A DNA stretch of 64,000 nucleotides from Rubrivivax sp. (GTDB lineage: Bacteria; Pseudomonadota; Gammaproteobacteria; Burkholderiales; Burkholderiaceae_C), in the NCBI GenBank assembly GCA_016789955.1, contig JAEUPB010000010.1, positions 1 through 64,000 on the forward strand. Reading direction: 5' to 3'. Below, one piece after another: positions 1 to 64,000 of this stretch; position 1 is the stretch's first letter; each line of letters starts with the position of its first letter. Below the pieces are notes generated by a model. It made no database searches, was not told the origin of the DNA, and saw only the letters and a list, made by a program, of their open reading frames with translations. The translations under genes were made by a program, and so were the position numbers.

Positions 1-24
1 GCCAGATACCGAGCGGTATCTGGC
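1..24. repeat. Perfect hairpin (10-bp stem, 4-nt loop) at left edge
   Basis: GCCAGATACC pairs perfectly with GGTATCTGGC across the loop GAGC. No T-run follows, so it is not a classical intrinsic terminator in either direction. It could end a gene lying left of the window, or be a protein-binding palindrome. Its core GATACC-N4-GGTATC recurs in the larger hairpin at 103-140. Confidence 0.6.
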
Positions 25-72
25 CGGCTCTGCAACGCCGCGATCGCCCCGTTTCGGCCCGCCCCGAAGGGG

Positions 73-171
73 TTCGACCAGATCGCGCCCTCGCGGGCTT
101 GCCGGGTGGGGGCGATACCACCCGGTATCGCCCCCACCCGCCGCCCCCGCGATCATCGCGATCTGGTCGAA
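73..171. repeat. Nested inverted repeats upstream of the class II aldolase gene
   Basis: An inner hairpin has a perfect 17-bp stem (103-119 with 124-140) and a 4-nt loop ACCC. It is enclosed by a second perfect 15-bp inverted repeat (73-87 with 157-171). The inner stem carries GATACC-N4-GGTATC, the same core as the 1-24 hairpin. The block ends about 75 bases before the aldolase start codon, so it could be a 5' leader structure, a terminator for an upstream gene, or an operator region. Its function is not shown by the sequence. Confidence 0.6.
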
Positions 172-246
172 TCTCAATGGCATGTATTTCCGGGACAGGA
201 CACTAGGCTGAGACACCGCGATCCCCTGCTGCGAGGAGACACCACG

Positions 247-981
247 ATGGCCACGACGAACCCCCACCGCCGCGATTGGGCCTCGGCGGCGGTGCGCAAG
301 CTGCGCGAGGACCTGGCGCTCGCGCTGCGCGCCGCTGCCCACCACGGCCTCTCCGAGGGCGTCTGCAACCACTTCAGCGTCGAGTTGCCCGACGGCTCGG
401 GCCGCTTCCTGCTGAACCCGCGCGGCCTGCTGTGGCAGGAGATCCAGGCCGACGACATCGTGCTCGTCGACACCGTCGGCGAGCGCCTCGCCGGCCGGCA
501 CCCGGTGGAGCCCACCGCGATGCACATCCACGCGGCGGTGCACCGCATCGGCCGCAAGGCCGTGGTTCTGCACACGCACATGCCGTTCGCCACCGCGCTG
601 ACGGCCACGGTGGACCGCGGGCTGGACACCGCGCTGTCGCAGAACGCGATGCGCTTCCACGGCCGCATCGCGGTGGACGACGCCTACAACGGCGTGGCGC
701 TCGACAGTTCCGAGGGCGAGCGCATCGCCCACGCGATGAACGGCGCCGACATCGCCTTCCTCGGCAACCACGGCGTGGTGGTGTGCGGCGCGCGCATCGA
801 CCACGCCTACGACGACCTCTACTACGTCGAGCGCGCCTGCATGGTGCAGGTGCTCGCCGCCTCCACCGGTCGCCCGCTGGCCCCGGTGCCGCAGGTCATG
901 GCCGAGCGCGTGGCGCAGCAGGTGCAGGGCGAGCGGCTGCAGTCGGAGCTGTTCTTCGAGGCGCTGCGGAGAACGCTCTGA
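247..981 (+). CDS. Class II aldolase/adducin family protein
   Basis: The 244-residue protein is a whole class II aldolase domain, the zinc-dependent fold of L-fuculose-phosphate aldolase and relatives. Visible motifs are the Glu-containing PVEPTAMHIH stretch, the metal-binding HTHMPF pair and the later GNHGVVVCG segment, in family order. The ATG at 247 was chosen because GAGGAG lies 8 bases upstream; a longer frame opens at 106 but would translate the palindrome region. It converges on the Bug gene with only 19 bases between the stops. Members without a sugar-kinase neighbour are often decarboxylases or aldolases on non-phosphorylated acids, so the substrate is open. It may serve the same pathway as the transporter operon to the right. 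Confidence 0.85.
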   Translation: MATTNPHRRDWASAAVRKLREDLALALRAAAHHGLSEGVCNHFSVELPDGSGRFLLNPRGLLWQEIQADDIVLVDTVGERLAGRHPVEPTAMHIHAAVHRIGRKAVVLHTHMPFATALTATVDRGLDTALSQNAMRFHGRIAVDDAYNGVALDSSEGERIAHAMNGADIAFLGNHGVVVCGARIDHAYDDLYYVERACMVQVLAASTGRPLAPVPQVMAERVAQQVQGERLQSELFFEALRRTL

Positions 982-1000
982 TCCGCTGCCGGCCGAAGGC

Positions 1001-2041
1001 TCAATCCGCCTTCGCGCCGGAGGCCTTGACGATGGGCACCCACTTCGCGAGGTCGTCGGCGATCACCTTCGAGAAGGCCGCGGGCGGCGAGGGCGGTGCG
1101 AGGTCGAAGCCTTGCGCGCCGAGCTTCTCCTTGGCCTCGGCACTCGTGAGCACCTTGGTGAACGCGGCGTGCAACTGCGTGACGATCTCGTCGGGCATGC
1201 CGGCCGGGCCGACGAAGCCGAACCAGGTGTTGACCTCGTAGCCCTTGATGCCCTGCTCGTCGAGCGTGGGCACCTGCGGCAGCAGCGGCGAGCGCGTGAG
1301 GCTGGTGACGCCCAGGGCCTTCAGCTTGCCGTCCTTGATCTGCGAGATGACGGTGGGCGTGTTGAAGAAGCCCATCGCCACCTCGCCCGACATCACCGCC
1401 AGGATGCCCTGCGGCGCGCCCTTGTACGGCACGTGCAGCAGGTCGGTGCCGGTGCTGCGCGCGAACAGCACGCCCGAGAGATGGTGGCTGGTGCCGGCGC
1501 CGCCCGACGAGAACGTCAGCTGCCCGGGCTTGGAGCGCGCCTCGGCCACCACGTCGGCCGGGGCCTTCGCGGCGCTGGCGGGCGGCACGATCATCACGTT
1601 GGAGACGCCGCCGACGAAGGCGATCGGGCGGAAGTCCTTGATCGAGTCGTAGCCGGGCTTCGAGTAGATGGCCTGGTTGAACACCAGCGTGCCCTGCGAC
1701 GCGAAGCCGATCGTGTAGCCGTCGGGCGCTGCGCGCGCCAGGTCGCCCATCGCCACCGTGCCGCCGGCGGCGGGCTTGTTCTCGATCACCACCGACTGGC
1801 CGAGCACCTTGGCCAGTTCCTGCCCCGCGTAGCGCGAGACGATGTCGGCCGTGCTGCCCGCGCCCAGCGGCACGATCAGCTTGATCGGGCGGTTGGGGTA
1901 GGGGCCGGTCTGCGCCAGCAGCGGCGCCGAGGCCAGACCCGCGGCGGAGGCGGCGAGCAGCCCGAGTGCCAGGCGGCGTGCCCGCGCTGCGGCGGCGGCT
2001 TCGGGGGGCGGGCGGTCGGCTGGGCTGCGGTTCGATGGCAT
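1001..2041 (-). CDS. Bug/TctC-family periplasmic solute-binding protein
   Basis: This 346-residue protein belongs to the tripartite tricarboxylate transporter receptor family, which is greatly expanded in Burkholderiales and binds carboxylates in the periplasm. The N-terminus has a signal peptide with a charged region, a hydrophobic Leu/Ala core and a cleavage site near APLLAQ. The mature part opens with the family signature YPNRPIKLIVPLGAGS. GGAG lies 8 bases before the ATG at 2041. There are no TctA/TctB membrane genes in the window, so it is an orphan receptor. It is divergent from the GntR gene at 2118, which may control it. Confidence 0.9.
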   Translation of the reverse strand: MPSNRSPADRPPPEAAAAARARRLALGLLAASAAGLASAPLLAQTGPYPNRPIKLIVPLGAGSTADIVSRYAGQELAKVLGQSVVIENKPAAGGTVAMGDLARAAPDGYTIGFASQGTLVFNQAIYSKPGYDSIKDFRPIAFVGGVSNVMIVPPASAAKAPADVVAEARSKPGQLTFSSGGAGTSHHLSGVLFARSTGTDLLHVPYKGAPQGILAVMSGEVAMGFFNTPTVISQIKDGKLKALGVTSLTRSPLLPQVPTLDEQGIKGYEVNTWFGFVGPAGMPDEIVTQLHAAFTKVLTSAEAKEKLGAQGFDLAPPSPPAAFSKVIADDLAKWVPIVKASGAKAD

Positions 2042-2117
2042 GTGGGGGGCTCCGTTCGGGGCATCGTAGTACAGCCGTGGTGCAATCGTCCCGAGCCCGC
2101 CTGTTCGCCGATCGTCC

Positions 2118-2942
2118 GTGCCCCGCACCCCAGCCACCCGCCACGTCTTCCAGCCGGTCCAGCTCGTGCGTCCGGCCGAGGTGGTGGCGCATCGCATCGC
2201 CGAGGCCATCCGCGCCGGGGATGTCACCGTCGGCGAGCGGCTGCCCTCCGAACAGAACCTCAGCGCCCAGCTGCGGGTCAGCCGGCCGACGCTGCGCGAA
2301 GCGCTGAAGCTGCTTTCAGCGGCCGGCGTGCTGGAGGTGCGGCCGGGCTCCTCGGGGGGCATCTTCGTGACCAGCCCGACGGTGCCCACCGAACTGGGCG
2401 GCCAGCCGCTGCCGGAGATGCCGATGGAGGACCTCGCGGTGGTGATGGAGGCGCGCCGCCTGATCGAGCCGCAGGTCGCGCGCATGGCGGCCGCTTTCGG
2501 CACGCCGGCCGACTTCGCTGCCATGCATGCGGCGGTGTCGCTGAGCGAGGAGGCGGCGCGCCCGTTCCGCCGCCGGCGCATCACGCCCGAAGGGCTGCAG
2601 CTGATGACGCTGGCCAGCACCCGCTTCAACATCGCGATGGCGCGGGCGACGCAGAACGCGATGATGGTGCAGATCATGGAGCTGCTGCTGCGGCGCATGG
2701 AGCCGGTGCGCCTGCGCGCGCTGGCCGACCTCGACGACGTGACGCTGTCGACCCGCACGCTGGCCGACAGCCTGGCGGCCATCGAGAGCGGCGACCCCGA
2801 GAACATCGATCGCGCCACCTTCGGCCGCATCGCGCTGCTGGAGCAGTCGTGGGAACGCGCCACCGGCAAGAGGCTGCGCCGGCGGCCCCTGCTGCGCCTG
2901 TTGGCCGAGGGCGTCGGCATGGCACCCCGGCAACCCCGGTAA
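2118..2942 (+). CDS. GntR-family (FCD-type) transcriptional regulator with degenerate ligand site
   Basis: The 274-residue regulator has an N-terminal winged helix-turn-helix (about residues 20-85), with the GntR signature ERLPSEQNLSAQLRVSRPTLREAL. The C-terminal all-helical domain has FCD length. In typical FCD domains a D-x3-H motif and two later His bind a metal that helps hold a carboxylate effector. Here the motif reads STRFNIAMA, with Ser and Asn at the Asp and His positions, and the later His positions are also changed. It may sense without metal, or bind a CoA ester or nothing. The GTG start has no clear ribosome-binding site. It faces the Bug gene and precedes the livG operon; the GGTAT-N6-ATACC site at 2968 is a candidate operator. 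Confidence 0.85.
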   Translation: MPRTPATRHVFQPVQLVRPAEVVAHRIAEAIRAGDVTVGERLPSEQNLSAQLRVSRPTLREALKLLSAAGVLEVRPGSSGGIFVTSPTVPTELGGQPLPEMPMEDLAVVMEARRLIEPQVARMAAAFGTPADFAAMHAAVSLSEEAARPFRRRRITPEGLQLMTLASTRFNIAMARATQNAMMVQIMELLLRRMEPVRLRALADLDDVTLSTRTLADSLAAIESGDPENIDRATFGRIALLEQSWERATGKRLRRRPLLRLLAEGVGMAPRQPR

Positions 2943-2967
2943 CCCTGGTGACGGGATCGGTCACTTT

Positions 2968-2983
2968 GGTATAAAAACATACC
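2968..2983. promoter_or_regulatory. Candidate operator GGTAT-N6-ATACC overlapping a TATAAA box before livG
   Basis: GGTAT and ATACC form a perfect inverted repeat with a 6-base spacer. TATAAA at 2970-2975 lies inside it and could be the -10 box of the transporter operon, so a bound protein would block RNA polymerase. The site lies between the GntR stop (2942) and the ABC operon. Half-sites of the same sequence, in the opposite order, form the cores of the hairpins at 1-24 and 103-140. Assignment to the adjacent GntR regulator is inference. Confidence 0.5.
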
Positions 2984-3034
2984 GAAGTCGGTACCTGACC
3001 GAGACCGAAGCGACTCGGCCTCGCGGAGAGCGTC

Positions 3035-3790
3035 CTGCTGCAGCTAGAACATCTCGCCAAGTCCTTCGGCGCGCTGCGCGCGGTCGACGGGGTGAGCCTG
3101 GCCGTCGCGCGCGGCAGCATCACCGGGCTGATCGGCCCCAACGGCGCGGGCAAGACCACGTTGTTCAACACGATCGCCGGCGCGCTGGCGCCTGATGCGG
3201 GCCGCATCCTGTTCGACGGCGAGGACATCACCGGCCTGCGCGCCGACCAGGTGTTCCACCGCGGCATCGGCCGCACCTTCCAGATCCCGCGGCCGCTGCC
3301 GGCGCTGACGGTGATGGAGAACCTGCTGCTGGCCCCCGCGGCGCAGGTCGGAGAGCACTTCTGGGCGGCCTGGCTGCGGCGCGGGGCGATCCGCGCACAG
3401 GAGGCGGCGCACCGCGACAAGGCGCGCGAGGTGCTCGAGTTCACGGGCCTGGCCCACCTGATGGACGAGCCCGCCGGCGTGCTCTCCGGCGGCCAGCACA
3501 AGCTGCTGGAGCTGTCGCGCATCCTGATGGTCGACCCGAAGCTGATCCTGCTCGACGAGCCCGCCGCCGGCGTGAACCCGGTGCTGCTCGAGAGCCTGGT
3601 CGAGCGCATCCGGCTGCTGCACCGGCGCGGCGTCACCTTCCTGCTGATCGAGCACAACATGGACCTGGTGATGCGCCTGTGCAACCCGGTGGTGGTGATG
3701 GCGCAGGGCCAGGTGGTGACGCAAGGGGAGCCGGCCGCGGTGCGCAGCGATCCGCGCGTGATCGACGCCTACCTGGGGGACGCGTTGTGA
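3035..3790 (+). CDS. livG: Branched-chain amino acid-type ABC transporter ATP-binding protein (LivG-like)
   Basis: This is one of two ATPases of a HAAT-family importer. Visible are the Walker A motif GPNGAGKT, the signature LSGGQ, Walker B (LILLDEPAAGVNP) and the switch His in LIEHN. The LivG-specific insertion between Walker A and the signature is present. In frame between the last stop (2996) and GTG 3092 there is no ATG, GTG or TTG. A start at 3092 would remove the first beta strand (LQLEHLAKSFGALRAVDGVS), which is conserved in the family. I therefore place the start at CTG 3035 (or 3038), just after GGAGAG. The stop overlaps the livF start by 4 bases. Confidence 0.85.
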   Translation: MLQLEHLAKSFGALRAVDGVSLAVARGSITGLIGPNGAGKTTLFNTIAGALAPDAGRILFDGEDITGLRADQVFHRGIGRTFQIPRPLPALTVMENLLLAPAAQVGEHFWAAWLRRGAIRAQEAAHRDKAREVLEFTGLAHLMDEPAGVLSGGQHKLLELSRILMVDPKLILLDEPAAGVNPVLLESLVERIRLLHRRGVTFLLIEHNMDLVMRLCNPVVVMAQGQVVTQGEPAAVRSDPRVIDAYLGDAL

Positions 3791-4542
3791 CGGAACCGTT
3801 GCTGGTGGCCTCGGATGTCGTCGCCGGCTACCGCCCCGGCCTGCCGATCGTGCAGGGCGTCAGCCTGCAGGTGGCGGCGGGCGAGATCCTGGTCGTGCTC
3901 GGCCCCAACGGCGCGGGCAAGTCCACGCTGGTGAAGTCGCTGGCCGGCGCCTGCCCCCGCTACGGCGGGCGCGTCAGCCTCGGCGGCCGCGACGTGAGCG
4001 CGCTGGCGGCCCACGAGCTGGCCGCCGCGGGCATCGGCTTCGTGCCGCAGAGCGCCAACATCTTCACCACGCTGACGGTCGAGGAGAACCTGCGCGCCGG
4101 TGGTCACCTGCTCGACCGTGCGCTGCTGCGCGATCGGCTCGCCGAGGCCTGGGCGCGCTTCCCCGACCTGGTGGCCAAGCGCAGGGCGCCGGGTCATGCG
4201 CTCTCGGGCGGGCAGCGGCAGATGCTGGCGGTGGCGCGCGCGCTGATGATGGCGCCGCGCGTGCTGATGCTCGACGAGCCCAGCGCGGGCCTGTCGCCGC
4301 TGATGGTGGGCGAGGTCTTCCGGCAGGTGCGCGCCATCGCCGACGGCGGCATCGCGGTGCTGATGGTCGAGCAGAACGTCAAGGCGGGGCTGAAGCTGGC
4401 GGACCGCGGCCTGGTGATGGTGGGCGGGCGCGTGGCGCACGAAGGGGCGGCCGCCGCGCTGCAGGGCGATCCGCTGCTGGCCGAGCTCTACCTCGGCCGC
4501 CATGCGGCGCATGCCGACCCCATCGCGGGGGCCGCCCGATGA
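3787..4542 (+). CDS. livF: Branched-chain amino acid-type ABC transporter ATP-binding protein (LivF-like)
   Basis: This is the second ATPase of the importer, 251 residues. It has Walker A GPNGAGKS, signature LSGGQRQ, Walker B VLMLDEPSAGLSP and switch His replaced by Gln in MVEQN, as is usual for LivF. The GTG at 3787 overlaps the livG stop in GTGA, which indicates translational coupling and fixes the start. The end overlaps livH in ATGA. It pairs with LivG at the cytoplasmic face of the LivHM channel. Confidence 0.93.
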   Translation: MTEPLLVASDVVAGYRPGLPIVQGVSLQVAAGEILVVLGPNGAGKSTLVKSLAGACPRYGGRVSLGGRDVSALAAHELAAAGIGFVPQSANIFTTLTVEENLRAGGHLLDRALLRDRLAEAWARFPDLVAKRRAPGHALSGGQRQMLAVARALMMAPRVLMLDEPSAGLSPLMVGEVFRQVRAIADGGIAVLMVEQNVKAGLKLADRGLVMVGGRVAHEGAAAALQGDPLLAELYLGRHAAHADPIAGAAR

Positions 4543-5462
4543 TCGCCCAGGCCCTCGTCGACGGCATCTTCAGCGGCGCGATCGCGGCGCTGGGCGCGAT
4601 CGGCGTCACCTTCAGCCTGTCGATCCTGCGCTTCGCCAACTTCTCGCACGGCGAGCTGCTGGGCGTGGGCGCCTACGGTGCGTTGGGCGTGATGCTGCTG
4701 GCGGGGGTGAGCAGCGCGGCGCGGATGCTGGGTGCGCCGCTGGGGCCGTTCTCCTTCGGCGTGCTGCTGATCATCGGGCTGGCCTGCGGCATCGCGGCGG
4801 CCGTGGCTGCTGCGCTGCTGCTCGAACGGCTGGTGTACCGGCCGCTGCGCGCCCGCGCGGCCGATCCGCTCACGCTGGTGTTCGCGTCGTTCGGCCTGGC
4901 GCTGCTGCTGCGCAGCGTCATCCTGCTGCTGTTCGGGCCCGACCCGCACCAGTACAGCACCGAGATCCAGATGGCGCTGCGCTTGCCGGGGCCGGTACTG
5001 GTGATGCCCGACCAGATCCTGGTGTTCGGCGTCACGCTGGCGGTGCTGGCGGCGCTGTGGCTGTTCCTGCAGCGCAGCCGGCACGGCATCGCGATGCGCT
5101 GCGTGGCCGAGAACCCCGCGCTCGCCGGCGTCGCGGGCATCGACACCGCCGCCACCGTGCGCATGACCTGGATCGTCTCCGCGGCGCTGGCGGCGCTGGC
5201 CGGCGTGCTCTACGGCGTCACGGTGCAGGTGCGGCCCGAGATGGGCATCAGCCTGCTGCTGCCGCTGTTCACCGCCGCGATCCTGGGCGGCGTGGGCAGC
5301 GTGCCCGGCGCGGTGCTCGCGGCGTTCCTGATCAGCCTGGCCGAGAACCTGGCGGCGCTGGTGATGCCCGGCGCCTACAAGCCGCTGGTGCCGTTCGTGC
5401 TGCTGATCGTCGTGCTGTACGTGCGGCCGCAGGGCCTGTTCCCGGTGGCCGGGCAGCGGTAG
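4539..5462 (+). CDS. livH: Branched-chain amino acid-type ABC transporter permease (LivH-like)
   Basis: The 307-residue inner-membrane permease has about eight hydrophobic segments. It carries the family start (SLSILRFANFSHGELLGVGAYGAL) and the EAA-like loop RHGIAMRCVAENPALAGVAGID that contacts the ATPases. The C-terminus VLYVRPQGLFP is typical for LivH/LivM. The ATG overlaps the livF stop by 4 bases, and livM follows after 4 bases. Confidence 0.93.
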   Translation: MIAQALVDGIFSGAIAALGAIGVTFSLSILRFANFSHGELLGVGAYGALGVMLLAGVSSAARMLGAPLGPFSFGVLLIIGLACGIAAAVAAALLLERLVYRPLRARAADPLTLVFASFGLALLLRSVILLLFGPDPHQYSTEIQMALRLPGPVLVMPDQILVFGVTLAVLAALWLFLQRSRHGIAMRCVAENPALAGVAGIDTAATVRMTWIVSAALAALAGVLYGVTVQVRPEMGISLLLPLFTAAILGGVGSVPGAVLAAFLISLAENLAALVMPGAYKPLVPFVLLIVVLYVRPQGLFPVAGQR

Positions 5463-5466
5463 CGCG

Positions 5467-6381
5467 ATGCTGTCCTACCTGCTGTTCTTCGTCACGGTGG
5501 CGGCGATCCTGTCGTTCGCCACGCTCGGCCTGAACCTGCAGTGGGGCCTGTCGGGCCAGTTCAACGCCGGTGTGGTGGGCTTCGTCGCGATCGGCGGCTA
5601 CACGCTGGCGGTGCTCAGCATGCCGGCCACCGAGCGGCTGCTGGTGCAGTGGAACCTGCCCTATGCGGTGGCGCTGGCCGCCAGCCTGCTCACCAGCGCC
5701 GCGGCGGCCGCGCTGGTGGGCCTGGCGACGCTGCGGCTGCGCAGCGACTACCTCGCCATCGCCACCTTCGGCGTGGGCTCGGCGATCCAGCTGCTGGCCA
5801 ACAACCTGGAGTCGCTGACCGGCGGATCGCGTGGCCTGGTGGGCATCCCGCGGCCCTTCGAGGCGCTGGGTGCGCAGGGCTTCGCGTGGGCCTACGCGGC
5901 CATCGTGCTCGGGCTGCTGACGCTCTCCTACGCCGCGCTGCAGGCCCTGCTGCACTCGCCGTGGGGCCGCGTGCAGCGCGCGCTGCGCGAGGATGAGGCG
6001 GCCTGCGCCGCGCTCGGCAAGGACGTCGTGCGGCTGCGCCTGTCCAGCTTCGTGCTCGGCTCGATGCTGATGGGCCTCTCGGGGGCGCTCTACGCAGGCT
6101 TCGTCGGCACCACCAGCCCGAGCGAGTTCCTGCCGATCCTCACGTTCCAGATCTGGGCCATGCTGATCGTCGGCGGCAGCGGCAGCAACCGCGGCGCCAT
6201 CGCCGGCACCTTCGTCGTCTGGGGCCTGTGGACGCTGTCGGGCGCGGTCATCGGCCTGGTGCTGCCGGCGCGCTGGCAGGCGCAGGCCGGCGCGCTGCAA
6301 TCCACGCTGGTCGGTCTCGTGCTGGTGCTGACCCTGCTGCTGCGTCCGCAGGGCTTGCTCGGCGCGCGCCGGGCCGCTTGA
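5467..6381 (+). CDS. livM: Branched-chain amino acid-type ABC transporter permease (LivM-like)
   Basis: The 304-residue permease partner has multiple membrane segments. The family motifs GLNLQWGLSGQFNAGVVGFVAIGGY and the loop ALREDEAACAALGKDVVRLRL are both present. It ends with LLLRPQGLLG. It is shorter than LivM proteins of enteric bacteria, which carry extra N-terminal helices, but is normal for short HAAT permeases. Together with LivH it forms the channel of the importer. Confidence 0.92.
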   Translation: MLSYLLFFVTVAAILSFATLGLNLQWGLSGQFNAGVVGFVAIGGYTLAVLSMPATERLLVQWNLPYAVALAASLLTSAAAAALVGLATLRLRSDYLAIATFGVGSAIQLLANNLESLTGGSRGLVGIPRPFEALGAQGFAWAYAAIVLGLLTLSYAALQALLHSPWGRVQRALREDEAACAALGKDVVRLRLSSFVLGSMLMGLSGALYAGFVGTTSPSEFLPILTFQIWAMLIVGGSGSNRGAIAGTFVVWGLWTLSGAVIGLVLPARWQAQAGALQSTLVGLVLVLTLLLRPQGLLGARRAA

Positions 6382-6427
6382 ATCCTCCCTTCCGCATTCC
6401 CCGTCCCCTCAACCCCAGGAGCTCCAC

Positions 6428-7693
6428 ATGACCACCCTTCGCCGACTGGCCGTTCCGGCCGCCGCTACCCTCCTCGCGCTGACCTGCGGCCAGGCGGCCG
6501 CACAAGACTGCCCCAAGCTCGGCGGCGTGCTCGCGCTCACCGGCGCGCAGGGCGCGATCGGCAAGGTCATCGCCGACGCCGGCAAGCTCGCCGTGGACCA
6601 GGTCAACAAGGCCGGCGGCGTGAAGGGCTGCCAGGTGGAGTTCGTCGTGCGCGACGACACCAGCCAGCCGTCGGTGGGGCTGGACGCCGCGCGCTTCCTC
6701 GTCGACGTGCAGAAGGTGCACGCCATCGTCGGCCTGGTCGGCAGCGGCACCGCGCTGCAGGTCGTCAACTCGGTGTCGGTGCCCAACAAGATCCCCACCG
6801 TGGCGTGCTGCGCGGTGACGCCGGCGCTCACCAGGCTGGCCGAGGAGGGCAAGACCGGCGGCTACTTCTTCCGCACCATCCCGATCGCGCGCAGCATGGC
6901 GCTGGTGCATGCGTCGGCGGCCATCGACAAGGGCTACAAGAAGCCGGTGGTGATGTACATCAACAACGACTTCGGCAACGGCGTGGGGCCCGACGTCAAG
7001 CGTGCGATCGAGAAGCTGGGCGGCAGCGTGGCCGGCCTCGTGGCCTACGCCGAGAACCAGCCGTCGTACCGCTCCGACGTGCAGAAGGCGCTGGCGCTGA
7101 ACCCCGACGCGCTGATCCTGGTCGGCCTGTCGCAGGACGGCACCGCGGTGCTGCGCGACTGGTTCGCGCTCGGCGGCACGCAGAACGTGATCCTGCACAA
7201 CACGATGCGCTCGCCCGACGTGCTGAAGAACGTCGGCGAACGCTTCCTCGAGAAGGCCGTGGGCATCGACAACGCTCCCGCCAGCGGGCCCAGCGCCGAC
7301 GCCTTCGGCCGCGACTTCCAGGCGGCGTACGGCCGCCCCGCCGTGGGCCCGGGCCTGCACACCATGTACGACGCAGCCGCGGTGACGCTGCTGGCGATGC
7401 AGGCCGCGCCCAGGCTCGACGGCGCGTCGATCCGTGACGCGCTGCGTGCCGTGCAGGACCCGCAGGGCGAGGTGGTGGGCACCGGTGTCGAAGGCCTGAA
7501 GAAGGGGCTCGACGCGCTCAAGGCGGGCCGCAGGATCCGCTATGTCGGCGCCACGGGGCCGTTCACATTCGACAAGAACGGCGACGTCATCGGCCCGATG
7601 CTGGTGTGGAAGGTGCAGGGCGGCGCCATCGCCACCGAGCGCACCTACAGCACCGAGGAGATGCAGGCGCTGGAGAAGAAGGTGGGCCTGTGA
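6428..7693 (+). CDS. ABC transporter substrate-binding protein (LivJ/K-like, HAAT family)
   Basis: The 421-residue periplasmic receptor starts with a signal peptide (Arg-rich start, Ala/Leu core, cleavage near AAAQ). It continues with the type I periplasmic-binding fold: KLGGVLALTGAQGAIGK, a VGLVGSGTALQVV segment and a C-terminal TGPFTFDKNGDVIGPMLVWKV that closes the second lobe. GGAG precedes the ATG by 6 bases. HAAT receptors bind amino acids, amides, aromatic acids or other small polar compounds; the ligand cannot be read here. Its position between livM and three oxidoreductases suggests the ligand feeds those enzymes. Confidence 0.92.
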   Translation: MTTLRRLAVPAAATLLALTCGQAAAQDCPKLGGVLALTGAQGAIGKVIADAGKLAVDQVNKAGGVKGCQVEFVVRDDTSQPSVGLDAARFLVDVQKVHAIVGLVGSGTALQVVNSVSVPNKIPTVACCAVTPALTRLAEEGKTGGYFFRTIPIARSMALVHASAAIDKGYKKPVVMYINNDFGNGVGPDVKRAIEKLGGSVAGLVAYAENQPSYRSDVQKALALNPDALILVGLSQDGTAVLRDWFALGGTQNVILHNTMRSPDVLKNVGERFLEKAVGIDNAPASGPSADAFGRDFQAAYGRPAVGPGLHTMYDAAAVTLLAMQAAPRLDGASIRDALRAVQDPQGEVVGTGVEGLKKGLDALKAGRRIRYVGATGPFTFDKNGDVIGPMLVWKVQGGAIATERTYSTEEMQALEKKVGL

Positions 7694-8808
7694 CCACTGC
7701 CGCCACCGCTGCCGCCGTCGAGACGATCACGCTGGCGCCGGGCTACACCGTATCGCGGGTGGCCAAGGGCAACTGGCAGCTCGCCGCGCGGCACAGCGCG
7801 GCCTACGATGCCGACGAGGCTGTGGAGGACATGCGCCGCTACGTCGAGGCCGGCATCAACGCCTTCGACTGCGCCGACCACTATGTCGGCGTGGAGGAGC
7901 TGATCGGCCGCTTCCGCGCGCGCCACCCGTCGCTGGCCCGCGGCCTGCGCGTGTCCACCAAGTACACGCCCGACCTCGACCTGCTGCCCACGCTCACCAG
8001 GGCCCATGTCGAGGAGGCGGTGGACACCTCGCTGAAGCGGCTGGGCGTGGAACAGCTCGACGTGGTGCAGTTCCACTGGTGGGACTATCAGATCCCCGGC
8101 TGCGTGCAGGCCCTGCTGTGGCTGCAGGAGCTGCAGCGGGCCGGCAAGGTTACGCACGTGTCGACCACCAACTTCGACGTGGCCCACATGCGCGAGATCG
8201 TCAAGGCCGGCGTCACGCTGTTCAGCCACCAGCTGCAGTACTCGCTGCTCGACCTGCGGCCCGAGCGCGGCATGGTCGCGTTCTGCCGCGAGCACGGCAT
8301 CCACCTGTTCTGCTACGGCACCATCGCCGGCGGCTTCCTGTCGAACCGGTGGCTGGGCCAGCCCGACCCACCCCAGCCCTACGCGAACCGCTCGCTCGTC
8401 AAGTACCGGCTGATGGTCGAGGAGTTCGGCGGCTGGGCGCGCTTCCAGGAGCTGCTGCGCCGGCTCGACGCCATCGCCCGCAAGCATCGCACCGGCATCG
8501 CCACGATCGCCGCGCGCTGGGTGCTCGACAAGCCCCAGGTGGCGCTGGCGCTGGTCGGCGCGAAGGACGCGCGCCATCTGGCCGAGACGCTCGAGATCTT
8601 CCGCGTGACCCTCGACGACGCCGACCGCGCCGAGCTCGATGCGCTGGCGGCGTCGTCGCCCGGTGCGCCGGGCGACTGCTACGCCGTGGAACGCGACCCG
8701 GCCAGCATCCACAAGCGCATCATGCAGATGAACCAGAACGTGCACGGCGCACCCGCGAACATGCTGATGGCGCCCAACCTCAACGAACTGCGAGGAGCGA
8801 CGACATGA
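7690..8808 (+). CDS. Aldo/keto reductase family oxidoreductase
   Basis: The 372-residue TIM-barrel enzyme has the catalytic tetrad in order: Asp and Tyr in AFDCADHY, Lys in STKYTP and His in QFHWW. Near the end, VGAKDARHLAET matches the NADP-binding loop region. It should interconvert a carbonyl and an alcohol using NADPH. The GTG start overlaps the binding-protein stop (GTGA) and the end overlaps the next gene (ATGA), so it belongs to the transport operon. Relatives include L-galactose and pyridoxal dehydrogenase-type AKRs; I do not assign a substrate. Confidence 0.85.
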   Translation: MTTAATAAAVETITLAPGYTVSRVAKGNWQLAARHSAAYDADEAVEDMRRYVEAGINAFDCADHYVGVEELIGRFRARHPSLARGLRVSTKYTPDLDLLPTLTRAHVEEAVDTSLKRLGVEQLDVVQFHWWDYQIPGCVQALLWLQELQRAGKVTHVSTTNFDVAHMREIVKAGVTLFSHQLQYSLLDLRPERGMVAFCREHGIHLFCYGTIAGGFLSNRWLGQPDPPQPYANRSLVKYRLMVEEFGGWARFQELLRRLDAIARKHRTGIATIAARWVLDKPQVALALVGAKDARHLAETLEIFRVTLDDADRAELDALAASSPGAPGDCYAVERDPASIHKRIMQMNQNVHGAPANMLMAPNLNELRGATT

Positions 8809-9161
8809 ACCAGCCCACCCCCGACGTGTTCGAGCTGTACGACCTGCGCGTCGAGGTCATCGAGTCGGAACGGCCGGCGATCATGCACGTGAAGAAGGGC
8901 GACTGTTTCGACGTGATCGGCGGCCGCGTGGTCTTTCCCAAGGACCGGCCCGAGTTCTCGCTCTACGGCCTGCTGGCGGTGCTGCCGTTCATCCCCGCCA
9001 AGCAGCGGCCCACGCATCCCGCCGACTGGATGACCTCCGACTGCGTGATCGCATCCACCGACCCCGCCTGCGGCGCCCGCTTCAGGATCACGCGGCTGGA
9101 CAAGCGCGCGCTGCACCACGGCGACTTCAGCGTGGTGCCTCTCGGCGAGACCAACGGCTGA
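8805..9161 (+). CDS. Small TIGR04076-like protein of unknown function
   Basis: The 118-residue protein has no signal peptide or membrane segment. It resembles the TIGR04076 group in its opening YDLRVEVIESERP, the VKKGDCFDVIGG turn and a terminal FRITRLDK, though the Cys count is low. The family has no established reaction; a role as a small partner of redox enzymes is only suggested by its location. ATGA overlap with the aldo/keto reductase indicates coupled translation. The molybdenum enzyme starts 19 bases after its stop. Confidence 0.6.
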   Translation: MNQPTPDVFELYDLRVEVIESERPAIMHVKKGDCFDVIGGRVVFPKDRPEFSLYGLLAVLPFIPAKQRPTHPADWMTSDCVIASTDPACGARFRITRLDKRALHHGDFSVVPLGETNG

Positions 9162-9180
9162 TCTCTCCCAGGCGGGGCGC

Positions 9181-12100
9181 ATGGCGCTGCACGACAGCTA
9201 CTGCGTGCTGTGCCGCTCGCGTTGCGGTGCGCGCTATCGGGTCGACGGCGAACGGCTGGTCGGCGTCGAGCCCTGGCCCGACCATCCCACCGGCGGTGGC
9301 CTGTGCGCCAAGGGGCGCGCCGCGCCGGAGCTGCAGATGCATCTGCGGCGCCTGCGCACGCCGCTGCGGCGCACCACGCCGCGCGGCGCGCCCGACCCCG
9401 CTTGGCGCGAGGTCGGCTGGGACGAGGCGCTGGACGACATCGCCGCGCGGCTGCGGGCCATCCGCGACACGCACGGCGCCCACGCCGTGGCCTTCGCCAG
9501 CGCGTCGCCCGGGGCCAGCGGGATGTCGGACAGCCTCGAGTGGCTGGAGCGGCTGATCCACGGCTACGGCAGCCCGAACTTCCTTACCGGCGTGGAGCTG
9601 TGCAACTGGCACCGCGACCACAACCACGCGCACACGTTCGGCACCGGCATCGGCATGCCGGACTATGCGCAGACCGAGCTGGTGCTGCTGTGGGGGTTCA
9701 ACCCCGGCAACGTGTGGCTGGCGCAGGCCCAGGCGCTGGCGCAGGCCCGCCTGCGCGGTGCGAAGCTGATCGTGATCGACCCGGCGCGCACGCGGCATGC
9801 GCGGGACGCCGACCTCTGGCTGCAGCCGCGGCCAAGCACCGATGCGGCGCTGGCCCTGGGCCTGGCGCGCGAGCTGATCCACGGGCAGGGCTGGGATGCG
9901 GGCTTCGTCCGGCAGTGGACCAACGCCTCGTTCCTGGTGCGCGAGGACAACGGGCGGTGGCTGCGCGCCGGCGAACTCGAAGAGCGCCGTGGCGACGACG
10001 AGCGGCCGGTGGCGTGGGACGAAGCCGCCGCGGCGCCGGTGGCGCTCGACCCCGGCGCGCCGCTACCTCCGCGGCTGGCGCTGCTCGGCCACCACGACGT
10101 GCGCGGGATCGCCTGCCGCACCGCGCTGCAGTGCTACGCCGACGCCTGCGAGCCTTGGACGCCGCAGCGTGTGCAGCTGGCCACCGGCATCCCCGCGGAA
10201 AGCGTGCGGCAGGCCGCGCGGTGGCTGGCCGCCTCGCGGCGCACCAGCTACTTCAGCTGGACCGGCATCGCGCAGCATGCCAACGCCACGCAGACCGACC
10301 GCGCCATCGCGCTGCTGTACGCGCTGACCGGATGCGTCGACGGGCCGGGCGGCAACCGCCACCTGCGCCGGCTGCCGGTGAACGCGCCCGATCACCCGGC
10401 GCTGCTGGCACCGCGCCAGGCGGCGATGGCGCTCGGCCTGGCACAGCGGCCGCTGGGGCCACCGGCGTTCGGCTGGACGCTGGCCGACGACTTCCAGCGC
10501 GCCGCGATCGACGGCGTGCCCTACCGCGTGCGCGCGCTGGTGGGTTTCGGCGCCAACCTCGTGCTGTCGCAGCCGGATTCGGCGCGCACCGCGGCGGCGC
10601 TCGATGCGCTCGAGTTCCAGGTGCACTGCGACCTGTTCGAGAACCCGACCGCGCGCCATGCCGACTACCTGCTGCCGGTGCGCACGCCGTGGGAACGCGA
10701 GGGGCTGCGCATCGGCTTCGAGATCAGTCCGCGGGCGATGGAGCAGGTGCAGCTGCGGCCGGCGCTGGTGCCGCCGCCCCCGGGCAACCTGTCGCGCTCG
10801 GACCTCGAGATCGTGTTCGCGCTGGCCACGCGGCTGGGGCTGGGCGCCTTGTTCTTCGACGGCGACATCGATCGCGCGCAGGACCACGTGCTGGCGCCTA
10901 TCGGCCTGACGATGGCCGCGCTGCGCGCGCAGCTGGCCGGCGTTCGCGTGCCGCTGCCGCAGGTTGAGCGCGCCTACGCGGTACCGCTGGCAGGCGGGCG
11001 GATCACCGGATTCCAGACGCCGAGCCGGCGCGTCGAACTGCACTCGGATCGGCTGGCGACCGCCGGCATCGCCGCCGTGCCCGAGTGGGTGGCGCCGGCG
11101 GATGGCGCGATCGCCGGCTGGCCGCTCACGCTGTCCAGCGCCAAGAGCGGCCTCTACTGCCAGAGCCAGCACCGCACGTTGCCGTCCCTGCGCCGGAAGG
11201 AGCCCGAGCCGCTGGCCCGGCTGCATCCCGCACTGGCACGCACGCACGGCATCGCGGCCGGCGACTGGATCGACGTGCGCACGCGCCGCGGCAGCGCCCG
11301 CTACCGGGCGGCGCTCGACGACACGCTGGACCGGCGCACCGTGCAGGCCACCTTCGGCTGGTGGCAGGGCTGCGACGAACTGGGCCTGCCGGCGGTGGAC
11401 CCGCTCGCGCCGGGCCACGCCAATCCCAACGCGCTCGTCGACGGCTCGCTGCTCGACGGCCCGTCGGGCTCCGCGCCGTTGCGATCGCTGCCCTGCGCGA
11501 TCGTGAGGGTCGACAGCGCGGACGTCGCGCCCGGATGGGACGGCCTGATCGAGGCCCGCGCGCGCTGCACCGGCCGGCCATCGTCACGCGTGCTCGCACT
11601 GGAGCTGCGTGCGGCGGACGGGCGGCGGCTGCCCGATCATCGGCCGGGCCAACATGTGCGCATCGCGATGAGGCTCGACGACGGCAGCGACATCGAGCGC
11701 TGCTACTCGCTGGTGGGCGCGGCGGTCGAGCCCGGGCGGCGCGGCTACCGCATCGCGGTGGGCCTGCCCCGCGACGGCGGGCGGTTGTCGGCGGCCTTGC
11801 ACCGGCACTTCAACGCCAGCCCCGACACCAGCCTGCCGTTGCGCCTGAGCCGGCCTGCCGGCCGCTTCCTGCTGCCGGCGCGGCCGACGCGGCCGGTGGT
11901 GCTGCTGGCGGCCGGTGTCGGCATCACGCCGTTCATGTCCTTGCTCGAAGGCTGGGCGGCCGACCCTTCGGCGCTGCGCCAGCCGGTGCTGCTGCTGCAC
12001 GGCAGCCGCAGTCCTTCCGAGCAGCCCTACGCGCGGCGCGTGGCCGAGATCGCGGCGAAGCTGCCGCTGCTGCAGGCGCAGTCGCTGCACAGCGCGACAG

Positions 12101-12555
12101 CCGCCGGCGTGGCCCCAGCCCACGTGAGCGCAGAGCACGTGGCAGCGCACTGGATCGCGCAGCGGGCCACCTTCCTCGTCTGCGGCCCGCCGGCCATGGC
12201 CCACGACGTCATCGACGGGCTCGTGGCCCGCGGCGTGCCGCGCCACGACCTGCACAGCGAAGCGTTCGCGCTCGCGGCACCGGTCGCGCCCGCCAGCGCG
12301 CCCGGCCGCCGCGTGCACTTCGCGCGCAGCGGCGTGCATGCCGTGTGGGATGCCGCGGACACGAGCCTGCTGACGCTGGCCGAACGCTGTGGCGTGCCGC
12401 TGGCCGGCAGTTGCCGCGTCGGCCAGTGCGAGACCTGCCGCGTCGGGCTGCGCGCCGGCGATGTCTGGCACCGGGCCGAGGTGCCCGACCTCGAGGCCCA
12501 CGAGTGCCTGGCCTGCGTGGCCGTGCCGGTCACCGACCTGGAGGTCGACGCGTGA
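9181..12555 (+). CDS. Molybdopterin oxidoreductase fused to FAD/NAD(P) and 2Fe-2S reductase
   Basis: This single 1124-residue chain joins two enzymes. Residues 1-750 form a DMSO-reductase-superfamily catalytic unit. It has an N-terminal 4Fe-4S motif (C8, C11, C15 and C43 of GGLCAKG), Cys141 in ELCNWHRDH as probable Mo ligand, and a C-terminal pterin-binding domain (about 640-750). Residues about 795-1124 are a phthalate-dioxygenase-reductase-type module: flavin motif RCYSLVG near 840, nucleotide motif LLAAGVGITPF near 908, and a plant-type 2Fe-2S site (GSCRVGQCETC near 1077, then CLAC). Electrons could pass NAD(P)H-FAD-2Fe-2S-4Fe-4S-Mo within one chain, or in reverse. There is no Tat signal, so it is cytoplasmic. 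It resembles assimilatory nitrate-reductase/formate-dehydrogenase relatives, but the substrate is unknown. Confidence 0.88.
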   Translation: MALHDSYCVLCRSRCGARYRVDGERLVGVEPWPDHPTGGGLCAKGRAAPELQMHLRRLRTPLRRTTPRGAPDPAWREVGWDEALDDIAARLRAIRDTHGAHAVAFASASPGASGMSDSLEWLERLIHGYGSPNFLTGVELCNWHRDHNHAHTFGTGIGMPDYAQTELVLLWGFNPGNVWLAQAQALAQARLRGAKLIVIDPARTRHARDADLWLQPRPSTDAALALGLARELIHGQGWDAGFVRQWTNASFLVREDNGRWLRAGELEERRGDDERPVAWDEAAAAPVALDPGAPLPPRLALLGHHDVRGIACRTALQCYADACEPWTPQRVQLATGIPAESVRQAARWLAASRRTSYFSWTGIAQHANATQTDRAIALLYALTGCVDGPGGNRHLRRLPVNAPDHPALLAPRQAAMALGLAQRPLGPPAFGWTLADDFQRAAIDGVPYRVRALVGFGANLVLSQPDSARTAAALDALEFQVHCDLFENPTARHADYLLPVRTPWEREGLRIGFEISPRAMEQVQLRPALVPPPPGNLSRSDLEIVFALATRLGLGALFFDGDIDRAQDHVLAPIGLTMAALRAQLAGVRVPLPQVERAYAVPLAGGRITGFQTPSRRVELHSDRLATAGIAAVPEWVAPADGAIAGWPLTLSSAKSGLYCQSQHRTLPSLRRKEPEPLARLHPALARTHGIAAGDWIDVRTRRGSARYRAALDDTLDRRTVQATFGWWQGCDELGLPAVDPLAPGHANPNALVDGSLLDGPSGSAPLRSLPCAIVRVDSADVAPGWDGLIEARARCTGRPSSRVLALELRAADGRRLPDHRPGQHVRIAMRLDDGSDIERCYSLVGAAVEPGRRGYRIAVGLPRDGGRLSAALHRHFNASPDTSLPLRLSRPAGRFLLPARPTRPVVLLAAGVGITPFMSLLEGWAADPSALRQPVLLLHGSRSPSEQPYARRVAEIAAKLPLLQAQSLHSATAAGVAPAHVSAEHVAAHWIAQRATFLVCGPPAMAHDVIDGLVARGVPRHDLHSEAFALAAPVAPASAPGRRVHFARSGVHAVWDAADTSLLTLAERCGVPLAGSCRVGQCETCRVGLRAGDVWHRAEVPDLEAHECLACVAVPVTDLEVDA

Positions 12556-13292
12556 CGGCGGTGCCGCGCAGGCTGGGGCTGGTCGGGTGCGGCCGCATCG
12601 GTGGCCGCGTCTTCGACGCCTGCCGCACCGGCGAACTGCCGGGCTGGCAGGTCTGCGGCGTGCTCGTGCGGCAGGCCGATGCGGCGCGGGGCGCGCCGTG
12701 CACCACCGATCTCGACACCTTCGTGTCCACGCGGCCGGACCTGGTGCTGGAGCTGGCCGGCCCGCCCGCACTCGCGACGCTCGGCGAGGCGCTGCTGCGC
12801 GTGACCGACGTGTGGACCATCAGCGCCGCGGCCCTGGCCGACGAGGCGCTGCGGCAGCGGCTCGAAGCCGTGGCGCACGCGTCGGCCCACCGCCTGCGCA
12901 TCCTGCCCGGCGCCTTCGCGGGGCTGGATGGCGTGGCCGCATCGGCCGCCGCGCCCGGGGCGACGCTCACGCTGGTCATCGACCTGCCGCCCGGGCCGGA
13001 GGCTGCCGAGGTGCGCTTCCGCGGCACCGTGCGCGAGGCCGCGCGGCTCTTCCCGGATGCCGTGAACGTGGCCGTGGCCGCCGCGCTGGCCGGGCCCGGG
13101 CTGGACGCCACGCGCATCGAGGTGCGCCATCCGGGGCCGGTGCCCCGCCACCGCCTCGCACTGCACGCGACCAGCGCTGCCGGCCACGTGCGTGTGGAGG
13201 CGGAGCCGGATCTCGGCCAGGGCGTGCACCCGGTGGCCTGCAGCGTGATCGCGGCACTGCGGCGCGAGGGCAGCGCGATCCGGGTGGGGTAG
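12552..13292 (+). CDS. Aspartate dehydrogenase-like (NadX/DUF108) protein
   Basis: The 246-residue protein has an N-terminal Rossmann motif LVGCGRIGGRV and the FPDAVNVAVAAALAGPG stretch that matches the FPxNxNVAAAL signature of L-aspartate dehydrogenases. These enzymes form iminoaspartate from aspartate with NAD(P), or act in the reverse direction on oxaloacetate and ammonia. The GTG start overlaps the stop of the molybdenum enzyme (GTGA). It is the last gene of the operon, which suggests a role in handling a nitrogen compound or an amino/imino acid produced upstream. Related proteins may act on other imino acids. Confidence 0.78.
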   Translation: MTAVPRRLGLVGCGRIGGRVFDACRTGELPGWQVCGVLVRQADAARGAPCTTDLDTFVSTRPDLVLELAGPPALATLGEALLRVTDVWTISAAALADEALRQRLEAVAHASAHRLRILPGAFAGLDGVAASAAAPGATLTLVIDLPPGPEAAEVRFRGTVREAARLFPDAVNVAVAAALAGPGLDATRIEVRHPGPVPRHRLALHATSAAGHVRVEAEPDLGQGVHPVACSVIAALRREGSAIRVG

Positions 13293-13378
13293 CTGGCTGC
13301 TGCAGGTGCATGCGCCACGTTGTTGGACGTCAGGCCATTCGTTAGAGTCCACGCGACGACGACCGCGGGGAGGCGGGC

Positions 13379-14557
13379 ATGGATGAACCCGGCACGGGCA
13401 CGGCTGCCGAGTGGCAGCCGCCACAGGAACTGTCGATCCGATTCGTCGGCTCGGGCAGCGAGTACTTCCGCATCTGGATCGTCAACCTGCTGCTCACGCT
13501 GGTGACGATCGGCTTCTATCACCCGTTCGCCAAGGCACGGCGGCTGGTGTACTTCCACGGTGCCACCGAGGTGGGCGGCCAGCCACTCGCGTTCCTCGGC
13601 GACCCGAGGAAGATGCTGCGCGGCCATGTGCTGATGCTGGTGATGGTGGGCGCCTATGCGGTGGCCATCCGCGTGTCGCCCGTGGCCGGGGCGGTGGCCG
13701 TGGGCGCGTTCGCTCTGCTGTGGCCGGCGCTGTGGCATTCGTCGCTGCGCTTCCGGTTGGCCAACACCGCGTGGCGCGGCTTGCGCTTGCGCTTCACCGG
13801 TTCGCGCCTCGGCGCCTACGGGGTGATGGCAGTACCGATGCTGGCCGCCGCGACGACGGTGCTCGGGGCTGCGTTCACGGAGCAGCCCGCGGAGCCGCCA
13901 GGCCAACGCGCGGCGGGTTCGGCGGAGGCTGCGGCCGGCCTGCTGGTGCTGCTGCCGCTGCTGCTGGCGATGCTGCTGATGCCGCTGCTGGTGTGGTCGA
14001 TGCGCCGCTACCAGCACGGCCACTACGCCTGGGGTTCGCAAGTCTGCACGTTCAAGGCCCGCATCGGCGCCTACTACGGCGTGTTCTTCGTCTCCGGGCT
14101 GCTGTCGGCAGCCGCGGCCCTGGTCGTGGGCGGCGTGCTGTTTCTCGGCGCGCTGGCGCTCGGCGGCATGCGCGCCGGGTTCAGCGGTGCCGTGCTCGTC
14201 ACGCTGCTGGCGCTGGTGGGCTATCTGGTCGTGGGCAGCGTGGCCGGCGGCTATTTCGGGGCGCGCGTGCAGAACCTGAGCTGGAACGGCACGCGAGCCC
14301 CCGACATCTCGTTCCAGAGCGCCGTGCCGGCCGGGGACCTGGTGCTGCTGATGCTGAAGAACTGGCTGCTGATCGCCGTCACGCTCGGCCTGTATTACCC
14401 GTTCGCCGCGGTGGCCTCGGCCCGGCTGCGGCTGCAGGCGGTGAAGGTGCTGGCCGGGCCCGGGCTGCTGGCCACCGTGGCGGCCGCGGCGCAGGGCGAC
14501 GAGTCGGCCGCGGGCGACGCCGCCGGCGACCTCATCGGCATCGACGTCGGCCTGTAG
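13379..14557 (+). CDS. YjgN-family (DUF898) membrane protein
   Basis: The 392-residue inner-membrane protein has about eight hydrophobic helices and the DUF898 repeats. Each opens with a helix followed by a short FYHPFAKARRLVYF or YYPFAAVASARLRL motif. A strong GGGGAGG lies 6 bases before the ATG. The function of the family is not established. The M48 peptidase gene follows within 6-18 bases, a pairing I have seen in other proteobacteria, so a joint role in envelope quality control is possible. Confidence 0.85.
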   Translation: MDEPGTGTAAEWQPPQELSIRFVGSGSEYFRIWIVNLLLTLVTIGFYHPFAKARRLVYFHGATEVGGQPLAFLGDPRKMLRGHVLMLVMVGAYAVAIRVSPVAGAVAVGAFALLWPALWHSSLRFRLANTAWRGLRLRFTGSRLGAYGVMAVPMLAAATTVLGAAFTEQPAEPPGQRAAGSAEAAAGLLVLLPLLLAMLLMPLLVWSMRRYQHGHYAWGSQVCTFKARIGAYYGVFFVSGLLSAAAALVVGGVLFLGALALGGMRAGFSGAVLVTLLALVGYLVVGSVAGGYFGARVQNLSWNGTRAPDISFQSAVPAGDLVLLMLKNWLLIAVTLGLYYPFAAVASARLRLQAVKVLAGPGLLATVAAAAQGDESAAGDAAGDLIGIDVGL

Positions 14558-14563
14558 CCCGGG

Positions 14564-15628
14564 GTGCCACCGCCGATGCGCGCCCTGTACTTCGACGGCC
14601 GCAGCGCGCAGGGCCGCGAGGTGGAGCTGCTGCAGCAAGGCGGCGAGCTGCTGGCCCGCGGCGATGGCGACGCGACGCAGGCCGTCGTTGCGCGCTGGCC
14701 GCTGGCCCGCGTGCGCTGGCCAGAGCGCACGCGGCACGGCCAGCGCCTGGTGCGCCTGCCCGACGGCGGCGAACTGCACGTGGCCGACGGCGCCGCCTTC
14801 GACGCGTGGCGCACCGCGCACGGCCACCGCGAGGGCTGGGTGGTGCGGGTGCAGCAGCACTGGCGCGCCACGCTGGCGGCCGCGGCGGGGCTCGTCGTGC
14901 TGCTGGTGGCGGGCTACCTGTGGGGCGTGCCGGTGGCCGCGCGTGCCGTGGTGGCCTTGCTGCCGGCCGCCGTCGACGCCGCGGTCGGCCGTGCGGCACT
15001 GGAGAGCATCGAAGAGCGCTGGCTGCGGCCGAGCCGGCTGCCGCCGGCGCGCCAGGCCGAGTTGCAGCGCCAGTTGGCGGCGGCGCTGCAGGCGCTGGGC
15101 GCGACGGATCGGCACGCCGCACCGGTGGCGTGGACACTGCAGCTGCGCGCCGGTGGCGAGATGCTGGGCGCCAACGCCTTCGCGCTGCCGGGCGGCACCA
15201 TCGTCGTCACCGACGAACTGGTGGAGCTGCTCGAAGGCCAGCCGGCCACGCTGCTGAGCGTGCTCGGCCACGAGTGGGGCCATCTGCGGCATCGCCACGG
15301 CATGCGCGCGGTGGCCCAGGCCAGCCTGCTGGCGCTGGCCACGTCGCTGATGCTGGGCGACGTGAGCAGCGTCATCGCCGGCATCCCCGCCATGGTGGGC
15401 CAGCTCGGCTACTCGCGTGACGCCGAGCGCGAAGCCGATGCCGAGGCGGTGCGCGTGCTGCGCGCGGCCGGCCTGTCGCCGGCGGCCATGGTGGTGCTGT
15501 TCGAGCGCCTGCAGGCGCGGCGCAACGCGAAGGCCTCGGGCTCGTCATCGCTCCCGCTGGCGCTGGCCAGCCACCCTTTGGACGACGAACGGATCGCCTA
15601 CTTCCGCGCCGCTGCGGCCGCGCGCTGA
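14564..15628 (+). CDS. M48-family membrane-associated metalloprotease
   Basis: The 354-residue protein has a cytoplasmic N-terminal part, one membrane segment near residues 104-130 and a peptidase domain. The zinc motif HEWGH is at about 236-240, with the third ligand in EREADAEAV. These are the features of the HtpX/Oma1/BepA group, which degrade misfolded membrane or envelope proteins. The start may be GTG 14564 or, more likely, ATG 14576; neither has a strong ribosome-binding site. It follows the YjgN gene and is probably co-transcribed. Confidence 0.88.
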   Translation: MPPPMRALYFDGRSAQGREVELLQQGGELLARGDGDATQAVVARWPLARVRWPERTRHGQRLVRLPDGGELHVADGAAFDAWRTAHGHREGWVVRVQQHWRATLAAAAGLVVLLVAGYLWGVPVAARAVVALLPAAVDAAVGRAALESIEERWLRPSRLPPARQAELQRQLAAALQALGATDRHAAPVAWTLQLRAGGEMLGANAFALPGGTIVVTDELVELLEGQPATLLSVLGHEWGHLRHRHGMRAVAQASLLALATSLMLGDVSSVIAGIPAMVGQLGYSRDAEREADAEAVRVLRAAGLSPAAMVVLFERLQARRNAKASGSSSLPLALASHPLDDERIAYFRAAAAAR

Positions 15629-15668
15629 GGCGCTGCGCGGCGCGCGCGGGGGACGGGGGGCCGGGTGC

Positions 15669-16604
15669 TCATCGCCTCCCTGCGGGCTCGAGCTCCGCGC
15701 GGATCCAGCGCACCAGCTCGCGCGCCGCGGCGCTCGCCTCGGGCAGCGGCGCGGTGAGCGCCTGCACGGTGCGGCCGCCGGTGACGTGCAGCCGCCAGCC
15801 CGGCAGCACGTCGACGAGCTGGCCGGCAGCGAGCAGCGGGGCGGCCATGAAGTCGGGCAGGAAGGCGACGCCGCGGCCGTGGCGTGCGGCGGCCACCAGC
15901 ATCGCCAGGCCGTCGGCCACCAGCACCGGCTCCAGCGTCACCACGGCCAGCGTGGCCTCGTCCGCCTCGTGCTGCCAGCTCATCGTGGCCTGCTCGGTGG
16001 GCGGGCCGAACAGCAGGCAGGGCTCGCGCGCCAGGTCGCGCGGGTGCGCCAGCGGCAGCCCGCTGCGGCGCGGCGCGGCATAGGCGCGGGCGGTCATCGT
16101 CAGCATCGGCGTGGCCACCCAGTCGGGCGGCGGCTTGTCGGTGAGCCGGAACGCGATGTCGACGTCGTCGCGCAGCAGGTCGACCGGGCGGTTGGTCAGG
16201 CGCAGTTCCAGCCGCAGCGCCGGGTGGCGCGTCTGGAAGCGCGCCAGCAACGGCGCCAGTACGGCCTCGGCGAACGCCGGGAAGGTCGTGATGCGCAGCG
16301 TGCCGACGAGGCCCGCGTCGGCGCTGGCGCCGCGGCGAAAGCCCCGCCGTGCCGCCTCGGCAGCCTCGGCCACCGCGCGGGCGCGGGCCGAGAGCCGCCG
16401 GCCCGCCTCGGTGAGGCCGAGCGCGCGCGTGGTGCGTGCGAACAGCGGCACGCCGAGCTGTTCCTCGAGCACGGCCACGCGTCGGCTGACCGCGGCACGC
16501 GTGAGGTGCAGCTCGCGCGCTGCCTGCGCGAAGCTGCCGGCCGCCACGATGCGGGCGAACAGTTCCAGCGCGTTGGCGTCCAGCGCCGCTGCCGCGGGAC
16601 CCAT
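15669..16604 (-). CDS. LysR-family transcriptional regulator
   Basis: The regulator is about 311 residues, with an N-terminal helix-turn-helix (LELFARIVAAGSFAQAARELHLTRAAVSRRV) and the usual two-lobed effector domain. A TTG start at 16649 would add 15 residues but would overlap the palindrome at 16642-16664, so I prefer ATG 16604. It faces the alpha/beta hydrolase gene, the classical arrangement of a LysR regulator and its target, and the shared gap contains a T-N11-A-type inverted repeat. Confidence 0.88.
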   Translation of the reverse strand: MGPAAAALDANALELFARIVAAGSFAQAARELHLTRAAVSRRVAVLEEQLGVPLFARTTRALGLTEAGRRLSARARAVAEAAEAARRGFRRGASADAGLVGTLRITTFPAFAEAVLAPLLARFQTRHPALRLELRLTNRPVDLLRDDVDIAFRLTDKPPPDWVATPMLTMTARAYAAPRRSGLPLAHPRDLAREPCLLFGPPTEQATMSWQHEADEATLAVVTLEPVLVADGLAMLVAAARHGRGVAFLPDFMAAPLLAAGQLVDVLPGWRLHVTGGRTVQALTAPLPEASAAARELVRWIRAELEPAGRR

Positions 16605-16641
16605 GCGCACCGGCTCGGGGGCGGGGGCGCGACGGGAGCCT

Positions 16642-16664
16642 TTTGTCAATGGAATGGCGACAAA
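16642..16664. promoter_or_regulatory. LysR-type binding site TTTGTC-N11-GACAAA
   Basis: Two 6-base arms form a perfect inverted repeat with an 11-base spacer, matching the T-N11-A pattern of LysR regulators. It lies between the LysR gene and the divergent hydrolase gene, so it probably serves autoregulation and hydrolase activation. The assignment is from pattern and position. Confidence 0.55.
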
Positions 16665-16754
16665 GTGTCAACGCCGGACAGTCTAGTCAACCGGGCGGCG
16701 ACTTTCTAGAGTGCCGCCATCGCGCGATGCGTGTCGCCGCCGGAAAGGAACCCG

Positions 16755-17705
16755 ATGAACCCGAGCCTGACCCACACCGCCCCCACGTCTGCCGGCGTGC
16801 GGCACGGCGACGGTGGCGCGCCCAGCGTGGCGCTGGTCGCCGACGACGGCCGCCACCTGGCCGCCACCTGGCACGAGCCGCCCGCAGGCGCCGCGCGCGC
16901 GGTGGCGGTGATGCATGCGGCCACCGGCGTGCCGCGCGGCTACTACCGCGCGTTCGCCGTGTGGCTGGCGGAGCAGGGCTACGCGGTGCTGACCTACGAC
17001 TATCGCGGCATCGGCGGCTCGCGGCGCCGGCCGATCCGCGACGACCGCGCCTCGATGCGCGACTGGGCGGTGCTCGACATGAGCGCCGCGCATGCCGCGG
17101 CCGATGCCCGCCGCCGCGCCGGCACCGCCGACGAACTGCCGCTGCTGCTGCTGGGCCACTCCTTCGGCGGCAACAGCCTCGCATTCGCACGCGGCGTGGA
17201 GCAGGCCGACGCGATCCTGCTCGTGGCGTCGCAGATCCCGGTGGTGCACCACTTCCCGGGGTGGCGGCGCTGGGGGGCCGCATTCTTCTTCCGCGCCTGG
17301 GTGCCGCTGGTGACGCGCCTCTGCGGCTTCCTGCCGGCCTGGGCCAACGGCGGCGGCGAGGCGGTGCCGCGGGAGGCGGCGCTGCAGTGGTGCGACTGGG
17401 GCACGCGCGAGGCCTGGGCCTATTCCGACCCGGCGATGCAGCCGCACCGCGCGGTGGGCGCCGTGGTCTCGCCGGTGCACCTGTGGCACGTCAGCGACGA
17501 CCTGACCTATGCGCCGCCGGGCGCCGTCGACGCGCTGGCGGCGCAGTTCCGCAACGCCTCGGTGCAGCGGCACGGCGTCACACCGCAGGAGGTCGGCCAG
17601 CAGCGGCTCGGCCACTTCGGCGCGTTCCGGCGCGAGCCGGGTGCGCAGCTGTGGCAGCGGCTGCTGGCGCCGATCGAAGCGGCGACGCCGCGCTTGCGCC
17701 GCTGA
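16755..17705 (+). CDS. Alpha/beta-fold hydrolase
   Basis: The 316-residue protein has an alpha/beta hydrolase fold with nucleophile elbow GHSFGGNS (Ser136), a preceding strand-turn TYDYRGIGGS, and a C-terminal His in GHFGAFR. It is probably a cytoplasmic esterase or lipase-like enzyme; no signal peptide is seen. ATG 16755 is favoured by GGAAAGGAA 5 bases upstream over an in-frame GTG at 16731. It is transcribed away from the LysR gene. The substrate is unknown. Confidence 0.85.
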   Translation: MNPSLTHTAPTSAGVRHGDGGAPSVALVADDGRHLAATWHEPPAGAARAVAVMHAATGVPRGYYRAFAVWLAEQGYAVLTYDYRGIGGSRRRPIRDDRASMRDWAVLDMSAAHAAADARRRAGTADELPLLLLGHSFGGNSLAFARGVEQADAILLVASQIPVVHHFPGWRRWGAAFFFRAWVPLVTRLCGFLPAWANGGGEAVPREAALQWCDWGTREAWAYSDPAMQPHRAVGAVVSPVHLWHVSDDLTYAPPGAVDALAAQFRNASVQRHGVTPQEVGQQRLGHFGAFRREPGAQLWQRLLAPIEAATPRLRR

Positions 17706-17726
17706 CTGCTGCGGGCGTCTCCGGCC

Positions 17727-19040
17727 TCAGCCCGGCCGGCCATCCACCCGCGGCTGTCCCAGCCACGCGCCGTAGCGCAGCGCCCAGCCGGCGCACGCGG
17801 CCACCCACAGGTGCGCGGCCAGCAGCGTGAACGACGGCGGCAGCGCCGGCGCCAGTGCCACGCCCACGCGGGCCAGCGCGGCGGCCTGCAGCGTCCAGTA
17901 CAGCGCCCAGGCCATGTTGTCGGCGGCCAGCGGGCGGCCGCTGTGGCCGGCTGCCACGCGCGTGATCATCGCCACCAGCGTCGCGCCCAGGTAGCCCATC
18001 GTCAACGCGTGCAGCGGCGCCAGGCCCAGGCCCGCGTCGTCACCGAGGAAGGCGATGCGCAGGTGCGAGATCGCGGCCAGCCCGAGCGCCACCGCCAGCC
18101 ACACGAAGCCACCGTGCAGCATCGCCAGCAGGCGGATCGACAGGCTCTGCACCAGGCCCCAGCGCACCGCCAGCCAGCCCAGCCCCGCGGCGGCCGGCAG
18201 CAGCAGCGCACCGGCGATGCCGTGCGCCCAGGCCGGCAGCGGCCCGACCAGCACCTGCGCCACCTCGGCCGCGGCCGCGATGCCCAGTGCGGCGAGCATC
18301 GCGCCCAGCAACGCGTTGGGCCGCCACGCGTCCATCGAGGGCAGCGCGGAGGCTGTGAAGAACGGGATCATGCGGTGCGAGACGATCGCGAAGGTCGGCG
18401 CGAGGAAGCCCCACAGCGCGAGCTGCGCCGCGGCGCGCGCCCACGGCACCGAGCCGGCCGCCAGCGCGACGACCGCGATGGCCATCGCCAGCACCCCGAG
18501 CCCGCAGGCCACGGCCACGCCGGTGGCGTGCAGGCGATCGGGTACCGGGCTCGTGCGCAGCAGCCGCAGGTAGCGCAGCAGCAGCGCGGCCCAGGCCGCG
18601 CCCGTCAGCGCGAGGCCGGCCGCGGCGAGCCATGCATGCACGTGGAAGCCCAGGCCGGCGATCAACCCGCCGGCCATGTACGCGGCCACCGCGGGCACGA
18701 GCGCGGCGCCTTCCACCGGCGGCTGGCCCAGCCAGCGCGGCCCGGCGGTGTACAGGAAGCCGACCATGAAGAGCGGCATGAACCCGAGCGCCATCGCCAG
18801 GCCATGTGCCACCGGCGGCACCACCGCCCAGGGCACGGCCACGCCCGCGTGGCGCAGTGCCAGCGACGCGGCCCACCACACCGCGGTGAGCGCGAGCATC
18901 ACCGCGCCGGCGAAGAAGCCCACGCGGTGCGGCGCGCTGGCCAGCCGGGCCAGGCGCCAGCGCATGTCGAAGGGCGGGGCCTTGGGTGCGAACGACGGCG
19001 CGGCCGCGGCGGCGCGGATGGGGATCGAGGTCGGGGGCAT
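17727..19040 (-). CDS. NnrS-family membrane protein
   Basis: The protein of about 437 residues has twelve predicted membrane helices and the NnrS landmarks: HRVGFFAGA at the start, GFMPLFMVGFLYTAGPRWL, and the ALTMGYLGATLVAMITRVAAGHSGR segment with conserved His and Arg. NnrS is a haem- and copper-containing membrane protein that protects against nitric oxide stress in some bacteria. The start is uncertain: ATG 19040 has no clear ribosome-binding site, and a GTG at 19076 is possible. No denitrification gene lies nearby. Confidence 0.85.
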   Translation of the reverse strand: MPPTSIPIRAAAAAPSFAPKAPPFDMRWRLARLASAPHRVGFFAGAVMLALTAVWWAASLALRHAGVAVPWAVVPPVAHGLAMALGFMPLFMVGFLYTAGPRWLGQPPVEGAALVPAVAAYMAGGLIAGLGFHVHAWLAAAGLALTGAAWAALLLRYLRLLRTSPVPDRLHATGVAVACGLGVLAMAIAVVALAAGSVPWARAAAQLALWGFLAPTFAIVSHRMIPFFTASALPSMDAWRPNALLGAMLAALGIAAAAEVAQVLVGPLPAWAHGIAGALLLPAAAGLGWLAVRWGLVQSLSIRLLAMLHGGFVWLAVALGLAAISHLRIAFLGDDAGLGLAPLHALTMGYLGATLVAMITRVAAGHSGRPLAADNMAWALYWTLQAAALARVGVALAPALPPSFTLLAAHLWVAACAGWALRYGAWLGQPRVDGRPG

Positions 19041-19095
19041 GGGAGGGACGGGAGATCGAAGTCGATGCGGCGGCACCTTCAGGGCCGCCGCGGCA

Positions 19096-20301
19096 TCAGG
19101 CCGGCGTGCCCAGCGGCACGTCGGGCGACAGCAGCCGCAGCAGGAGGTCGCGCACGGCGACGATCTGCGCGCCGAACGGCAGTGCGCCGGCGCCGCGGAA
19201 GAACAGGCCCTTGGCGAGGTCGCCGCGCAGGGCCGCGGCCAACTGGCGGTCGATGCAGAACTGGCCCCAGCTCGCGATGCCGTCGCGCAGCCCGCACTGC
19301 GCCAGGCAGTCGAAGTCCAGCGTGCAGCGCGACTTGCTGCGCGCCTTCTGCTGCAGCGCCGGCTCGGCCTTCAGGTACTTGGCGAGCCACGGCGTCAGCA
19401 CGCCGCGTGCCGGCAGGCCGGCCACGCTGGTGAACTCCACCACCTGCTCGTCGCGCGCCTCGGCCAGCACACGCTTGAAGGTCTCGTGCGCGTCGCACTC
19501 GTGCGTGGCCACGAACGGCGTGCCCAGTTGCACCGCCGCGGCGCCCAGCGCCTGCAGCCGGGCGATGTCCTCGCGCGTGCGGATCCCGCCGGCGGCGATC
19601 ACCGGCACGCGGCGTTCCAGGCCTTGTGCGCGCAGCAGCTCCACCACCTCGGGGATCACGCGCTCGAAGTCGAAGCGCGGGTCGTGCACGTCGGCCACCT
19701 TGGCCGCGCCGAGGTGGCCGCCGGCCCAGCCCGGATGCTCGATGACGATCGCATCGGGGTGGCGCTGGCGGCGCTCCCACTTGCGCATCACGAGTGCCAC
19801 GCCGCGTGCGTCCGACAGGATCGGGATCAGCAGGGCCTTCGGATGCTCGCGCGCCATCTCGGGCAGGTCCAGCGGCAGCCCCGCGCCCACCACCACCGCA
19901 TCGGCACCGGCCTCCAGCGAGGTGCGCACGTAGGCGGCGTACTCCGACACCGCGCGCATCACGTTCACCGCGATCAGCCCGCGGCCTTGCGACAGCTCGC
20001 GCGCCAGGCCGATCTCGCGCTTCAGCGCCGCGATGTTGGCCGCGTCGATCGCCGCCTTGGCCTCGGGGCCGGGCGGCAGGTGCTGCGTGGCCGCCATCAG
20101 GTCGGCATGGTGGCGGCGCAGGTCCACCGACGACAGCGTGCCGACTGCGTTGCAGGCTGCCACCGAGCCGGCCAGGCGGTGCGCCGACACGCCCACGCCC
20201 ATGCCACCCTGCACGATGGGCAGCAGCGTGCGGCCGCCCAGGTGCAGCGGGGCGAGGCCGCTCGAGGCCAGTGCGTCGGCAAGCAGGGCAGGGCCATCCA
20301 T
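19096..20301 (-). CDS. Nitronate monooxygenase/2-nitropropane dioxygenase-family enzyme
   Basis: The 401-residue FMN enzyme of the NPD family has a TIM barrel with GGMGVGVSAHRLAGSVA at the start, VIVGAG-like VVVGAGLPLD, and the phosphate-binding PVIAAGGIRTREDIARLQALGAAAVQLGT near the end. The ATG at 20301 lies 11 bases after GGAGG; an upstream ATG abuts that site directly. Relatives oxidise alkyl nitronates such as propionate-3-nitronate, but others are enoyl reductase-like, so the substrate is not certain. It may share a transcript with the nnrS gene. Confidence 0.82.
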   Translation of the reverse strand: MDGPALLADALASSGLAPLHLGGRTLLPIVQGGMGVGVSAHRLAGSVAACNAVGTLSSVDLRRHHADLMAATQHLPPGPEAKAAIDAANIAALKREIGLARELSQGRGLIAVNVMRAVSEYAAYVRTSLEAGADAVVVGAGLPLDLPEMAREHPKALLIPILSDARGVALVMRKWERRQRHPDAIVIEHPGWAGGHLGAAKVADVHDPRFDFERVIPEVVELLRAQGLERRVPVIAAGGIRTREDIARLQALGAAAVQLGTPFVATHECDAHETFKRVLAEARDEQVVEFTSVAGLPARGVLTPWLAKYLKAEPALQQKARSKSRCTLDFDCLAQCGLRDGIASWGQFCIDRQLAAALRGDLAKGLFFRGAGALPFGAQIVAVRDLLLRLLSPDVPLGTPA

Positions 20302-20402
20302 GGTCGCGGGCATCCTCCGGATCGTGGCGGGCACTCTAGGCGGCGCAGGGCCGCCGGACCTTGATCCACGTCAGCCCATGGCGATCGTGTACCGTGCCGG
20401 CC

Positions 20403-21533
20403 GTGCCCGCACCGACCCCTGTTCCCCCTCCCGTCACCGTGACCCACTGCGCCTCGGCATCGTTCGAGGCCGCCTGCCGCGTGGATGCGCTGCCGGCGGG
20501 CCACCGCGCGCGGCGCCTGCACGGCCACGGCTACCTGGCGAAGCTGCGGAGCAGGCTGCCGGCGGGCTGGGCCGCGGTGCCCGGTGGCGAGGTGCGCGCG
20601 CTGCGCGAGCGGCTGGAGGCGGCGGTTGCGCCGCTGGACTACGCGCTGCTGAACGACCAGGTGCACGAGCCCACCGACGAGAACGTCGCGCGCTGGCTGC
20701 GCGAACGGCTGCAGGGCTCGGGCGACGTGCTGCAGATCGGCGTGCAGAGCACCGCGCACAGCGGCGTGGACCTGATCGCCGGCTCGGGCGGCGACGACGC
20801 CCACGTGTGGCGCCGCTACGCCTTCCAGTCGGCGCACCGGCTGCCGCACGTGCCACCGGGGCACCCGTGCGGGCGGCTGCACGGCCACGGTTTCGAGGTC
20901 ATCGTGCACGCCAACGCGCCGCTGGGCACGCGCGACCTGGCCATCGACTACGACCACCTCGACGCGCTGTGGGCGCCGCTGCACGCGCAGCTCGACCACC
21001 GCTGCCTGAACGAGCTGCCGGGGCTGGCCAACCCCACCAGCGAGGTGCTGTCGCAGTGGCTGTGGCAACGGCTGAAGCCGGCGCTGCCCGAGCTCTCGTG
21101 GGTGACGGTGTACGAGACGGCCAGCTCGGGTGCGAACTTCGACGGCGACCACTTCCGCATCTGGAAGGAGTTCAGCTTCGACAGCGCACTGCGCGTGGCC
21201 CGTGCGCCGGCCGGCGATGCGCTCGGCCGCGTGCACGGCCACACCTACGTGCTGCGGCTGCACCTGCGCGCGCCGCTGGACGACGTGCTCGGCTGGACGG
21301 TCGACTACGGCGACGTGAAGCGCCTCTTCGCGCCGGTGTTCGCGCGCATCGACCACCACCCGCTGCACGAGATCGAGGGCCTGGCCGACGCCGACACGAC
21401 GACGCTGGCGCGCTGGATCCACGACCGCGCGCGCGAGGTGCTGCCGCAGCTCGACCGCATCGACCTGTACGAAACGCGCGGCAGCGGTGCCATCGTCTGC
21501 ACCGGCGAGGACGGCCCGGCGCTGCCGGTGTGA
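20403..21533 (+). CDS. Triple-domain 6-carboxytetrahydropterin synthase-like protein (QueD fusion)
   Basis: The 376-residue chain contains three tandem PTPS/QueD domains, each marked by HGH: domain 1 (about 12-130, His40/His42), domain 2 (about 137-250, His160/His162) and domain 3 (about 255-376, His278/His280). Only domain 2 keeps the full site: zinc His145 in FQSAHRL, catalytic Cys156 in HPCGRLHGH, LDHRCLN, PTSE and YET. Domain 1 has Cys for the first zinc His, no catalytic Cys, and DY for the DH pair. Domain 3 has Leu for the zinc His and no Cys. QueD makes 6-carboxy-tetrahydropterin for queuosine. The adjacent queE supports that pathway. The GTG start is tentative. Confidence 0.85.
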   Translation: MPAPTPVPPPVTVTHCASASFEAACRVDALPAGHRARRLHGHGYLAKLRSRLPAGWAAVPGGEVRALRERLEAAVAPLDYALLNDQVHEPTDENVARWLRERLQGSGDVLQIGVQSTAHSGVDLIAGSGGDDAHVWRRYAFQSAHRLPHVPPGHPCGRLHGHGFEVIVHANAPLGTRDLAIDYDHLDALWAPLHAQLDHRCLNELPGLANPTSEVLSQWLWQRLKPALPELSWVTVYETASSGANFDGDHFRIWKEFSFDSALRVARAPAGDALGRVHGHTYVLRLHLRAPLDDVLGWTVDYGDVKRLFAPVFARIDHHPLHEIEGLADADTTTLARWIHDRAREVLPQLDRIDLYETRGSGAIVCTGEDGPALPV

Positions 21534-21564
21534 GTCCGACACGACCCAGCGCGAACGACGACGC

Positions 21565-22209
21565 ATGACCTACACGATCAAGGAGATCTACTACACGCTG
21601 CAGGGCGAGGGCGCGCAGACCGGCCGCGCGGCGGTGTTCTGCCGCTTCGCCGGCTGCAACCTGTGGAGCGGGCGCGAGGAGGATCGCGCCACCGCGGTCT
21701 GCACCTTCTGCGACACCGACTTCATCGGCACCGACGGCCCGGGCGGCGGCAAGTTCGCCACCGCCGCGCTGCTGGCCGAGGCGGTGGCGGCGCACTGGCC
21801 CGCCGGCGAGGCCGCGGCCGGCAGCCGCCCGCTGGTCGTGTGCACCGGCGGCGAGCCGCTGCTGCAGCTCGATGCCGAGGCGATCGCCGCGCTGCATGCC
21901 CACGGTTTCGAGGTGGCGGTGGAGACCAACGGCACTCAGCCGGCGCCGCCGGGCCTGGACTGGATCTGCGTCAGCCCGAAGGCCGCGGCACCGGTGGTGC
22001 TCACGCGAGCCCACGAGCTGAAGCTCGTCTACCCGCAGCCGCAGGCGATGCCGGAACGCTTCGAGCACCTCGACGTGCAGCACCGCTTCCTGCAGCCGAT
22101 GGACGGCCCGCTGCAGCGCCGCCACATCGATGCAGCCATCGCCTACTGCCTGGCGCACCCGCGCTGGCGGCTGAGCCTGCAGACGCACAAGCTGACCGGC
22201 ATCCCGTAG
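21565..22209 (+). CDS. queE: 7-carboxy-7-deazaguanine synthase (QueE)
   Basis: The 214-residue radical-SAM enzyme converts 6-carboxytetrahydropterin to 7-carboxy-7-deazaguanine, the second deazapurine step after QueD. The opening IKEIYYTLQGEGAQTGRAAVFCRFAGC is typical. The cluster-binding cysteines are spaced CX14CX2C (ending CTFCDTDF) instead of the CX3CX2C of most radical-SAM proteins. This insertion is known from the Burkholderia multivorans enzyme. CTGGEPLLQ follows as the SAM-binding strand. It starts 31 bases after the QueD fusion and is probably co-transcribed. Confidence 0.95.
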   Translation: MTYTIKEIYYTLQGEGAQTGRAAVFCRFAGCNLWSGREEDRATAVCTFCDTDFIGTDGPGGGKFATAALLAEAVAAHWPAGEAAAGSRPLVVCTGGEPLLQLDAEAIAALHAHGFEVAVETNGTQPAPPGLDWICVSPKAAAPVVLTRAHELKLVYPQPQAMPERFEHLDVQHRFLQPMDGPLQRRHIDAAIAYCLAHPRWRLSLQTHKLTGIP

Positions 22210-22217
22210 CCCCCCGG

Positions 22218-22232
22218 CCGGCCTTGGGCCGG
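22218..22232 (+). terminator. GC-rich hairpin after queE
   Basis: CCGGCC pairs with GGCCGG around a TTG loop, starting 8 bases after the queE stop. There is no T-run, so it is at best a weak or Rho-assisted terminator. It separates the queuosine genes from the kinase gene. Confidence 0.3.
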
Positions 22233-22296
22233 AACAGCACGGCGCGCGTGGCGCATTTCCGGCCGCTGCCGCCGGTGGCGCTTCCTACAGTGCGCC

Positions 22297-24756
<2,460 letters not shown>

Positions 24757-24775
24757 ACGCAGGCGTTGGCGCGGG

Positions 24776-25426
24776 TCAGGCTGCGCGCGCCTGCGCCTCC
24801 AGGTCGGCCTGCAGTTCCGGCGGCAGCTTCAGCGAGCGCGCCAGCGCGTCGAGGTAGGCGCGCTCCATCGGCGTCTGCTCATCGGTGACGACCACGCTGG
24901 CGAGGTAGATCTCGGCCGCGCGCTCGGGCGTGTCGATGCCGGCGGCCACGTCGGCCGGGTCCAGCGGGCGGCGCAGCTCGGCATCGACCCAGGCGCGCAG
25001 GTCGGGGTCGGGCAGCCGCTGCAGCTCGACGTCGAGCAACTCTCGCTCGCGGTCGTCGACATGGCCGTCGGACTTGGCGGCCGCGATCATCGCCTTCAGC
25101 AACGCCCGGCCCTGCGCCTCGGCCTGCGGCGCGGGCAGCGCGGCCAGCGGCGTGGCCGCGGGGCCCGTGGGCGCCGCCACGCCCTGGCGCGACTGGTACT
25201 GCTGGTACGCGTGGTACGCCAGTGCGCCCAGCGCGGCGATGCTGCCGACCTTCAGCACCTTGCCGCCGATGGCGCGGCCGCGCCGGTTGCCGATCAGCAG
25301 TCCGAGCAGCCCGCCGCCGGCGGCTCCGACGAGCAGGTCCTTGCGGCCGGCGGCTGACTGGCCCACGCCGGAGAGCGCACCCGCGCCCGAGCGCAACATC
25401 TGCTCCAGCATCTTCATCGCATCCAT
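24776..25426 (-). CDS. DUF533/TerB-like protein
   Basis: The 216-residue protein has a Gly-rich hydrophobic stretch (LLVGAAGGGLLGLLIGNRRGR) near residues 31-51. A C-terminal helical domain of the TerB/DUF533 type follows, with KAMIAAAKSDGHVDDRERELL, an acidic loop common in the family that may bind metal. The ATG was chosen for GGAAGGA upstream. E. coli YebE belongs to the same family and has no firm function. It converges on the kinase gene with 19 bases between them. Confidence 0.8.
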   Translation of the reverse strand: MDAMKMLEQMLRSGAGALSGVGQSAAGRKDLLVGAAGGGLLGLLIGNRRGRAIGGKVLKVGSIAALGALAYHAYQQYQSRQGVAAPTGPAATPLAALPAPQAEAQGRALLKAMIAAAKSDGHVDDRERELLDVELQRLPDPDLRAWVDAELRRPLDPADVAAGIDTPERAAEIYLASVVVTDEQTPMERAYLDALARSLKLPPELQADLEAQARAA

Positions 25427-25505
25427 CGAACGTCCTTCCCTGAGTCGAGGTGGGTGCGGCCACTGTATCGGCAACGCACAATTCCCCGTGCTGCAGCCGC
25501 CCACG

Positions 25506-26084
25506 ATGAACAAGGCCTTCACCCGCGAGACCGACGACGCCCCCGATGACGACGAGGGCGATGCCCCCGGCCTGCCGCCGCTGCCGGCCGGCACGCGCAA
25601 CTACATCACTCCGCAGGGCTACCGGCGGCTGCGCCACGAGCTGATGCAGTTGCTCGACGTCGAGCGGCCCAAGGTCGTCGAAACGGTGTCGTGGGCCGCC
25701 AAGAACGGCGACCGCAGCGAGAACGGCGACTACCTCTACGGCAAGAAGCGGCTGCGCGAGATCGACCGCCGCATCCGCTTCCTCACCAAGCGCCTGGACA
25801 TCGCCGAGGTGGCCGACCCGTCGGCCCACCACGGCAGCGACCAGATCTTTTTCGGCGCCACCGTCACCTACGCCACCGCGCGCGGCGAGGAGCGCACGAT
25901 CACGATCAAGGGCATCGACGAGGCCGACAGCCTGAAGGGCGAGGTGAGCTGGATCGCCCCGATCGCGCGTGCGCTGCTGAAGGCGCGCGAAGGCGACGAG
26001 GTGCAGCTCGCCACGCCCGGCGGCGTCGAGAAGCTCGAGGTGATCGAGGTCCGATACCCCGCGCCGGGCAGCGACCCCGGCTGA
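25506..26084 (+). CDS. greB: Transcription elongation factor GreB
   Basis: The 192-residue GreA/GreB protein has an acidic N-terminal extension, the coiled-coil domain with the catalytic acidic tip ([24 protein letters not shown]), and the C-terminal FKBP-like domain ([20 protein letters not shown]-type motif). It restarts backtracked RNA polymerase by stimulating transcript cleavage. The [10 protein letters not shown] form of the coil is typical of GreB rather than GreA. It is divergent from the TerB-like gene. Confidence 0.93.
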
Positions 26085-26143
26085 GGCGGACAATCATGGC
26101 CGTCCCCCTTTCCCTGCTCCCGAACCTCCCGCATCCGAACACC

Positions 26144-27583
26144 ATGAGCTATCCCGACACCCGCCTCTACATCGCCGGCCAGTGGCGCGACGCCGCCGAC
26201 GGCCGCACGCTGAACGTCCACAACCCCGCCACCGGCGCCGTCATCGGCCGTGTGGCCCACGCCGGCAGGCCCGACCTCGACGCTGCGCTCGAGGCCGCGC
26301 AGCAGGGCTTCCTGACCTGGCGCGACCTGCCCGCCGTCGAGCGCGGCAAGGTGATGCGCCGCGCCGCCGCGCTGATGCGCGAGCGCGCCGAGGCCATCGG
26401 CCGGCTGCTCACGCAGGAGCAGGGCAAGCCGCTGGCCGAGGCCAAGATCGAGGCGCTGGCCGCCGCCGACATCATCGAGTGGTTCGCCGACGAATCGTGC
26501 CGCGTCTACGGGCGCATCGTGCCCTCGCGCGGCAACCTCGCGATGCGCCAGATGGTGCTGAAGGACCCGGTCGGCCCGGTGGCCGCCTTCACGCCGTGGA
26601 ACTTCCCGATCAACCAGGTGGTGCGCAAGATCGCGCCGGCGCTGGCCGCCGGCTGCTCGGTGCTCGTGAAGGCGCCCGAGGAGACGCCGGCCGCGCCGGC
26701 CGAGCTGATCCGCGCCTTCGCCGACGCCGGCATCCCCAGCGGCGTGCTGGGCCTCGTGTATGGCAACCCGGCCGAGATCTCGGGCTACCTGATCCCTCAC
26801 CCGGTGATCCGCAAGATCACCTTCACCGGCTCCACGCCGGTGGGCAAGCAGCTCGCCGCGATGGCCGGGCAGCACATGAAGCGCGTCACAATGGAGCTCG
26901 GCGGCCACGCGCCGGTGATCGTCGCCGAAGATGCCGACCTGTCGCTGGCCGTGAAGGCCGCCGGTGGCGCCAAGTTCCGCAACGCGGGCCAGGTGTGCAT
27001 CTCGCCGACGCGGTTCCTCGTGCACAAGAGCATCGCGCAGGACTTCGCCGCGGCGCTGGCCGCACATGCCAAGTCGCTGAAGGTCGGCGACGGCCTGGCC
27101 GACGGCACGCAGATGGGCCCGCTGGCCAACCCGCGCCGGCTCACCGCGATGGCCGAGGTCACGCAGGACGCGGTGGCCAAGGGTGCGAAGCTGCTCACCG
27201 GCGGCGAGCGCATCGGCGAGGCCGGCAACTTCTGGCAGCCGACGATCCTGGCCGACGTGCCGCTGAACGCCAAGGTCTTCAACGACGAGCCGTTCGGCCC
27301 GGTGGCCGCGATCCGCGCCGTCGACTCGCTGGAGGATGCGATCGCCGAGGCCAATCGGCTGCCCTATGGCCTGGCCGGCTACGCGTTCACGCGCTCGCTG
27401 AAGAACGCCGACCTGCTGGCCCGCCGTGTCGAGGTGGGCATGCTGTGGATCAACACGCCGGCGGCACCCAGCGCCGAGATGCCGTTCGGCGGCGTGAAGG
27501 ACTCGGGCTACGGCTCCGAGGGCGGCCCCGAGGCGGTGGAGGCGTACCTGAACGTGCGCGCGATCGCGGTGATGAACGTCTGA
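26144..27583 (+). CDS. NAD(P)-dependent aldehyde dehydrogenase, succinate-semialdehyde type
   Basis: The 479-residue aldehyde dehydrogenase has the cofactor segment [22 protein letters not shown], the FTGSTPVGK turn, catalytic Glu in [11 protein letters not shown] and catalytic Cys in [12 protein letters not shown]. It ends with [15 protein letters not shown]. It closely resembles enzymes annotated as NAD-dependent succinate-semialdehyde dehydrogenase in Burkholderiales, but 2-oxoglutarate- and glycolaldehyde-type members share these motifs. A second in-frame ATG at 26096 is possible; 26144 gives the usual N-terminus ([12 protein letters not shown]). It stands alone, so it has no pathway context. 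Confidence 0.85.
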
Positions 27584-27706
27584 TCTGATGCATGACTTCG
27601 TGGGATCGGGGTCGACTTCGGCCCTGACCCGGGCGGCCTTGCGCGCGATCAACCGGGCCGCCGTCCCCGGCCCCCGCGGTGGCTGACGGCGGGGGATCAT
27701 CCCCGT

Positions 27707-29188
27707 GTGACACATGATCGGGTCGCGGATGTCGTTGCCAGGCTGATCCGGGCGGCAGCCGATGCCACGCTGCTGGTCGATGCCGGCGGCACGATCCGCG
27801 TGAGCAACGCCACGGCGGCCGCGCTGTTCGGCTGGGCCGATGGCGCCCTGGTGGGGCGCTGCGTCGACGAACTCGTGCCGCAGGCGCTGCGCCCGCGGCA
27901 CCTGGAGCGGCGCGTCGCCTTCGCCGGCCAGGCGCGTCCCCGCAAGATGGGGCCGGGGCTGGCCACGCACGGCCTGCGGCGCGACGGCAGCACCTTCGCC
28001 GCCGAGATCAGCCTGTCGCCGTGGGACGACGGCAGCGTGGTGGTGACGGTGATCGACGTCACCGAGCGCACGCTCGAGCAGCAGGCCGTGGCCGCCAGCG
28101 AGGAGCGGTTCCGCGCCACCTTCGAGCAGGCCGCGGTGGGCATCGCCCACGTGGCGCCCGACGGGCGCTTCCTGCGCGTCAACCGCAAGCTGTGCGAGAT
28201 CGTCGGATACGAGCGCGACGAGCTGATGCGCCGCTCGTTCCAGGACATCACGCATGTCGCCGACCTCGGTGCCGACCTGGGCCTGATGCGCCAGCTCGTG
28301 ACCGGGGAGATCGAGCACTACGCGATGGAGAAGCGCTACCTGCGCCGCGACGGCGAGCCGGTGTGGGCGCGGCTGACGGCGTCGATGCTGCGGCGCGCCG
28401 ATGGCGCCCCGGACTACTTCATCGCGGTGGTCGAGGACATCGACGAACGACGCCGCTCCGACGATGCGTTGCGCCGCCTGCGCGCCGAGATGGAGCAGAT
28501 GCTGGCGCTGCACGTTGCCACGCAGACCGCCGCGGCCATCGCGCACGACCTGAACCAGCCGCTGAACGCGGTGGCCTCGTACAACGAGGCTGCGCTGCGC
28601 ATGCTGAAGGCCGGCAACCCGCGGCCGGAGCGGCTGGAGCATGCGCTGCAGTCGGCCAGCGAGCAGGCGCAGCGTGCCGGCCGCGTGGTGCGCGAGCTGA
28701 TGCAGTTCCTGCAGAAGGGCGAGACGACCACCGAGGCGGTGGACCTCAACGCGGTGGTCCGCGAGGCGCTGGCGATCATCCAGGCCAACGGCTTCGGAGG
28801 CTTCGAGGCGCACGTGCACCTGGCGCCGCGGCTGCGCCCGGTGCAGGCCAACCGCATGCAGGTGGAGAAGGTGCTCGTGAACCTGCTGCGCAACTCCGTG
28901 GAGGCGATGCGCGAGGTGGGCATCGCGACGCAGCGGATCCGCATCGACGTGCTGACGGCGGACGAGAAGGAAATGGCGCTGGTCTGCGTGCACGACTCGG
29001 GGCCGGGGCTCGACGCCGCGGTGGCGCGGCGGCTGTTCGAACCCTTCTTCACCACCAAGGCGCGCGGCATCGGCATGGGGCTGGCCGTGAGCCGCGCGCT
29101 GGTCGAGGCCCAGGGCGGGCGCCTGTGGTACGAGGCCGGCTCGGGGCCGGGGGCCACCTTCCGATTCACGCTGCCGTTCGCGCGATGA
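27707..29188 (+). CDS. PAS-PAS sensor histidine kinase (FixL-like)
   Basis: The 493-residue soluble kinase has PAS1 (about 14-120, DATLLVDAGGTIRVSN to DVTERTL), PAS2 (about 130-250), a HisKA domain with phospho-His in IAHDLNQPLNAV, and a HATPase domain (NLLRNSVEAM, DSGPGL, GIGMGLAVSRALV). PAS1 resembles FixL in its RRDGSTF strand and has a His in LRPRHLERR near the place where FixL binds haem. Whether haem binds cannot be decided from sequence. The GTG start lies just after a GGGGAT-C-ATCCCC palindrome (27692-27704). It overlaps the response regulator in ATGA, so the two are a pair. Confidence 0.9.
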   Translation: MTHDRVADVVARLIRAAADATLLVDAGGTIRVSNATAAALFGWADGALVGRCVDELVPQALRPRHLERRVAFAGQARPRKMGPGLATHGLRRDGSTFAAEISLSPWDDGSVVVTVIDVTERTLEQQAVAASEERFRATFEQAAVGIAHVAPDGRFLRVNRKLCEIVGYERDELMRRSFQDITHVADLGADLGLMRQLVTGEIEHYAMEKRYLRRDGEPVWARLTASMLRRADGAPDYFIAVVEDIDERRRSDDALRRLRAEMEQMLALHVATQTAAAIAHDLNQPLNAVASYNEAALRMLKAGNPRPERLEHALQSASEQAQRAGRVVRELMQFLQKGETTTEAVDLNAVVREALAIIQANGFGGFEAHVHLAPRLRPVQANRMQVEKVLVNLLRNSVEAMREVGIATQRIRIDVLTADEKEMALVCVHDSGPGLDAAVARRLFEPFFTTKARGIGMGLAVSRALVEAQGGRLWYEAGSGPGATFRFTLPFAR

Positions 29189-29832
29189 CCGAGCTCACCG
29201 TGTTCGTGGTCGACGACGATGCCGCGGTGCGCGACGGCCTGATGCTGCTGATGGAGAGCGCCGGCCTGCCGGTGCGGACCTATGACGGCGGCGCCGCGTT
29301 CCTCGCCGCGCTCGACCCGCAGGACGCCGGCTGCATCGTGCTGGACCTGCACATGCCGGGCATGGACGGCACCGAGCTGCAGCTGGAGCTGAACCGGCGC
29401 GGCGTGCGGCTGCCGATCCTCTTCCTCAGCGCGCACGGCGACATCCCCACCACCGTGCAGGCGATGCGCGCCGGCGCGCTGGACTTCCTGACCAAGCCGG
29501 TGGACGCCACCGAGCTGCTGGCCCGTGTGCACGACGCGCTGGACCGCGCGCGGGCCGAGCGGCAGGCCATGGCGGCGCGCCACGGCACGCAGGAGCGGCT
29601 GGCGCTGCTGTCGGACCGCGAGCGCGACGTGCTGCGGCTGGCGGTCGGCGGCCTCACGAACAAGGAGATTGCGCGGCGCCTGGGCATCAGCCACCGGACG
29701 GTGGAGGTGCACCGCTCGCGCATCCTGCTGAAGACGGGGTGCTCGACGCTGCTGGGCCTGGCGCAGCTGGCGGCCGAAGGCGGCCTGGCGATCGACGACG
29801 CCGCTGCGGCGGGACGCGGCGCCGGGAGATGA
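29185..29832 (+). CDS. FixJ-like response regulator
   Basis: The 215-residue regulator has a receiver domain (VVDDDAAVRDG, phospho-Asp in IVLDLHMPGMDG, Lys in LTKPVD) followed by a LuxR/FixJ helix-turn-helix (LSDRERDVLRLAVGGLTNKEIARRLGISHRTVEVHRSRI). The receiver shows the FixJ-type GDIPTTVQAM segment. It is translationally coupled to the sensor kinase before it. The palindromic site at 29865-29885, just downstream, is a candidate target before the diguanylate cyclase gene. Confidence 0.93.
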   Translation: MTELTVFVVDDDAAVRDGLMLLMESAGLPVRTYDGGAAFLAALDPQDAGCIVLDLHMPGMDGTELQLELNRRGVRLPILFLSAHGDIPTTVQAMRAGALDFLTKPVDATELLARVHDALDRARAERQAMAARHGTQERLALLSDRERDVLRLAVGGLTNKEIARRLGISHRTVEVHRSRILLKTGCSTLLGLAQLAAEGGLAIDDAAAAGRGAGR

Positions 29833-29864
29833 ACCGCCCGGCGCAGCCTTGCCGCGCCGACCCC

Positions 29865-29885
29865 TACGTGGCAACACGTACGTGT
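29865..29885. promoter_or_regulatory. Overlapping palindromes between response regulator and diguanylate cyclase
   Basis: TACGTG-GCAA-CACGTA (29865-29880) overlaps the perfect 12-base palindrome ACACGTACGTGT (29874-29885). Dense inverted repeats with an ACGT core suit a dimeric NarL/FixJ-type regulator. They lie 32 bases after the FixJ-like gene and 72 bases before the cyclase start. Function as operator is inference. Confidence 0.45.
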
Positions 29886-29956
29886 GCACCGGTATCGCCT
29901 GCCGGCGGGCGCGGCGTTTCAATGGGCACGAGCGCATCGAAGAGCCACCCCGTCGA

Positions 29957-31297
29957 ATGACCGAGTCCCGCCACCTCTGCATCGCGGGCCGTGCGGCCCC
30001 GCGTGGCGGCCCCCGCGTCGCCGTGCTGCTGGATGCCGGCGGCCACATCCTTCGCTGCGGCAGCCGTGCGGCCCGGCTGTTCGGTCGGGCACCCGAGCAG
30101 CTGGCGGGCTGGCCGATCCAGGCGCTGCTGCCGATGATGCCGCTGACCCCGGCGACGGCGGGCTACAACGCTGCGTTCGTCACGTACTGGCAGCGCGCGG
30201 GGGTGCCGCTGCCCCTGTGGGGCGCCGACGCGCGCGGCGCGCGGCTGCCGCTGGAGATCACCGTGCACCGGGCGCGCAGGCCTGTCGCGGAAGGCACGGC
30301 GGGTGCAGCGGGCGACATCCTGCTGCGCCTGCGGCCCCGCGCCGGCGCCGGCACGCCGGCGGACGCCGACCTGCGGCGCTGCCTCGCGGCGGCCGCCGCC
30401 CGCGGCGACGGCGTGATCGTCACCGACCGTTACGAGATCATCGTCGACATCAACGAGGCCGCCAGCCGGCTCACCGGGCTGATGCCGGCGCGGGCCTGCG
30501 GGCAGCGGCTGGCCGACGTGCTGCGCTCGGGCATGCGCGTCGCCGACGGGGCGGGGGCCGGGCGGCCGGTCTGGCGCTGGTCGGTGGACGGCGCGAGCCG
30601 CCACGTCGAGCCGTCGATGCGCCCGTTCGTCGACCGCGACGGCCGCATCACGCACCACGTCTATTCGCTGCGCGACGTGAGCGCCAGGGTCCAGGCCGAC
30701 GATCTGATGCAGCGGCTGGCGCACCACGACTTCCTCACCGGGCTGCCCAACCGGGCCTTGTTCGACGACCGGCTGCGGCGCGAGGTGGCGCGCCACGTGC
30801 GCCATGGCAACGGCTTCGCGCTGGCGTACCTCGACGTGGACCGGTTCAAGGCCATCAACGACACCCACGGGCACGACGCCGGCGACCGCGTGCTGCTGCG
30901 CGTGGCGCAGCGCATCGCGCGCGGGCTGCGCGACGAGGACACCGTGGCGCGCCTGGGCGGCGACGAGTTCGCGCTGCTGCTGTCCGGCTGCACGGACCGC
31001 GCCGACATCGCCACGGTCCTCGACTCGATCCTGCTGGCGGTGTGCAGCCCGCTGCGGCTGGCCGACGGCACGCTGCTGCGCCCCTCGGCGAGCATCGGCG
31101 TGGCCTGCTTCCCGGCCGACGGCACCGATGCCGACCGGCTGCTGCAGGCGGCCGATGCCGCGATGTACCGCGCCAAGCGGGCCGGCGGGCGCCGCGTGGC
31201 CCACGCCGAGCCGCCGGCCGCCGGGCCGCGCCCCGCACGCGCGGTGGGCGGCAGGCTGTCGAGCGTCTGGGGGCTGCTGGCCGGGCACCGCGGCTGA
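29957..31297 (+). CDS. PAS-PAS diguanylate cyclase
   Basis: The 446-residue protein has two PAS-like sensor domains (about 15-130 and 140-255, the latter VTDRYEIIVDINEAASRLTGL) and a GGDEF domain (about 260-420). The active site is the canonical GGDEF at 334-338, with metal-binding DVDRFKAINDTHGHDAGD. It should make cyclic di-GMP from two GTP. There is no obvious RxxD inhibitory site immediately upstream of GGDEF and no EAL domain. There is no membrane segment, so it is a cytoplasmic sensor. The location downstream of the FixL/FixJ pair suggests joint control. Confidence 0.9.
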   Translation: MTESRHLCIAGRAAPRGGPRVAVLLDAGGHILRCGSRAARLFGRAPEQLAGWPIQALLPMMPLTPATAGYNAAFVTYWQRAGVPLPLWGADARGARLPLEITVHRARRPVAEGTAGAAGDILLRLRPRAGAGTPADADLRRCLAAAAARGDGVIVTDRYEIIVDINEAASRLTGLMPARACGQRLADVLRSGMRVADGAGAGRPVWRWSVDGASRHVEPSMRPFVDRDGRITHHVYSLRDVSARVQADDLMQRLAHHDFLTGLPNRALFDDRLRREVARHVRHGNGFALAYLDVDRFKAINDTHGHDAGDRVLLRVAQRIARGLRDEDTVARLGGDEFALLLSGCTDRADIATVLDSILLAVCSPLRLADGTLLRPSASIGVACFPADGTDADRLLQAADAAMYRAKRAGGRRVAHAEPPAAGPRPARAVGGRLSSVWGLLAGHRG

Positions 31298-31330
31298 GGC
31301 CGCCGTCCGCCGGTCAGAGAGGCGAGGGCG

Positions 31331-33610
31331 TCAGGGCTTGACGCGCCAGACCCGCAGCACCGACTTGTTCCGCCGCAGCGTGCGGATCACGTCGGCGAGG
31401 TGCTGGCGGTCGCGGATGCTGACGAGGATGCGCAGTTCGGCGCTCTCCAGCGCCGGCTCCTGGCCCATGTCCAGGTGCGTGATGTCGGCCTCGGCCGACG
31501 CGATCGAGGCGGCCACCTGCGCCAGCACGCCCTTGCCGTTGGAGACCAGCACGACGATCGCGGTCTCGAAGGGCCGCACCGGCTCGTCGCTCCAGGCCAC
31601 GCGGATCCAGCGCTCGCTGTCGCGCTCGAAGAGGCGCTTGCCGGTGTGGCATTCGTCGGTGTGCACCACCAGCCCTTCGCCGCGGCCGAGGTAGCCGACG
31701 ATGTCGTCGCCGGGGATCGGCCGGCAACACGGCGCCAACTGCACCGAGGCGCCTTCGCTGCCGTCCACCACCACCGCGGCGTGGCGAGCGGCGTCCTCGG
31801 CGGCGTAGCGGTTCAGCGTCAACGTCACCGCGTCGGGGCGCTGGCCGCGCTCCTGCAGCAGCTGCGAGAGCCGCTTGGCCACGATGATCGCCATCTTGCG
31901 GCCCAGGCCGATGTCGATCATCAGGTCGCCGCGGCTGCGGTTGCCGCTCCACCGGATGACCTGCTGCCACAGTGCCGTGGCCTCGCCGTCGGCCGGGTCG
32001 GAAGGCGGCATCTGCAGGCCCTCGGCGCGCAGCGCCTGCGCAAGCATCTTCTCGCCCAGTGCCCGCGACTCCTCCGACTCCATCGTCTTCAGGTAGTGGC
32101 GGATCTTCGAGCGCGCACGGCCGGTGCGCACGATGTTCAGCCACGACGGATTCGGCCGCGCGCCGGGCGCGGTGATGATCTCGACCACGTCGCCGCTCTT
32201 CAGCTCGTTGCGCAGCGCCACCGCCTCGCCGTTGACCTTCGCCGCCACGGCATGGTCGCCCACGTCGCTGTGGATCGCGTAGGCGAAGTCGATCGGCGTG
32301 GCGCCGCGTGGCAGCGCGAGGATCTTGCTCTGCGGCGTGAAGACATACACCGCGTCGGGGTGCAGGTCGATCTTCACGTGCTCGAGGAAGTCGGCGGAGT
32401 CGCGCGTGTCGCTCTGGATCTCGATCAGCGACTGCAGCCACATCTGCCCGAGCCGCTGCGCGTCGACGTCCTTGCCGGACTTGTCGTTGCTCTTGTAGAG
32501 CCAGTGCGCCGCGATGCCCTTCTCGGCCACCGCGTGCATGGCCTCGGTGCGGATCTGGAACTCCACCGCCGTGCCCAGCGGGCTCACGAGCGTGGTGTGC
32601 AGGCTCTGGTAGCCGTTGGCCTTGGGGATCGCGATGTAGTCCTTGAAGCGCCCCGGCACCGGCTTGTACAGGCCGTGCAGCACGCCCAGCGACAGGTAGC
32701 ACTCGGGCAGCGTGGGCACCACGAGGCGGAAGCCGAAGATGTCGTTGACCTGTGCGAAGCCGGCGTGCTTCTCGCGCATCTTCCGGTAGATCGAGTAGAC
32801 CGTCTTCTCGCGGCCCGAGGCCTGCACCTTGATCTTCTGCGCGGCGAAGGCCTTCAGCACGTCGGCCTTGACGCGCTCGACGATGTCGCGCCGGTTGCCG
32901 CGGGCGCGCTGCAGCGCCTTCGAAAGCGCCGCGTGGCGCCACGGGTGCAGGTGCTCGAACGACAGCTCCTGCAGCTCGCGGTAGGTCTGGTTCAGGCCGA
33001 GCCGGTGCGCGATGGGGGCGTAGATGTCCAGCGTCTCGCGGGCGATGCGCTTGCGCTTGTCGGACGCCATCGCGCCCATCGTGCGCATGTTGTGCAGCCG
33101 GTCGGCGAGCTTGACGAGGATCACGCGCACGTCGCGCGCCATCGCCAGCAGCATCTTGCGGAACGACTCGGCCTGGCTCTCCAGGCGGTTCGAGAAGTGC
33201 AGCTTGTCGAGCTTGGTGAGGCCGTCGACGAGGTCGGCGGCGGCGGTGCCGAACTTCTCGATCAGCTCGACCTTGGTGACGCCCTGGTCCTCGATCGTGT
33301 CGTGCATCAGCGCGGCCATGATGGCCTGCGCGTCCAGCCGCCAGTCGGCGCAAAGGCCGGCCACGGCGATCGGGTGCGTGATGTAGGGTTGCCCGCTGGC
33401 GCGGAACTGCCCGAGGTGCGCGGCGTCGGCGAACCTGTAGGCCTCGCGCACCTGGCGCAGCTCGGCCTTGCTCAGGTAGCTGAGCTTCTCGGCCAGCGCA
33501 TCGAAGGTGGCCACCTCGGGCGCGGGCGCCGTGGGTGCCGCAGGGCCGCTCGCCCGCATGCCCTGCAGCGCGGCGGGCAGCAATTCGGCGGCAAGTTCTC
33601 GCAGACCCAT
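31331..33610 (-). CDS. spoT: Bifunctional (p)ppGpp synthetase/hydrolase SpoT
   Basis: The 759-residue RelA/SpoT protein has an N-terminal HD hydrolase (HD at 103-104 in ALMHDTIED), a synthetase domain (about 250-380, DIFGFRLVVPTLPECYLSLG and RFKDYIAIPKANGYQSLH), a TGS domain (about 425-485, VYVFTPQSKILALPRGATPIDFAYAIH) and a C-terminal ACT domain (about 685-759). The HD residues are intact, so it can degrade the alarmone as well as make it. It lies downstream of gmk and rpoZ, the standard order in betaproteobacteria, with a strong hairpin in the gap. Confidence 0.96.
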   Translation of the reverse strand: MGLRELAAELLPAALQGMRASGPAAPTAPAPEVATFDALAEKLSYLSKAELRQVREAYRFADAAHLGQFRASGQPYITHPIAVAGLCADWRLDAQAIMAALMHDTIEDQGVTKVELIEKFGTAAADLVDGLTKLDKLHFSNRLESQAESFRKMLLAMARDVRVILVKLADRLHNMRTMGAMASDKRKRIARETLDIYAPIAHRLGLNQTYRELQELSFEHLHPWRHAALSKALQRARGNRRDIVERVKADVLKAFAAQKIKVQASGREKTVYSIYRKMREKHAGFAQVNDIFGFRLVVPTLPECYLSLGVLHGLYKPVPGRFKDYIAIPKANGYQSLHTTLVSPLGTAVEFQIRTEAMHAVAEKGIAAHWLYKSNDKSGKDVDAQRLGQMWLQSLIEIQSDTRDSADFLEHVKIDLHPDAVYVFTPQSKILALPRGATPIDFAYAIHSDVGDHAVAAKVNGEAVALRNELKSGDVVEIITAPGARPNPSWLNIVRTGRARSKIRHYLKTMESEESRALGEKMLAQALRAEGLQMPPSDPADGEATALWQQVIRWSGNRSRGDLMIDIGLGRKMAIIVAKRLSQLLQERGQRPDAVTLTLNRYAAEDAARHAAVVVDGSEGASVQLAPCCRPIPGDDIVGYLGRGEGLVVHTDECHTGKRLFERDSERWIRVAWSDEPVRPFETAIVVLVSNGKGVLAQVAASIASAEADITHLDMGQEPALESAELRILVSIRDRQHLADVIRTLRRNKSVLRVWRVKP

Positions 33611-33690
33611 CGCCGGAATTTAGCAGTCCGGCGCGGGCGCGCGTCGTTCAGGGGTGTGGCGGGGGCGGCGCAGCAGGCGTCACAAGCGAC

Positions 33691-33713
33691 GAGGCGCCCT
33701 CGCGGGGCGCCTC
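33691..33713 (-). terminator. Strong hairpin between rpoZ and spoT
   Basis: GAGGCGCCC and GGGCGCCTC form a perfect 9-bp stem around a 5-base loop, about 40 bases past the rpoZ stop and 80 bases before the spoT start. There is no T-run. It could partly terminate gmk-rpoZ transcripts and so set spoT to a lower level, or act in the spoT leader. Confidence 0.4.
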
Positions 33714-33755
33714 GGTGGGGCCGGGACCAGCGCCCCGGGGGTCAGGCCAGCGGTG

Positions 33756-33959
33756 TCAGATCGGCACGCGGCGCAGCATCTCGATGCCGACCTCGCCCGA
33801 GGCGATCTCGCGCAGCGCCGTGACGCCGGGCTTGTTCTTCGTCTCGATCTTCGGCGCGTGGCCCTGGCTCAGCATGCGGGCGCGGTAGGTGGCCGCCAGC
33901 ACCAGCTGGAAGCGATTGGGGATCTTCTGCAGGCAGTCTTCGACGGTGATGCGGGCCAT
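33756..33959 (-). CDS. rpoZ: RNA polymerase omega subunit
   Basis: The 67-residue omega subunit has the full family start [27 protein letters not shown] and the [14 protein letters not shown] segment. It binds the C-terminal region of beta' and helps RNA polymerase assemble and respond to ppGpp. It lies 21 bases after gmk and before spoT, on the same strand. Confidence 0.97.
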
Positions 33960-33980
33960 GGATGCTTCCGGGATGTCGGA

Positions 33981-34601
33981 TCAGATGAGGTCCAGGGCAG
34001 CGAACACCTGGGACTTGTTGCGGCGCTGAGCGGCGTACTTGAGCCGCTGCGAGTGGACGACGGTCTTCAGGTCGAAAAGCGCCGTCTCGAACAGAGCGTT
34101 GATGATAACAAAGTCGAAGTTGCGGGCCTGCGCCACTTCCTCGCGCGCATTGGCCATGCGCTTCGCGATCACGTCGGGCTGGTCCTCGCCGCGGCGCATC
34201 AGTCGCTGCTGCAACTCTGCCCAGCTGGGCGGCAGGATGAAGATCAGCACCGCGTGCTCGAAGAGCTGCTTGATCTGCAGCGCGCCCTGCCAGTCGATCT
34301 CCAGGATCACGTCCTCGCCGGCGGCCAGGCGGTCCTGGATCGCCCGGCGCGAGGTGCCGTAGAGGTTGCCGTGCACCTGTGCGTGCTCGAAGAACTCGCC
34401 GCGCCCGATCATTTCGCGGAACTCGGCCTCGCCGACGAACCAGTACTCGCGCCCGTGCTGTTCCTGCCCGCGCGGCGGCCGCGTGGTGTGCGAGACCGAC
34501 ACCGCCAGGTGCGAGTCGAGCTCGAGCAGGGCCTTGACGAGGCTGGACTTGCCCGCGCCGCTGGGCGCCGCGACGCAGAACAAATTGCCGGGGGTCTCCA
34601 T
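33981..34601 (-). CDS. gmk: Guanylate kinase
   Basis: The 206-residue enzyme phosphorylates GMP to GDP with ATP. It has the P-loop [11 protein letters not shown], the GMP-binding [19 protein letters not shown] and the lid region ([14 protein letters not shown]). It is the first gene of gmk-rpoZ-spoT, which links guanine nucleotide supply with the alarmone system. Codon use matches its neighbours. Confidence 0.97.
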
Positions 34602-34756
34602 GCGCGCCGCAGTCTAGCAGCGGGGACCGGTGCGGGCGGCGCGCCAGTCGTGCCCGATTGGGCATGGCGGGCGCGCCGGTGCGGGCCGCTTCGGGCGAGC
34701 CATCAAGTCCGCGCCGTGCCCGGCCGATAACCGAGCAGACCTGCTGCATCGACCGC

Positions 34757-35599
34757 ATGAACGCCCCGCTGCCCCTCATCGCCACGCTGCCGCGCGACCT
34801 GCCGGGCTGGATGCGCCTGTTCGACGTGCGCGCGATCCCCGTCTCGGCCGCCACGGCCGAGCAGATCGAGGTGCTGCGGCCCGACGAGGATGCCATCGAC
34901 GCGCACCGCCTCGCACCGCTGCTCGAGCACGACCCGCTGATGGTGGTGCGGCTGCTGGCGCACGTGGGTGCGCTGCGCCGCGGTCGCGACCTCGGCGCGC
35001 CCGAGACCGTGGTGGAGGCGCTGGTGATGCTCGGCATCACGCCGTTCTTCCGCACCTTCGCAGCGCTGCCCACCATCGAGGACGCGCTGCAGGACCAGCC
35101 GCTGGCGCTGGCCGGCTACCGCGCCGTGCTCGACCGCTCGTACCGCGGCGCCCGCTACGCGATGGCCTTCGCGGTGCACCGCATGGACCCTGACGCCGAG
35201 GTGATCCGCGAGGCCACGCTGCTGCACGACTTCGCCGAGCTGCTGCTGTGGTGGCGCGCGCCGGCCGCGGCGCTGGCCATCGCCGATCGCCAGCGCGCCG
35301 ACCCGCACCTGCGCAGCGCCGTCGCGCAGCGCGAGGTGCTGGGCATCGAGCTGGCCGACCTCGAGCAGGCGTTGATGAAGCGCTGGCAACTGCCGCCGAT
35401 GCTGGCGCGCATCACCGACGACCACCACGCCGAGGACGTGCGCGTGCGCAACGTCGTGCTGGCGCTGCGCGTGGCGCGCCACACCGCGCGCGGCTGGGAC
35501 AATCCGGCGCTGCCCGACGACATCGACGACGTGGGCCGGCTGCTGAACCTCGGCGCCGCCCCGGCGCTGCGGCTGCTGCACGACATCGAGGAGGAATAG
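34757..35599 (+). CDS. HDOD domain protein
   Basis: The 280-residue protein is essentially one HDOD domain, a relative of HD phosphohydrolases without the full metal site. LLEHDPLMVVRLLAHVGAL and the alternating helices up to LLHDFAELLLWWRAP mark it. HDOD proteins act in signalling, often near cyclic-di-GMP components, without proven enzymatic activity. It is divergent from gmk with a 155-base gap and has only a weak ribosome-binding site. Confidence 0.8.
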   Translation: MNAPLPLIATLPRDLPGWMRLFDVRAIPVSAATAEQIEVLRPDEDAIDAHRLAPLLEHDPLMVVRLLAHVGALRRGRDLGAPETVVEALVMLGITPFFRTFAALPTIEDALQDQPLALAGYRAVLDRSYRGARYAMAFAVHRMDPDAEVIREATLLHDFAELLLWWRAPAAALAIADRQRADPHLRSAVAQREVLGIELADLEQALMKRWQLPPMLARITDDHHAEDVRVRNVVLALRVARHTARGWDNPALPDDIDDVGRLLNLGAAPALRLLHDIEEE

Positions 35600-35642
35600 C
35601 CCGCTCGCGGGCTGCGGGCCGATGGCGCGGGCCGCGGGGCGT

Positions 35643-36800
35643 TCAGCCCTGCTTGCGCTCGTCCAACCCCAGCGAGCGCCCGATGATCTCGCGCATGATC
35701 TCGTTGGTGCCCGCGAAGATGCGGCTGATGCGGCCGTCGCGGTACATGCGCGAGATGCGGTACTCGTCCATGTAGCCGGCGCCGCCGTGCAGCTGCACGC
35801 ACTCGTCGAGCACGCGGCCCTCGAGCTCGGTGGCCAGCAGCTTGGCCTCGCTGGCCGACACGGCGTCGAGCTGCCCGGCGATGTGGCGCAGCGCGAGCTG
35901 GTCGACGAACACCTGCTGGCAGTCGAGCATCGCGCGCAGTTCGGCGAGCTTGAAGCGCGCGTTCTGGAAGGTGCCGATCGCGCGGCCGAAGGCGCGCCGC
36001 TCCTTCACGTACTGCAGCGTCAGGTCGAACGCGGTGTTGGCGTGCGCCAGCGACCCCACCGCGCACATCAGCCGCTCCTCGGCGAGGTTGCTGGCCAGGT
36101 AGACGAAGCCCTTGCCCGGCTGCCCGAGCACGTGGCTGGCCGGCACCTTCACGTTGTTGAAGAACAGCTCGGCCGTGTCCTGCGCGTCCAGCCCCATCTT
36201 CTTCAGCCGGCGGCCGCGCTCGAAGCCTTCCATGCCGCGCTCGACGAGGAAGAGGGTGAGCCCGTGCGACGACGCGGGGTCGGTGCGCGCGGCCACCACC
36301 ACCAGGTCGGCGAGGATGCCGTTGGAGATGTAGGTCTTGCTGCCGTTGAGCACCCAGTGGTCGCCATGCTGCTCGGCGTGGGTGCGGATGCCGGCCAGGT
36401 CGCTGCCGGTGCCCGGTTCGGTCATCGCCACCGCGAGGATGGTCTCGCCGCTCACCGCGCCCGGCAGCCAGCGCCGGCGCTGCGACTCGCTGCCGAAGTG
36501 CTGGATGTACGGCGCCACGATGCGGCTGTGCAGCGGGATGTACAGCGCCGGGTCGGCGTGCCGCACGATCTCCTCGGAGATGATCATGTCGTAGCGGAAG
36601 TCGGTGATGCCCGGCCCGCCGTAGGCCTCGGACACCCACGGGCACAGCAGCGACTGCGCGCCCGCCTTCAGCCACACCTCGCGGTCGACGCAGCCCTGCT
36701 CGCGGAAGCGGTCGACGTGCGGCGCCACCTCCTTCTGCAGGAAGCGGACGACGCCGTCGCGGAAGGCCTCGTGGTCGCTGTCGAAGATCGTGCGCTGCAT
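35643..36800 (-). CDS. Acyl-CoA dehydrogenase
   Basis: The 385-residue flavoenzyme of the acyl-CoA dehydrogenase family oxidises acyl-CoA to 2-enoyl-CoA. It has AMTEPGTGSDLAGIRT and WVLNGSKTYISNG for FAD, RRAFGRAIGTFQ, and GGAGYMDEYRISRMYRDGRI. At the end it has IFAGTNEIMRE instead of YEGT, so the catalytic base is not at the medium-chain site. A Glu in LAEERLM suits the long-chain/isovaleryl type. It is divergent from the amidohydrolase gene, with a 147-base gap. Without an operon partner, its substrate is open. Confidence 0.9.
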   Translation of the reverse strand: MQRTIFDSDHEAFRDGVVRFLQKEVAPHVDRFREQGCVDREVWLKAGAQSLLCPWVSEAYGGPGITDFRYDMIISEEIVRHADPALYIPLHSRIVAPYIQHFGSESQRRRWLPGAVSGETILAVAMTEPGTGSDLAGIRTHAEQHGDHWVLNGSKTYISNGILADLVVVAARTDPASSHGLTLFLVERGMEGFERGRRLKKMGLDAQDTAELFFNNVKVPASHVLGQPGKGFVYLASNLAEERLMCAVGSLAHANTAFDLTLQYVKERRAFGRAIGTFQNARFKLAELRAMLDCQQVFVDQLALRHIAGQLDAVSASEAKLLATELEGRVLDECVQLHGGAGYMDEYRISRMYRDGRISRIFAGTNEIMREIIGRSLGLDERKQG

Positions 36801-36947
36801 GGTTCCGGCCCGTGGTGAGGGATGTCGCGGCCACTGTAGCGCCGCGGCGGGCGCTGCCGGTTGCCCGTAGGGTCCCCACTTGTCAGCCGGGCGCGCGCTG
36901 CCTACCGTCGGCGCGCGGCGGCCCCGTCGGGCCGCGGGAGCCTCGCG

Positions 36948-38462
36948 ATGCGCCTCCTCAGCGACGACGAACTGGCCGCGCTGCAGCCGGCCGAGAGCAC
37001 GCTGTTCCCCTCGCCGATCCCGGTGCAGAGCGTGTCGTCCGATGAGTTCATGCCGCTGCCGCAGACGCCGCGGCAGCGCGCCTTCGAGCGTCGCGTGAAG
37101 GCGCTGGGGGCCGAGCTGGCGCGGCACCAGGGCACGACGCGGCGGCGCTTCTTCCGCAGCGCCGCCGGCATGGCGGCGGCGTTCCTGGCGATGAACGACA
37201 CCTACGGGCCGATCTTCGGCGTCTCGCGCGCCGAGGCGCAGACGCCCGAGCTGGCGCGCGAGCGCGCGCAGGGCCTGGCCGGCCAGTTCATCATGGACAT
37301 GCACACCCACTTCCTGCGCGACGACACGCGGCTCGAAGGCTTCGTGCGCGGCCGCGAGGCGGTGGGCAAGGCCGGCTGGAACCCGGCGCTGAAGGCCGGC
37401 GAGCAGACGATCGAGAGCCTGAAGTTCGCCAACTACCTCAAGGAGATCTACCTCGACAGCGACACCAAGATCGCCTGCATCAGCGGCGCGCCGTCGGAGA
37501 TCACCGCCGACTGGTTCCTGACCAACGACATGAAGGCCCGCGCACGGGCCTCGATCAACGCCATCGCCGGCAGCAAGCGGGCCTATGCCCACGCCATCTT
37601 CACGCCGGGCTACGACGGCTGGCTGGAAGCGATCGACCGCGCCCTCGAGGAGCTGAAGCCCGACTCGATGAAGGGCTACACGATCGGCGACAACACGCAC
37701 AAGGACCTGTCGAAGCACCCATGGCTGATGGACGACGAGAAGCTCGTCTACCCGGCCTACGCGAAGTTCCAGAAGGCCGGGCTGCGCAACGTCTGCGTGC
37801 ACAAGGGGCTGTTCCCGCCGTCGGTGGAGCAGCGCTTTCCGCACCTGCTGAAGCACGCCCGCGTCGACGACGTCGGCCGTGCGGCCAAGGACTGGCCGCA
37901 GCTCAACTTCATCGTCTACCACGGCGGCTACCGCTATGCCGGCGGCGGCCGCGCCGAGGAGGCCTGGGCGCAGTTCGAGAAGAGCGGCCGCATCGACTGG
38001 ATCACCGACCTCGCCGAGATCCCCGCACGCCACGGCGTGAGCAACGTCTACGCCGACGTGGGGCAGCTGTTCGCGCAGACCACCGTGGCCGAGCCGCGGC
38101 TGGCCGCGGTGATGCTGGGGCAGCTGATCAAGGGCCTGGGCGCCGACCACGTGGTTTGGGGCACCGACGCCATCTGGACCGGCGCGCCGCAGTGGCAGAT
38201 CGAGGCGCTGCGGCGCATCGAGATCCCCGAGGACATCCGCCGCCGCCACGGCCTGGCGCCGCTGGGCGCGGCCGATGGCCCGGTGAAGAACGCGATCTTC
38301 GGCGACAACAACGCGCGGCTGTACGGCGTGCGACCCGAGCAGCGCGCCGCCGTCACGGGCGACCGGCTCGCGCAGCACAAGGCGGTGTACGACCGCGAGG
38401 CGGTGGCGCAGGGGCTGGGGCGCACCAACCGCAGCTACGGCTACGTGGCGCGCAGCGGCTGA
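36948..38462 (+). CDS. Amidohydrolase-family protein with internal twin-arginine motif
   Basis: The 504-residue metal-dependent hydrolase of the amidohydrolase_2 type has the metal motif MDMHTHFLRDD, a later VYHGGYRY and the C-terminal WGTDAIWTG with metal Asp. An RRRFFRSAAGMAAAF twin-arginine motif lies near residues 64-80, after a 60-residue extension, and is followed by an Ala-rich stretch and AEAQ. It may be exported by Tat with an unusually long leader, or the extension may keep it inside. CGGGAG lies 8 bases before ATG 36948. The same strand carries the enoyl-CoA hydratase 57 bases later. Relatives include ring-cleavage hydrolases and decarboxylases. Confidence 0.82.
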   Translation: MRLLSDDELAALQPAESTLFPSPIPVQSVSSDEFMPLPQTPRQRAFERRVKALGAELARHQGTTRRRFFRSAAGMAAAFLAMNDTYGPIFGVSRAEAQTPELARERAQGLAGQFIMDMHTHFLRDDTRLEGFVRGREAVGKAGWNPALKAGEQTIESLKFANYLKEIYLDSDTKIACISGAPSEITADWFLTNDMKARARASINAIAGSKRAYAHAIFTPGYDGWLEAIDRALEELKPDSMKGYTIGDNTHKDLSKHPWLMDDEKLVYPAYAKFQKAGLRNVCVHKGLFPPSVEQRFPHLLKHARVDDVGRAAKDWPQLNFIVYHGGYRYAGGGRAEEAWAQFEKSGRIDWITDLAEIPARHGVSNVYADVGQLFAQTTVAEPRLAAVMLGQLIKGLGADHVVWGTDAIWTGAPQWQIEALRRIEIPEDIRRRHGLAPLGAADGPVKNAIFGDNNARLYGVRPEQRAAVTGDRLAQHKAVYDREAVAQGLGRTNRSYGYVARSG

Positions 38463-38518
38463 GCGCCGCAGCTCCGGGTTGCAGAATCGACGATCCCCTC
38501 GATGCGGAGTGCCCCCAG

Positions 38519-39358
38519 ATGACGACGTCCACGGCCGCTGTGGCCGACCTGGTGCGGATCGACCTCGACGCCGACGGCGTGGCGCTGGTGCGGCTGAACC
38601 GCCCCGAGCGCATGAACGCGCTCGACGGCGCGATGTTCGACGCCATCCTCGCCGCGCAGGAGCGGCTGCAGTCGCTGCCCGGGCTGCGTGCGGTGGTGCT
38701 GGCCGGCGAAGGTCGCGCGTTCTGCGCCGGCATCGACATCGGCCACTTCGAGCGGCTGCTGCGCGAGGGCAAGGTCGGCAGCGGCGTCGACCTCGGCGAG
38801 CGCAGCGGCGGCACCGGGATCACGCTGCTCGAACGCACGCACGGCATCGCCAACGGGCCGCAGCAGGTGGTGCTGGGCTGGCGCTCGCTGCCGGTGCCGG
38901 TGGTGGCCGCGCTGCACGGCGTGGTGTTCGGCGGCGGGTTGCAGATCGCGCTCGGCGCCGACCTGCGCATCGCGCACCCGGCCACGCGGCTCTCGGTGCT
39001 GGAGGTGGCCTGGGGCCTGGTTCCCGACATGGCCGGCATGGCGCTGATGCGCGAGCTGCTGCGCGGCGACGTGTTGCGCGACCTCGTCTACACCGGCCGC
39101 GAGGTGCACGGCGACGAGGCCGTGGCGCTGGGCCTGGCCACGCGCACCGCCGACGACCCTCTGGCCGAGGCCCGCGCCTGGGCCGCCGCGGTGGCGCGCC
39201 ACAGCCCGCAGGCGGTGCGTGCAGCCAAGCGGCTGCTGAACGTAGCGCTCGACGGCGCGCCGCCGGCCGACGTGCTGATGGCCGAGGCCCGCGAGCAGCA
39301 CGTGCTGCTCGGCAGCGACGAGCAGATCGCGACGGTGCGGGCGCGGCTGAAGCGCTGA
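38519..39358 (+). CDS. Enoyl-CoA hydratase/isomerase-family protein
   Basis: The 279-residue crotonase has both oxyanion-hole segments (AFCAGIDIGHF and HGVVFGGGLQIALGADLRIA). It keeps LEVAWGLVPDMAG, where many hydratases carry the second catalytic Glu in GxxPE; here Val-Pro-Asp is present, so isomerase or another crotonase reaction is possible. It follows the amidohydrolase and probably shares its transcript. A small VOC protein follows after 68 bases. Confidence 0.88.
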   Translation: MTTSTAAVADLVRIDLDADGVALVRLNRPERMNALDGAMFDAILAAQERLQSLPGLRAVVLAGEGRAFCAGIDIGHFERLLREGKVGSGVDLGERSGGTGITLLERTHGIANGPQQVVLGWRSLPVPVVAALHGVVFGGGLQIALGADLRIAHPATRLSVLEVAWGLVPDMAGMALMRELLRGDVLRDLVYTGREVHGDEAVALGLATRTADDPLAEARAWAAAVARHSPQAVRAAKRLLNVALDGAPPADVLMAEAREQHVLLGSDEQIATVRARLKR

Positions 39359-39426
39359 ATCTCCCCGGTCGAATTCCGGCGGTGTCGTTCGTCGTGCGAT
39401 GTCGACCCTCGAACCAGGAGCTCACG

Positions 39427-39903
39427 ATGGTGGCCAAGAACACGATCTGCCTGTGGTACGACCGCGATGCCGAGGAGGCCGCGCGGTTCTATGCGCAAAC
39501 CTTCCCCGACAGCCGCGTCGACGCCGTCTTCCGCGCGCCGGCCGACTATCCCTCCGGCAAGGCCGGCGACGTGCTCACCGTGCAGTTCACGGTGGCCGGC
39601 ATCCCGTGCATCGGCCTGAACGGCGGCCCGGCCTTCGGACACACCGAGGCGTTCTCGTTCCAGATCGCCACCGACGACCAGGCCGAGACCGACCGGTTGT
39701 GGAACGCCATCGTCGGCCACGGCGGGCAGGAGAGCGCCTGCGGCTGGTGCAAGGACCGCTGGGGCCTGAGCTGGCAGATCACGCCGCGCGTGCTGACCGA
39801 TGCGATGGCCCGTGGCGGCGATGTCGCCCGCCGCGCCTTCCAGGCGATGATGACGATGCGCAAGATCGACCACGCCGCGATCGAGGCGGCGGTGCGCGGC
39901 TGA
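39427..39903 (+). CDS. VOC-family (PhnB-like) protein
   Basis: The 158-residue protein has a glyoxalase/VOC fold of the PhnB or 3-demethylubiquinone-methyltransferase-like type: NTICLWYDRDAEEAARFYAQTFPDS at the start and GWCKDRWGLSWQITPRVL near the end. Enzymatic function is not established for this group. CAGGAGCTCACG before the ATG provides a good ribosome-binding site. It converges tightly on the fused acyl-CoA dehydrogenase, with one base between the stops. Confidence 0.85.
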   Translation: MVAKNTICLWYDRDAEEAARFYAQTFPDSRVDAVFRAPADYPSGKAGDVLTVQFTVAGIPCIGLNGGPAFGHTEAFSFQIATDDQAETDRLWNAIVGHGGQESACGWCKDRWGLSWQITPRVLTDAMARGGDVARRAFQAMMTMRKIDHAAIEAAVRG

Positions 39904-39904
39904 G

Positions 39905-42187
39905 CTACCGCGGCAGGCCGAGCCCGCGCTGCGCGATCAGGCTGCGCTGGATTTCGTTGGTGCCGATGCTGATGACCCACATCAGCGCGTGGCGCAGCTG
40001 CTGCTCGATGCGGCCCTTCAGCACCGCGCCGGGGCTGCCTTCGCCGAGCAGGCCCTGCATGCCGAGGATCTCGAGCGCCGCTTCGCCGTAGCGCTCCATC
40101 AGCTCGCCGGAGTAGACCTTGCTGGCGGCGGCGTCGTGGGCCGGCGTCTGCCCGCCCTGCACGCCGGCGGCGCAATGCAGCATCAGCTGGCGGCCGGCCT
40201 CGATCTGCGCGGCCAGCGCGCCGATGCGCTCGCGCACCACCGGGTCCTGCGCCATCGGGCGGCCGTCGAGCAGGGCCTCGCGCAGGTGCGCGCACAGCAG
40301 CTCGAAGCTGCGCGCCACCTTCATCACGATGCCGCCGCCGATGAAGCCGCGCTCGGTGGCCAGCGCGCTGGTCAGCACGGTCCAGCCGCCGTGCAGCGGC
40401 CCGAGCAGCGCGTCGTCATCGACGAGCACGTCGTCGTAGAACACGTTGGCGAAGGTGCCGCCGTACATCGTCCGCGAGGTGCGGATGGTGATGCCGGGCG
40501 TCTTCATCGGCACCACGAACATGCTGATGCCGGCGTGCGGCGGCTTCGCGTCGGGGTCGGTGCGTGCTGCCAGCAGCATGTACTCGCCCCAGTAGGTGGT
40601 GGTCCAGATCTTCTGGCCGTTGATGAGCCAGCCGCTGCCGCGCGCATCGTGCACGCGCTCGGCCCGGGTGCGCAGCGAGGCCAGGTCGGAGCCGGCATCG
40701 GGCTCGCTGTAGCCCATGCCGTGGATGGCCTCGCCGCGCCGGATCTCCGGCAGCAGCCGCGCCTGCTGCTCCGGCGTGCCGTGCAGCAGGATCATCGCGG
40801 CCTGCACCAGCGCGCCGGTGCGCGGCGCGTCGGCGCGCTCCATCGCCTCGATGTACGCGAGCTGCTCGTGCGCGCCGCGGCCCTGCCCGCCGTGGCGCTC
40901 GGGCCACATCAGGCCGATCCAGCCGGTGCGGCCGAGCGCGCGTGCGAAGTCGCGGTCGTACTCGCGCTGCTGGTAGGTGAGCCGCTCGTGCGCGGCCTGC
41001 CGCGTGCCCGTCCAGTGCTCGGCCAGCCAGGCCTCGACCTCGGCGCGGAAGGCGTTGGCCGCGGGGCCGAGATCGCTGGGCGGCAGGCGGCCGCCGCCGT
41101 CGGTGTCAAGGTAGTGCGCCGCCAGCTCGGCGTGCGCGGTGCGGGCGCCGCCGTGGCGCAGCACGTCGGCATGCACGCGGCGGAAGTGGCGCGGGGCCTC
41201 GTGCTCCTCGCTGTAGCCGATGGCGCCCAGCGCGTGGTGCGTCTGCAGCGACGCGGTGCGCAGCGCATCGGCCGCCAGCGCTGCGGCGGCGGCCGAGAAG
41301 AGGCGCCAGCCCGGCGCGCCGCGGTCGTGCTGCAGCGCCGCGTGCCGCGCGGTGAGCTGCACGCCCGACAGCGCGATGTGGATGTCGGCGAGCTTGTGCT
41401 GCACCGCCTGGAAGCGGCCGATCGGCTGGCCGAACTGCCGCCGCTCGCAGGCCCAGGCGGTGGCCAGTTCGAAGGCCCGTGCCGCCGCGCCGCTTGCCCT
41501 GGCGACGTGGCCGAGGCGCGAGACGGCGCGCAACGTGGCCACGGTGTCGGCGGCCAGCGGTCCCAGCGTGGCCGGGGCACCAGCGAGCCGCACGCGGAAG
41601 AGGCCGGGCGCGCCCAGCGCGGGTGTCGCCTCGATCGTGGCCGTGCTCCCGGCGCAGGCCTGCAGGTCGATCCATGCAAGCTGCGCTGCCGACGCTTCGC
41701 CCGGCACGACGAGGGCGAGGTGCGTGGGGGCATCCGCCGCCTCCACGTACCGGATCTCGCCGTGCACGCGGCCATCCCGCAGCTGCACGGTCCCGGCGTC
41801 GCGGTCACCGTCGAACTGCGCGAAGTGGAAGGCGGGGCAGGCCTGCCCGGTGCGTACCGCGTCCAGCCACGCAGGTTCACCATGTTCGAGCGCCGACGCC
41901 AGGTTCACCAGCGCCGCCGGCAGCACCGCCGCGGGGCAGGCGGCGCGGCCCAACTCTTCCATCGCGACCAGCAGCTCCTGCACGCCCCCGGCGGCCGGAC
42001 CGCTGCACAGCGCGGCCAGGCCGAGGTCGGCGAGGGCCTGCCAGGCACCGCGCACAAGGGCCGGGTCCGCGGCGGCTTCCACGGCGCCGGCTGCCGGCCA
42101 GGCGTGTTCGAGCGTGCCGCGGATCGAGCCGCGCAGCAACTCGCGGTCTTCGTCGGTGGGCAGCTGCGCTGCGGGTTCGGCGGTCAC
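39905..42187 (-). CDS. Fused double acyl-CoA dehydrogenase
   Basis: The 760-residue chain has two acyl-CoA dehydrogenase units. The N-terminal half (about 1-365) is more divergent and keeps ERRQFGQPIGRFQAVQHKLAD. The C-terminal half (about 370-760) has YSEPDAGSDLASLRT, GWLINGQKIWTTTYWG and IGTNEIQRSLIAQRGLG and looks fully active. Two-unit dehydrogenases are known as heteromeric pairs in steroid side-chain degradation (ChsE type); here they are one chain. The GTG start follows AAAGGAG. TGGTTCTACCA lies immediately upstream of that site, after a CATAAT -10-like box, and is a probable operator. It is divergent from the GntR gene at 42259. Confidence 0.88.
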   Translation of the reverse strand: MTAEPAAQLPTDEDRELLRGSIRGTLEHAWPAAGAVEAAADPALVRGAWQALADLGLAALCSGPAAGGVQELLVAMEELGRAACPAAVLPAALVNLASALEHGEPAWLDAVRTGQACPAFHFAQFDGDRDAGTVQLRDGRVHGEIRYVEAADAPTHLALVVPGEASAAQLAWIDLQACAGSTATIEATPALGAPGLFRVRLAGAPATLGPLAADTVATLRAVSRLGHVARASGAAARAFELATAWACERRQFGQPIGRFQAVQHKLADIHIALSGVQLTARHAALQHDRGAPGWRLFSAAAAALAADALRTASLQTHHALGAIGYSEEHEAPRHFRRVHADVLRHGGARTAHAELAAHYLDTDGGGRLPPSDLGPAANAFRAEVEAWLAEHWTGTRQAAHERLTYQQREYDRDFARALGRTGWIGLMWPERHGGQGRGAHEQLAYIEAMERADAPRTGALVQAAMILLHGTPEQQARLLPEIRRGEAIHGMGYSEPDAGSDLASLRTRAERVHDARGSGWLINGQKIWTTTYWGEYMLLAARTDPDAKPPHAGISMFVVPMKTPGITIRTSRTMYGGTFANVFYDDVLVDDDALLGPLHGGWTVLTSALATERGFIGGGIVMKVARSFELLCAHLREALLDGRPMAQDPVVRERIGALAAQIEAGRQLMLHCAAGVQGGQTPAHDAAASKVYSGELMERYGEAALEILGMQGLLGEGSPGAVLKGRIEQQLRHALMWVISIGTNEIQRSLIAQRGLGLPR

Positions 42188-42199
42188 GGACGGCTCCTT

Positions 42200-42210
42200 T
42201 GGTAGAACCA
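42200..42210. promoter_or_regulatory. FCD-type GntR operator TGGTNNNACCA before the fused dehydrogenase
   Basis: TGGTAGAACCA (plus strand) is an imperfect palindrome with TGGT/ACCA arms, the core known for PdhR/FadR-like regulators. On the minus strand it overlaps the end of a CATAAT box and is followed by AAAGGAG and GTG. It lies 49 bases from the GntR start codon. The same motif is at 43879 and 51996. Confidence 0.72.
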
Positions 42211-42258
42211 TTATGCCTCGCGAGCCCGGCCGCGGCGACCGGCCCGTATCATCGATCG

Positions 42259-43104
42259 ATGCGAGCCGCTCCTGCTTCCCCGCCTGCGCAGGCCCCCGAT
42301 CCCGGCGCCGGCTTCAGCGCCATCCGCTCGGCTCGCGCCTTCGAGGAGATCGCCGCGCAGATCCGCGCGGAACTCGCCGCCGGGCGCCTCAAGGTGGGCA
42401 GCCGCCTGCCGTCGGAACGCGCGCTGTCGGAGCAGTTCGGGGTGTCGCGCAACACGCTGCGCGAGGCGCTGCGCTCGCTGGAGCACGCCGGGCTGATCCG
42501 GCTGCAGAAGGGTGCCAGCGGCGGCGCCTTCATCGCCGAGCGCAGCGGCGAGGCCGTCGTCACCGGGTTGATGGACCTCTACCACGTCGGCGCCATCGGC
42601 CCGGCGCAGCTGACGCAGGCGCGCATCTGGCTGGAGTCGGTGATCGTGCGCGAGGCCTGCCACCGCGCCACTGACGAAGACCTCGCCGCGCTGGCGCGCA
42701 ACGTCGAGCTCGCCGAGGCCGCGCAGGCGGCCGGTGATTTCGACCGCCGCGTCGAGCACCACCTCGACTTCCATCGCATCCTCGCGCGCATGACGGGCAA
42801 CCCGATCATGGTCGTCGTGATGGACGGGCTGCTGACGGTGCTGCTGCACTTCGTGCGTTCCATCGGCGACCAGCACAACCCGTACACCGTGCCGTCGCGC
42901 AAGCGCTTCCTCAAGCACATGGAGGAAGGTCATGCCGAGGCCGCCGTGGCCGAGATGGAAGGCATGCTGAAGCGGCTGGAGCGGGCCTACCTGTCGCGGG
43001 TGGAAGTGCCAGCGGCCGCCCCGGTGCGCGGGGCCAAGGCGCCCACGGCAAGAACACGAGCGCCGAAGGCGTCGGCGGCACGCACCCGCGCGCCCAAGGC
43101 CTGA
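42259..43104 (+). CDS. GntR-family (FCD-type) regulator of the CoA catabolic genes
   Basis: The 281-residue regulator has a winged helix-turn-helix (about 28-95, VGSRLPSERALSEQFGVSRNTLREALRSLEHAG) and an FCD effector domain with the metal pair intact in HLDFHRILARMTGNP. The last 30 residues are an Ala/Lys/Arg-rich tail with a repeated ARTRAPKA element, which may add non-specific DNA contact. TATCAT at 42247-42252 lies only 6 bases before the ATG, so the transcript could be leaderless. Three TGGTNNNACCA sites near catabolic genes are its likely targets. The effector may be an acyl-CoA or carboxylate. Confidence 0.9.
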   Translation: MRAAPASPPAQAPDPGAGFSAIRSARAFEEIAAQIRAELAAGRLKVGSRLPSERALSEQFGVSRNTLREALRSLEHAGLIRLQKGASGGAFIAERSGEAVVTGLMDLYHVGAIGPAQLTQARIWLESVIVREACHRATDEDLAALARNVELAEAAQAAGDFDRRVEHHLDFHRILARMTGNPIMVVVMDGLLTVLLHFVRSIGDQHNPYTVPSRKRFLKHMEEGHAEAAVAEMEGMLKRLERAYLSRVEVPAAAPVRGAKAPTARTRAPKASAARTRAPKA

Positions 43105-43114
43105 CGCCAGCGCG

Positions 43115-43792
43115 TCAGTCCACCCAGCGCACCGCGTCGGCCGGCTCGGCCCGCGTCGTGCGGAAGCCGTTGGCCGGATGCGCCGTGTCGGCGTAGCCCA
43201 GCGACACGCCGCACACCACCAGCCGGTCGGCCGGCAGCCCGAAGAAGTCGCGCACGCGCTGCGGCCGCGCGGCCAGTGCCGCCTGCGCGATGGTGGCCAC
43301 GCCGTGCGCCGTGGCCGCCAGCATGAACGCCGCCACCCAGGCGCCGCAGTCCACCGCGCCGTACACGCCCAGCGCCCGCGGCGTGGTGACCAAAGCCACG
43401 TGCGGCGCGCCGAACAGCCGTAGGTTCTCGCGGCCTTGCCGGGCCGCGGCCTCGCGGTCGCCGCGCGCCACGCCCACCGCCTGGTACAGCGCCAGCCCGC
43501 ATTCGCGCCGGCGCGTCTGGTACACGCCTTCGTAGGCCGCGGGCCAGGCGAAGTCGGGGCCGGGTTCGTCGTCTGCCGGCGGGGCCAGCATCGCCTCGCG
43601 GAAGCGCTCGGTGGCCGCGCCGCGCGTGAGGCACACCTGCCACGGCTGCGCGTTGCACCACGAGGCGCTGCGCTGCGCGGTGGCGACGATGCGGTCCAGC
43701 ACCGGCTGCGGCACGGGGTCGGGGCGGAAGCCGCGGCAGCTGTAGCGGTCACGCAGCAGGGAGTCGAGCGCGTCGGCGCGGGAGGTGTCCAT
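43115..43792 (-). CDS. Nitroreductase-family protein
   Basis: The 225-residue FMN oxidoreductase has RYSCRGFRPDPVP at the start, SWCNAQPWQV, and GAVDCGAWVAAFMLAATAHGVATI near the middle. It ends with VCGVSLGYAD. Members reduce nitro groups, flavins or enones. It converges on the GntR gene, with 10 bases between the stops, and is divergent from the CoA-transferase operon. It could supply redox activity to the pathway, but no operon link is seen. Confidence 0.88.
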   Translation of the reverse strand: MDTSRADALDSLLRDRYSCRGFRPDPVPQPVLDRIVATAQRSASWCNAQPWQVCLTRGAATERFREAMLAPPADDEPGPDFAWPAAYEGVYQTRRRECGLALYQAVGVARGDREAAARQGRENLRLFGAPHVALVTTPRALGVYGAVDCGAWVAAFMLAATAHGVATIAQAALAARPQRVRDFFGLPADRLVVCGVSLGYADTAHPANGFRTTRAEPADAVRWVD

Positions 43793-43842
43793 GCCCTGCA
43801 GTGTGGCCCATGCGCGGGGCGGTGCGGGGCGGGCCGCTCCGG

Positions 43843-43889
43843 TTGACAGCCCCGGCGCCGGTCTCTAGCATGGGGCAATGGTTCAACCA
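43843..43889 (+). promoter_or_regulatory. Sigma70 promoter with TGGTNNNACCA operator at the start site
   Basis: TTGACA (43843-43848) and TAGCAT (43866-43871) are separated by exactly 17 bases, a near-consensus housekeeping promoter. The expected start is near 43878. The perfect palindrome TGGTT-C-AACCA (43879-43889) lies directly on it, so a bound GntR repressor would block initiation. The first gene of the operon starts at 43904. Confidence 0.75.
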
Positions 43890-43903
43890 AAAGACATCCA
43901 CCG

Positions 43904-44731
43904 ATGAGCGGCGCGGCGGTGCAGGCCGGCTCCGGGGTCGCGCCGGTCGAGGCTCCCGCGCTCGGCGAGACGCTCGCCGTGCTGCTGGCGCGCGACCTCG
44001 CCGACGGCGAGAAGGCCATCATCGGCACCAACTCCGACATCCAGCTCGCCGCCTGCAACCTGGCGCGCCTGATGCAGGCGCCGCGGCTGTGGTGGGTGTC
44101 GGGCCCGGGCGGCATGGTCAACCCCACGCGCGACCACCTGCTGTCCACCGCCGACTTCGAGAACATCGAGTCGGCCGAGGCCTGGATGGACCTGCCCGAC
44201 ATGATCGACTTCATCGACTGGCAGATCCACTTCTTCGACTTCGCCATCCTCTCGGCGCTGCAGGTCGATCGCCACGGCAACATCAACACCGTGTTGGTGG
44301 GCGAGCCGGCGAAGCCGCGCGTGCGCGGGCCCGGCACCGTGGGCATCAGCGCACTGTGCGGCCTGGCCAGGCGCTTCTACGTGGTGCTGACGCGGCACGA
44401 CCGCAGCGCGTTCCGCCCGCGCGTGGACTTCATCTGCGGCGCCGGCCACCTCGAGGGCGGGGACTCGCGCCTGCAGGCCGGGCTGCCGCCGGGCGGGCCG
44501 AAGCTCGTGCTGTCGCCGCTGGGCGTGTTCGACTTCGAACCGCGGAGCAAGGCGATGCGCGTGCGATCGCTGAGCCCCGGCGTCACGCTCGAGCAGGTGC
44601 GCGACGCGACCGCCTTCGACCTGCTGGTGGAAGGCACGCCGCCGGTCTCCGCGCAGCCCACCCCCCACGAACTCGCGCTGCTGCGTGGGCATGTCGATGT
44701 GCGCCGCACGCTGGCGCGCAAGTTCCCGTGA
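43904..44731 (+). CDS. CoA-transferase family subunit, IpdB/GctB-like
   Basis: The 275-residue family I CoA-transferase-like subunit resembles the B subunit of glutaconate CoA-transferase and IpdB. Where true transferases carry the catalytic Glu in an E-S/N-G turn, this chain reads VSGPGGMVNPTRDHLL with no Glu. That resembles IpdB, part of a hydrolase that opens a ring of steroid-derived CoA esters. LVEGTPPVSAQPTPHEL closes the domain. It is the first gene under the TTGACA/TAGCAT promoter and has its partner 22 bases downstream. Confidence 0.82.
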   Translation: MSGAAVQAGSGVAPVEAPALGETLAVLLARDLADGEKAIIGTNSDIQLAACNLARLMQAPRLWWVSGPGGMVNPTRDHLLSTADFENIESAEAWMDLPDMIDFIDWQIHFFDFAILSALQVDRHGNINTVLVGEPAKPRVRGPGTVGISALCGLARRFYVVLTRHDRSAFRPRVDFICGAGHLEGGDSRLQAGLPPGGPKLVLSPLGVFDFEPRSKAMRVRSLSPGVTLEQVRDATAFDLLVEGTPPVSAQPTPHELALLRGHVDVRRTLARKFP

Positions 44732-44753
44732 ACGCACCGAGGCACGCCTGCAC

Positions 44754-45641
44754 ATGATTCCGAGCAAGCTGGTGACCCTCGACGCCGCCGTGGCCGACAT
44801 CGCCGACGGCGCCACCGTCGGCCTGGGCGGCTGGATCTTCAACTCGCAGCCGATGGCGCTGGTGCGGGCGCTGGTCCGCCGCGGTGCGCGCGACCTCGAC
44901 CTGGTGCCGTCGCCGAGCTCGATCGCGCCCGACCTGCTGATCGGCGCCGGCTGCGCGCGCAGCACGGTGTGCGTGTTCATCAGCTTCGAGCAGTTCGGGC
45001 TGGCGCCGCACTTCCGCCGCCGCGCCGAGGCTGGCACGCTCGTCGTGCACGACCTCGACGGTCCGGCGCTGGCCGGCGGCATGCGTGCGGCGATCTGCGA
45101 CCTGCCGTGGATGCCGATCCCCGACCTCGGCACCGACCTGCCCAAGCACGCGCCGCAGTTCTACCGGCCGCTGCCGCAGCAGCCGGGCGAACGCCGCATG
45201 CTGGCCGCACGCGCGATCAGTCCCGACGTGTGCCTGCTGCACGCGCAGCAGGCCGACGAGCACGGCAACGTGCAGTTCCTCGGCCCGCCGTTCTTCGACG
45301 CGATGCTGGCGCAGGCATCGAAGCGGGTGATCGTCTCGGTGGACCGCATCGTCTCGCGCGAGACGATCCGCCGCAACAACCACCTGACGAAGCTGCCCGC
45401 GGCGATGGTCGACGCCGTGGTCGAGGCGCCGTGGGGCGCGCACCCGACCGCCTCGCCCACGGTCTACCGCGCCGACGAGCAGCACCTGTCGGAGTACGTG
45501 AAGGCGGCGGCGAAGGAGGAGGCCTGGGCGTCGTACCTGCAGCGCCACGTGCACGGCGCCGCCACGCAGGCCGAATACCTCGATGCGCTCGGCGGCTCGC
45601 GGCTGGCGGCGCTGGCGGTCTCCGAATCGACGCTGGTCTGA
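44754..45641 (+). CDS. CoA-transferase family subunit, IpdA/GctA-like
   Basis: The 295-residue A-type subunit has the opening SKLVTLDAAVADIADGATVGLGGW, with the Gly-rich CoA-binding loop, and HAQQADEHGNVQFLGPPFFD near the middle, the QxxDxxGN motif of the family. It pairs with the preceding subunit. The pair may be a transferase or an IpdAB-type ring-opening hydrolase; the missing Glu in the partner favours the second. Confidence 0.82.
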   Translation: MIPSKLVTLDAAVADIADGATVGLGGWIFNSQPMALVRALVRRGARDLDLVPSPSSIAPDLLIGAGCARSTVCVFISFEQFGLAPHFRRRAEAGTLVVHDLDGPALAGGMRAAICDLPWMPIPDLGTDLPKHAPQFYRPLPQQPGERRMLAARAISPDVCLLHAQQADEHGNVQFLGPPFFDAMLAQASKRVIVSVDRIVSRETIRRNNHLTKLPAAMVDAVVEAPWGAHPTASPTVYRADEQHLSEYVKAAAKEEAWASYLQRHVHGAATQAEYLDALGGSRLAALAVSESTLV

Positions 45642-45646
45642 CGCGC

Positions 45647-46858
45647 GTGGCAGCGACGAACGACAACGGCCGCGGGCAAGCCCGGCCCGGCATCCTCGAC
45701 GGCGTGCGCGTGCTCGACTTCACCGCGATGATGTCCGGCCCCTACGCCACGCGGCTGATGGCCGACCTGGGCGCCGAGGTCGTCAAGATCGAGCCGCCCG
45801 AAGGCGACCACATCCGCACGCGGCCGCCGCGTCGAGACGGGCGCAGCACCTACTTCGCGCAGCTCAACGCGGGCAAGAAGAGCCTGGTGCTCGACCTGAA
45901 GCACCCCGCGGCGATCGACGTGGTGCGCCGCCTCGTACCCACTGCCGACGTGCTGGTGGAGAACTATCGCCCCGGCGTGATGCAGCGCCTGGGCCTCGAC
46001 TACGCGGCGCTGGCCGAGCTGAACCCGCGGCTGGTCTACGCGTCGATCTCCGGCTTCGGGCAGACCGGCTCGTGGTCCGGGCGCAGCGCCTACGCGCCGG
46101 TGCTGCACGCGGCCAGCGGCTACGACATCGCGAACCTCGCGTACCAGGACGGGCTCGAGCGGCCGCTGAAGAACGGCATCTTCGTGGCCGACGTGCTCGG
46201 CGGCTCGCTGGCCTTCGGCGCGGTGCAGGCCGCGCTGTTCCGCGCCGCGCGCACCGGGCAAGGCGAACAGGTCGACCTGTCGCTGATGGACGCGATGCTC
46301 GGGCTGCTGGTGTACGAAAGCCAGGAAGCGCAGTTCCCTGCCGAGCGGCGCCGCCCGCTGTACCAGCCCACGCGCGCCAGCGACGGCTATGTGCTGATCG
46401 CGCCGGTCAGCCAGAACAACTTCGAAGCCCTGGCGCGCGCCACCGGCCACCCGGAGTGGACCGCCGACCCGCGCTTCGCCACCATCCACGCTCGCGAGCA
46501 CCACTGGGGTGAGCTGATGGCACTGCTCGACGACTGGGCCGGCAGCCGCACTGCGGACGAGTGCGAGGCTGCCATGCACGCCGGAGGGGTTCCGTGCTCG
46601 CGCTATTGTTCGGTGCGCGAGGCGATGCAGTCGCCGCCGGTGGTCGAGCGCGGCGTGCTGCAGACGATCCGCGACGGCTCCGGGCCGTTCCAGGTCACCA
46701 ACCCCGCCTTTCGTTTCCGCCACACGCAGGCCCAGGCCCGCGACCACGTGCCCGAACTGGGTGAACATGGCACCGCGCTGCTGCGCGAGCTCGGCCTGGA
46801 CGACGCCCGCGTGGCCGAGCTGCAGGCCGCCGGCGCGCTGGGCCGGGCAACGACATGA
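45647..46858 (+). CDS. CaiB/BaiF-family (class III) CoA-transferase
   Basis: The 403-residue enzyme transfers CoA between acids by way of an aspartyl-CoA intermediate. It has VLDFTAMMSGPYATRLMADLGAEVVKIE, VENYRPGVMQRLGLDY, ISGFGQTG and the probable catalytic Asp182 in FVADVLGGSLAFG. The GTG start follows the previous stop by 5 bases. In this operon it is the best candidate for activation of the imported acid to its CoA ester. Confidence 0.93.
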   Translation: MAATNDNGRGQARPGILDGVRVLDFTAMMSGPYATRLMADLGAEVVKIEPPEGDHIRTRPPRRDGRSTYFAQLNAGKKSLVLDLKHPAAIDVVRRLVPTADVLVENYRPGVMQRLGLDYAALAELNPRLVYASISGFGQTGSWSGRSAYAPVLHAASGYDIANLAYQDGLERPLKNGIFVADVLGGSLAFGAVQAALFRAARTGQGEQVDLSLMDAMLGLLVYESQEAQFPAERRRPLYQPTRASDGYVLIAPVSQNNFEALARATGHPEWTADPRFATIHAREHHWGELMALLDDWAGSRTADECEAAMHAGGVPCSRYCSVREAMQSPPVVERGVLQTIRDGSGPFQVTNPAFRFRHTQAQARDHVPELGEHGTALLRELGLDDARVAELQAAGALGRATT

Positions 46859-46871
46859 CGAGGAGACACCG

Positions 46872-47861
46872 ATGAACCCGACCCGCCACCGCCGCCGCCT
46901 GATCGTCCGGGCCCTGCCCTTGCTCGCCGCGACCGCGGCTGCGCTGCCCGGCGCCCTCTGGGCCCAGGCCTGGCCCAGCCGCCCGGTCACGATCATCGTG
47001 CCGTACCCGGCCGGCGGCACCACCGACACGCTGGCCCGCGTGATGCAGGAGCCGCTGCAGAAGCTGCTCGGGCAGACGGTGGTCATCGACAACAAGCCCG
47101 GCGCCTCGGGCATGCTGGGCACGCGGCTGGCTGCGCGCGCGCCGGCCGACGGCTACACGCTGGTGATGCCGAACAACGCACTGGCGATCTCGCCGCATGC
47201 GTCGAAGGAGGCCGGCTTCACGGCGCGCGACTTCGCGCCGATCACGATGGTGTCGCTGCAGCCGATGGTGCTGGTGACGCACCCGTCGCTGCCGGCCACC
47301 AACGTGCAGCAGCTGCTCGAGTACGCCCGCGCCAACCCGGGCAGGATCGACTACGCCACCTCGGGCGCGGCGAGTTTCGGGCACCTGGCCACCGAGCTGT
47401 TCCAGCGCCAGGCCGGCATCACGATGACGCACATCCCGTACAAGGGGCAGGGGCCGATCACGCAGGCGATGCTCACCGGCGAGGTGAAGCTGCTGATCTC
47501 CACCACCTCGGCGCAGATGAACCAGTTCGTCAAGGAAGGCAAGCTGCGCATGCTGGGCGTGGCCTCGCCGCAGCCCTCGCCGCTGGCGCCGGGTGCCGAG
47601 CCGATCGCCAACACGCTGAAGGGCTACCAGGCCGAGGTGTGGTTCGGTCTGCTGGCGCCGGCCGGCACACCGCGCGACGTGGTGATGAAGATCAACGAGG
47701 CGATGGGCAAGGTGCTGCAGATGCCCGACGTGAAGGCGAAGTTCGAGCTGTCCGGCGCGGCCACCGCGCCCACCACGCCCGAGCAGTTCGCCTCGCGCAT
47801 CGCCGAGGAAGACGCGGCCTGGGGGCGGGTGGTCCGCGAGGCGAACATCAAGGCGGACTGA
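46872..47861 (+). CDS. Bug/TctC-family periplasmic solute-binding protein
   Basis: The 329-residue receptor has a signal peptide (MNPTRHRRRLIVRALPLLAA, cleavage near LWAQ) and the family opening WPSRPVTIIVPYPAGGTTDTL. Two further Bug motifs follow, VIDNKPGASGMLGT and HIPYKGQGP. GGAG precedes the ATG by 8 bases. It closes the operon with the CoA-transferase genes, which suggests its ligand is the acid that CaiB-type CoA transfer activates. No membrane transporter genes are adjacent. Confidence 0.93.
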   Translation: MNPTRHRRRLIVRALPLLAATAAALPGALWAQAWPSRPVTIIVPYPAGGTTDTLARVMQEPLQKLLGQTVVIDNKPGASGMLGTRLAARAPADGYTLVMPNNALAISPHASKEAGFTARDFAPITMVSLQPMVLVTHPSLPATNVQQLLEYARANPGRIDYATSGAASFGHLATELFQRQAGITMTHIPYKGQGPITQAMLTGEVKLLISTTSAQMNQFVKEGKLRMLGVASPQPSPLAPGAEPIANTLKGYQAEVWFGLLAPAGTPRDVVMKINEAMGKVLQMPDVKAKFELSGAATAPTTPEQFASRIAEEDAAWGRVVREANIKAD

Positions 47862-47944
47862 CGCGCGGCGGTCCCGTCCGATCCGGGTTCGTGGGGTCTT
47901 GGCGCGGCCCACGCTCGCCGGTGCCTGTCGCAGAATGCCGGGCG

Positions 47945-49222
47945 ATGACCCGCTCCCCTCCACCGTCCGCGCATCTTCCGGGGACTGCAGGCCATGCCCG
48001 GGCCTTGTACGGGCGCGCGCTCGCCTGGCACCGCGAGGGCCGAGGCGACGCCGCGGCCCAGACGCTGCTCGAGCTGCTGGCGCGCTGGCCGCGCGAGGTC
48101 GACGCGATGTCGCTGCTGGCGGCGGTGGAGGCGCAGCGCGGCCGCCCAGCCGAGGCGGAGCGATTGCTGCGCAACGCGCTGGCCTTGCAGCCGCAGCGCG
48201 CGACGCTGCACCACAACCTGGGCAACGCGCTGGCCGCGCAGGGTCGCATGGAAGAGGCGCTGGCCTGCTTCGAGCGATCGCTCGCGCTGAGGCCCGACTA
48301 CCCGCCGACGCGGGTCAACATCGCTCGCGCATTGCAGGCGCTGGGCCGTGTCGACGACGCCCTGGCGGCCATCGACGCGGCCCTCGCAGCGAGTCCTGCG
48401 TCCGCGGACGCGCTGATGATCCGGGCCGGGCTGCTGGCCGAGCAGGCCCGCCGCCCCGGCGCCGATGCGATGGCGCACGCCCATGCCGTGCAGGCCTACC
48501 GGCGGGCCGAGGCGGAGGGGGTGGATGCGGACATGGTGCGCTACGCCCTGGCCGCGCTCGGAACTGGAGAGGCCCCGCCCACGTCGCCGGCGCAGTACGT
48601 GCGCCAGCTCTTCGACCGGTACGCACCGCGTTTCGACGAGCACTTGCGCGATCGCTTGAACTACCGCGTGCCCGAATTGCTCGTGGCCGCCGCGCTGGCG
48701 CAGGTGGGGCCCGAGGCGGTGGGTGCGGACGCCGCGCGCCCCGGCCTTGCCGTGGTGGACCTGGGATGCGGCACCGGCCTCTGCGGACCGCTGCTGCGCC
48801 CGACAGCCAGTCGCATGGTGGGCGTGGACCTGAGCGCCCGGATGCTCGAGGGGGCCGCGGCCCGGGGTTACGACGAACTGGTCTGTGCAGATGCCGTCAC
48901 CTACCTCGACGGGCAACCCGCGGCATCGTTCGATCTGGTGCTGGCCGCAGACGTCGTCGTCTACATCGGGGACATCGGGCCGCTGGCCGTCGCGGTGCGC
49001 CGCGCCTTGCGGCCGGGTGGCATGTTCGCGCTCTCGACCGAGCCGCACGACGGCAATGGCTACCAGCTGCAGCCGTCGCGCCGCTATGCCCACGCCGACG
49101 CCTATGTCGACGCCGTCGCGCGTGCACAAGGCCTCGAGCCTGTGGCCCGGCACCGTGAGGTTCTGCGCGAGGAGCATGGCACACCGGTGGAGGGCGTGCT
49201 GCACGTGCTGCGACGGGCCTGA
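47945..49222 (+). CDS. TPR-repeat SAM-dependent methyltransferase
   Basis: The 425-residue protein starts with about four TPR repeats (about 20-190, LHHNLGNALAAQGRMEEALACFERSL being one) and ends with a class I methyltransferase domain. SAM motif I is VVDLGCGTGLCGPLL; MVGVDLSARMLEGA and FDLVLAADVVVYIGD follow. It resembles proteins often annotated as contractile-protein or N-methyltransferases without known targets. The gap of 83 bases from the Bug gene suggests a separate unit. It seems unrelated to the catabolic genes. Confidence 0.85.
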   Translation: MTRSPPPSAHLPGTAGHARALYGRALAWHREGRGDAAAQTLLELLARWPREVDAMSLLAAVEAQRGRPAEAERLLRNALALQPQRATLHHNLGNALAAQGRMEEALACFERSLALRPDYPPTRVNIARALQALGRVDDALAAIDAALAASPASADALMIRAGLLAEQARRPGADAMAHAHAVQAYRRAEAEGVDADMVRYALAALGTGEAPPTSPAQYVRQLFDRYAPRFDEHLRDRLNYRVPELLVAAALAQVGPEAVGADAARPGLAVVDLGCGTGLCGPLLRPTASRMVGVDLSARMLEGAAARGYDELVCADAVTYLDGQPAASFDLVLAADVVVYIGDIGPLAVAVRRALRPGGMFALSTEPHDGNGYQLQPSRRYAHADAYVDAVARAQGLEPVARHREVLREEHGTPVEGVLHVLRRA

Positions 49223-49282
49223 CGGCACACGGGCGTCCGACGGCCTCTGGCATCATCGGCGCCGCCCTGTCCCCCGGCCCGC

Positions 49283-50347
49283 ATGGCGCGCTCACCGTCC
49301 CCTCCGTTGCCCACCGAACCCGCCGCCGCACCGGCCCGGCCCGGCCGCGTGCAGATGGTCGACATCGCCCGCCTGGCCGGTGTGTCGGTGTCCACCGTGT
49401 CGCGCGCGATGGCGGGCAGCACGCTGATCAACCCCGAGACGCGGCAACGCATCACCGAGCTGGCGCGCAGTCACAACTACAGCGTCAACGCCGGTGCGCA
49501 GAACCTGCGGCTGAAGCAGAACCGCACCGTGTCGGTGGTCGTGCCTTACGACCCGCAGACCCGCCAGCACCTCTCGGACCCGTTCTTCCTGAGCCTGATC
49601 GGCGGCATCGCCGACGCCCTCACCGAGCAGGGCCACGAGATGCTGCTGTCGCGCGTCGATGCCAACCAGCTCGACCAGGCGGCGTCGGCCTACCACACCG
49701 GCCGCGCGATGGGCGTGGTGCTGATCGGCCAGTGGCACCAGCACGACCAGCTCAACGCGATGGCGTCGCAAGGCGTGCCGTTCGTCGTGTGGGGCGCGCA
49801 GCTGCCCGACCAGCTCTACGCCTCGGTGGGGAGCGACAACGTCGAAGGCGGCCGGCTCGCCACCGAGCACCTGCTGCAGCAGGGCGCGCGCCGGATCGCC
49901 TTCCTCGGTGACCCCGACCTGCCCGAGTTCGGCCAGCGGCACCAGGGTTACCTGCAGGCCCACGAGGCTGCCGGGCTGATGGCCGACCCGAGCCTCACGC
50001 TGCCGGTGCCGATGCTGCCCGACGCCCCGGCGCGGGCCATGGAAGACCTGCACCGGCACGGCCCCCCTATCGACGCGATGTTCGCGGCCAGCGACCTGAT
50101 GGCGATGACGGCCGTCGGCGCTCTGCGGCGGCTGGGGCGGCACGTGCCCGAAGACCTGCTGGTGGTCAGCTACGACGACATCGCGCTGGCGGCGCACGCC
50201 CATCCGCCGCTGACCACCGTGCCGCAGCCGGTGGAGGCCGCCGGCCAGATGCTCGTGGCCAGCCTGAAGGCGCTTCTGGCCGGCGAACCGCCGGTGCGGC
50301 GCACGCTGCCCACCGAACTGATCGTGCGCGACAGCAGCCGGCGTTGA
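49283..50347 (+). CDS. LacI-family transcriptional regulator
   Basis: The 354-residue regulator has a LacI helix-turn-helix (MVDIARLAGVSVSTVSRAMAG) after a 22-residue Pro/Ala-rich extension, a hinge region, and a periplasmic-binding-like effector domain (VGSDNVEGGRLATEHLLQQGARRIAFLGD). The end ELIVRDSS is typical. LacI proteins mostly sense sugars, but the neighbours are CoA-ester enzymes. It may add a second signal to this region, or its targets may lie elsewhere. It converges on the DUF35 gene. Confidence 0.92.
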   Translation: MARSPSPPLPTEPAAAPARPGRVQMVDIARLAGVSVSTVSRAMAGSTLINPETRQRITELARSHNYSVNAGAQNLRLKQNRTVSVVVPYDPQTRQHLSDPFFLSLIGGIADALTEQGHEMLLSRVDANQLDQAASAYHTGRAMGVVLIGQWHQHDQLNAMASQGVPFVVWGAQLPDQLYASVGSDNVEGGRLATEHLLQQGARRIAFLGDPDLPEFGQRHQGYLQAHEAAGLMADPSLTLPVPMLPDAPARAMEDLHRHGPPIDAMFAASDLMAMTAVGALRRLGRHVPEDLLVVSYDDIALAAHAHPPLTTVPQPVEAAGQMLVASLKALLAGEPPVRRTLPTELIVRDSSRR

Positions 50348-50371
50348 AGCGCCGCGCCGCCGCGGGCGCCC

Positions 50372-50773
50372 TCAAGCCGGCTTGAACATCGGCACCATCG
50401 CGCCGCCGTCGGCCGCCTTGAAGCAGACCTGAACGCGCTGGCCGATGCGCAGCGCGTCGAGGTCGCCGCAGTCGACGATGTTGCTCATCATCGTCACGCC
50501 TTCGTCGAGCGTGACGAAGGCCAGCGCATACGGAATCGGGCCGGCGCGGCGCGTGACGGTCAGGCTGTAGATCGTGCCGGTGCCCCGCGCGGCCACCCAC
50601 TCGGTGTCGCCCTGGCAGTACGGGCACACCGGGCGCGGGTACCAGTGCGTACGGCTGCAGGCCGTGCAGCGGCGCAGCTTCAGCACGCCGTCGCGCGCGG
50701 CGGCCAGGTAGGGTTCGTTGGAGGCGTCGGTGGCCACGGGGGCGAGCGGGCGGTCCTGGTAGGGGGTGGGCAT
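50372..50773 (-). CDS. Zn-ribbon/OB-fold protein (DUF35)
   Basis: The 133-residue protein has an N-terminal helix, a rubredoxin-like zinc ribbon with LRRCTACSRTHWYPRPVCPYC (CX2C...CX2C) and an OB fold (TIYSLTVTRRAGPIPYALAFVTL). DUF35 proteins bind thiolase-like enzymes and help load acyl-CoA; in ChsH2 such a domain is essential for the Ltp2 aldolase. It starts 2 bases after the thiolase-like gene, so the two are co-translated and probably form a complex. Confidence 0.93.
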   Translation of the reverse strand: MPTPYQDRPLAPVATDASNEPYLAAARDGVLKLRRCTACSRTHWYPRPVCPYCQGDTEWVAARGTGTIYSLTVTRRAGPIPYALAFVTLDEGVTMMSNIVDCGDLDALRIGQRVQVCFKAADGGAMVPMFKPA

Positions 50774-50775
50774 CG

Positions 50776-51942
50776 TCAGGCCCTTTCGAGGATGAGGGTG
50801 GCCGAGCCGTGGCGGGTGCCGAGCAGGCCGCCCATGCCGTGCGCCAGCGCCAGGGTGCAGTCCGGCACCTGCACCGCCGGGTGCGCTTCGCCGCGCAGCT
50901 GCCGCACCGCCTCGATGACCTTGGTGATGCCACCGCGGTTGGCCGGGTGGTTGTTGCACAGCCCGCCGCCGTCGGTGTTGAACGGGAGCGCGCCGCGGCC
51001 GGAAATGAGGTTGCCGTCGGCCACGAAGCGGCCGCCCTGGCCCTTGGCGCAGAAGCCCAGGTCCTCGAGCGCGATGAGCACGCTGATCGTGAAGCTGTCG
51101 TAGATCGACGCGTACTGGATGTCCTTCGGCGTCACGCCCGCCGATTCGAACGCCGCCGGTCCGCTGACCGCTGCGGCCGACCACGTGAGGTCGACCTCGC
51201 CGTTCAGCGTGCCCTTGATCGCCTCGCCGGCGCCGAGCACGTTCACCACCGGACGCTTCAGCGAGCGTGCGATGTCCGGGTGCACCACCACCAGCGCGCC
51301 GCCGCCATCGCTGACCACGCAGCAGTCGAGCTTGCGCAGCGGGTCGGAGATCATCGGCGAGGCGAGCACGTCGGCCACCGTCACGGCGTCGCGCAGCATC
51401 GCGTGCGGGTTGTGCTGCGCGTGCGCCGCGGCGGCCACCTTGATCCACGCGAGCTGCTCGGCGGTGGTGCCGTACTCGTGCATGTGGCGCGCGGCGGCCA
51501 GCGCGTAGACGTTCACCGTCACCGGGCCGTAGGGCATCTCCCAGGGCACGTCGGGCGTGGCGGCGTTCACGAGCCGCGGCGCCAGGCCCGTGGATCCTTC
51601 GCTGCGCGGCCGTCCGGCCAGCGTGATCAGCACGACGCGCGCCCGCCCGGCGGCGATGGCCTCGGCGGCATGCGCCACGTGCACCAGGTAGGCCGAGCCG
51701 CCCGTGTCGGTGCTGTCGACGTGGCGCACCTTCAGGCCCAGGTAGTCGACCATGTTGTTGGCGCCCAGCCCGGGCCCGTCGCCGGCGCAGCAGTAGCCGT
51801 CGACGTCGGCCAGCGTCAGCCCGGCGTCGGCCAGCGCGCCGCGCGCGCACTCGGCGTGCAGCTGCGCCACCGTCTTGTCGGGGGCCTTGCGCGTGGGGTG
51901 TTCGTAGGCGCCTGCGATGCAGGCCTTGCGTCGGATGCTCAT
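50776..51942 (-). CDS. Thiolase-like (SCP-x/Ltp type) protein lacking the nucleophilic Cys
   Basis: The 388-residue protein has a thiolase fold of the lipid-transfer/SCP-x class: ALADAGLTLADVDGY, IYDSFTISVLIALEDLG, and NTDGGGLCNNHPANRGGI near the C-terminus. Around residues 79-84, where thiolases have Cys in a CASG-like turn, it reads DTGGSAY, so it cannot form the normal acyl-enzyme. The CxG cysteine near the end is also absent (LAHGMGG). Ltp-type aldolases show such loss, and they also work with a DUF35 partner. The ATG at 51942 is preferred over an upstream in-frame start. It is divergent from the SDR gene across the 51996 operator. Confidence 0.87.
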   Translation of the reverse strand: MSIRRKACIAGAYEHPTRKAPDKTVAQLHAECARGALADAGLTLADVDGYCCAGDGPGLGANNMVDYLGLKVRHVDSTDTGGSAYLVHVAHAAEAIAAGRARVVLITLAGRPRSEGSTGLAPRLVNAATPDVPWEMPYGPVTVNVYALAAARHMHEYGTTAEQLAWIKVAAAAHAQHNPHAMLRDAVTVADVLASPMISDPLRKLDCCVVSDGGGALVVVHPDIARSLKRPVVNVLGAGEAIKGTLNGEVDLTWSAAAVSGPAAFESAGVTPKDIQYASIYDSFTISVLIALEDLGFCAKGQGGRFVADGNLISGRGALPFNTDGGGLCNNHPANRGGITKVIEAVRQLRGEAHPAVQVPDCTLALAHGMGGLLGTRHGSATLILERA

Positions 51943-51989
51943 CGTGCGGCGTGGGGGTGGGGCCGATGCGGGCCGGTCTCGGGCCACTG

Positions 51990-52006
51990 TATCATTGGTT
52001 GAACCA
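51990..52006. promoter_or_regulatory. TGGTNNNACCA operator in the divergent thiolase/SDR promoter region
   Basis: TATCAT (51990-51995) is followed directly by the perfect palindrome TGGTT-G-AACCA (51996-52006). The SDR start codon lies 20 bases downstream and the thiolase-like start 53 bases in the other direction, so one bound dimer could control both operons. The palindrome differs from that at 43879 only in its central base. Confidence 0.72.
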
Positions 52007-52026
52007 TCGCACCGTCAGGAGCTTCC

Positions 52027-52800
52027 ATGCCGCCCCTCGTCTCGCTCGCAGGCCGCACGATCGTCGTCACGGGGGCCGGCCAGGGCATCGGGCAGGCTAT
52101 CACGGGGCTCGCGCTCGAGCTCGGCGCGAACGTGGTCGCGCTGGACCTGAACGCCGCCACGCTGGAGGCGGCGCTCGCGCCGCTGCCGCAGGAGCGCGTG
52201 CTGGGCGTGGTCGGCAGCGTGGTCGACGCGGAACTCGCCGCCCGCAGCGTGGAGCAGGCGGTGGCGCGCTTCGGCGCCGTGCACGGGCTCGTCAACAATG
52301 CCGGCATCACGCGGCCGGCGATGATCGACAAGATGACCGCGCAGCAGTGGCAGGAGGTGATCGACGTGCACCTCACCGGCGCGTTCTACTGGACGCAGGC
52401 CGTCGGCCGCCACATGCTGGCCCGCGTGAAGGGGGGCGATGCCAGCGGCGGCTCGATCATCAACATCTCGTCGGACGCCGGCCGCAAGGGCTCGATCGGG
52501 CAGATCAACTACGCCGCGGCCAAGGCCGGCATGCTGGGCATGACGATGACGGCCGCGCGCGAGTGGGGCAGGTTCAACATCCGCAGCAATGCGATCTGCT
52601 TCGGCCTGGTGGAGACGCCGATGACCGAGGTGGTCCGCAGCGAGAAGTTCCGCGACACGATGCTGGCGCAGATCCCGATGGGCCGCTGGGCGCAGCCCGA
52701 CGAGGTGGTGAAGACCGTGTGCTTCCTGCTCTCCGATGCCGCGAGCTACATCACCGGCCAGAACCTGGCGGTGAACGGCGGCTTCCACATCACGCTGTGA
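52027..52800 (+). CDS. Short-chain dehydrogenase/reductase
   Basis: The 257-residue SDR has the cofactor motif VTGAGQGIGQA, Asp in VVALDLN suggesting NAD rather than NADP, LVNNAGI, and the catalytic YAAAK with Tyr162 and Lys166 after INISSDAG. It ends with YITGQNLAVNGGF. In this operon it is the likely 3-hydroxyacyl-CoA dehydrogenase of the pathway. GGAGCTTCC before the ATG is a fair ribosome-binding site. Confidence 0.93.
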   Translation: MPPLVSLAGRTIVVTGAGQGIGQAITGLALELGANVVALDLNAATLEAALAPLPQERVLGVVGSVVDAELAARSVEQAVARFGAVHGLVNNAGITRPAMIDKMTAQQWQEVIDVHLTGAFYWTQAVGRHMLARVKGGDASGGSIINISSDAGRKGSIGQINYAAAKAGMLGMTMTAAREWGRFNIRSNAICFGLVETPMTEVVRSEKFRDTMLAQIPMGRWAQPDEVVKTVCFLLSDAASYITGQNLAVNGGFHITL

Positions 52801-53639
52801 GCGTCGGCATGCACGACGAGACGCTGGCCGTCGAGCAGGGTGCCGACGGCGTCGCGCGGGTCACGCTGAACCGGCCGGGTGCGAAGAACGCGCTGTCGGG
52901 CCGCATGGCCGACGAATTGACAGCCGCGATGCGCGCGCTGGGGGCCGACGAGGCGGTGCGCGCGATCGTGCTCACGGGGGCCGGCGGCGACTTCTGTGCC
53001 GGCGGCGACGTGAAGGACATGGGCGCGGGCGGCCCGCGCACGCCCGAGCAGCGGCGCGCCGCGATGGGCCGCTATCGCGAGCTGGCACTCGTGCTGCTCG
53101 GTCTGGAGAAGCCGCTGGTGGCCGCGCTCGACGGCGTGGCCTACGGCGCGGGGCTCAGCATCGCGCTGACGGCCGACCTCGTGCTCGTCAGCACCCGCGT
53201 GCGCTGCGCGATGGTGTTCCACCGCATCGGCCTCGTGCCCGACGTCGCGGCCTGGTACACGCTGCCGCGCATCGTCGGGCTGCAGCGCGCCAAGGAGCTG
53301 ATCTACTCGGCGCGCGAGTTCGGCGCCGAAGAGGCGCTGCGCATGGGCCTGGCGCTGGAGGTGCTGGCGCCCGAGGCGTTGCAGCCGCGGGCGCTGGAGC
53401 TGGCTCGTGGCCTGGCCGCCGGCCCCGCCACGGCCTTCAGCCTGTCGAAGCGCGCGCTCAATGCGTCGCTGAACAGCGAACTGGGCGCGATGCTCGACCT
53501 CGAGGCCACCGCCCAGGCCGTGGCCGCCAGCAGCGACTTCGCCCGCGAGGCCGTGCGCCGCTTCGTCGCCCGCGAGCCGGCGGCCTTCCGCTGGCCGGCG
53601 CCCCCCGCATCGAACACCGACCCGAAGACACCGACATGA
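52797..53639 (+). CDS. Enoyl-CoA hydratase/isomerase-family protein
   Basis: The 280-residue crotonase has oxyanion segments DFCAGGDVKDMG and DGVAYGAGLSIALTADLVL. FHRIGLVPDVAAWYTLPRIVGLQRAKELIYSAREF follows, with Pro-Asp at the position of the second Glu, as in dienoyl-CoA isomerase-like members. The GTG start overlaps the SDR stop in GTGA; ATG 52809 is an alternative. The end overlaps the MaoC gene (ATGA), so all three are translationally coupled. Confidence 0.9.
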   Translation: MSVGMHDETLAVEQGADGVARVTLNRPGAKNALSGRMADELTAAMRALGADEAVRAIVLTGAGGDFCAGGDVKDMGAGGPRTPEQRRAAMGRYRELALVLLGLEKPLVAALDGVAYGAGLSIALTADLVLVSTRVRCAMVFHRIGLVPDVAAWYTLPRIVGLQRAKELIYSAREFGAEEALRMGLALEVLAPEALQPRALELARGLAAGPATAFSLSKRALNASLNSELGAMLDLEATAQAVAASSDFAREAVRRFVAREPAAFRWPAPPASNTDPKTPT

Positions 53640-54508
53640 TCGACGACGCGCTGACACGCGCCTGGACCAGCGGCGAGGTGCGCCACGCCTACACGGCGCG
53701 CGACACCATCCTCTACGCGCTGGGCCTCGGCTACGGGCAGGACCCGCTCGACCCGCTGCAGCTGAGGCACACCTACGAGCAGGGCCTGGCGACCTTGCCC
53801 AGCATGGCCGCGGTGCTGGCGTCGCCGGGCTTCTGGGTGCGCGAACGGCGCGAGCTGGGCATCGACTTCGCGAAGCTCGTGCACGGGGAGCAAGGCCTCG
53901 TGGTGCACCGGCCGCTGCAGCCCGAAGGCACGCTGGTCGGCCGCAGCCGCGTGCTGCGCATCGTCGACAAGGGCGAGGGCAAGGGTGCCGTGCTGCACGT
54001 GGAGAAGCAGCTCGTCGATGCCGCGAGCGGCGACCCCGTGGCCACCTGCGAGCAGGTGCTGTTCCTGCGCGGCGACGGCGGGTTCTCGGCGCGCGGCCGC
54101 AGCGACGAACCCCCGCCCGCGCCCGCGCCGACGCCGGACACGCCGCCCGACGTCGTGCTCGACTGGGCGACGCGGCCCGAGGCCGCGTTGGTCTACCGCC
54201 TTTCCGGCGACCTGAATCCGCTGCACGTCGACCCGGCGGTGGCCACGCGGGCCGGCTTCCCGCGGCCGATCCTCCATGGCCTCGCCACCTGGGGCATCGC
54301 CTGCCACCGCTTGGTGCAGGCCTGCTGCGGCGGCGATGCGACGCGGCTGCGCAGCTTCCGCGCACGGCTCAGCGCACCGGTGTATCCGGGCGAAACGCTG
54401 CGCGTGGAGGTGTGGCGCACCGGCGAGCACGAGGCGGCGTTCCGCTGCCGCGTGCCGGCGCGCGACATGGTCGTGCTGTCGCACGGCCGGGCCGGCTGGG
54501 TCGACTGA
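53636..54508 (+). CDS. Double-hotdog MaoC-like enoyl-CoA hydratase
   Basis: The 290-residue protein has two hotdog folds. The N-terminal one (about 1-140) lacks catalytic residues and probably binds the acyl chain. The C-terminal one (about 165-290) has the hydratase-2 motif YRLSGDLNPLHVDPAVATRAGF with Asp and His, and ILHGLATWG. It hydrates 2-enoyl-CoA to the (R)-3-hydroxy form, or dehydrates in reverse. Its presence beside a crotonase suggests bulky or branched substrates, as in peroxisomal and steroid pathways. It is the last gene of the operon and converges on katG. Confidence 0.92.
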   Translation: MIDDALTRAWTSGEVRHAYTARDTILYALGLGYGQDPLDPLQLRHTYEQGLATLPSMAAVLASPGFWVRERRELGIDFAKLVHGEQGLVVHRPLQPEGTLVGRSRVLRIVDKGEGKGAVLHVEKQLVDAASGDPVATCEQVLFLRGDGGFSARGRSDEPPPAPAPTPDTPPDVVLDWATRPEAALVYRLSGDLNPLHVDPAVATRAGFPRPILHGLATWGIACHRLVQACCGGDATRLRSFRARLSAPVYPGETLRVEVWRTGEHEAAFRCRVPARDMVVLSHGRAGWVD

Positions 54509-54530
54509 CCTTCGCCGGCCCGGCGTTCGA

Positions 54531-56879
<2,349 letters not shown>

Positions 56880-57521
56880 TCAGCCCTCGTTCACGTCGAT
56901 CAGCCCCTCGCGGATGGCCCAGCGCACGATCGAGGGCAGGTCGGGCAGGCCGAGCTTGGACATCAGCCGGCTGCGGTAGGTGTCCACGGTCTTCGGCGAC
57001 AGGTGCAACGACTCGCCGATGGCGGCACTCGACGCGCCGCGCGCCACCAGCACCAGGATCTGCCGCTCGCGCGGCGACAGCCGCTGCGCGCTGCCCTGCT
57101 CGGCCTCGCGCGTGAGCGCGTTCGCAGCGAACTCGGCCGCCTTCGGGCACAGGTAGCGATGACCTTGACCCACGGCCTCCACTGCTCGCAGCAGTTCGGT
57201 GCTGGGCGCACCCTTCAGCAGGTAGCCCCAGGCGCCGTGCTGCAGCGCCTCCGAGACGTGGCGCGGCTGGTCGGACATCGTCAGCACGATCACGCGCACC
57301 CCCAGCTCGCGGCGTTGCACCTCCGCCAGCAGCTCGAAGCCCGAGCGCAGGCCCAGCCGCAGGTCGAGCAGCACGATCTCGGGCCGCAGCCGCGCCAGTT
57401 CCGCCAGCGCCGGCGTCGGCGCGGCCGACTCGCCCACGATCACATGGCCCGCGGCCTCCAGCACGTAGCGCAGGCCCTCGCGCACGACGGCGTGGTCATC
57501 GATGAGATACAGCCGGCTCAT
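56880..57521 (-). CDS. NarL-family response regulator
   Basis: The 213-residue regulator has a receiver domain (LIDDHAVVREGL, phospho-Asp in IVLLDLRLG, Lys in LLKGAP) and a NarL helix-turn-helix (LSPRERQILVLVARGASSAAIGESLHLSPKTVDTYRSRLMSKLG). It overlaps the stop of the large sensor kinase by 26 bases, so it is the partner of that kinase. It lies 130 bases from katG, on the same strand. Confidence 0.93.
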   Translation of the reverse strand: MSRLYLIDDHAVVREGLRYVLEAAGHVIVGESAAPTPALAELARLRPEIVLLDLRLGLRSGFELLAEVQRRELGVRVIVLTMSDQPRHVSEALQHGAWGYLLKGAPSTELLRAVEAVGQGHRYLCPKAAEFAANALTREAEQGSAQRLSPRERQILVLVARGASSAAIGESLHLSPKTVDTYRSRLMSKLGLPDLPSIVRWAIREGLIDVNEG

Positions 57522-60500
57522 CGGCGACACACCAGGTGAGGGTGACGGTCGTGCCCCGACCGGGGGCCGACTCGATGGCGAGCACGCCGGCCACGGCGCG
57601 GGCGCGCTCGCGCATGCCCACCAGCCCCAGGTGGCCGGGGCGACCGGCGCGCTCGGCGTCGGTGACCCCCACGCCGTCGTCCTGCACCGACAGGCGCAGC
57701 TCGTCGTCGTCGCCGTCCAGGCGCAAGGTGATGCGGGTCGCGCTGGCGTGGTGCAGCGCATTGAGCAGCGCCTCGCGCGCCACCATGAAGGCCGCGTACT
57801 CCACGTCGGCCGGCCAGCGCTGCGCCTGCATGCGCGGCGACACCGAGAGGGCCAGGCGCGGCGTGTGGTCGACCGGCTGGTGCTGCTGCAGCTCGTTGTC
57901 GAGCGCCGCGGCCAGCCCGTGCTCGTCGAGCAGCGGCGGGCGCAGCTCGCCCAGCACGTGGCGGATCTGCCGGTTCGCCGCGTCCACGAGCTGCCCCACG
58001 CGCGAGCGCAGCCGGTCGGATCCGGCCCCTGAATCGACCTCGGGCGAGGGGTTCAGCGCATCCCAGTGCAGCCGCAGCGCGGTCAGCGTCTGCCCCAGCT
58101 CGTCGTGCAGCGCCTGCGCGAGGTGGCGCGTGGTCTGCTTCTCCTGGTCGAGCAGCCGGCGCGTCAGCTCGATCAGCTCGCGCCGCGTCGACTCCAGCGC
58201 ACGCTCCTGCGCCACGCGCCCGGTGACGTCGCGCAGGATCGCGGTGAGCACCGGCTGCCCGTTCACCAGCGCCTGCGAGATGGCGGCGTCGAGCTCGAGC
58301 GGAGCGCCGTCGGCGTGATGGCCGAGCACGCGACCGGCGGCCATCGCGCGGCGGGTGGTGCCCGAGCGCACGAACGCCTCGAGGTGCGCGCCGTGGCGGC
58401 CCTGCGTCGCCTCGGGCAGCAGCACGTCCAGCGCTCGCCCCTGCATGTCGGCGGCGCGGTGGCCGAAGATGCGCTCGGCCGCGGGATTGAACAGCGTGAT
58501 GCGGCCCTCGACGTCGACGCTGACGATCGCGTCGCTGGCGCTCTCGATGATCGCCGACAGGCGCGTGCGGCTGTCGGCCAGCGCCTGCTCGGCGGCCAGC
58601 CGCTCGGTGATGTCGGTGAAGGTGGCCACCATGCCGTCGGGCCGCCCGCGCTCGTCGTGCAGCGGCAATGCGTTGATCGAGATCACGCGGCGGGTGCCGT
58701 CGGGCCGTTCGACGCCCATCTGCAGGTTGCGCACGGACGCGTCGCCCGCCGCCAGCCGCTGGCGCGGAATGCGCGGGTCGGCCTCGGGATCGACCACCCA
58801 GCGCCTGACCGGCACCTCGTCGACGTGCCGGCCCAGCAGATGTTCGGCCGGCACGCCGAGGATCTGCTCGGCTGCCGCGTTCACCATCGTGTAGCGCTCG
58901 TCGGCGCCCATGATGAACAGGCCCTCGGCCATCGTCTGCAGGATGCGCACCAGGCGCTCGCGGCTCTCGTGCAGCTCGGCTTCGGCGCGGCGGCGCGGTG
59001 TCACGTCCATGCCCACGCCGACAATGCGCACCGCGCGGCCGTCGGCACCACGTTGCGAGCGGCCGCGCACCAGGTGCCAGCGGACGCCGTGCGCCCCGTG
59101 CACGCGGCACTCCAGCTGCAGCGGCAGGTCGTCCTTCAACGTGGCCTCGAAGGCCGCGTGCAGGGCCGCGCGGTCGTCGTCGTGCACGTGGCTCTCGGCG
59201 TCCTGCGGCGTCAGCGGCAGGTGCTGCTGCGGCAGGTCCACGGTGCGGCCGTAGGTGTCCGACCAGCTCAGCCGCGGTGGTGTGGCCGTGAGGTCGACCT
59301 CCCAGGTGCCGATCTGCGCGGCGTCGATGGCCAGCCGCAGCCGCTCCTCGCTCGACGCGAGCGCGCGCTGCACCTCGCGCTGCGCGCTCACGTCGCGCAG
59401 GATCACGCCGAAGCGCGCCGAGCCGGTGGCCAGGCCCAGCGCATACAGCGAGCCCTCGAACCAGCGCGGGCGCGCATCGGCGGTGTGCAGCGGGGTGTCG
59501 ATGCGGCAGGCACCCTCACGGCGCGCCTGCAGCAGCCACGTGGTCACGGCATCGCCCACCGGGAGCAGTTCGCCGAGCGGGCGACCCACCGCCGCGGGCG
59601 CGGCGTGGCCGGTCAGCCGCTCGGCGCCGCGGCTCCACTCGAGCACGCGGCCGTGCAGGTCCAGCGTGGCCATCAGGTCGTCGACCGCGGCATCGGCCAG
59701 CGCGCGCAGGCGCCCGGCGAGCGCATCGGCACGCGCCAGCGCCAGCCGTTCGGCGCGGATGTCCTGCACGATCACGAGCGCGCCTTCGAGCCGGCCGCTG
59801 TCGTCCAGCAGCGGCACCGCGTGCCACTGCACCGGCACGCGCTGGCCGCCGGGCGTCAGCGCATCGAAGCGGCACACCACCTCGCCGGGCACCGCCCACA
59901 GCTGCTCGTACAGGCGCGCGAACTCCACGCGCTCCACCGCGTCGAAGTGGTACTCGCCGGCGCGGCGGCCGCTGGCCTGCTCGGTGGTCCAGCCGAGCAG
60001 CCGGGTGTAGGCCGGGTTCAGGTACTCCACGCGCCACGACGCATCCACCAGCGCGATGCCCAGCGGCATCTGGTCGACGACACGGCGCAGCTCGCGCGCA
60101 TCGCGCGCCAGCCGCACCAGCAGCTGCTCGGGGCCGCTGCCGGACGTCTGCCCGAGGCTGCGGTCGAGGTCGCGCATCAGGCCCTCGACGCCCTCGACCA
60201 TCGTCAGCCGCCCCGGTTCGGCCTGCAGCCGCGCGAGCACGGTGTCGAACAGCGGGCTCCACGGCCGCAACGTGCGGCGCGCCAGCCACCACCCGAGCAT
60301 GCCGACCACCAGCGCGCCGAGCACGCCCAGCACGGCCATCGACTGCATCACGCGGTGCGCCGGCGCCAGTGCGGCGGCGCGTTCCTGCAGCACCAGCACG
60401 CGCCAGGGCAGCGCGGGCCCGTCGGCGGCCGGCAGGTCGTGCGTGGCGGCGTAGTAGCGGGTGCCGTCCAGCGCCTGCACCAGCGCCGGTGCATCGACTC

Positions 60501-61206
60501 GGCGCGGCACGCCGGCGGGCACGTCGGGCGCGGGCAGCACGCTGCGCCCGGTGCTGCCGGTGAGCACGTGCACGGTGATCGACGGCACCCGGGCCTGCTG
60601 AGCCTCGCCGGTGGCGGCGGCGCGCAGGCGTTCGATCCAGGTCGTGCCGAGGTGTGCGGCGAGCACGGCCACCACGCGCCCGTCGGCATCGCGCACCGGC
60701 TCGCCGATGTCGACCATCTCCTGCGGCGCTTCGCCGCTGGCCTGCATCAGCTGCGCCAGCGCCACCGCCGGGTGCACGTCGCCGAGCCAGGTCTGCCGCC
60801 TGGCGCTGAGGTACACCGGCCGCGTGGCGATCGAGCGGCCCTCGAGCCAGCCGCGCGTGCCGGCGATCACGGTGCCGTCGAGCGCCACGAGGCCGAGCCA
60901 GACGTAGTGCGACGACTGCGCCCGCAGCGCCTCCAGCTCGGCGCGGGCGCGCTCGGGGTTGGCCTCGCGCAGCAGCGGCGAGCGGGCGAGGGTGCGCACC
61001 TCGCGCACGCTGCCGCGCAACGACTCGTCGAGCTCGAGGGCCAGCGTGGCCGCGCGGTGCTGCGCGCGCAACAGCGTGCGCCGCGCCAGTTCGTCGACCA
61101 GCAGCCATTGCGCGAAGACCAGCAGCAGGACCGTGAGCAGCGCCACCGCCAACGCGGGCAGCAACGCGTAGCGCACCGTCACCGGCAGGCGCACAGCCGG
61201 ACTCAT
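57496..61206 (-). CDS. Five-PAS membrane sensor histidine kinase (NarL-partner type)
   Basis: The 1236-residue sensor begins with a membrane helix (about 12-34), then a periplasmic Cache-like domain (about 40-280) and a second helix (about 286-308). Five PAS or PAS-like domains follow (starting near 372, 507, 635, 765 and 890). The kinase is of the HisKA_3 type with phospho-His in ALHDELGQTLTAL, and a final HATPase (VREALLNALHHASATR, DDGVGV, GHLGLVGMRERARAVAG) supports a NarL partner. Several PAS units may sense redox or small ligands in the cytoplasm. It overlaps the response regulator gene. Confidence 0.92.
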   Translation of the reverse strand: MSPAVRLPVTVRYALLPALAVALLTVLLLVFAQWLLVDELARRTLLRAQHRAATLALELDESLRGSVREVRTLARSPLLREANPERARAELEALRAQSSHYVWLGLVALDGTVIAGTRGWLEGRSIATRPVYLSARRQTWLGDVHPAVALAQLMQASGEAPQEMVDIGEPVRDADGRVVAVLAAHLGTTWIERLRAAATGEAQQARVPSITVHVLTGSTGRSVLPAPDVPAGVPRRVDAPALVQALDGTRYYAATHDLPAADGPALPWRVLVLQERAAALAPAHRVMQSMAVLGVLGALVVGMLGWWLARRTLRPWSPLFDTVLARLQAEPGRLTMVEGVEGLMRDLDRSLGQTSGSGPEQLLVRLARDARELRRVVDQMPLGIALVDASWRVEYLNPAYTRLLGWTTEQASGRRAGEYHFDAVERVEFARLYEQLWAVPGEVVCRFDALTPGGQRVPVQWHAVPLLDDSGRLEGALVIVQDIRAERLALARADALAGRLRALADAAVDDLMATLDLHGRVLEWSRGAERLTGHAAPAAVGRPLGELLPVGDAVTTWLLQARREGACRIDTPLHTADARPRWFEGSLYALGLATGSARFGVILRDVSAQREVQRALASSEERLRLAIDAAQIGTWEVDLTATPPRLSWSDTYGRTVDLPQQHLPLTPQDAESHVHDDDRAALHAAFEATLKDDLPLQLECRVHGAHGVRWHLVRGRSQRGADGRAVRIVGVGMDVTPRRRAEAELHESRERLVRILQTMAEGLFIMGADERYTMVNAAAEQILGVPAEHLLGRHVDEVPVRRWVVDPEADPRIPRQRLAAGDASVRNLQMGVERPDGTRRVISINALPLHDERGRPDGMVATFTDITERLAAEQALADSRTRLSAIIESASDAIVSVDVEGRITLFNPAAERIFGHRAADMQGRALDVLLPEATQGRHGAHLEAFVRSGTTRRAMAAGRVLGHHADGAPLELDAAISQALVNGQPVLTAILRDVTGRVAQERALESTRRELIELTRRLLDQEKQTTRHLAQALHDELGQTLTALRLHWDALNPSPEVDSGAGSDRLRSRVGQLVDAANRQIRHVLGELRPPLLDEHGLAAALDNELQQHQPVDHTPRLALSVSPRMQAQRWPADVEYAAFMVAREALLNALHHASATRITLRLDGDDDELRLSVQDDGVGVTDAERAGRPGHLGLVGMRERARAVAGVLAIESAPGRGTTVTLTWCVADEPAVSHR

Positions 61207-61557
61207 GCGATCACTCTAGCGATGCTTGCGCCGCGGCGGGTAGGGGTTGCGCCGCATCGGCGTCGCCTCTTCGCATCAACCGGGCCGTCACGTCGCGGAG
61301 TGCGGCTGCGTTGTGCGCCGTCGCCGCACAAGTCATCGCGAAGCTCGCGCAGCGCGGGATCGCCGGATGAACGCATCGAGATTTTCGGGATGTGGGCGAG
61401 GGCAGCACTATCGACCCGATCCCGAAGGGTTCCCGCACGCACCCTGTCGGGGATTCTTGATTCGAGGTGTAGGGCCACCTCGCGCGGCGCGGCCGGGCCA
61501 TGCAGGGGGCTTGCGGCGGGCCGATGATGCGGCACCGATCGTTGTCCGGTGCGCCGC
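61207..61557. other. Intergenic region between divergent signalling genes (351 bases)
   Basis: No coding frame with a family match or good start is seen on either strand, and no RNA gene is recognised. The one structural feature I found is an 8-base inverted repeat, TTCGGGAT (61384-61391) with ATCCCGAA (61419-61426), around a 27-base loop. The region should hold promoters for the sensor kinase and for the HD-GYP gene, but no clear -35/-10 pair stands out. Confidence 0.4.
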
Positions 61558-62679
61558 ATGCTCGCTCCCCAAGCCCAACCCCAACCGACCGTGCTCGTCA
61601 TCGACGACGTGCCCGAGAACCTGCTGGTCGTCAGCGAACTGCTGCGCGAGGACGGCTATGTCGTGCGGGTCGCTCGCTCGGGGCCGGCCGGACTGCGCCA
61701 CGCGAAGCTGGTGCCGCAACCCGACCTGATCCTGCTCGACGTCATGATGCCGCAGATGGACGGCTACGAGGTGCTGCGCCGCCTGCGCGCCGACCCCGAG
61801 ACCGTCGAGATCCCGGTGATCTTCGTCACCGCCAGCGGCGAGGAGAGCGACGAGGAGCACGGCCTCGCGCTCGGTGCCGTGGACTTCCTGCGCAAGCCCA
61901 TCCGCCCGCTGGTGACGCTGGCGCGCGTGCGGGCACAGATCCAGGCGCGCCAGGCGCGCCGCGCGATGGCGCATGCCAATCGCACGCTGGCCGGCGAGGT
62001 GGGCGACCGCATCCGCGAGCTGCACGCGGCGCGCCGCGTGGCGATCCGCGCGCTGGCGCACCTGGCCGAGCAGCGCGATCCCGAGACCGGCAACCACATC
62101 CTGCGCACGCAGGGCTACGTGCAGGAGCTGGCGCTGGCGCTGCGCGACGAGCCCGGCTACGCCGAACAGCTCGACGACCGCATGGTCGACTGGATGGCCG
62201 AGTCGGCCCCGCTGCACGACATCGGCAAGGTCGGCATCCCCGACAACATCCTGCTCAAGCCCGGCCCGCTGACCCCCGACGAGTGGGTGGTGATGCGCAC
62301 GCACACGACGATCGGCGCACGAGCCATCGAGCTGGCCGAGCGCGACATGGACGAGCCCACCGACTTCCTGCGCATCGCGCACCAGATCGCGCAGTCGCAC
62401 CACGAGCGCTGGGACGGCAAGGGCTATCCGCAAGGCCTGTCGGGCACCGAGATCCCGCTGGCTGCGCGCATCATGGCCGTGGCCGACGTGTTCGACGCGC
62501 TGATCTCGCCGCGCGTCTACAAGAAGCCGATGCCGATCGGCGACGCCTGGCGCATCATCGTCGCCGACAGCGGCACCCGCTTCGACCCCGCCGTGGTGCG
62601 GTCCTTCGAGCGCGCCTTCGACCGCCTCGTGGCGATCTCCCGCCAGCACGAGGACAAGGCGCTCGAGCTGGTCGCATGA
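61558..62679 (+). CDS. HD-GYP response regulator (cyclic-di-GMP phosphodiesterase)
   Basis: The 373-residue protein has a receiver domain (VLVIDDVPENLLV, phospho-Asp in LILLDVMMPQMDG, Lys in LRKPIRP) and an HD-GYP domain. It has HDIGKVGIPD for metal binding, HHERWDGKGYPQGL with the GYP triplet, and MAVADVFDAL near the end. It should cleave cyclic di-GMP when phosphorylated, opposing the diguanylate cyclase at 30 kb. The start could also be GTG 61549. Its stop overlaps the next sensor gene in ATGA. Confidence 0.92.
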   Translation: MLAPQAQPQPTVLVIDDVPENLLVVSELLREDGYVVRVARSGPAGLRHAKLVPQPDLILLDVMMPQMDGYEVLRRLRADPETVEIPVIFVTASGEESDEEHGLALGAVDFLRKPIRPLVTLARVRAQIQARQARRAMAHANRTLAGEVGDRIRELHAARRVAIRALAHLAEQRDPETGNHILRTQGYVQELALALRDEPGYAEQLDDRMVDWMAESAPLHDIGKVGIPDNILLKPGPLTPDEWVVMRTHTTIGARAIELAERDMDEPTDFLRIAHQIAQSHHERWDGKGYPQGLSGTEIPLAARIMAVADVFDALISPRVYKKPMPIGDAWRIIVADSGTRFDPAVVRSFERAFDRLVAISRQHEDKALELVA

Positions 62680-64000
62680 ACGAGGGGGCGAGGCCCGCCG
62701 GCCCGGGTGCCGGCACGCCGGCGACCCCGCGGCGCGGCCTGCAGGCGCTGGCGCTCGTGGCCATCGTGCTGCTGTGCGTGGCGGCGGTGGCTTCGGCGCT
62801 GCAAGCGCACCAGCGGCAGCGGCTGCGCGCGTTGCAGTCGATGGCCAGCGCGTCCGCGCACGACCTGGGCTCGTGGTTCGGGCGCCACCTGCAGGACGGC
62901 CAGACCTACCGCACGAGCAAGGTCTACGCCGAGCTGTACCGCCGCTGGCAGAAGAACGGCGACCCGACGCTGACCGAGCGGCTGACCGAGCTTCTGCAGA
63001 TCAAGGCCTGGCGCGACGTGAGCCTGTACGACGCGCGCGGCACGCTGCTGTGGTCGTCGGCGCGCGGCGACGTGGCGGCCGCGCTCGGCGCCGACGGCTT
63101 GCGCGCGGCGCACGCCGACCATGTGGTGTTCGAGCCGCCCACCGTGGACGCCGGCGGCGAGCTCACGCTGGCCATGGACACGCCGCTGGAACTGCACGCT
63201 GACACCGGCCGGCCGTTGCTGCGCGTGCGCTGGAGCGCCAGCCAGGCGATGGACGAGGCGCTGGCATGGACTTCGGCCACCGCGACGCCGGCCCAGGTGG
63301 TGTTCCTGGTGCCGAACGCCGGTGGATGGACTGCCTACACCCTGGGGGTCCACGGCACCGCCGAGCGCGGCGTGGCGCAGCGCGAGGCGCTGGCGTCCGG
63401 GTTGCCGCCCGACCTCAGTGCGCTGCCGGTGGCGCGTGGCGTGGACGAGCGCGGCGCGGCCTACACCGCGGTGCTGCAGCCGGTGCCCGGCACGGCGTGG
63501 TGGCTGATGGTGAAGAACGGTGATCGCGACGACCTGCTGGCGGCACTGCGCGAGTCTGCGTGGATCGTGCTGGCGTCGCTGCTGGGCACGGCCATCGTGC
63601 TCGCGTTGCAGCGGCTGCGCCGACGCGACGAGGCGCTGGCGCGGGCCGCGCAGCAGCGGCGCCAGCACGAGGCGCAGTCGCGCACGCTGCAGCTGCTGGA
63701 CGCCGTGATGGACAGCGCCGGCATCGTGGTCGTGGCGCAGGATCTCGAGGGCCGGCTGCTCACCTGCAGTGCCGAGGCGACGCGGCTGGCCGGGCTCCGG
63801 TCGAGCCCGCTGCCCGGAACGCCCCTGTCGGAGCTGCCGCCGTGCGGCTGGCTGATGTTCCCCGAGGGCGCCGACCCGCAACCGCTGGGCAGCGACGAGT
63901 GCTGGCACACGCGCGTCGGGCCGCGCACCTATGGCGTGGTGCGCGGGCAGCTTCGCGATGCACGCGGCGTGGTCTGCGGCCGCTACCTGGTGGCGCGCGA
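62676..64000 (+). CDS. Membrane sensor protein with PAS domain, truncated by the window edge
   Basis: A frame of at least 441 codons opens at ATG 62676 and runs to the right edge without a stop. It shows a cytoplasmic start of about 24 residues, a membrane helix (LALVAIVLLCVAAVASALQA), a periplasmic Cache-like domain (about 50-285), a second helix (SAWIVLASLLGTAIVLALQ) and a PAS domain starting near 340 (VVAQDLEGRLLTCSAEATRLAG). The kinase part is probably beyond the edge. ATGA overlap with the HD-GYP gene makes it the likely cognate sensor. Confidence 0.85.
   Translation, partial: MNEGARPAGPGAGTPATPRRGLQALALVAIVLLCVAAVASALQAHQRQRLRALQSMASASAHDLGSWFGRHLQDGQTYRTSKVYAELYRRWQKNGDPTLTERLTELLQIKAWRDVSLYDARGTLLWSSARGDVAAALGADGLRAAHADHVVFEPPTVDAGGELTLAMDTPLELHADTGRPLLRVRWSASQAMDEALAWTSATATPAQVVFLVPNAGGWTAYTLGVHGTAERGVAQREALASGLPPDLSALPVARGVDERGAAYTAVLQPVPGTAWWLMVKNGDRDDLLAALRESAWIVLASLLGTAIVLALQRLRRRDEALARAAQQRRQHEAQSRTLQLLDAVMDSAGIVVVAQDLEGRLLTCSAEATRLAGLRSSPLPGTPLSELPPCGWLMFPEGADPQPLGSDECWHTRVGPRTYGVVRGQLRDARGVVCGRYLVAR

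Follow-up and report, generated by a model that had tools for sequence, protein, structure and literature searches.

The GntR-type protein encoded within a 64,000-nucleotide stretch of Rubrivivax DNA (the window) is very probably the local repressor of a regulon of acyl-CoA catabolic operons, acting through three palindromic sites and released by the acid, or its CoA ester, of the pathway. The regulon is a new, well-supported one of a known kind, as its sites match the operator type published for the FadR subfamily (PMC4494728). A dimer of the regulator would bind the palindrome (a/t)TGGTtnaACCA(a/t) at operators 1, 2 and 3 (Table 1). Occupancy of these sites, in the -10/start region of the promoters, would shut off transcription of the fused acyl-CoA dehydrogenase gene and of the CoA-transferase-like/CaiB/Bug, thiolase-like/DUF35 and SDR/crotonase/MaoC operons. 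The regulator's own gene is probably repressed as well. The repressor would be released on binding the carboxylic acid that the pathway breaks down, or the CoA ester of that acid. This reading is built on the sites themselves, their placement in promoters, their recurrence at the corresponding promoters of relatives and their co-occurrence with the regulator.

The exact palindrome TGGTNNNACCA has three copies in the window. In shuffled windows the mean count is 0.21 and the largest is 2, with three or more copies in 0 of 100 shuffles. A preliminary description had singled out these palindromes as promoter sites; the positions it gave are borne out, and all three copies are intergenic and in excess of chance. 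The nearest gene starts are those of the fused acyl-CoA dehydrogenase (13 nucleotides) and GntR (49) at operator 1, the CoA-transferase-like gene (15) and the divergent nitroreductase (87) at operator 2, and the SDR (21) and the divergent thiolase-like gene (54) at operator 3. A scan of the window allowing one mismatch gave nine sites against a mean of 9.30 in shuffles, which is no excess, so only the exact sites are informative there. The genes between the operons, the LacI-type gene and an ORF named by eye as methyltransferase-like, have no exact site.

Table 1. Candidate operators, promoter, regulator and neighbouring genes in the window
Feature	Position	Strand	Context or basis
Fused (tandem) acyl-CoA dehydrogenase	39905..42187	-	Pfam
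Operator 1, TGGTAGAACCA	42200..42210	.	intergenic: fused acyl-CoA dehydrogenase (-) / GntR (+)
GntR+FCD regulator, proposed repressor	42259..43104	+	281 aa; PF00392 + PF07729; alignment
Nitroreductase family	43115..43792	-	PF00881; divergent from operator 2
Sigma-70-like promoter, TTGACA-N17-TAGCAT	43843..43871	+	7 bases before operator 2
Operator 2, TGGTTCAACCA	43879..43889	.	intergenic, 5' of CoA-transferase-like operon
CoA-transferase-like subunit, GctB/IpdB type	43904..44731	+	PF01144; 1poi_B, 6con_B
CoA-transferase-like subunit, IpdA/GctA type	44754..45641	+	PF01144; 6co6_A, 6con_A
CaiB-type (family III) CoA-transferase	45647..46858	+	PF02515
Bug/TctC periplasmic receptor	46872..47861	+	PF03401
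LacI-type	49283-50347		between the operons
DUF35/ChsH2-like OB-fold protein	50372..50773	-	PF01796, PF12172
Thiolase-like protein (PRK08142 subfamily)	50779..51942	-	
Operator 3, TGGTTGAACCA	51996..52006	.	intergenic: thiolase-like (-) / SDR (+)
SDR dehydrogenase	52027..52800	+	
Crotonase-family protein	52809..53639	+	
Double MaoC-type hydratase	53636..54508	+	

The gene names proposed earlier are upheld, both for GntR, the acyl-CoA dehydrogenase, the CoA-transferase-like pair, CaiB and Bug and for the SDR, crotonase, MaoC, thiolase-like and DUF35 genes. The nitroreductase gene, omitted from that proposal, is a possible extra member of the regulon; of 55 other loci, 5 have a gene of this family next to the regulator.

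The regulator has the N-terminal GntR winged helix (PF00392, 70.9 bits against a cut-off of 27) and the C-terminal FCD domain (PF07729, 71.2 bits against 24.3) that define the FadR subfamily. Its scores against the NCBIfam models NanR, LldR, PdhR, GlcC and FadR fall far under their cut-offs. The residues R54, N65 and G85 of the helix-turn-helix (HTH) are invariant in nine aligned sequences. HTH numbering was transferred through the start of the alignment with the FadR chain 1hw1, together with the DNA contacts of FadR. In the FadR subfamily, G/C in the operator box and A/T beside its centre are correlated with Arg, Asn and Gly at HTH positions 28, 39 and 59, and R54, N65 and G85 fit these residue-base correlations (PMC4494728, section 10). 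The operator of the subfamily is a palindrome of TKGT/ACMA boxes with 3 nt between GT and AC (PMC4494728), which is the form of the window palindrome. PdhR, LldR, GlcC and DgoR share the domain pair and the type of palindrome with the regulator, which differs from them in its targets, acyl-CoA catabolic operons that belong to no named pathway.

Recurrence was assessed in loci around relatives of the regulator, in part sister strains, by ranking 3,328 dyads in the upstream regions of each gene type. TGGT-N3-ACCA ranks first upstream of the CoA-transferase-like (13/16), SDR (8/9) and thiolase-like (6/6) genes, and also of the fused acyl-CoA dehydrogenase genes, the position of operator 1, where the 7/9 come from two genera only, Bradyrhizobium and Pseudorhodoferax. 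The fused dehydrogenase promoters of P. sakaiensis and of a Rubrivivax MAG contain no exact site, and that of P. sakaiensis has a one-mismatch site. Upstream of the CaiB gene, which is mostly internal to its operon, TGGT-N3-ACCA is not the top dyad (3/20). It again ranks first upstream of the regulator genes, and the site lies immediately 5' of a GntR-CaiB pair in five loci (L087-L090 and L095), in accord with autoregulation. Such autoregulation would not be general, as just 8 of 31 loci have the site upstream of the regulator. The sequences flanking the sites of relatives are diverged, being 19-40% identical to those of the window.

The core TGGTTNAACCA is also clustered in four regulator-bearing genomes, with 20 of its 25 places among catabolic genes (6/7 in G053, 5/6 in G177, 6/8 in G255 and 3/4 in G122). 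A looser pattern, ATGGTNNNACCA, was dropped since its clustering is less clear than that of the core (distinct places among catabolic genes 8/10 in G053, 8/14 in G255, 6/14 in G122 and 5/16 in G177). All five genomes that encode a close orthologue of the regulator have the site at the thiolase promoter, against 0 of 25 others examined. With four recurrent promoters, diverged flanks, co-occurrence of site and regulator and clustering of the core, these comparisons support the initial suggestion that the neighbouring GntR protein controls the operons jointly.

It is unlikely that the sites, though real operators, belong to another FCD-type GntR protein or to several such proteins including the neighbouring one. 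A paralogue in the same genome (C51:48322-49086) is 56% identical to the regulator and has the same recognition-helix residues, including the contact residues R, N and G, and a second, more distant GntR gene adjoins the regulator orthologue in G053, G122, G177 and G255. However, contig C51 contains no exact site, and the site at the thiolase promoter tracks the close orthologue of the neighbouring regulator.

The mode of control is suggested by the geometry of the promoters. One sigma-70-like match was found before operator 2, against a mean of 0.1 in shuffles, and TTGAC is present at this position in 13 of 14 aligned promoters. The operator in relatives is often preceded by a TTGAC box, and in most aligned promoters it abuts or overlaps the -10 element. 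Read by eye, the -10 element is TATCAT in 9 of 11 SDR promoter rows and, among eight further loci, TATAAT in seven. In the window, operators 1 and 3 have no TTGAC at -35 spacing, and the promoter scan gave no match there at the threshold of the tool. An operator in the -10/start region suggests repression. There is a small chance that the regulator acts at these sites as an activator, or in both ways, as certain FCD proteins, CitO for example, are reported to be activators, but the place taken by the operator at the -10 element is one usual for repressors.

The motif was also counted across the regulator's own genome (5.26 Mb). The exact motif has 26 copies against 56 for a reversed control pattern and is therefore not over-represented. 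The preliminary description had named many copies away from promoters as evidence against the regulon. Such copies do occur, 17 of the 26 lying inside called genes, but this does not refute the regulon, since by simple arithmetic the base composition predicts about 30 copies. Across the genome, the motif by itself is weak evidence, for which reason the comparison with relatives served as the test and motif counting was dropped as uninformative; the signal is local clustering and promoter position, not copy number. That the three palindromes are chance matches of a short motif in a GC-rich genome is extremely improbable: the genome count and the lack of a one-mismatch excess in the window would allow it, but the shuffle test, the promoter position of all three sites and their recurrence and co-occurrence in relatives speak against it. 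Three other intergenic sites were left out of the regulon. No homologue of the protein encoded after C27:5512 (NUDIX-like by eye) turned up at E<=1e-20 in the nine other genomes searched, which left nothing to compare, C41:16984 (before a soxY-like gene by eye) may be a coincidence, and C24:110795 differs in its core.

The CoA-transferase-like pair may be the more novel part of the system. Each subunit can be aligned along most of its length with GctAB, IpdAB and AibAB, which have the type I CoA-transferase fold. The IpdA Glu that is replaced by Ala in 6coj_A is presumably Glu105. In the alpha-type subunit, Gly103 takes the place of Glu in 6co6 and of Ala in 6coj, an assignment made from one pairwise alignment, and this Gly is invariant in 16 sequences including that of the window. 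The pair thus lacks the IpdA Glu and is not a standard IpdAB either. A Glu of the GctB beta-subunit (Glu54 in GCT) is described as catalytic for CoA transfer (PMC5380842). The beta-type subunit has Gly67 at this position, invariant in 17 sequences including that of the window, so the transferase Glu is missing as well. A Gly is aligned with Gly67 in IpdB (6con_B), an IpdAB-like loss of the transferase Glu.

The gene set resembles the KstR2 regulon of steroid-degrading actinobacteria, in which a local repressor controls an IpdAB pair, an acyl-CoA dehydrogenase, an SDR and a crotonase (PMC5380842); here an IpdAB-like pair and the same three gene types are under a proposed local repressor. The gene islands of relatives add a FabK/NMO-like protein, from the family to which that paper relates IpdC. 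They also encode a ketosteroid-dehydrogenase-like FAD enzyme, a LigXa-type Rieske oxygenase, a P450 and a pimeloyl-CoA-dehydrogenase-like protein; the NCBIfam matches for these islands fall under the curated cut-offs. Thiolase-like/DUF35, CaiB and Bug genes belong to the window set, unlike that of KstR2. The regulators differ too, KstR2 being a TetR-family protein and the one here GntR/FCD. The island genes hint at alicyclic acids; assignment of a substrate from them was given up, as gene content decides nothing. It is a doubtful though conceivable extension that the regulon corresponds to that of KstR2, but under GntR control and directed at an alicyclic or terpenoid-like acid not yet described. 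It would then occur in beta- and alphaproteobacteria, relatives of the regulator being encoded in MAGs labelled Deltaproteobacteria and Binataceae, and its CoA-transferase-fold pair would be an additional type of ring- or chain-cleaving enzyme of that fold.

The literature searched contained no paper on this regulon; the motif may have been predicted earlier for an orthologue. The proposed mechanism, repression by an FCD protein bound to a TGGT-N3-ACCA palindrome, is ordinary. For acyl-CoA catabolic operons that otherwise have generic names, in genera including Variovorax, Hydrogenophaga, Pseudorhodoferax and Bradyrhizobium as well as in Piscinibacter (Ideonella) sakaiensis, the finding specifies a regulator, operators and targets in a form that can be tested. 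A common operator joins the separate operons into one pathway, and the inducer of the regulator would therefore indicate its substrate.

The joint control of the catabolic operons by the GntR regulator, as proposed in the preliminary description, is supported by comparative tests, namely those of orthologous promoters and of the co-occurrence of site and regulator. The three palindromes described there were confirmed. The window contains exactly three copies of TGGTNNNACCA, and 100 dinucleotide-preserving shuffles gave a mean of 0.21 and never reached three. One-mismatch sites in the window showed no excess over the shuffles.

Coordinates and composition of the putative regulon and its neighbours
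Feature	Position	Remark
Operator 1	42200-42210	TGGTNNNACCA; fused acyl-CoA dehydrogenase / GntR
Regulator	42259-43104 (+)	281 aa; GntR and FCD domains
Nitroreductase-family gene	43115-43792	Divergent from operator 2
Operator 2	43879-43889	TGGTNNNACCA; before CoA-transferase-like operon
CoA-transferase-like, beta type	43904-44731	GctB/IpdB
CoA-transferase-like, alpha type	44754-45641	IpdA/GctA
LacI-type gene and methyltransferase-like ORF (by eye)	47.9-50.3 kb	No exact site
Operator 3	51996-52006	TGGTNNNACCA; between thiolase-like (-) and SDR (+) genes
Peroxidase-family gene	54531-56750	PF00141, two stretches; catalase-peroxidase-like; opposite strand; adjoins MaoC gene; no exact TGGTNNNACCA site
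Site-bearing operon		Tandem acyl-CoA dehydrogenase
Site-bearing operon		Two CoA_trans proteins, CaiB-type protein, Bug receptor
Site-bearing operon		Thiolase-like protein, DUF35
Site-bearing operon		SDR, crotonase, double MaoC protein

The organism's own genome (5.26 Mb, 116 contigs, 79.6% complete) carries TGGTNNNACCA at 26 places, against 56 for a reversed control pattern. In the genome-wide scan suggested earlier, 17 of the 26 copies lie within genes according to a codon-usage gene caller; the window's three are all intergenic and make up a third of the nine intergenic places. On its own, the motif carries little signal at the scale of the genome; the features needing explanation are the local clustering of the palindromes and their promoter positions. 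Elsewhere in this genome, an intergenic TGGTTCTACCA (contig C27, 5512) has a NUDIX-like gene (-) on one side and a class II aldolase-like gene (+) on the other, both named by eye. It is a possible further target, with no homologues in the nine genomes searched. A gene reading like soxY is directly preceded by TGGTTGAACCA (contig C41, 16984), which may be a coincidence.

The orthologous promoters were drawn from the best 55 of 80 loci in a contig scan, with 250 bp upstream and 30 downstream examined per gene and 3,328 four-base dyads (256 half-sites, gaps 0-12) for comparison. Across these non-independent loci, TGGT-N3-ACCA was present upstream of 13/16 CoA-transferase-like genes (six of the 13 being from Bradyrhizobium), 8/9 SDR genes, all six thiolase-like genes, 7/9 fused dehydrogenase genes (five Bradyrhizobium, two Pseudorhodoferax) and 8/31 regulator genes, and it ranked first of all dyads in each of these sets. 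The runner-up gap-3 dyad reached only 3/16 in the CoA-transferase set; another gap-3 dyad, GCGC, attained 6/9 in the SDR set. In the CaiB set, mostly operon-internal, the motif was found in 3/20 and was not first-ranked. The flanks of the site-bearing aligned promoters are 19-40% identical to the window.

The promoter ahead of operator 2 reads TTGACA-N17-TAGCAT, with 7 bases between it and the operator. A TTGAC box 26-42 nt before the operator occurs in 13/14 CoA-transferase-like, 6/11 SDR and 5/8 dehydrogenase promoters, the frequency at random nearby positions being 0.7-1.4%; operators 1 and 3 of the window lack it at that distance. By eye, 9/11 SDR rows have TATCAT touching or overlapping the operator, and TATAAT overlaps it in seven of eight further loci (Hydrogenophaga, Acidovorax, Polaromonas and related MAGs), where the sites mostly precede genes reading like CaiB and thiolase. 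This geometry suggests that the regulator would act as a repressor.

The regulator was matched in 12 of 299 family genomes at E<=1e-30, its own included, and close orthologues (65-71% identical) occur in G053, G122, G177 and G255. The thiolase-like gene is present in 36 of the 299, of which 30 were examined for an exact site within 300 bp upstream. The site was found in all five genomes with the regulator or a close orthologue and in none of the remaining 25, despite thiolases 69-82% identical; two of these, G055 and G105, have only distant regulator relatives (40% and 35%). The exact probability is 1 in 142,506 assuming independent genomes, G177 and G255 being congeneric. The CoA-transferase-like gene occurs in just 2/299 genomes at E<=1e-60 and was therefore outside this test.

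In G053, the regulator gene adjoins the fused dehydrogenase, from which a one-mismatch site separates it, and the CoA-transferase-like/CaiB/Bug operon, which has an exact site ahead of it. In G177 and G255, it adjoins divergent DUF35/thiolase and SDR/crotonase/MaoC operons, which are separated by two exact sites. Summed over the four genomes, the core TGGTTNAACCA falls among catabolic genes at 20 of 25 places (G053 6/7, on three possibly unlinked contigs, C43, C64 and C66; G177 5/6; G255 6/8; G122 3/4). Its 19 places are scattered in G082, G094, G110, G195 and G269, where the regulator had no match, and a looser pattern clusters less clearly. The island sites precede acyl-CoA dehydrogenase, thiolase/DUF35-like, CaiB-like, Rieske oxygenase, FAD dehydrogenase, FabK/NMO-like and Bug-like genes, named by eye where no family search was made.

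Numerous exact sites occur in the relatives' large catabolic islands (L202-L210, L052, L053), along with KSTD-like, Rieske, P450 and FabK/NMO-like proteins. In all four of G053, G122, G177 and G255, another GntR gene, more distantly related, adjoins the orthologue (L050-L053). More distant regulator relatives in Variovorax, Xenophilus and others (L096-L103, L105, L111) lie near sites whose centre differs, for example TGGTTTGACCA or TGGTATTACCA, which hints at a clade-dependent centre.

The solved chains nearest to the regulator include NanR, the GntR-family protein 2di3, PdhR and FadR; no NCBIfam curated cut-off was reached among the matches listed (best 25 of 29). From the start of the FadR alignment and the FadR contact numbers, HTH positions 28, 59 and 39 are taken to be R54, G85 and N65, which are invariant across nine aligned regulator sequences. 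In the FadR subfamily, according to PMC4494728, G/C in the TKGT box accompanies Arg at 28 and Gly at 59, and A/T next to the centre accompanies Asn at 39. The assigned residues are in accord with the operator TGGT-T-N-A-ACCA. A paralogue in the same genome (contig C51, 48322-49086; L042, L057), 56% identical, shares all three, which therefore cannot distinguish the two; its contig has no exact TGGTNNNACCA.

PMC5380842 describes Glu54 of the GCT beta subunit as catalytically essential for CoA transfer and replaced by Gly in IpdAB. In the window's beta-type subunit, Gly67 aligns with this position and is invariant in 17 sequences, window included, so the pair is IpdAB-like in that respect and differs from type I CoA-transferases. 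The alpha-type subunit, however, has Gly103, invariant in the homologues aligned, where IpdA (6co6) has Glu and 6coj Ala. By these residues, read from low-identity alignments, the pair would fit neither the type I CoA-transferases nor the standard IpdAB enzymes, and could represent another hydrolase or lyase with the CoA-transferase fold. The regulon itself would be a new one; its kind is already known.
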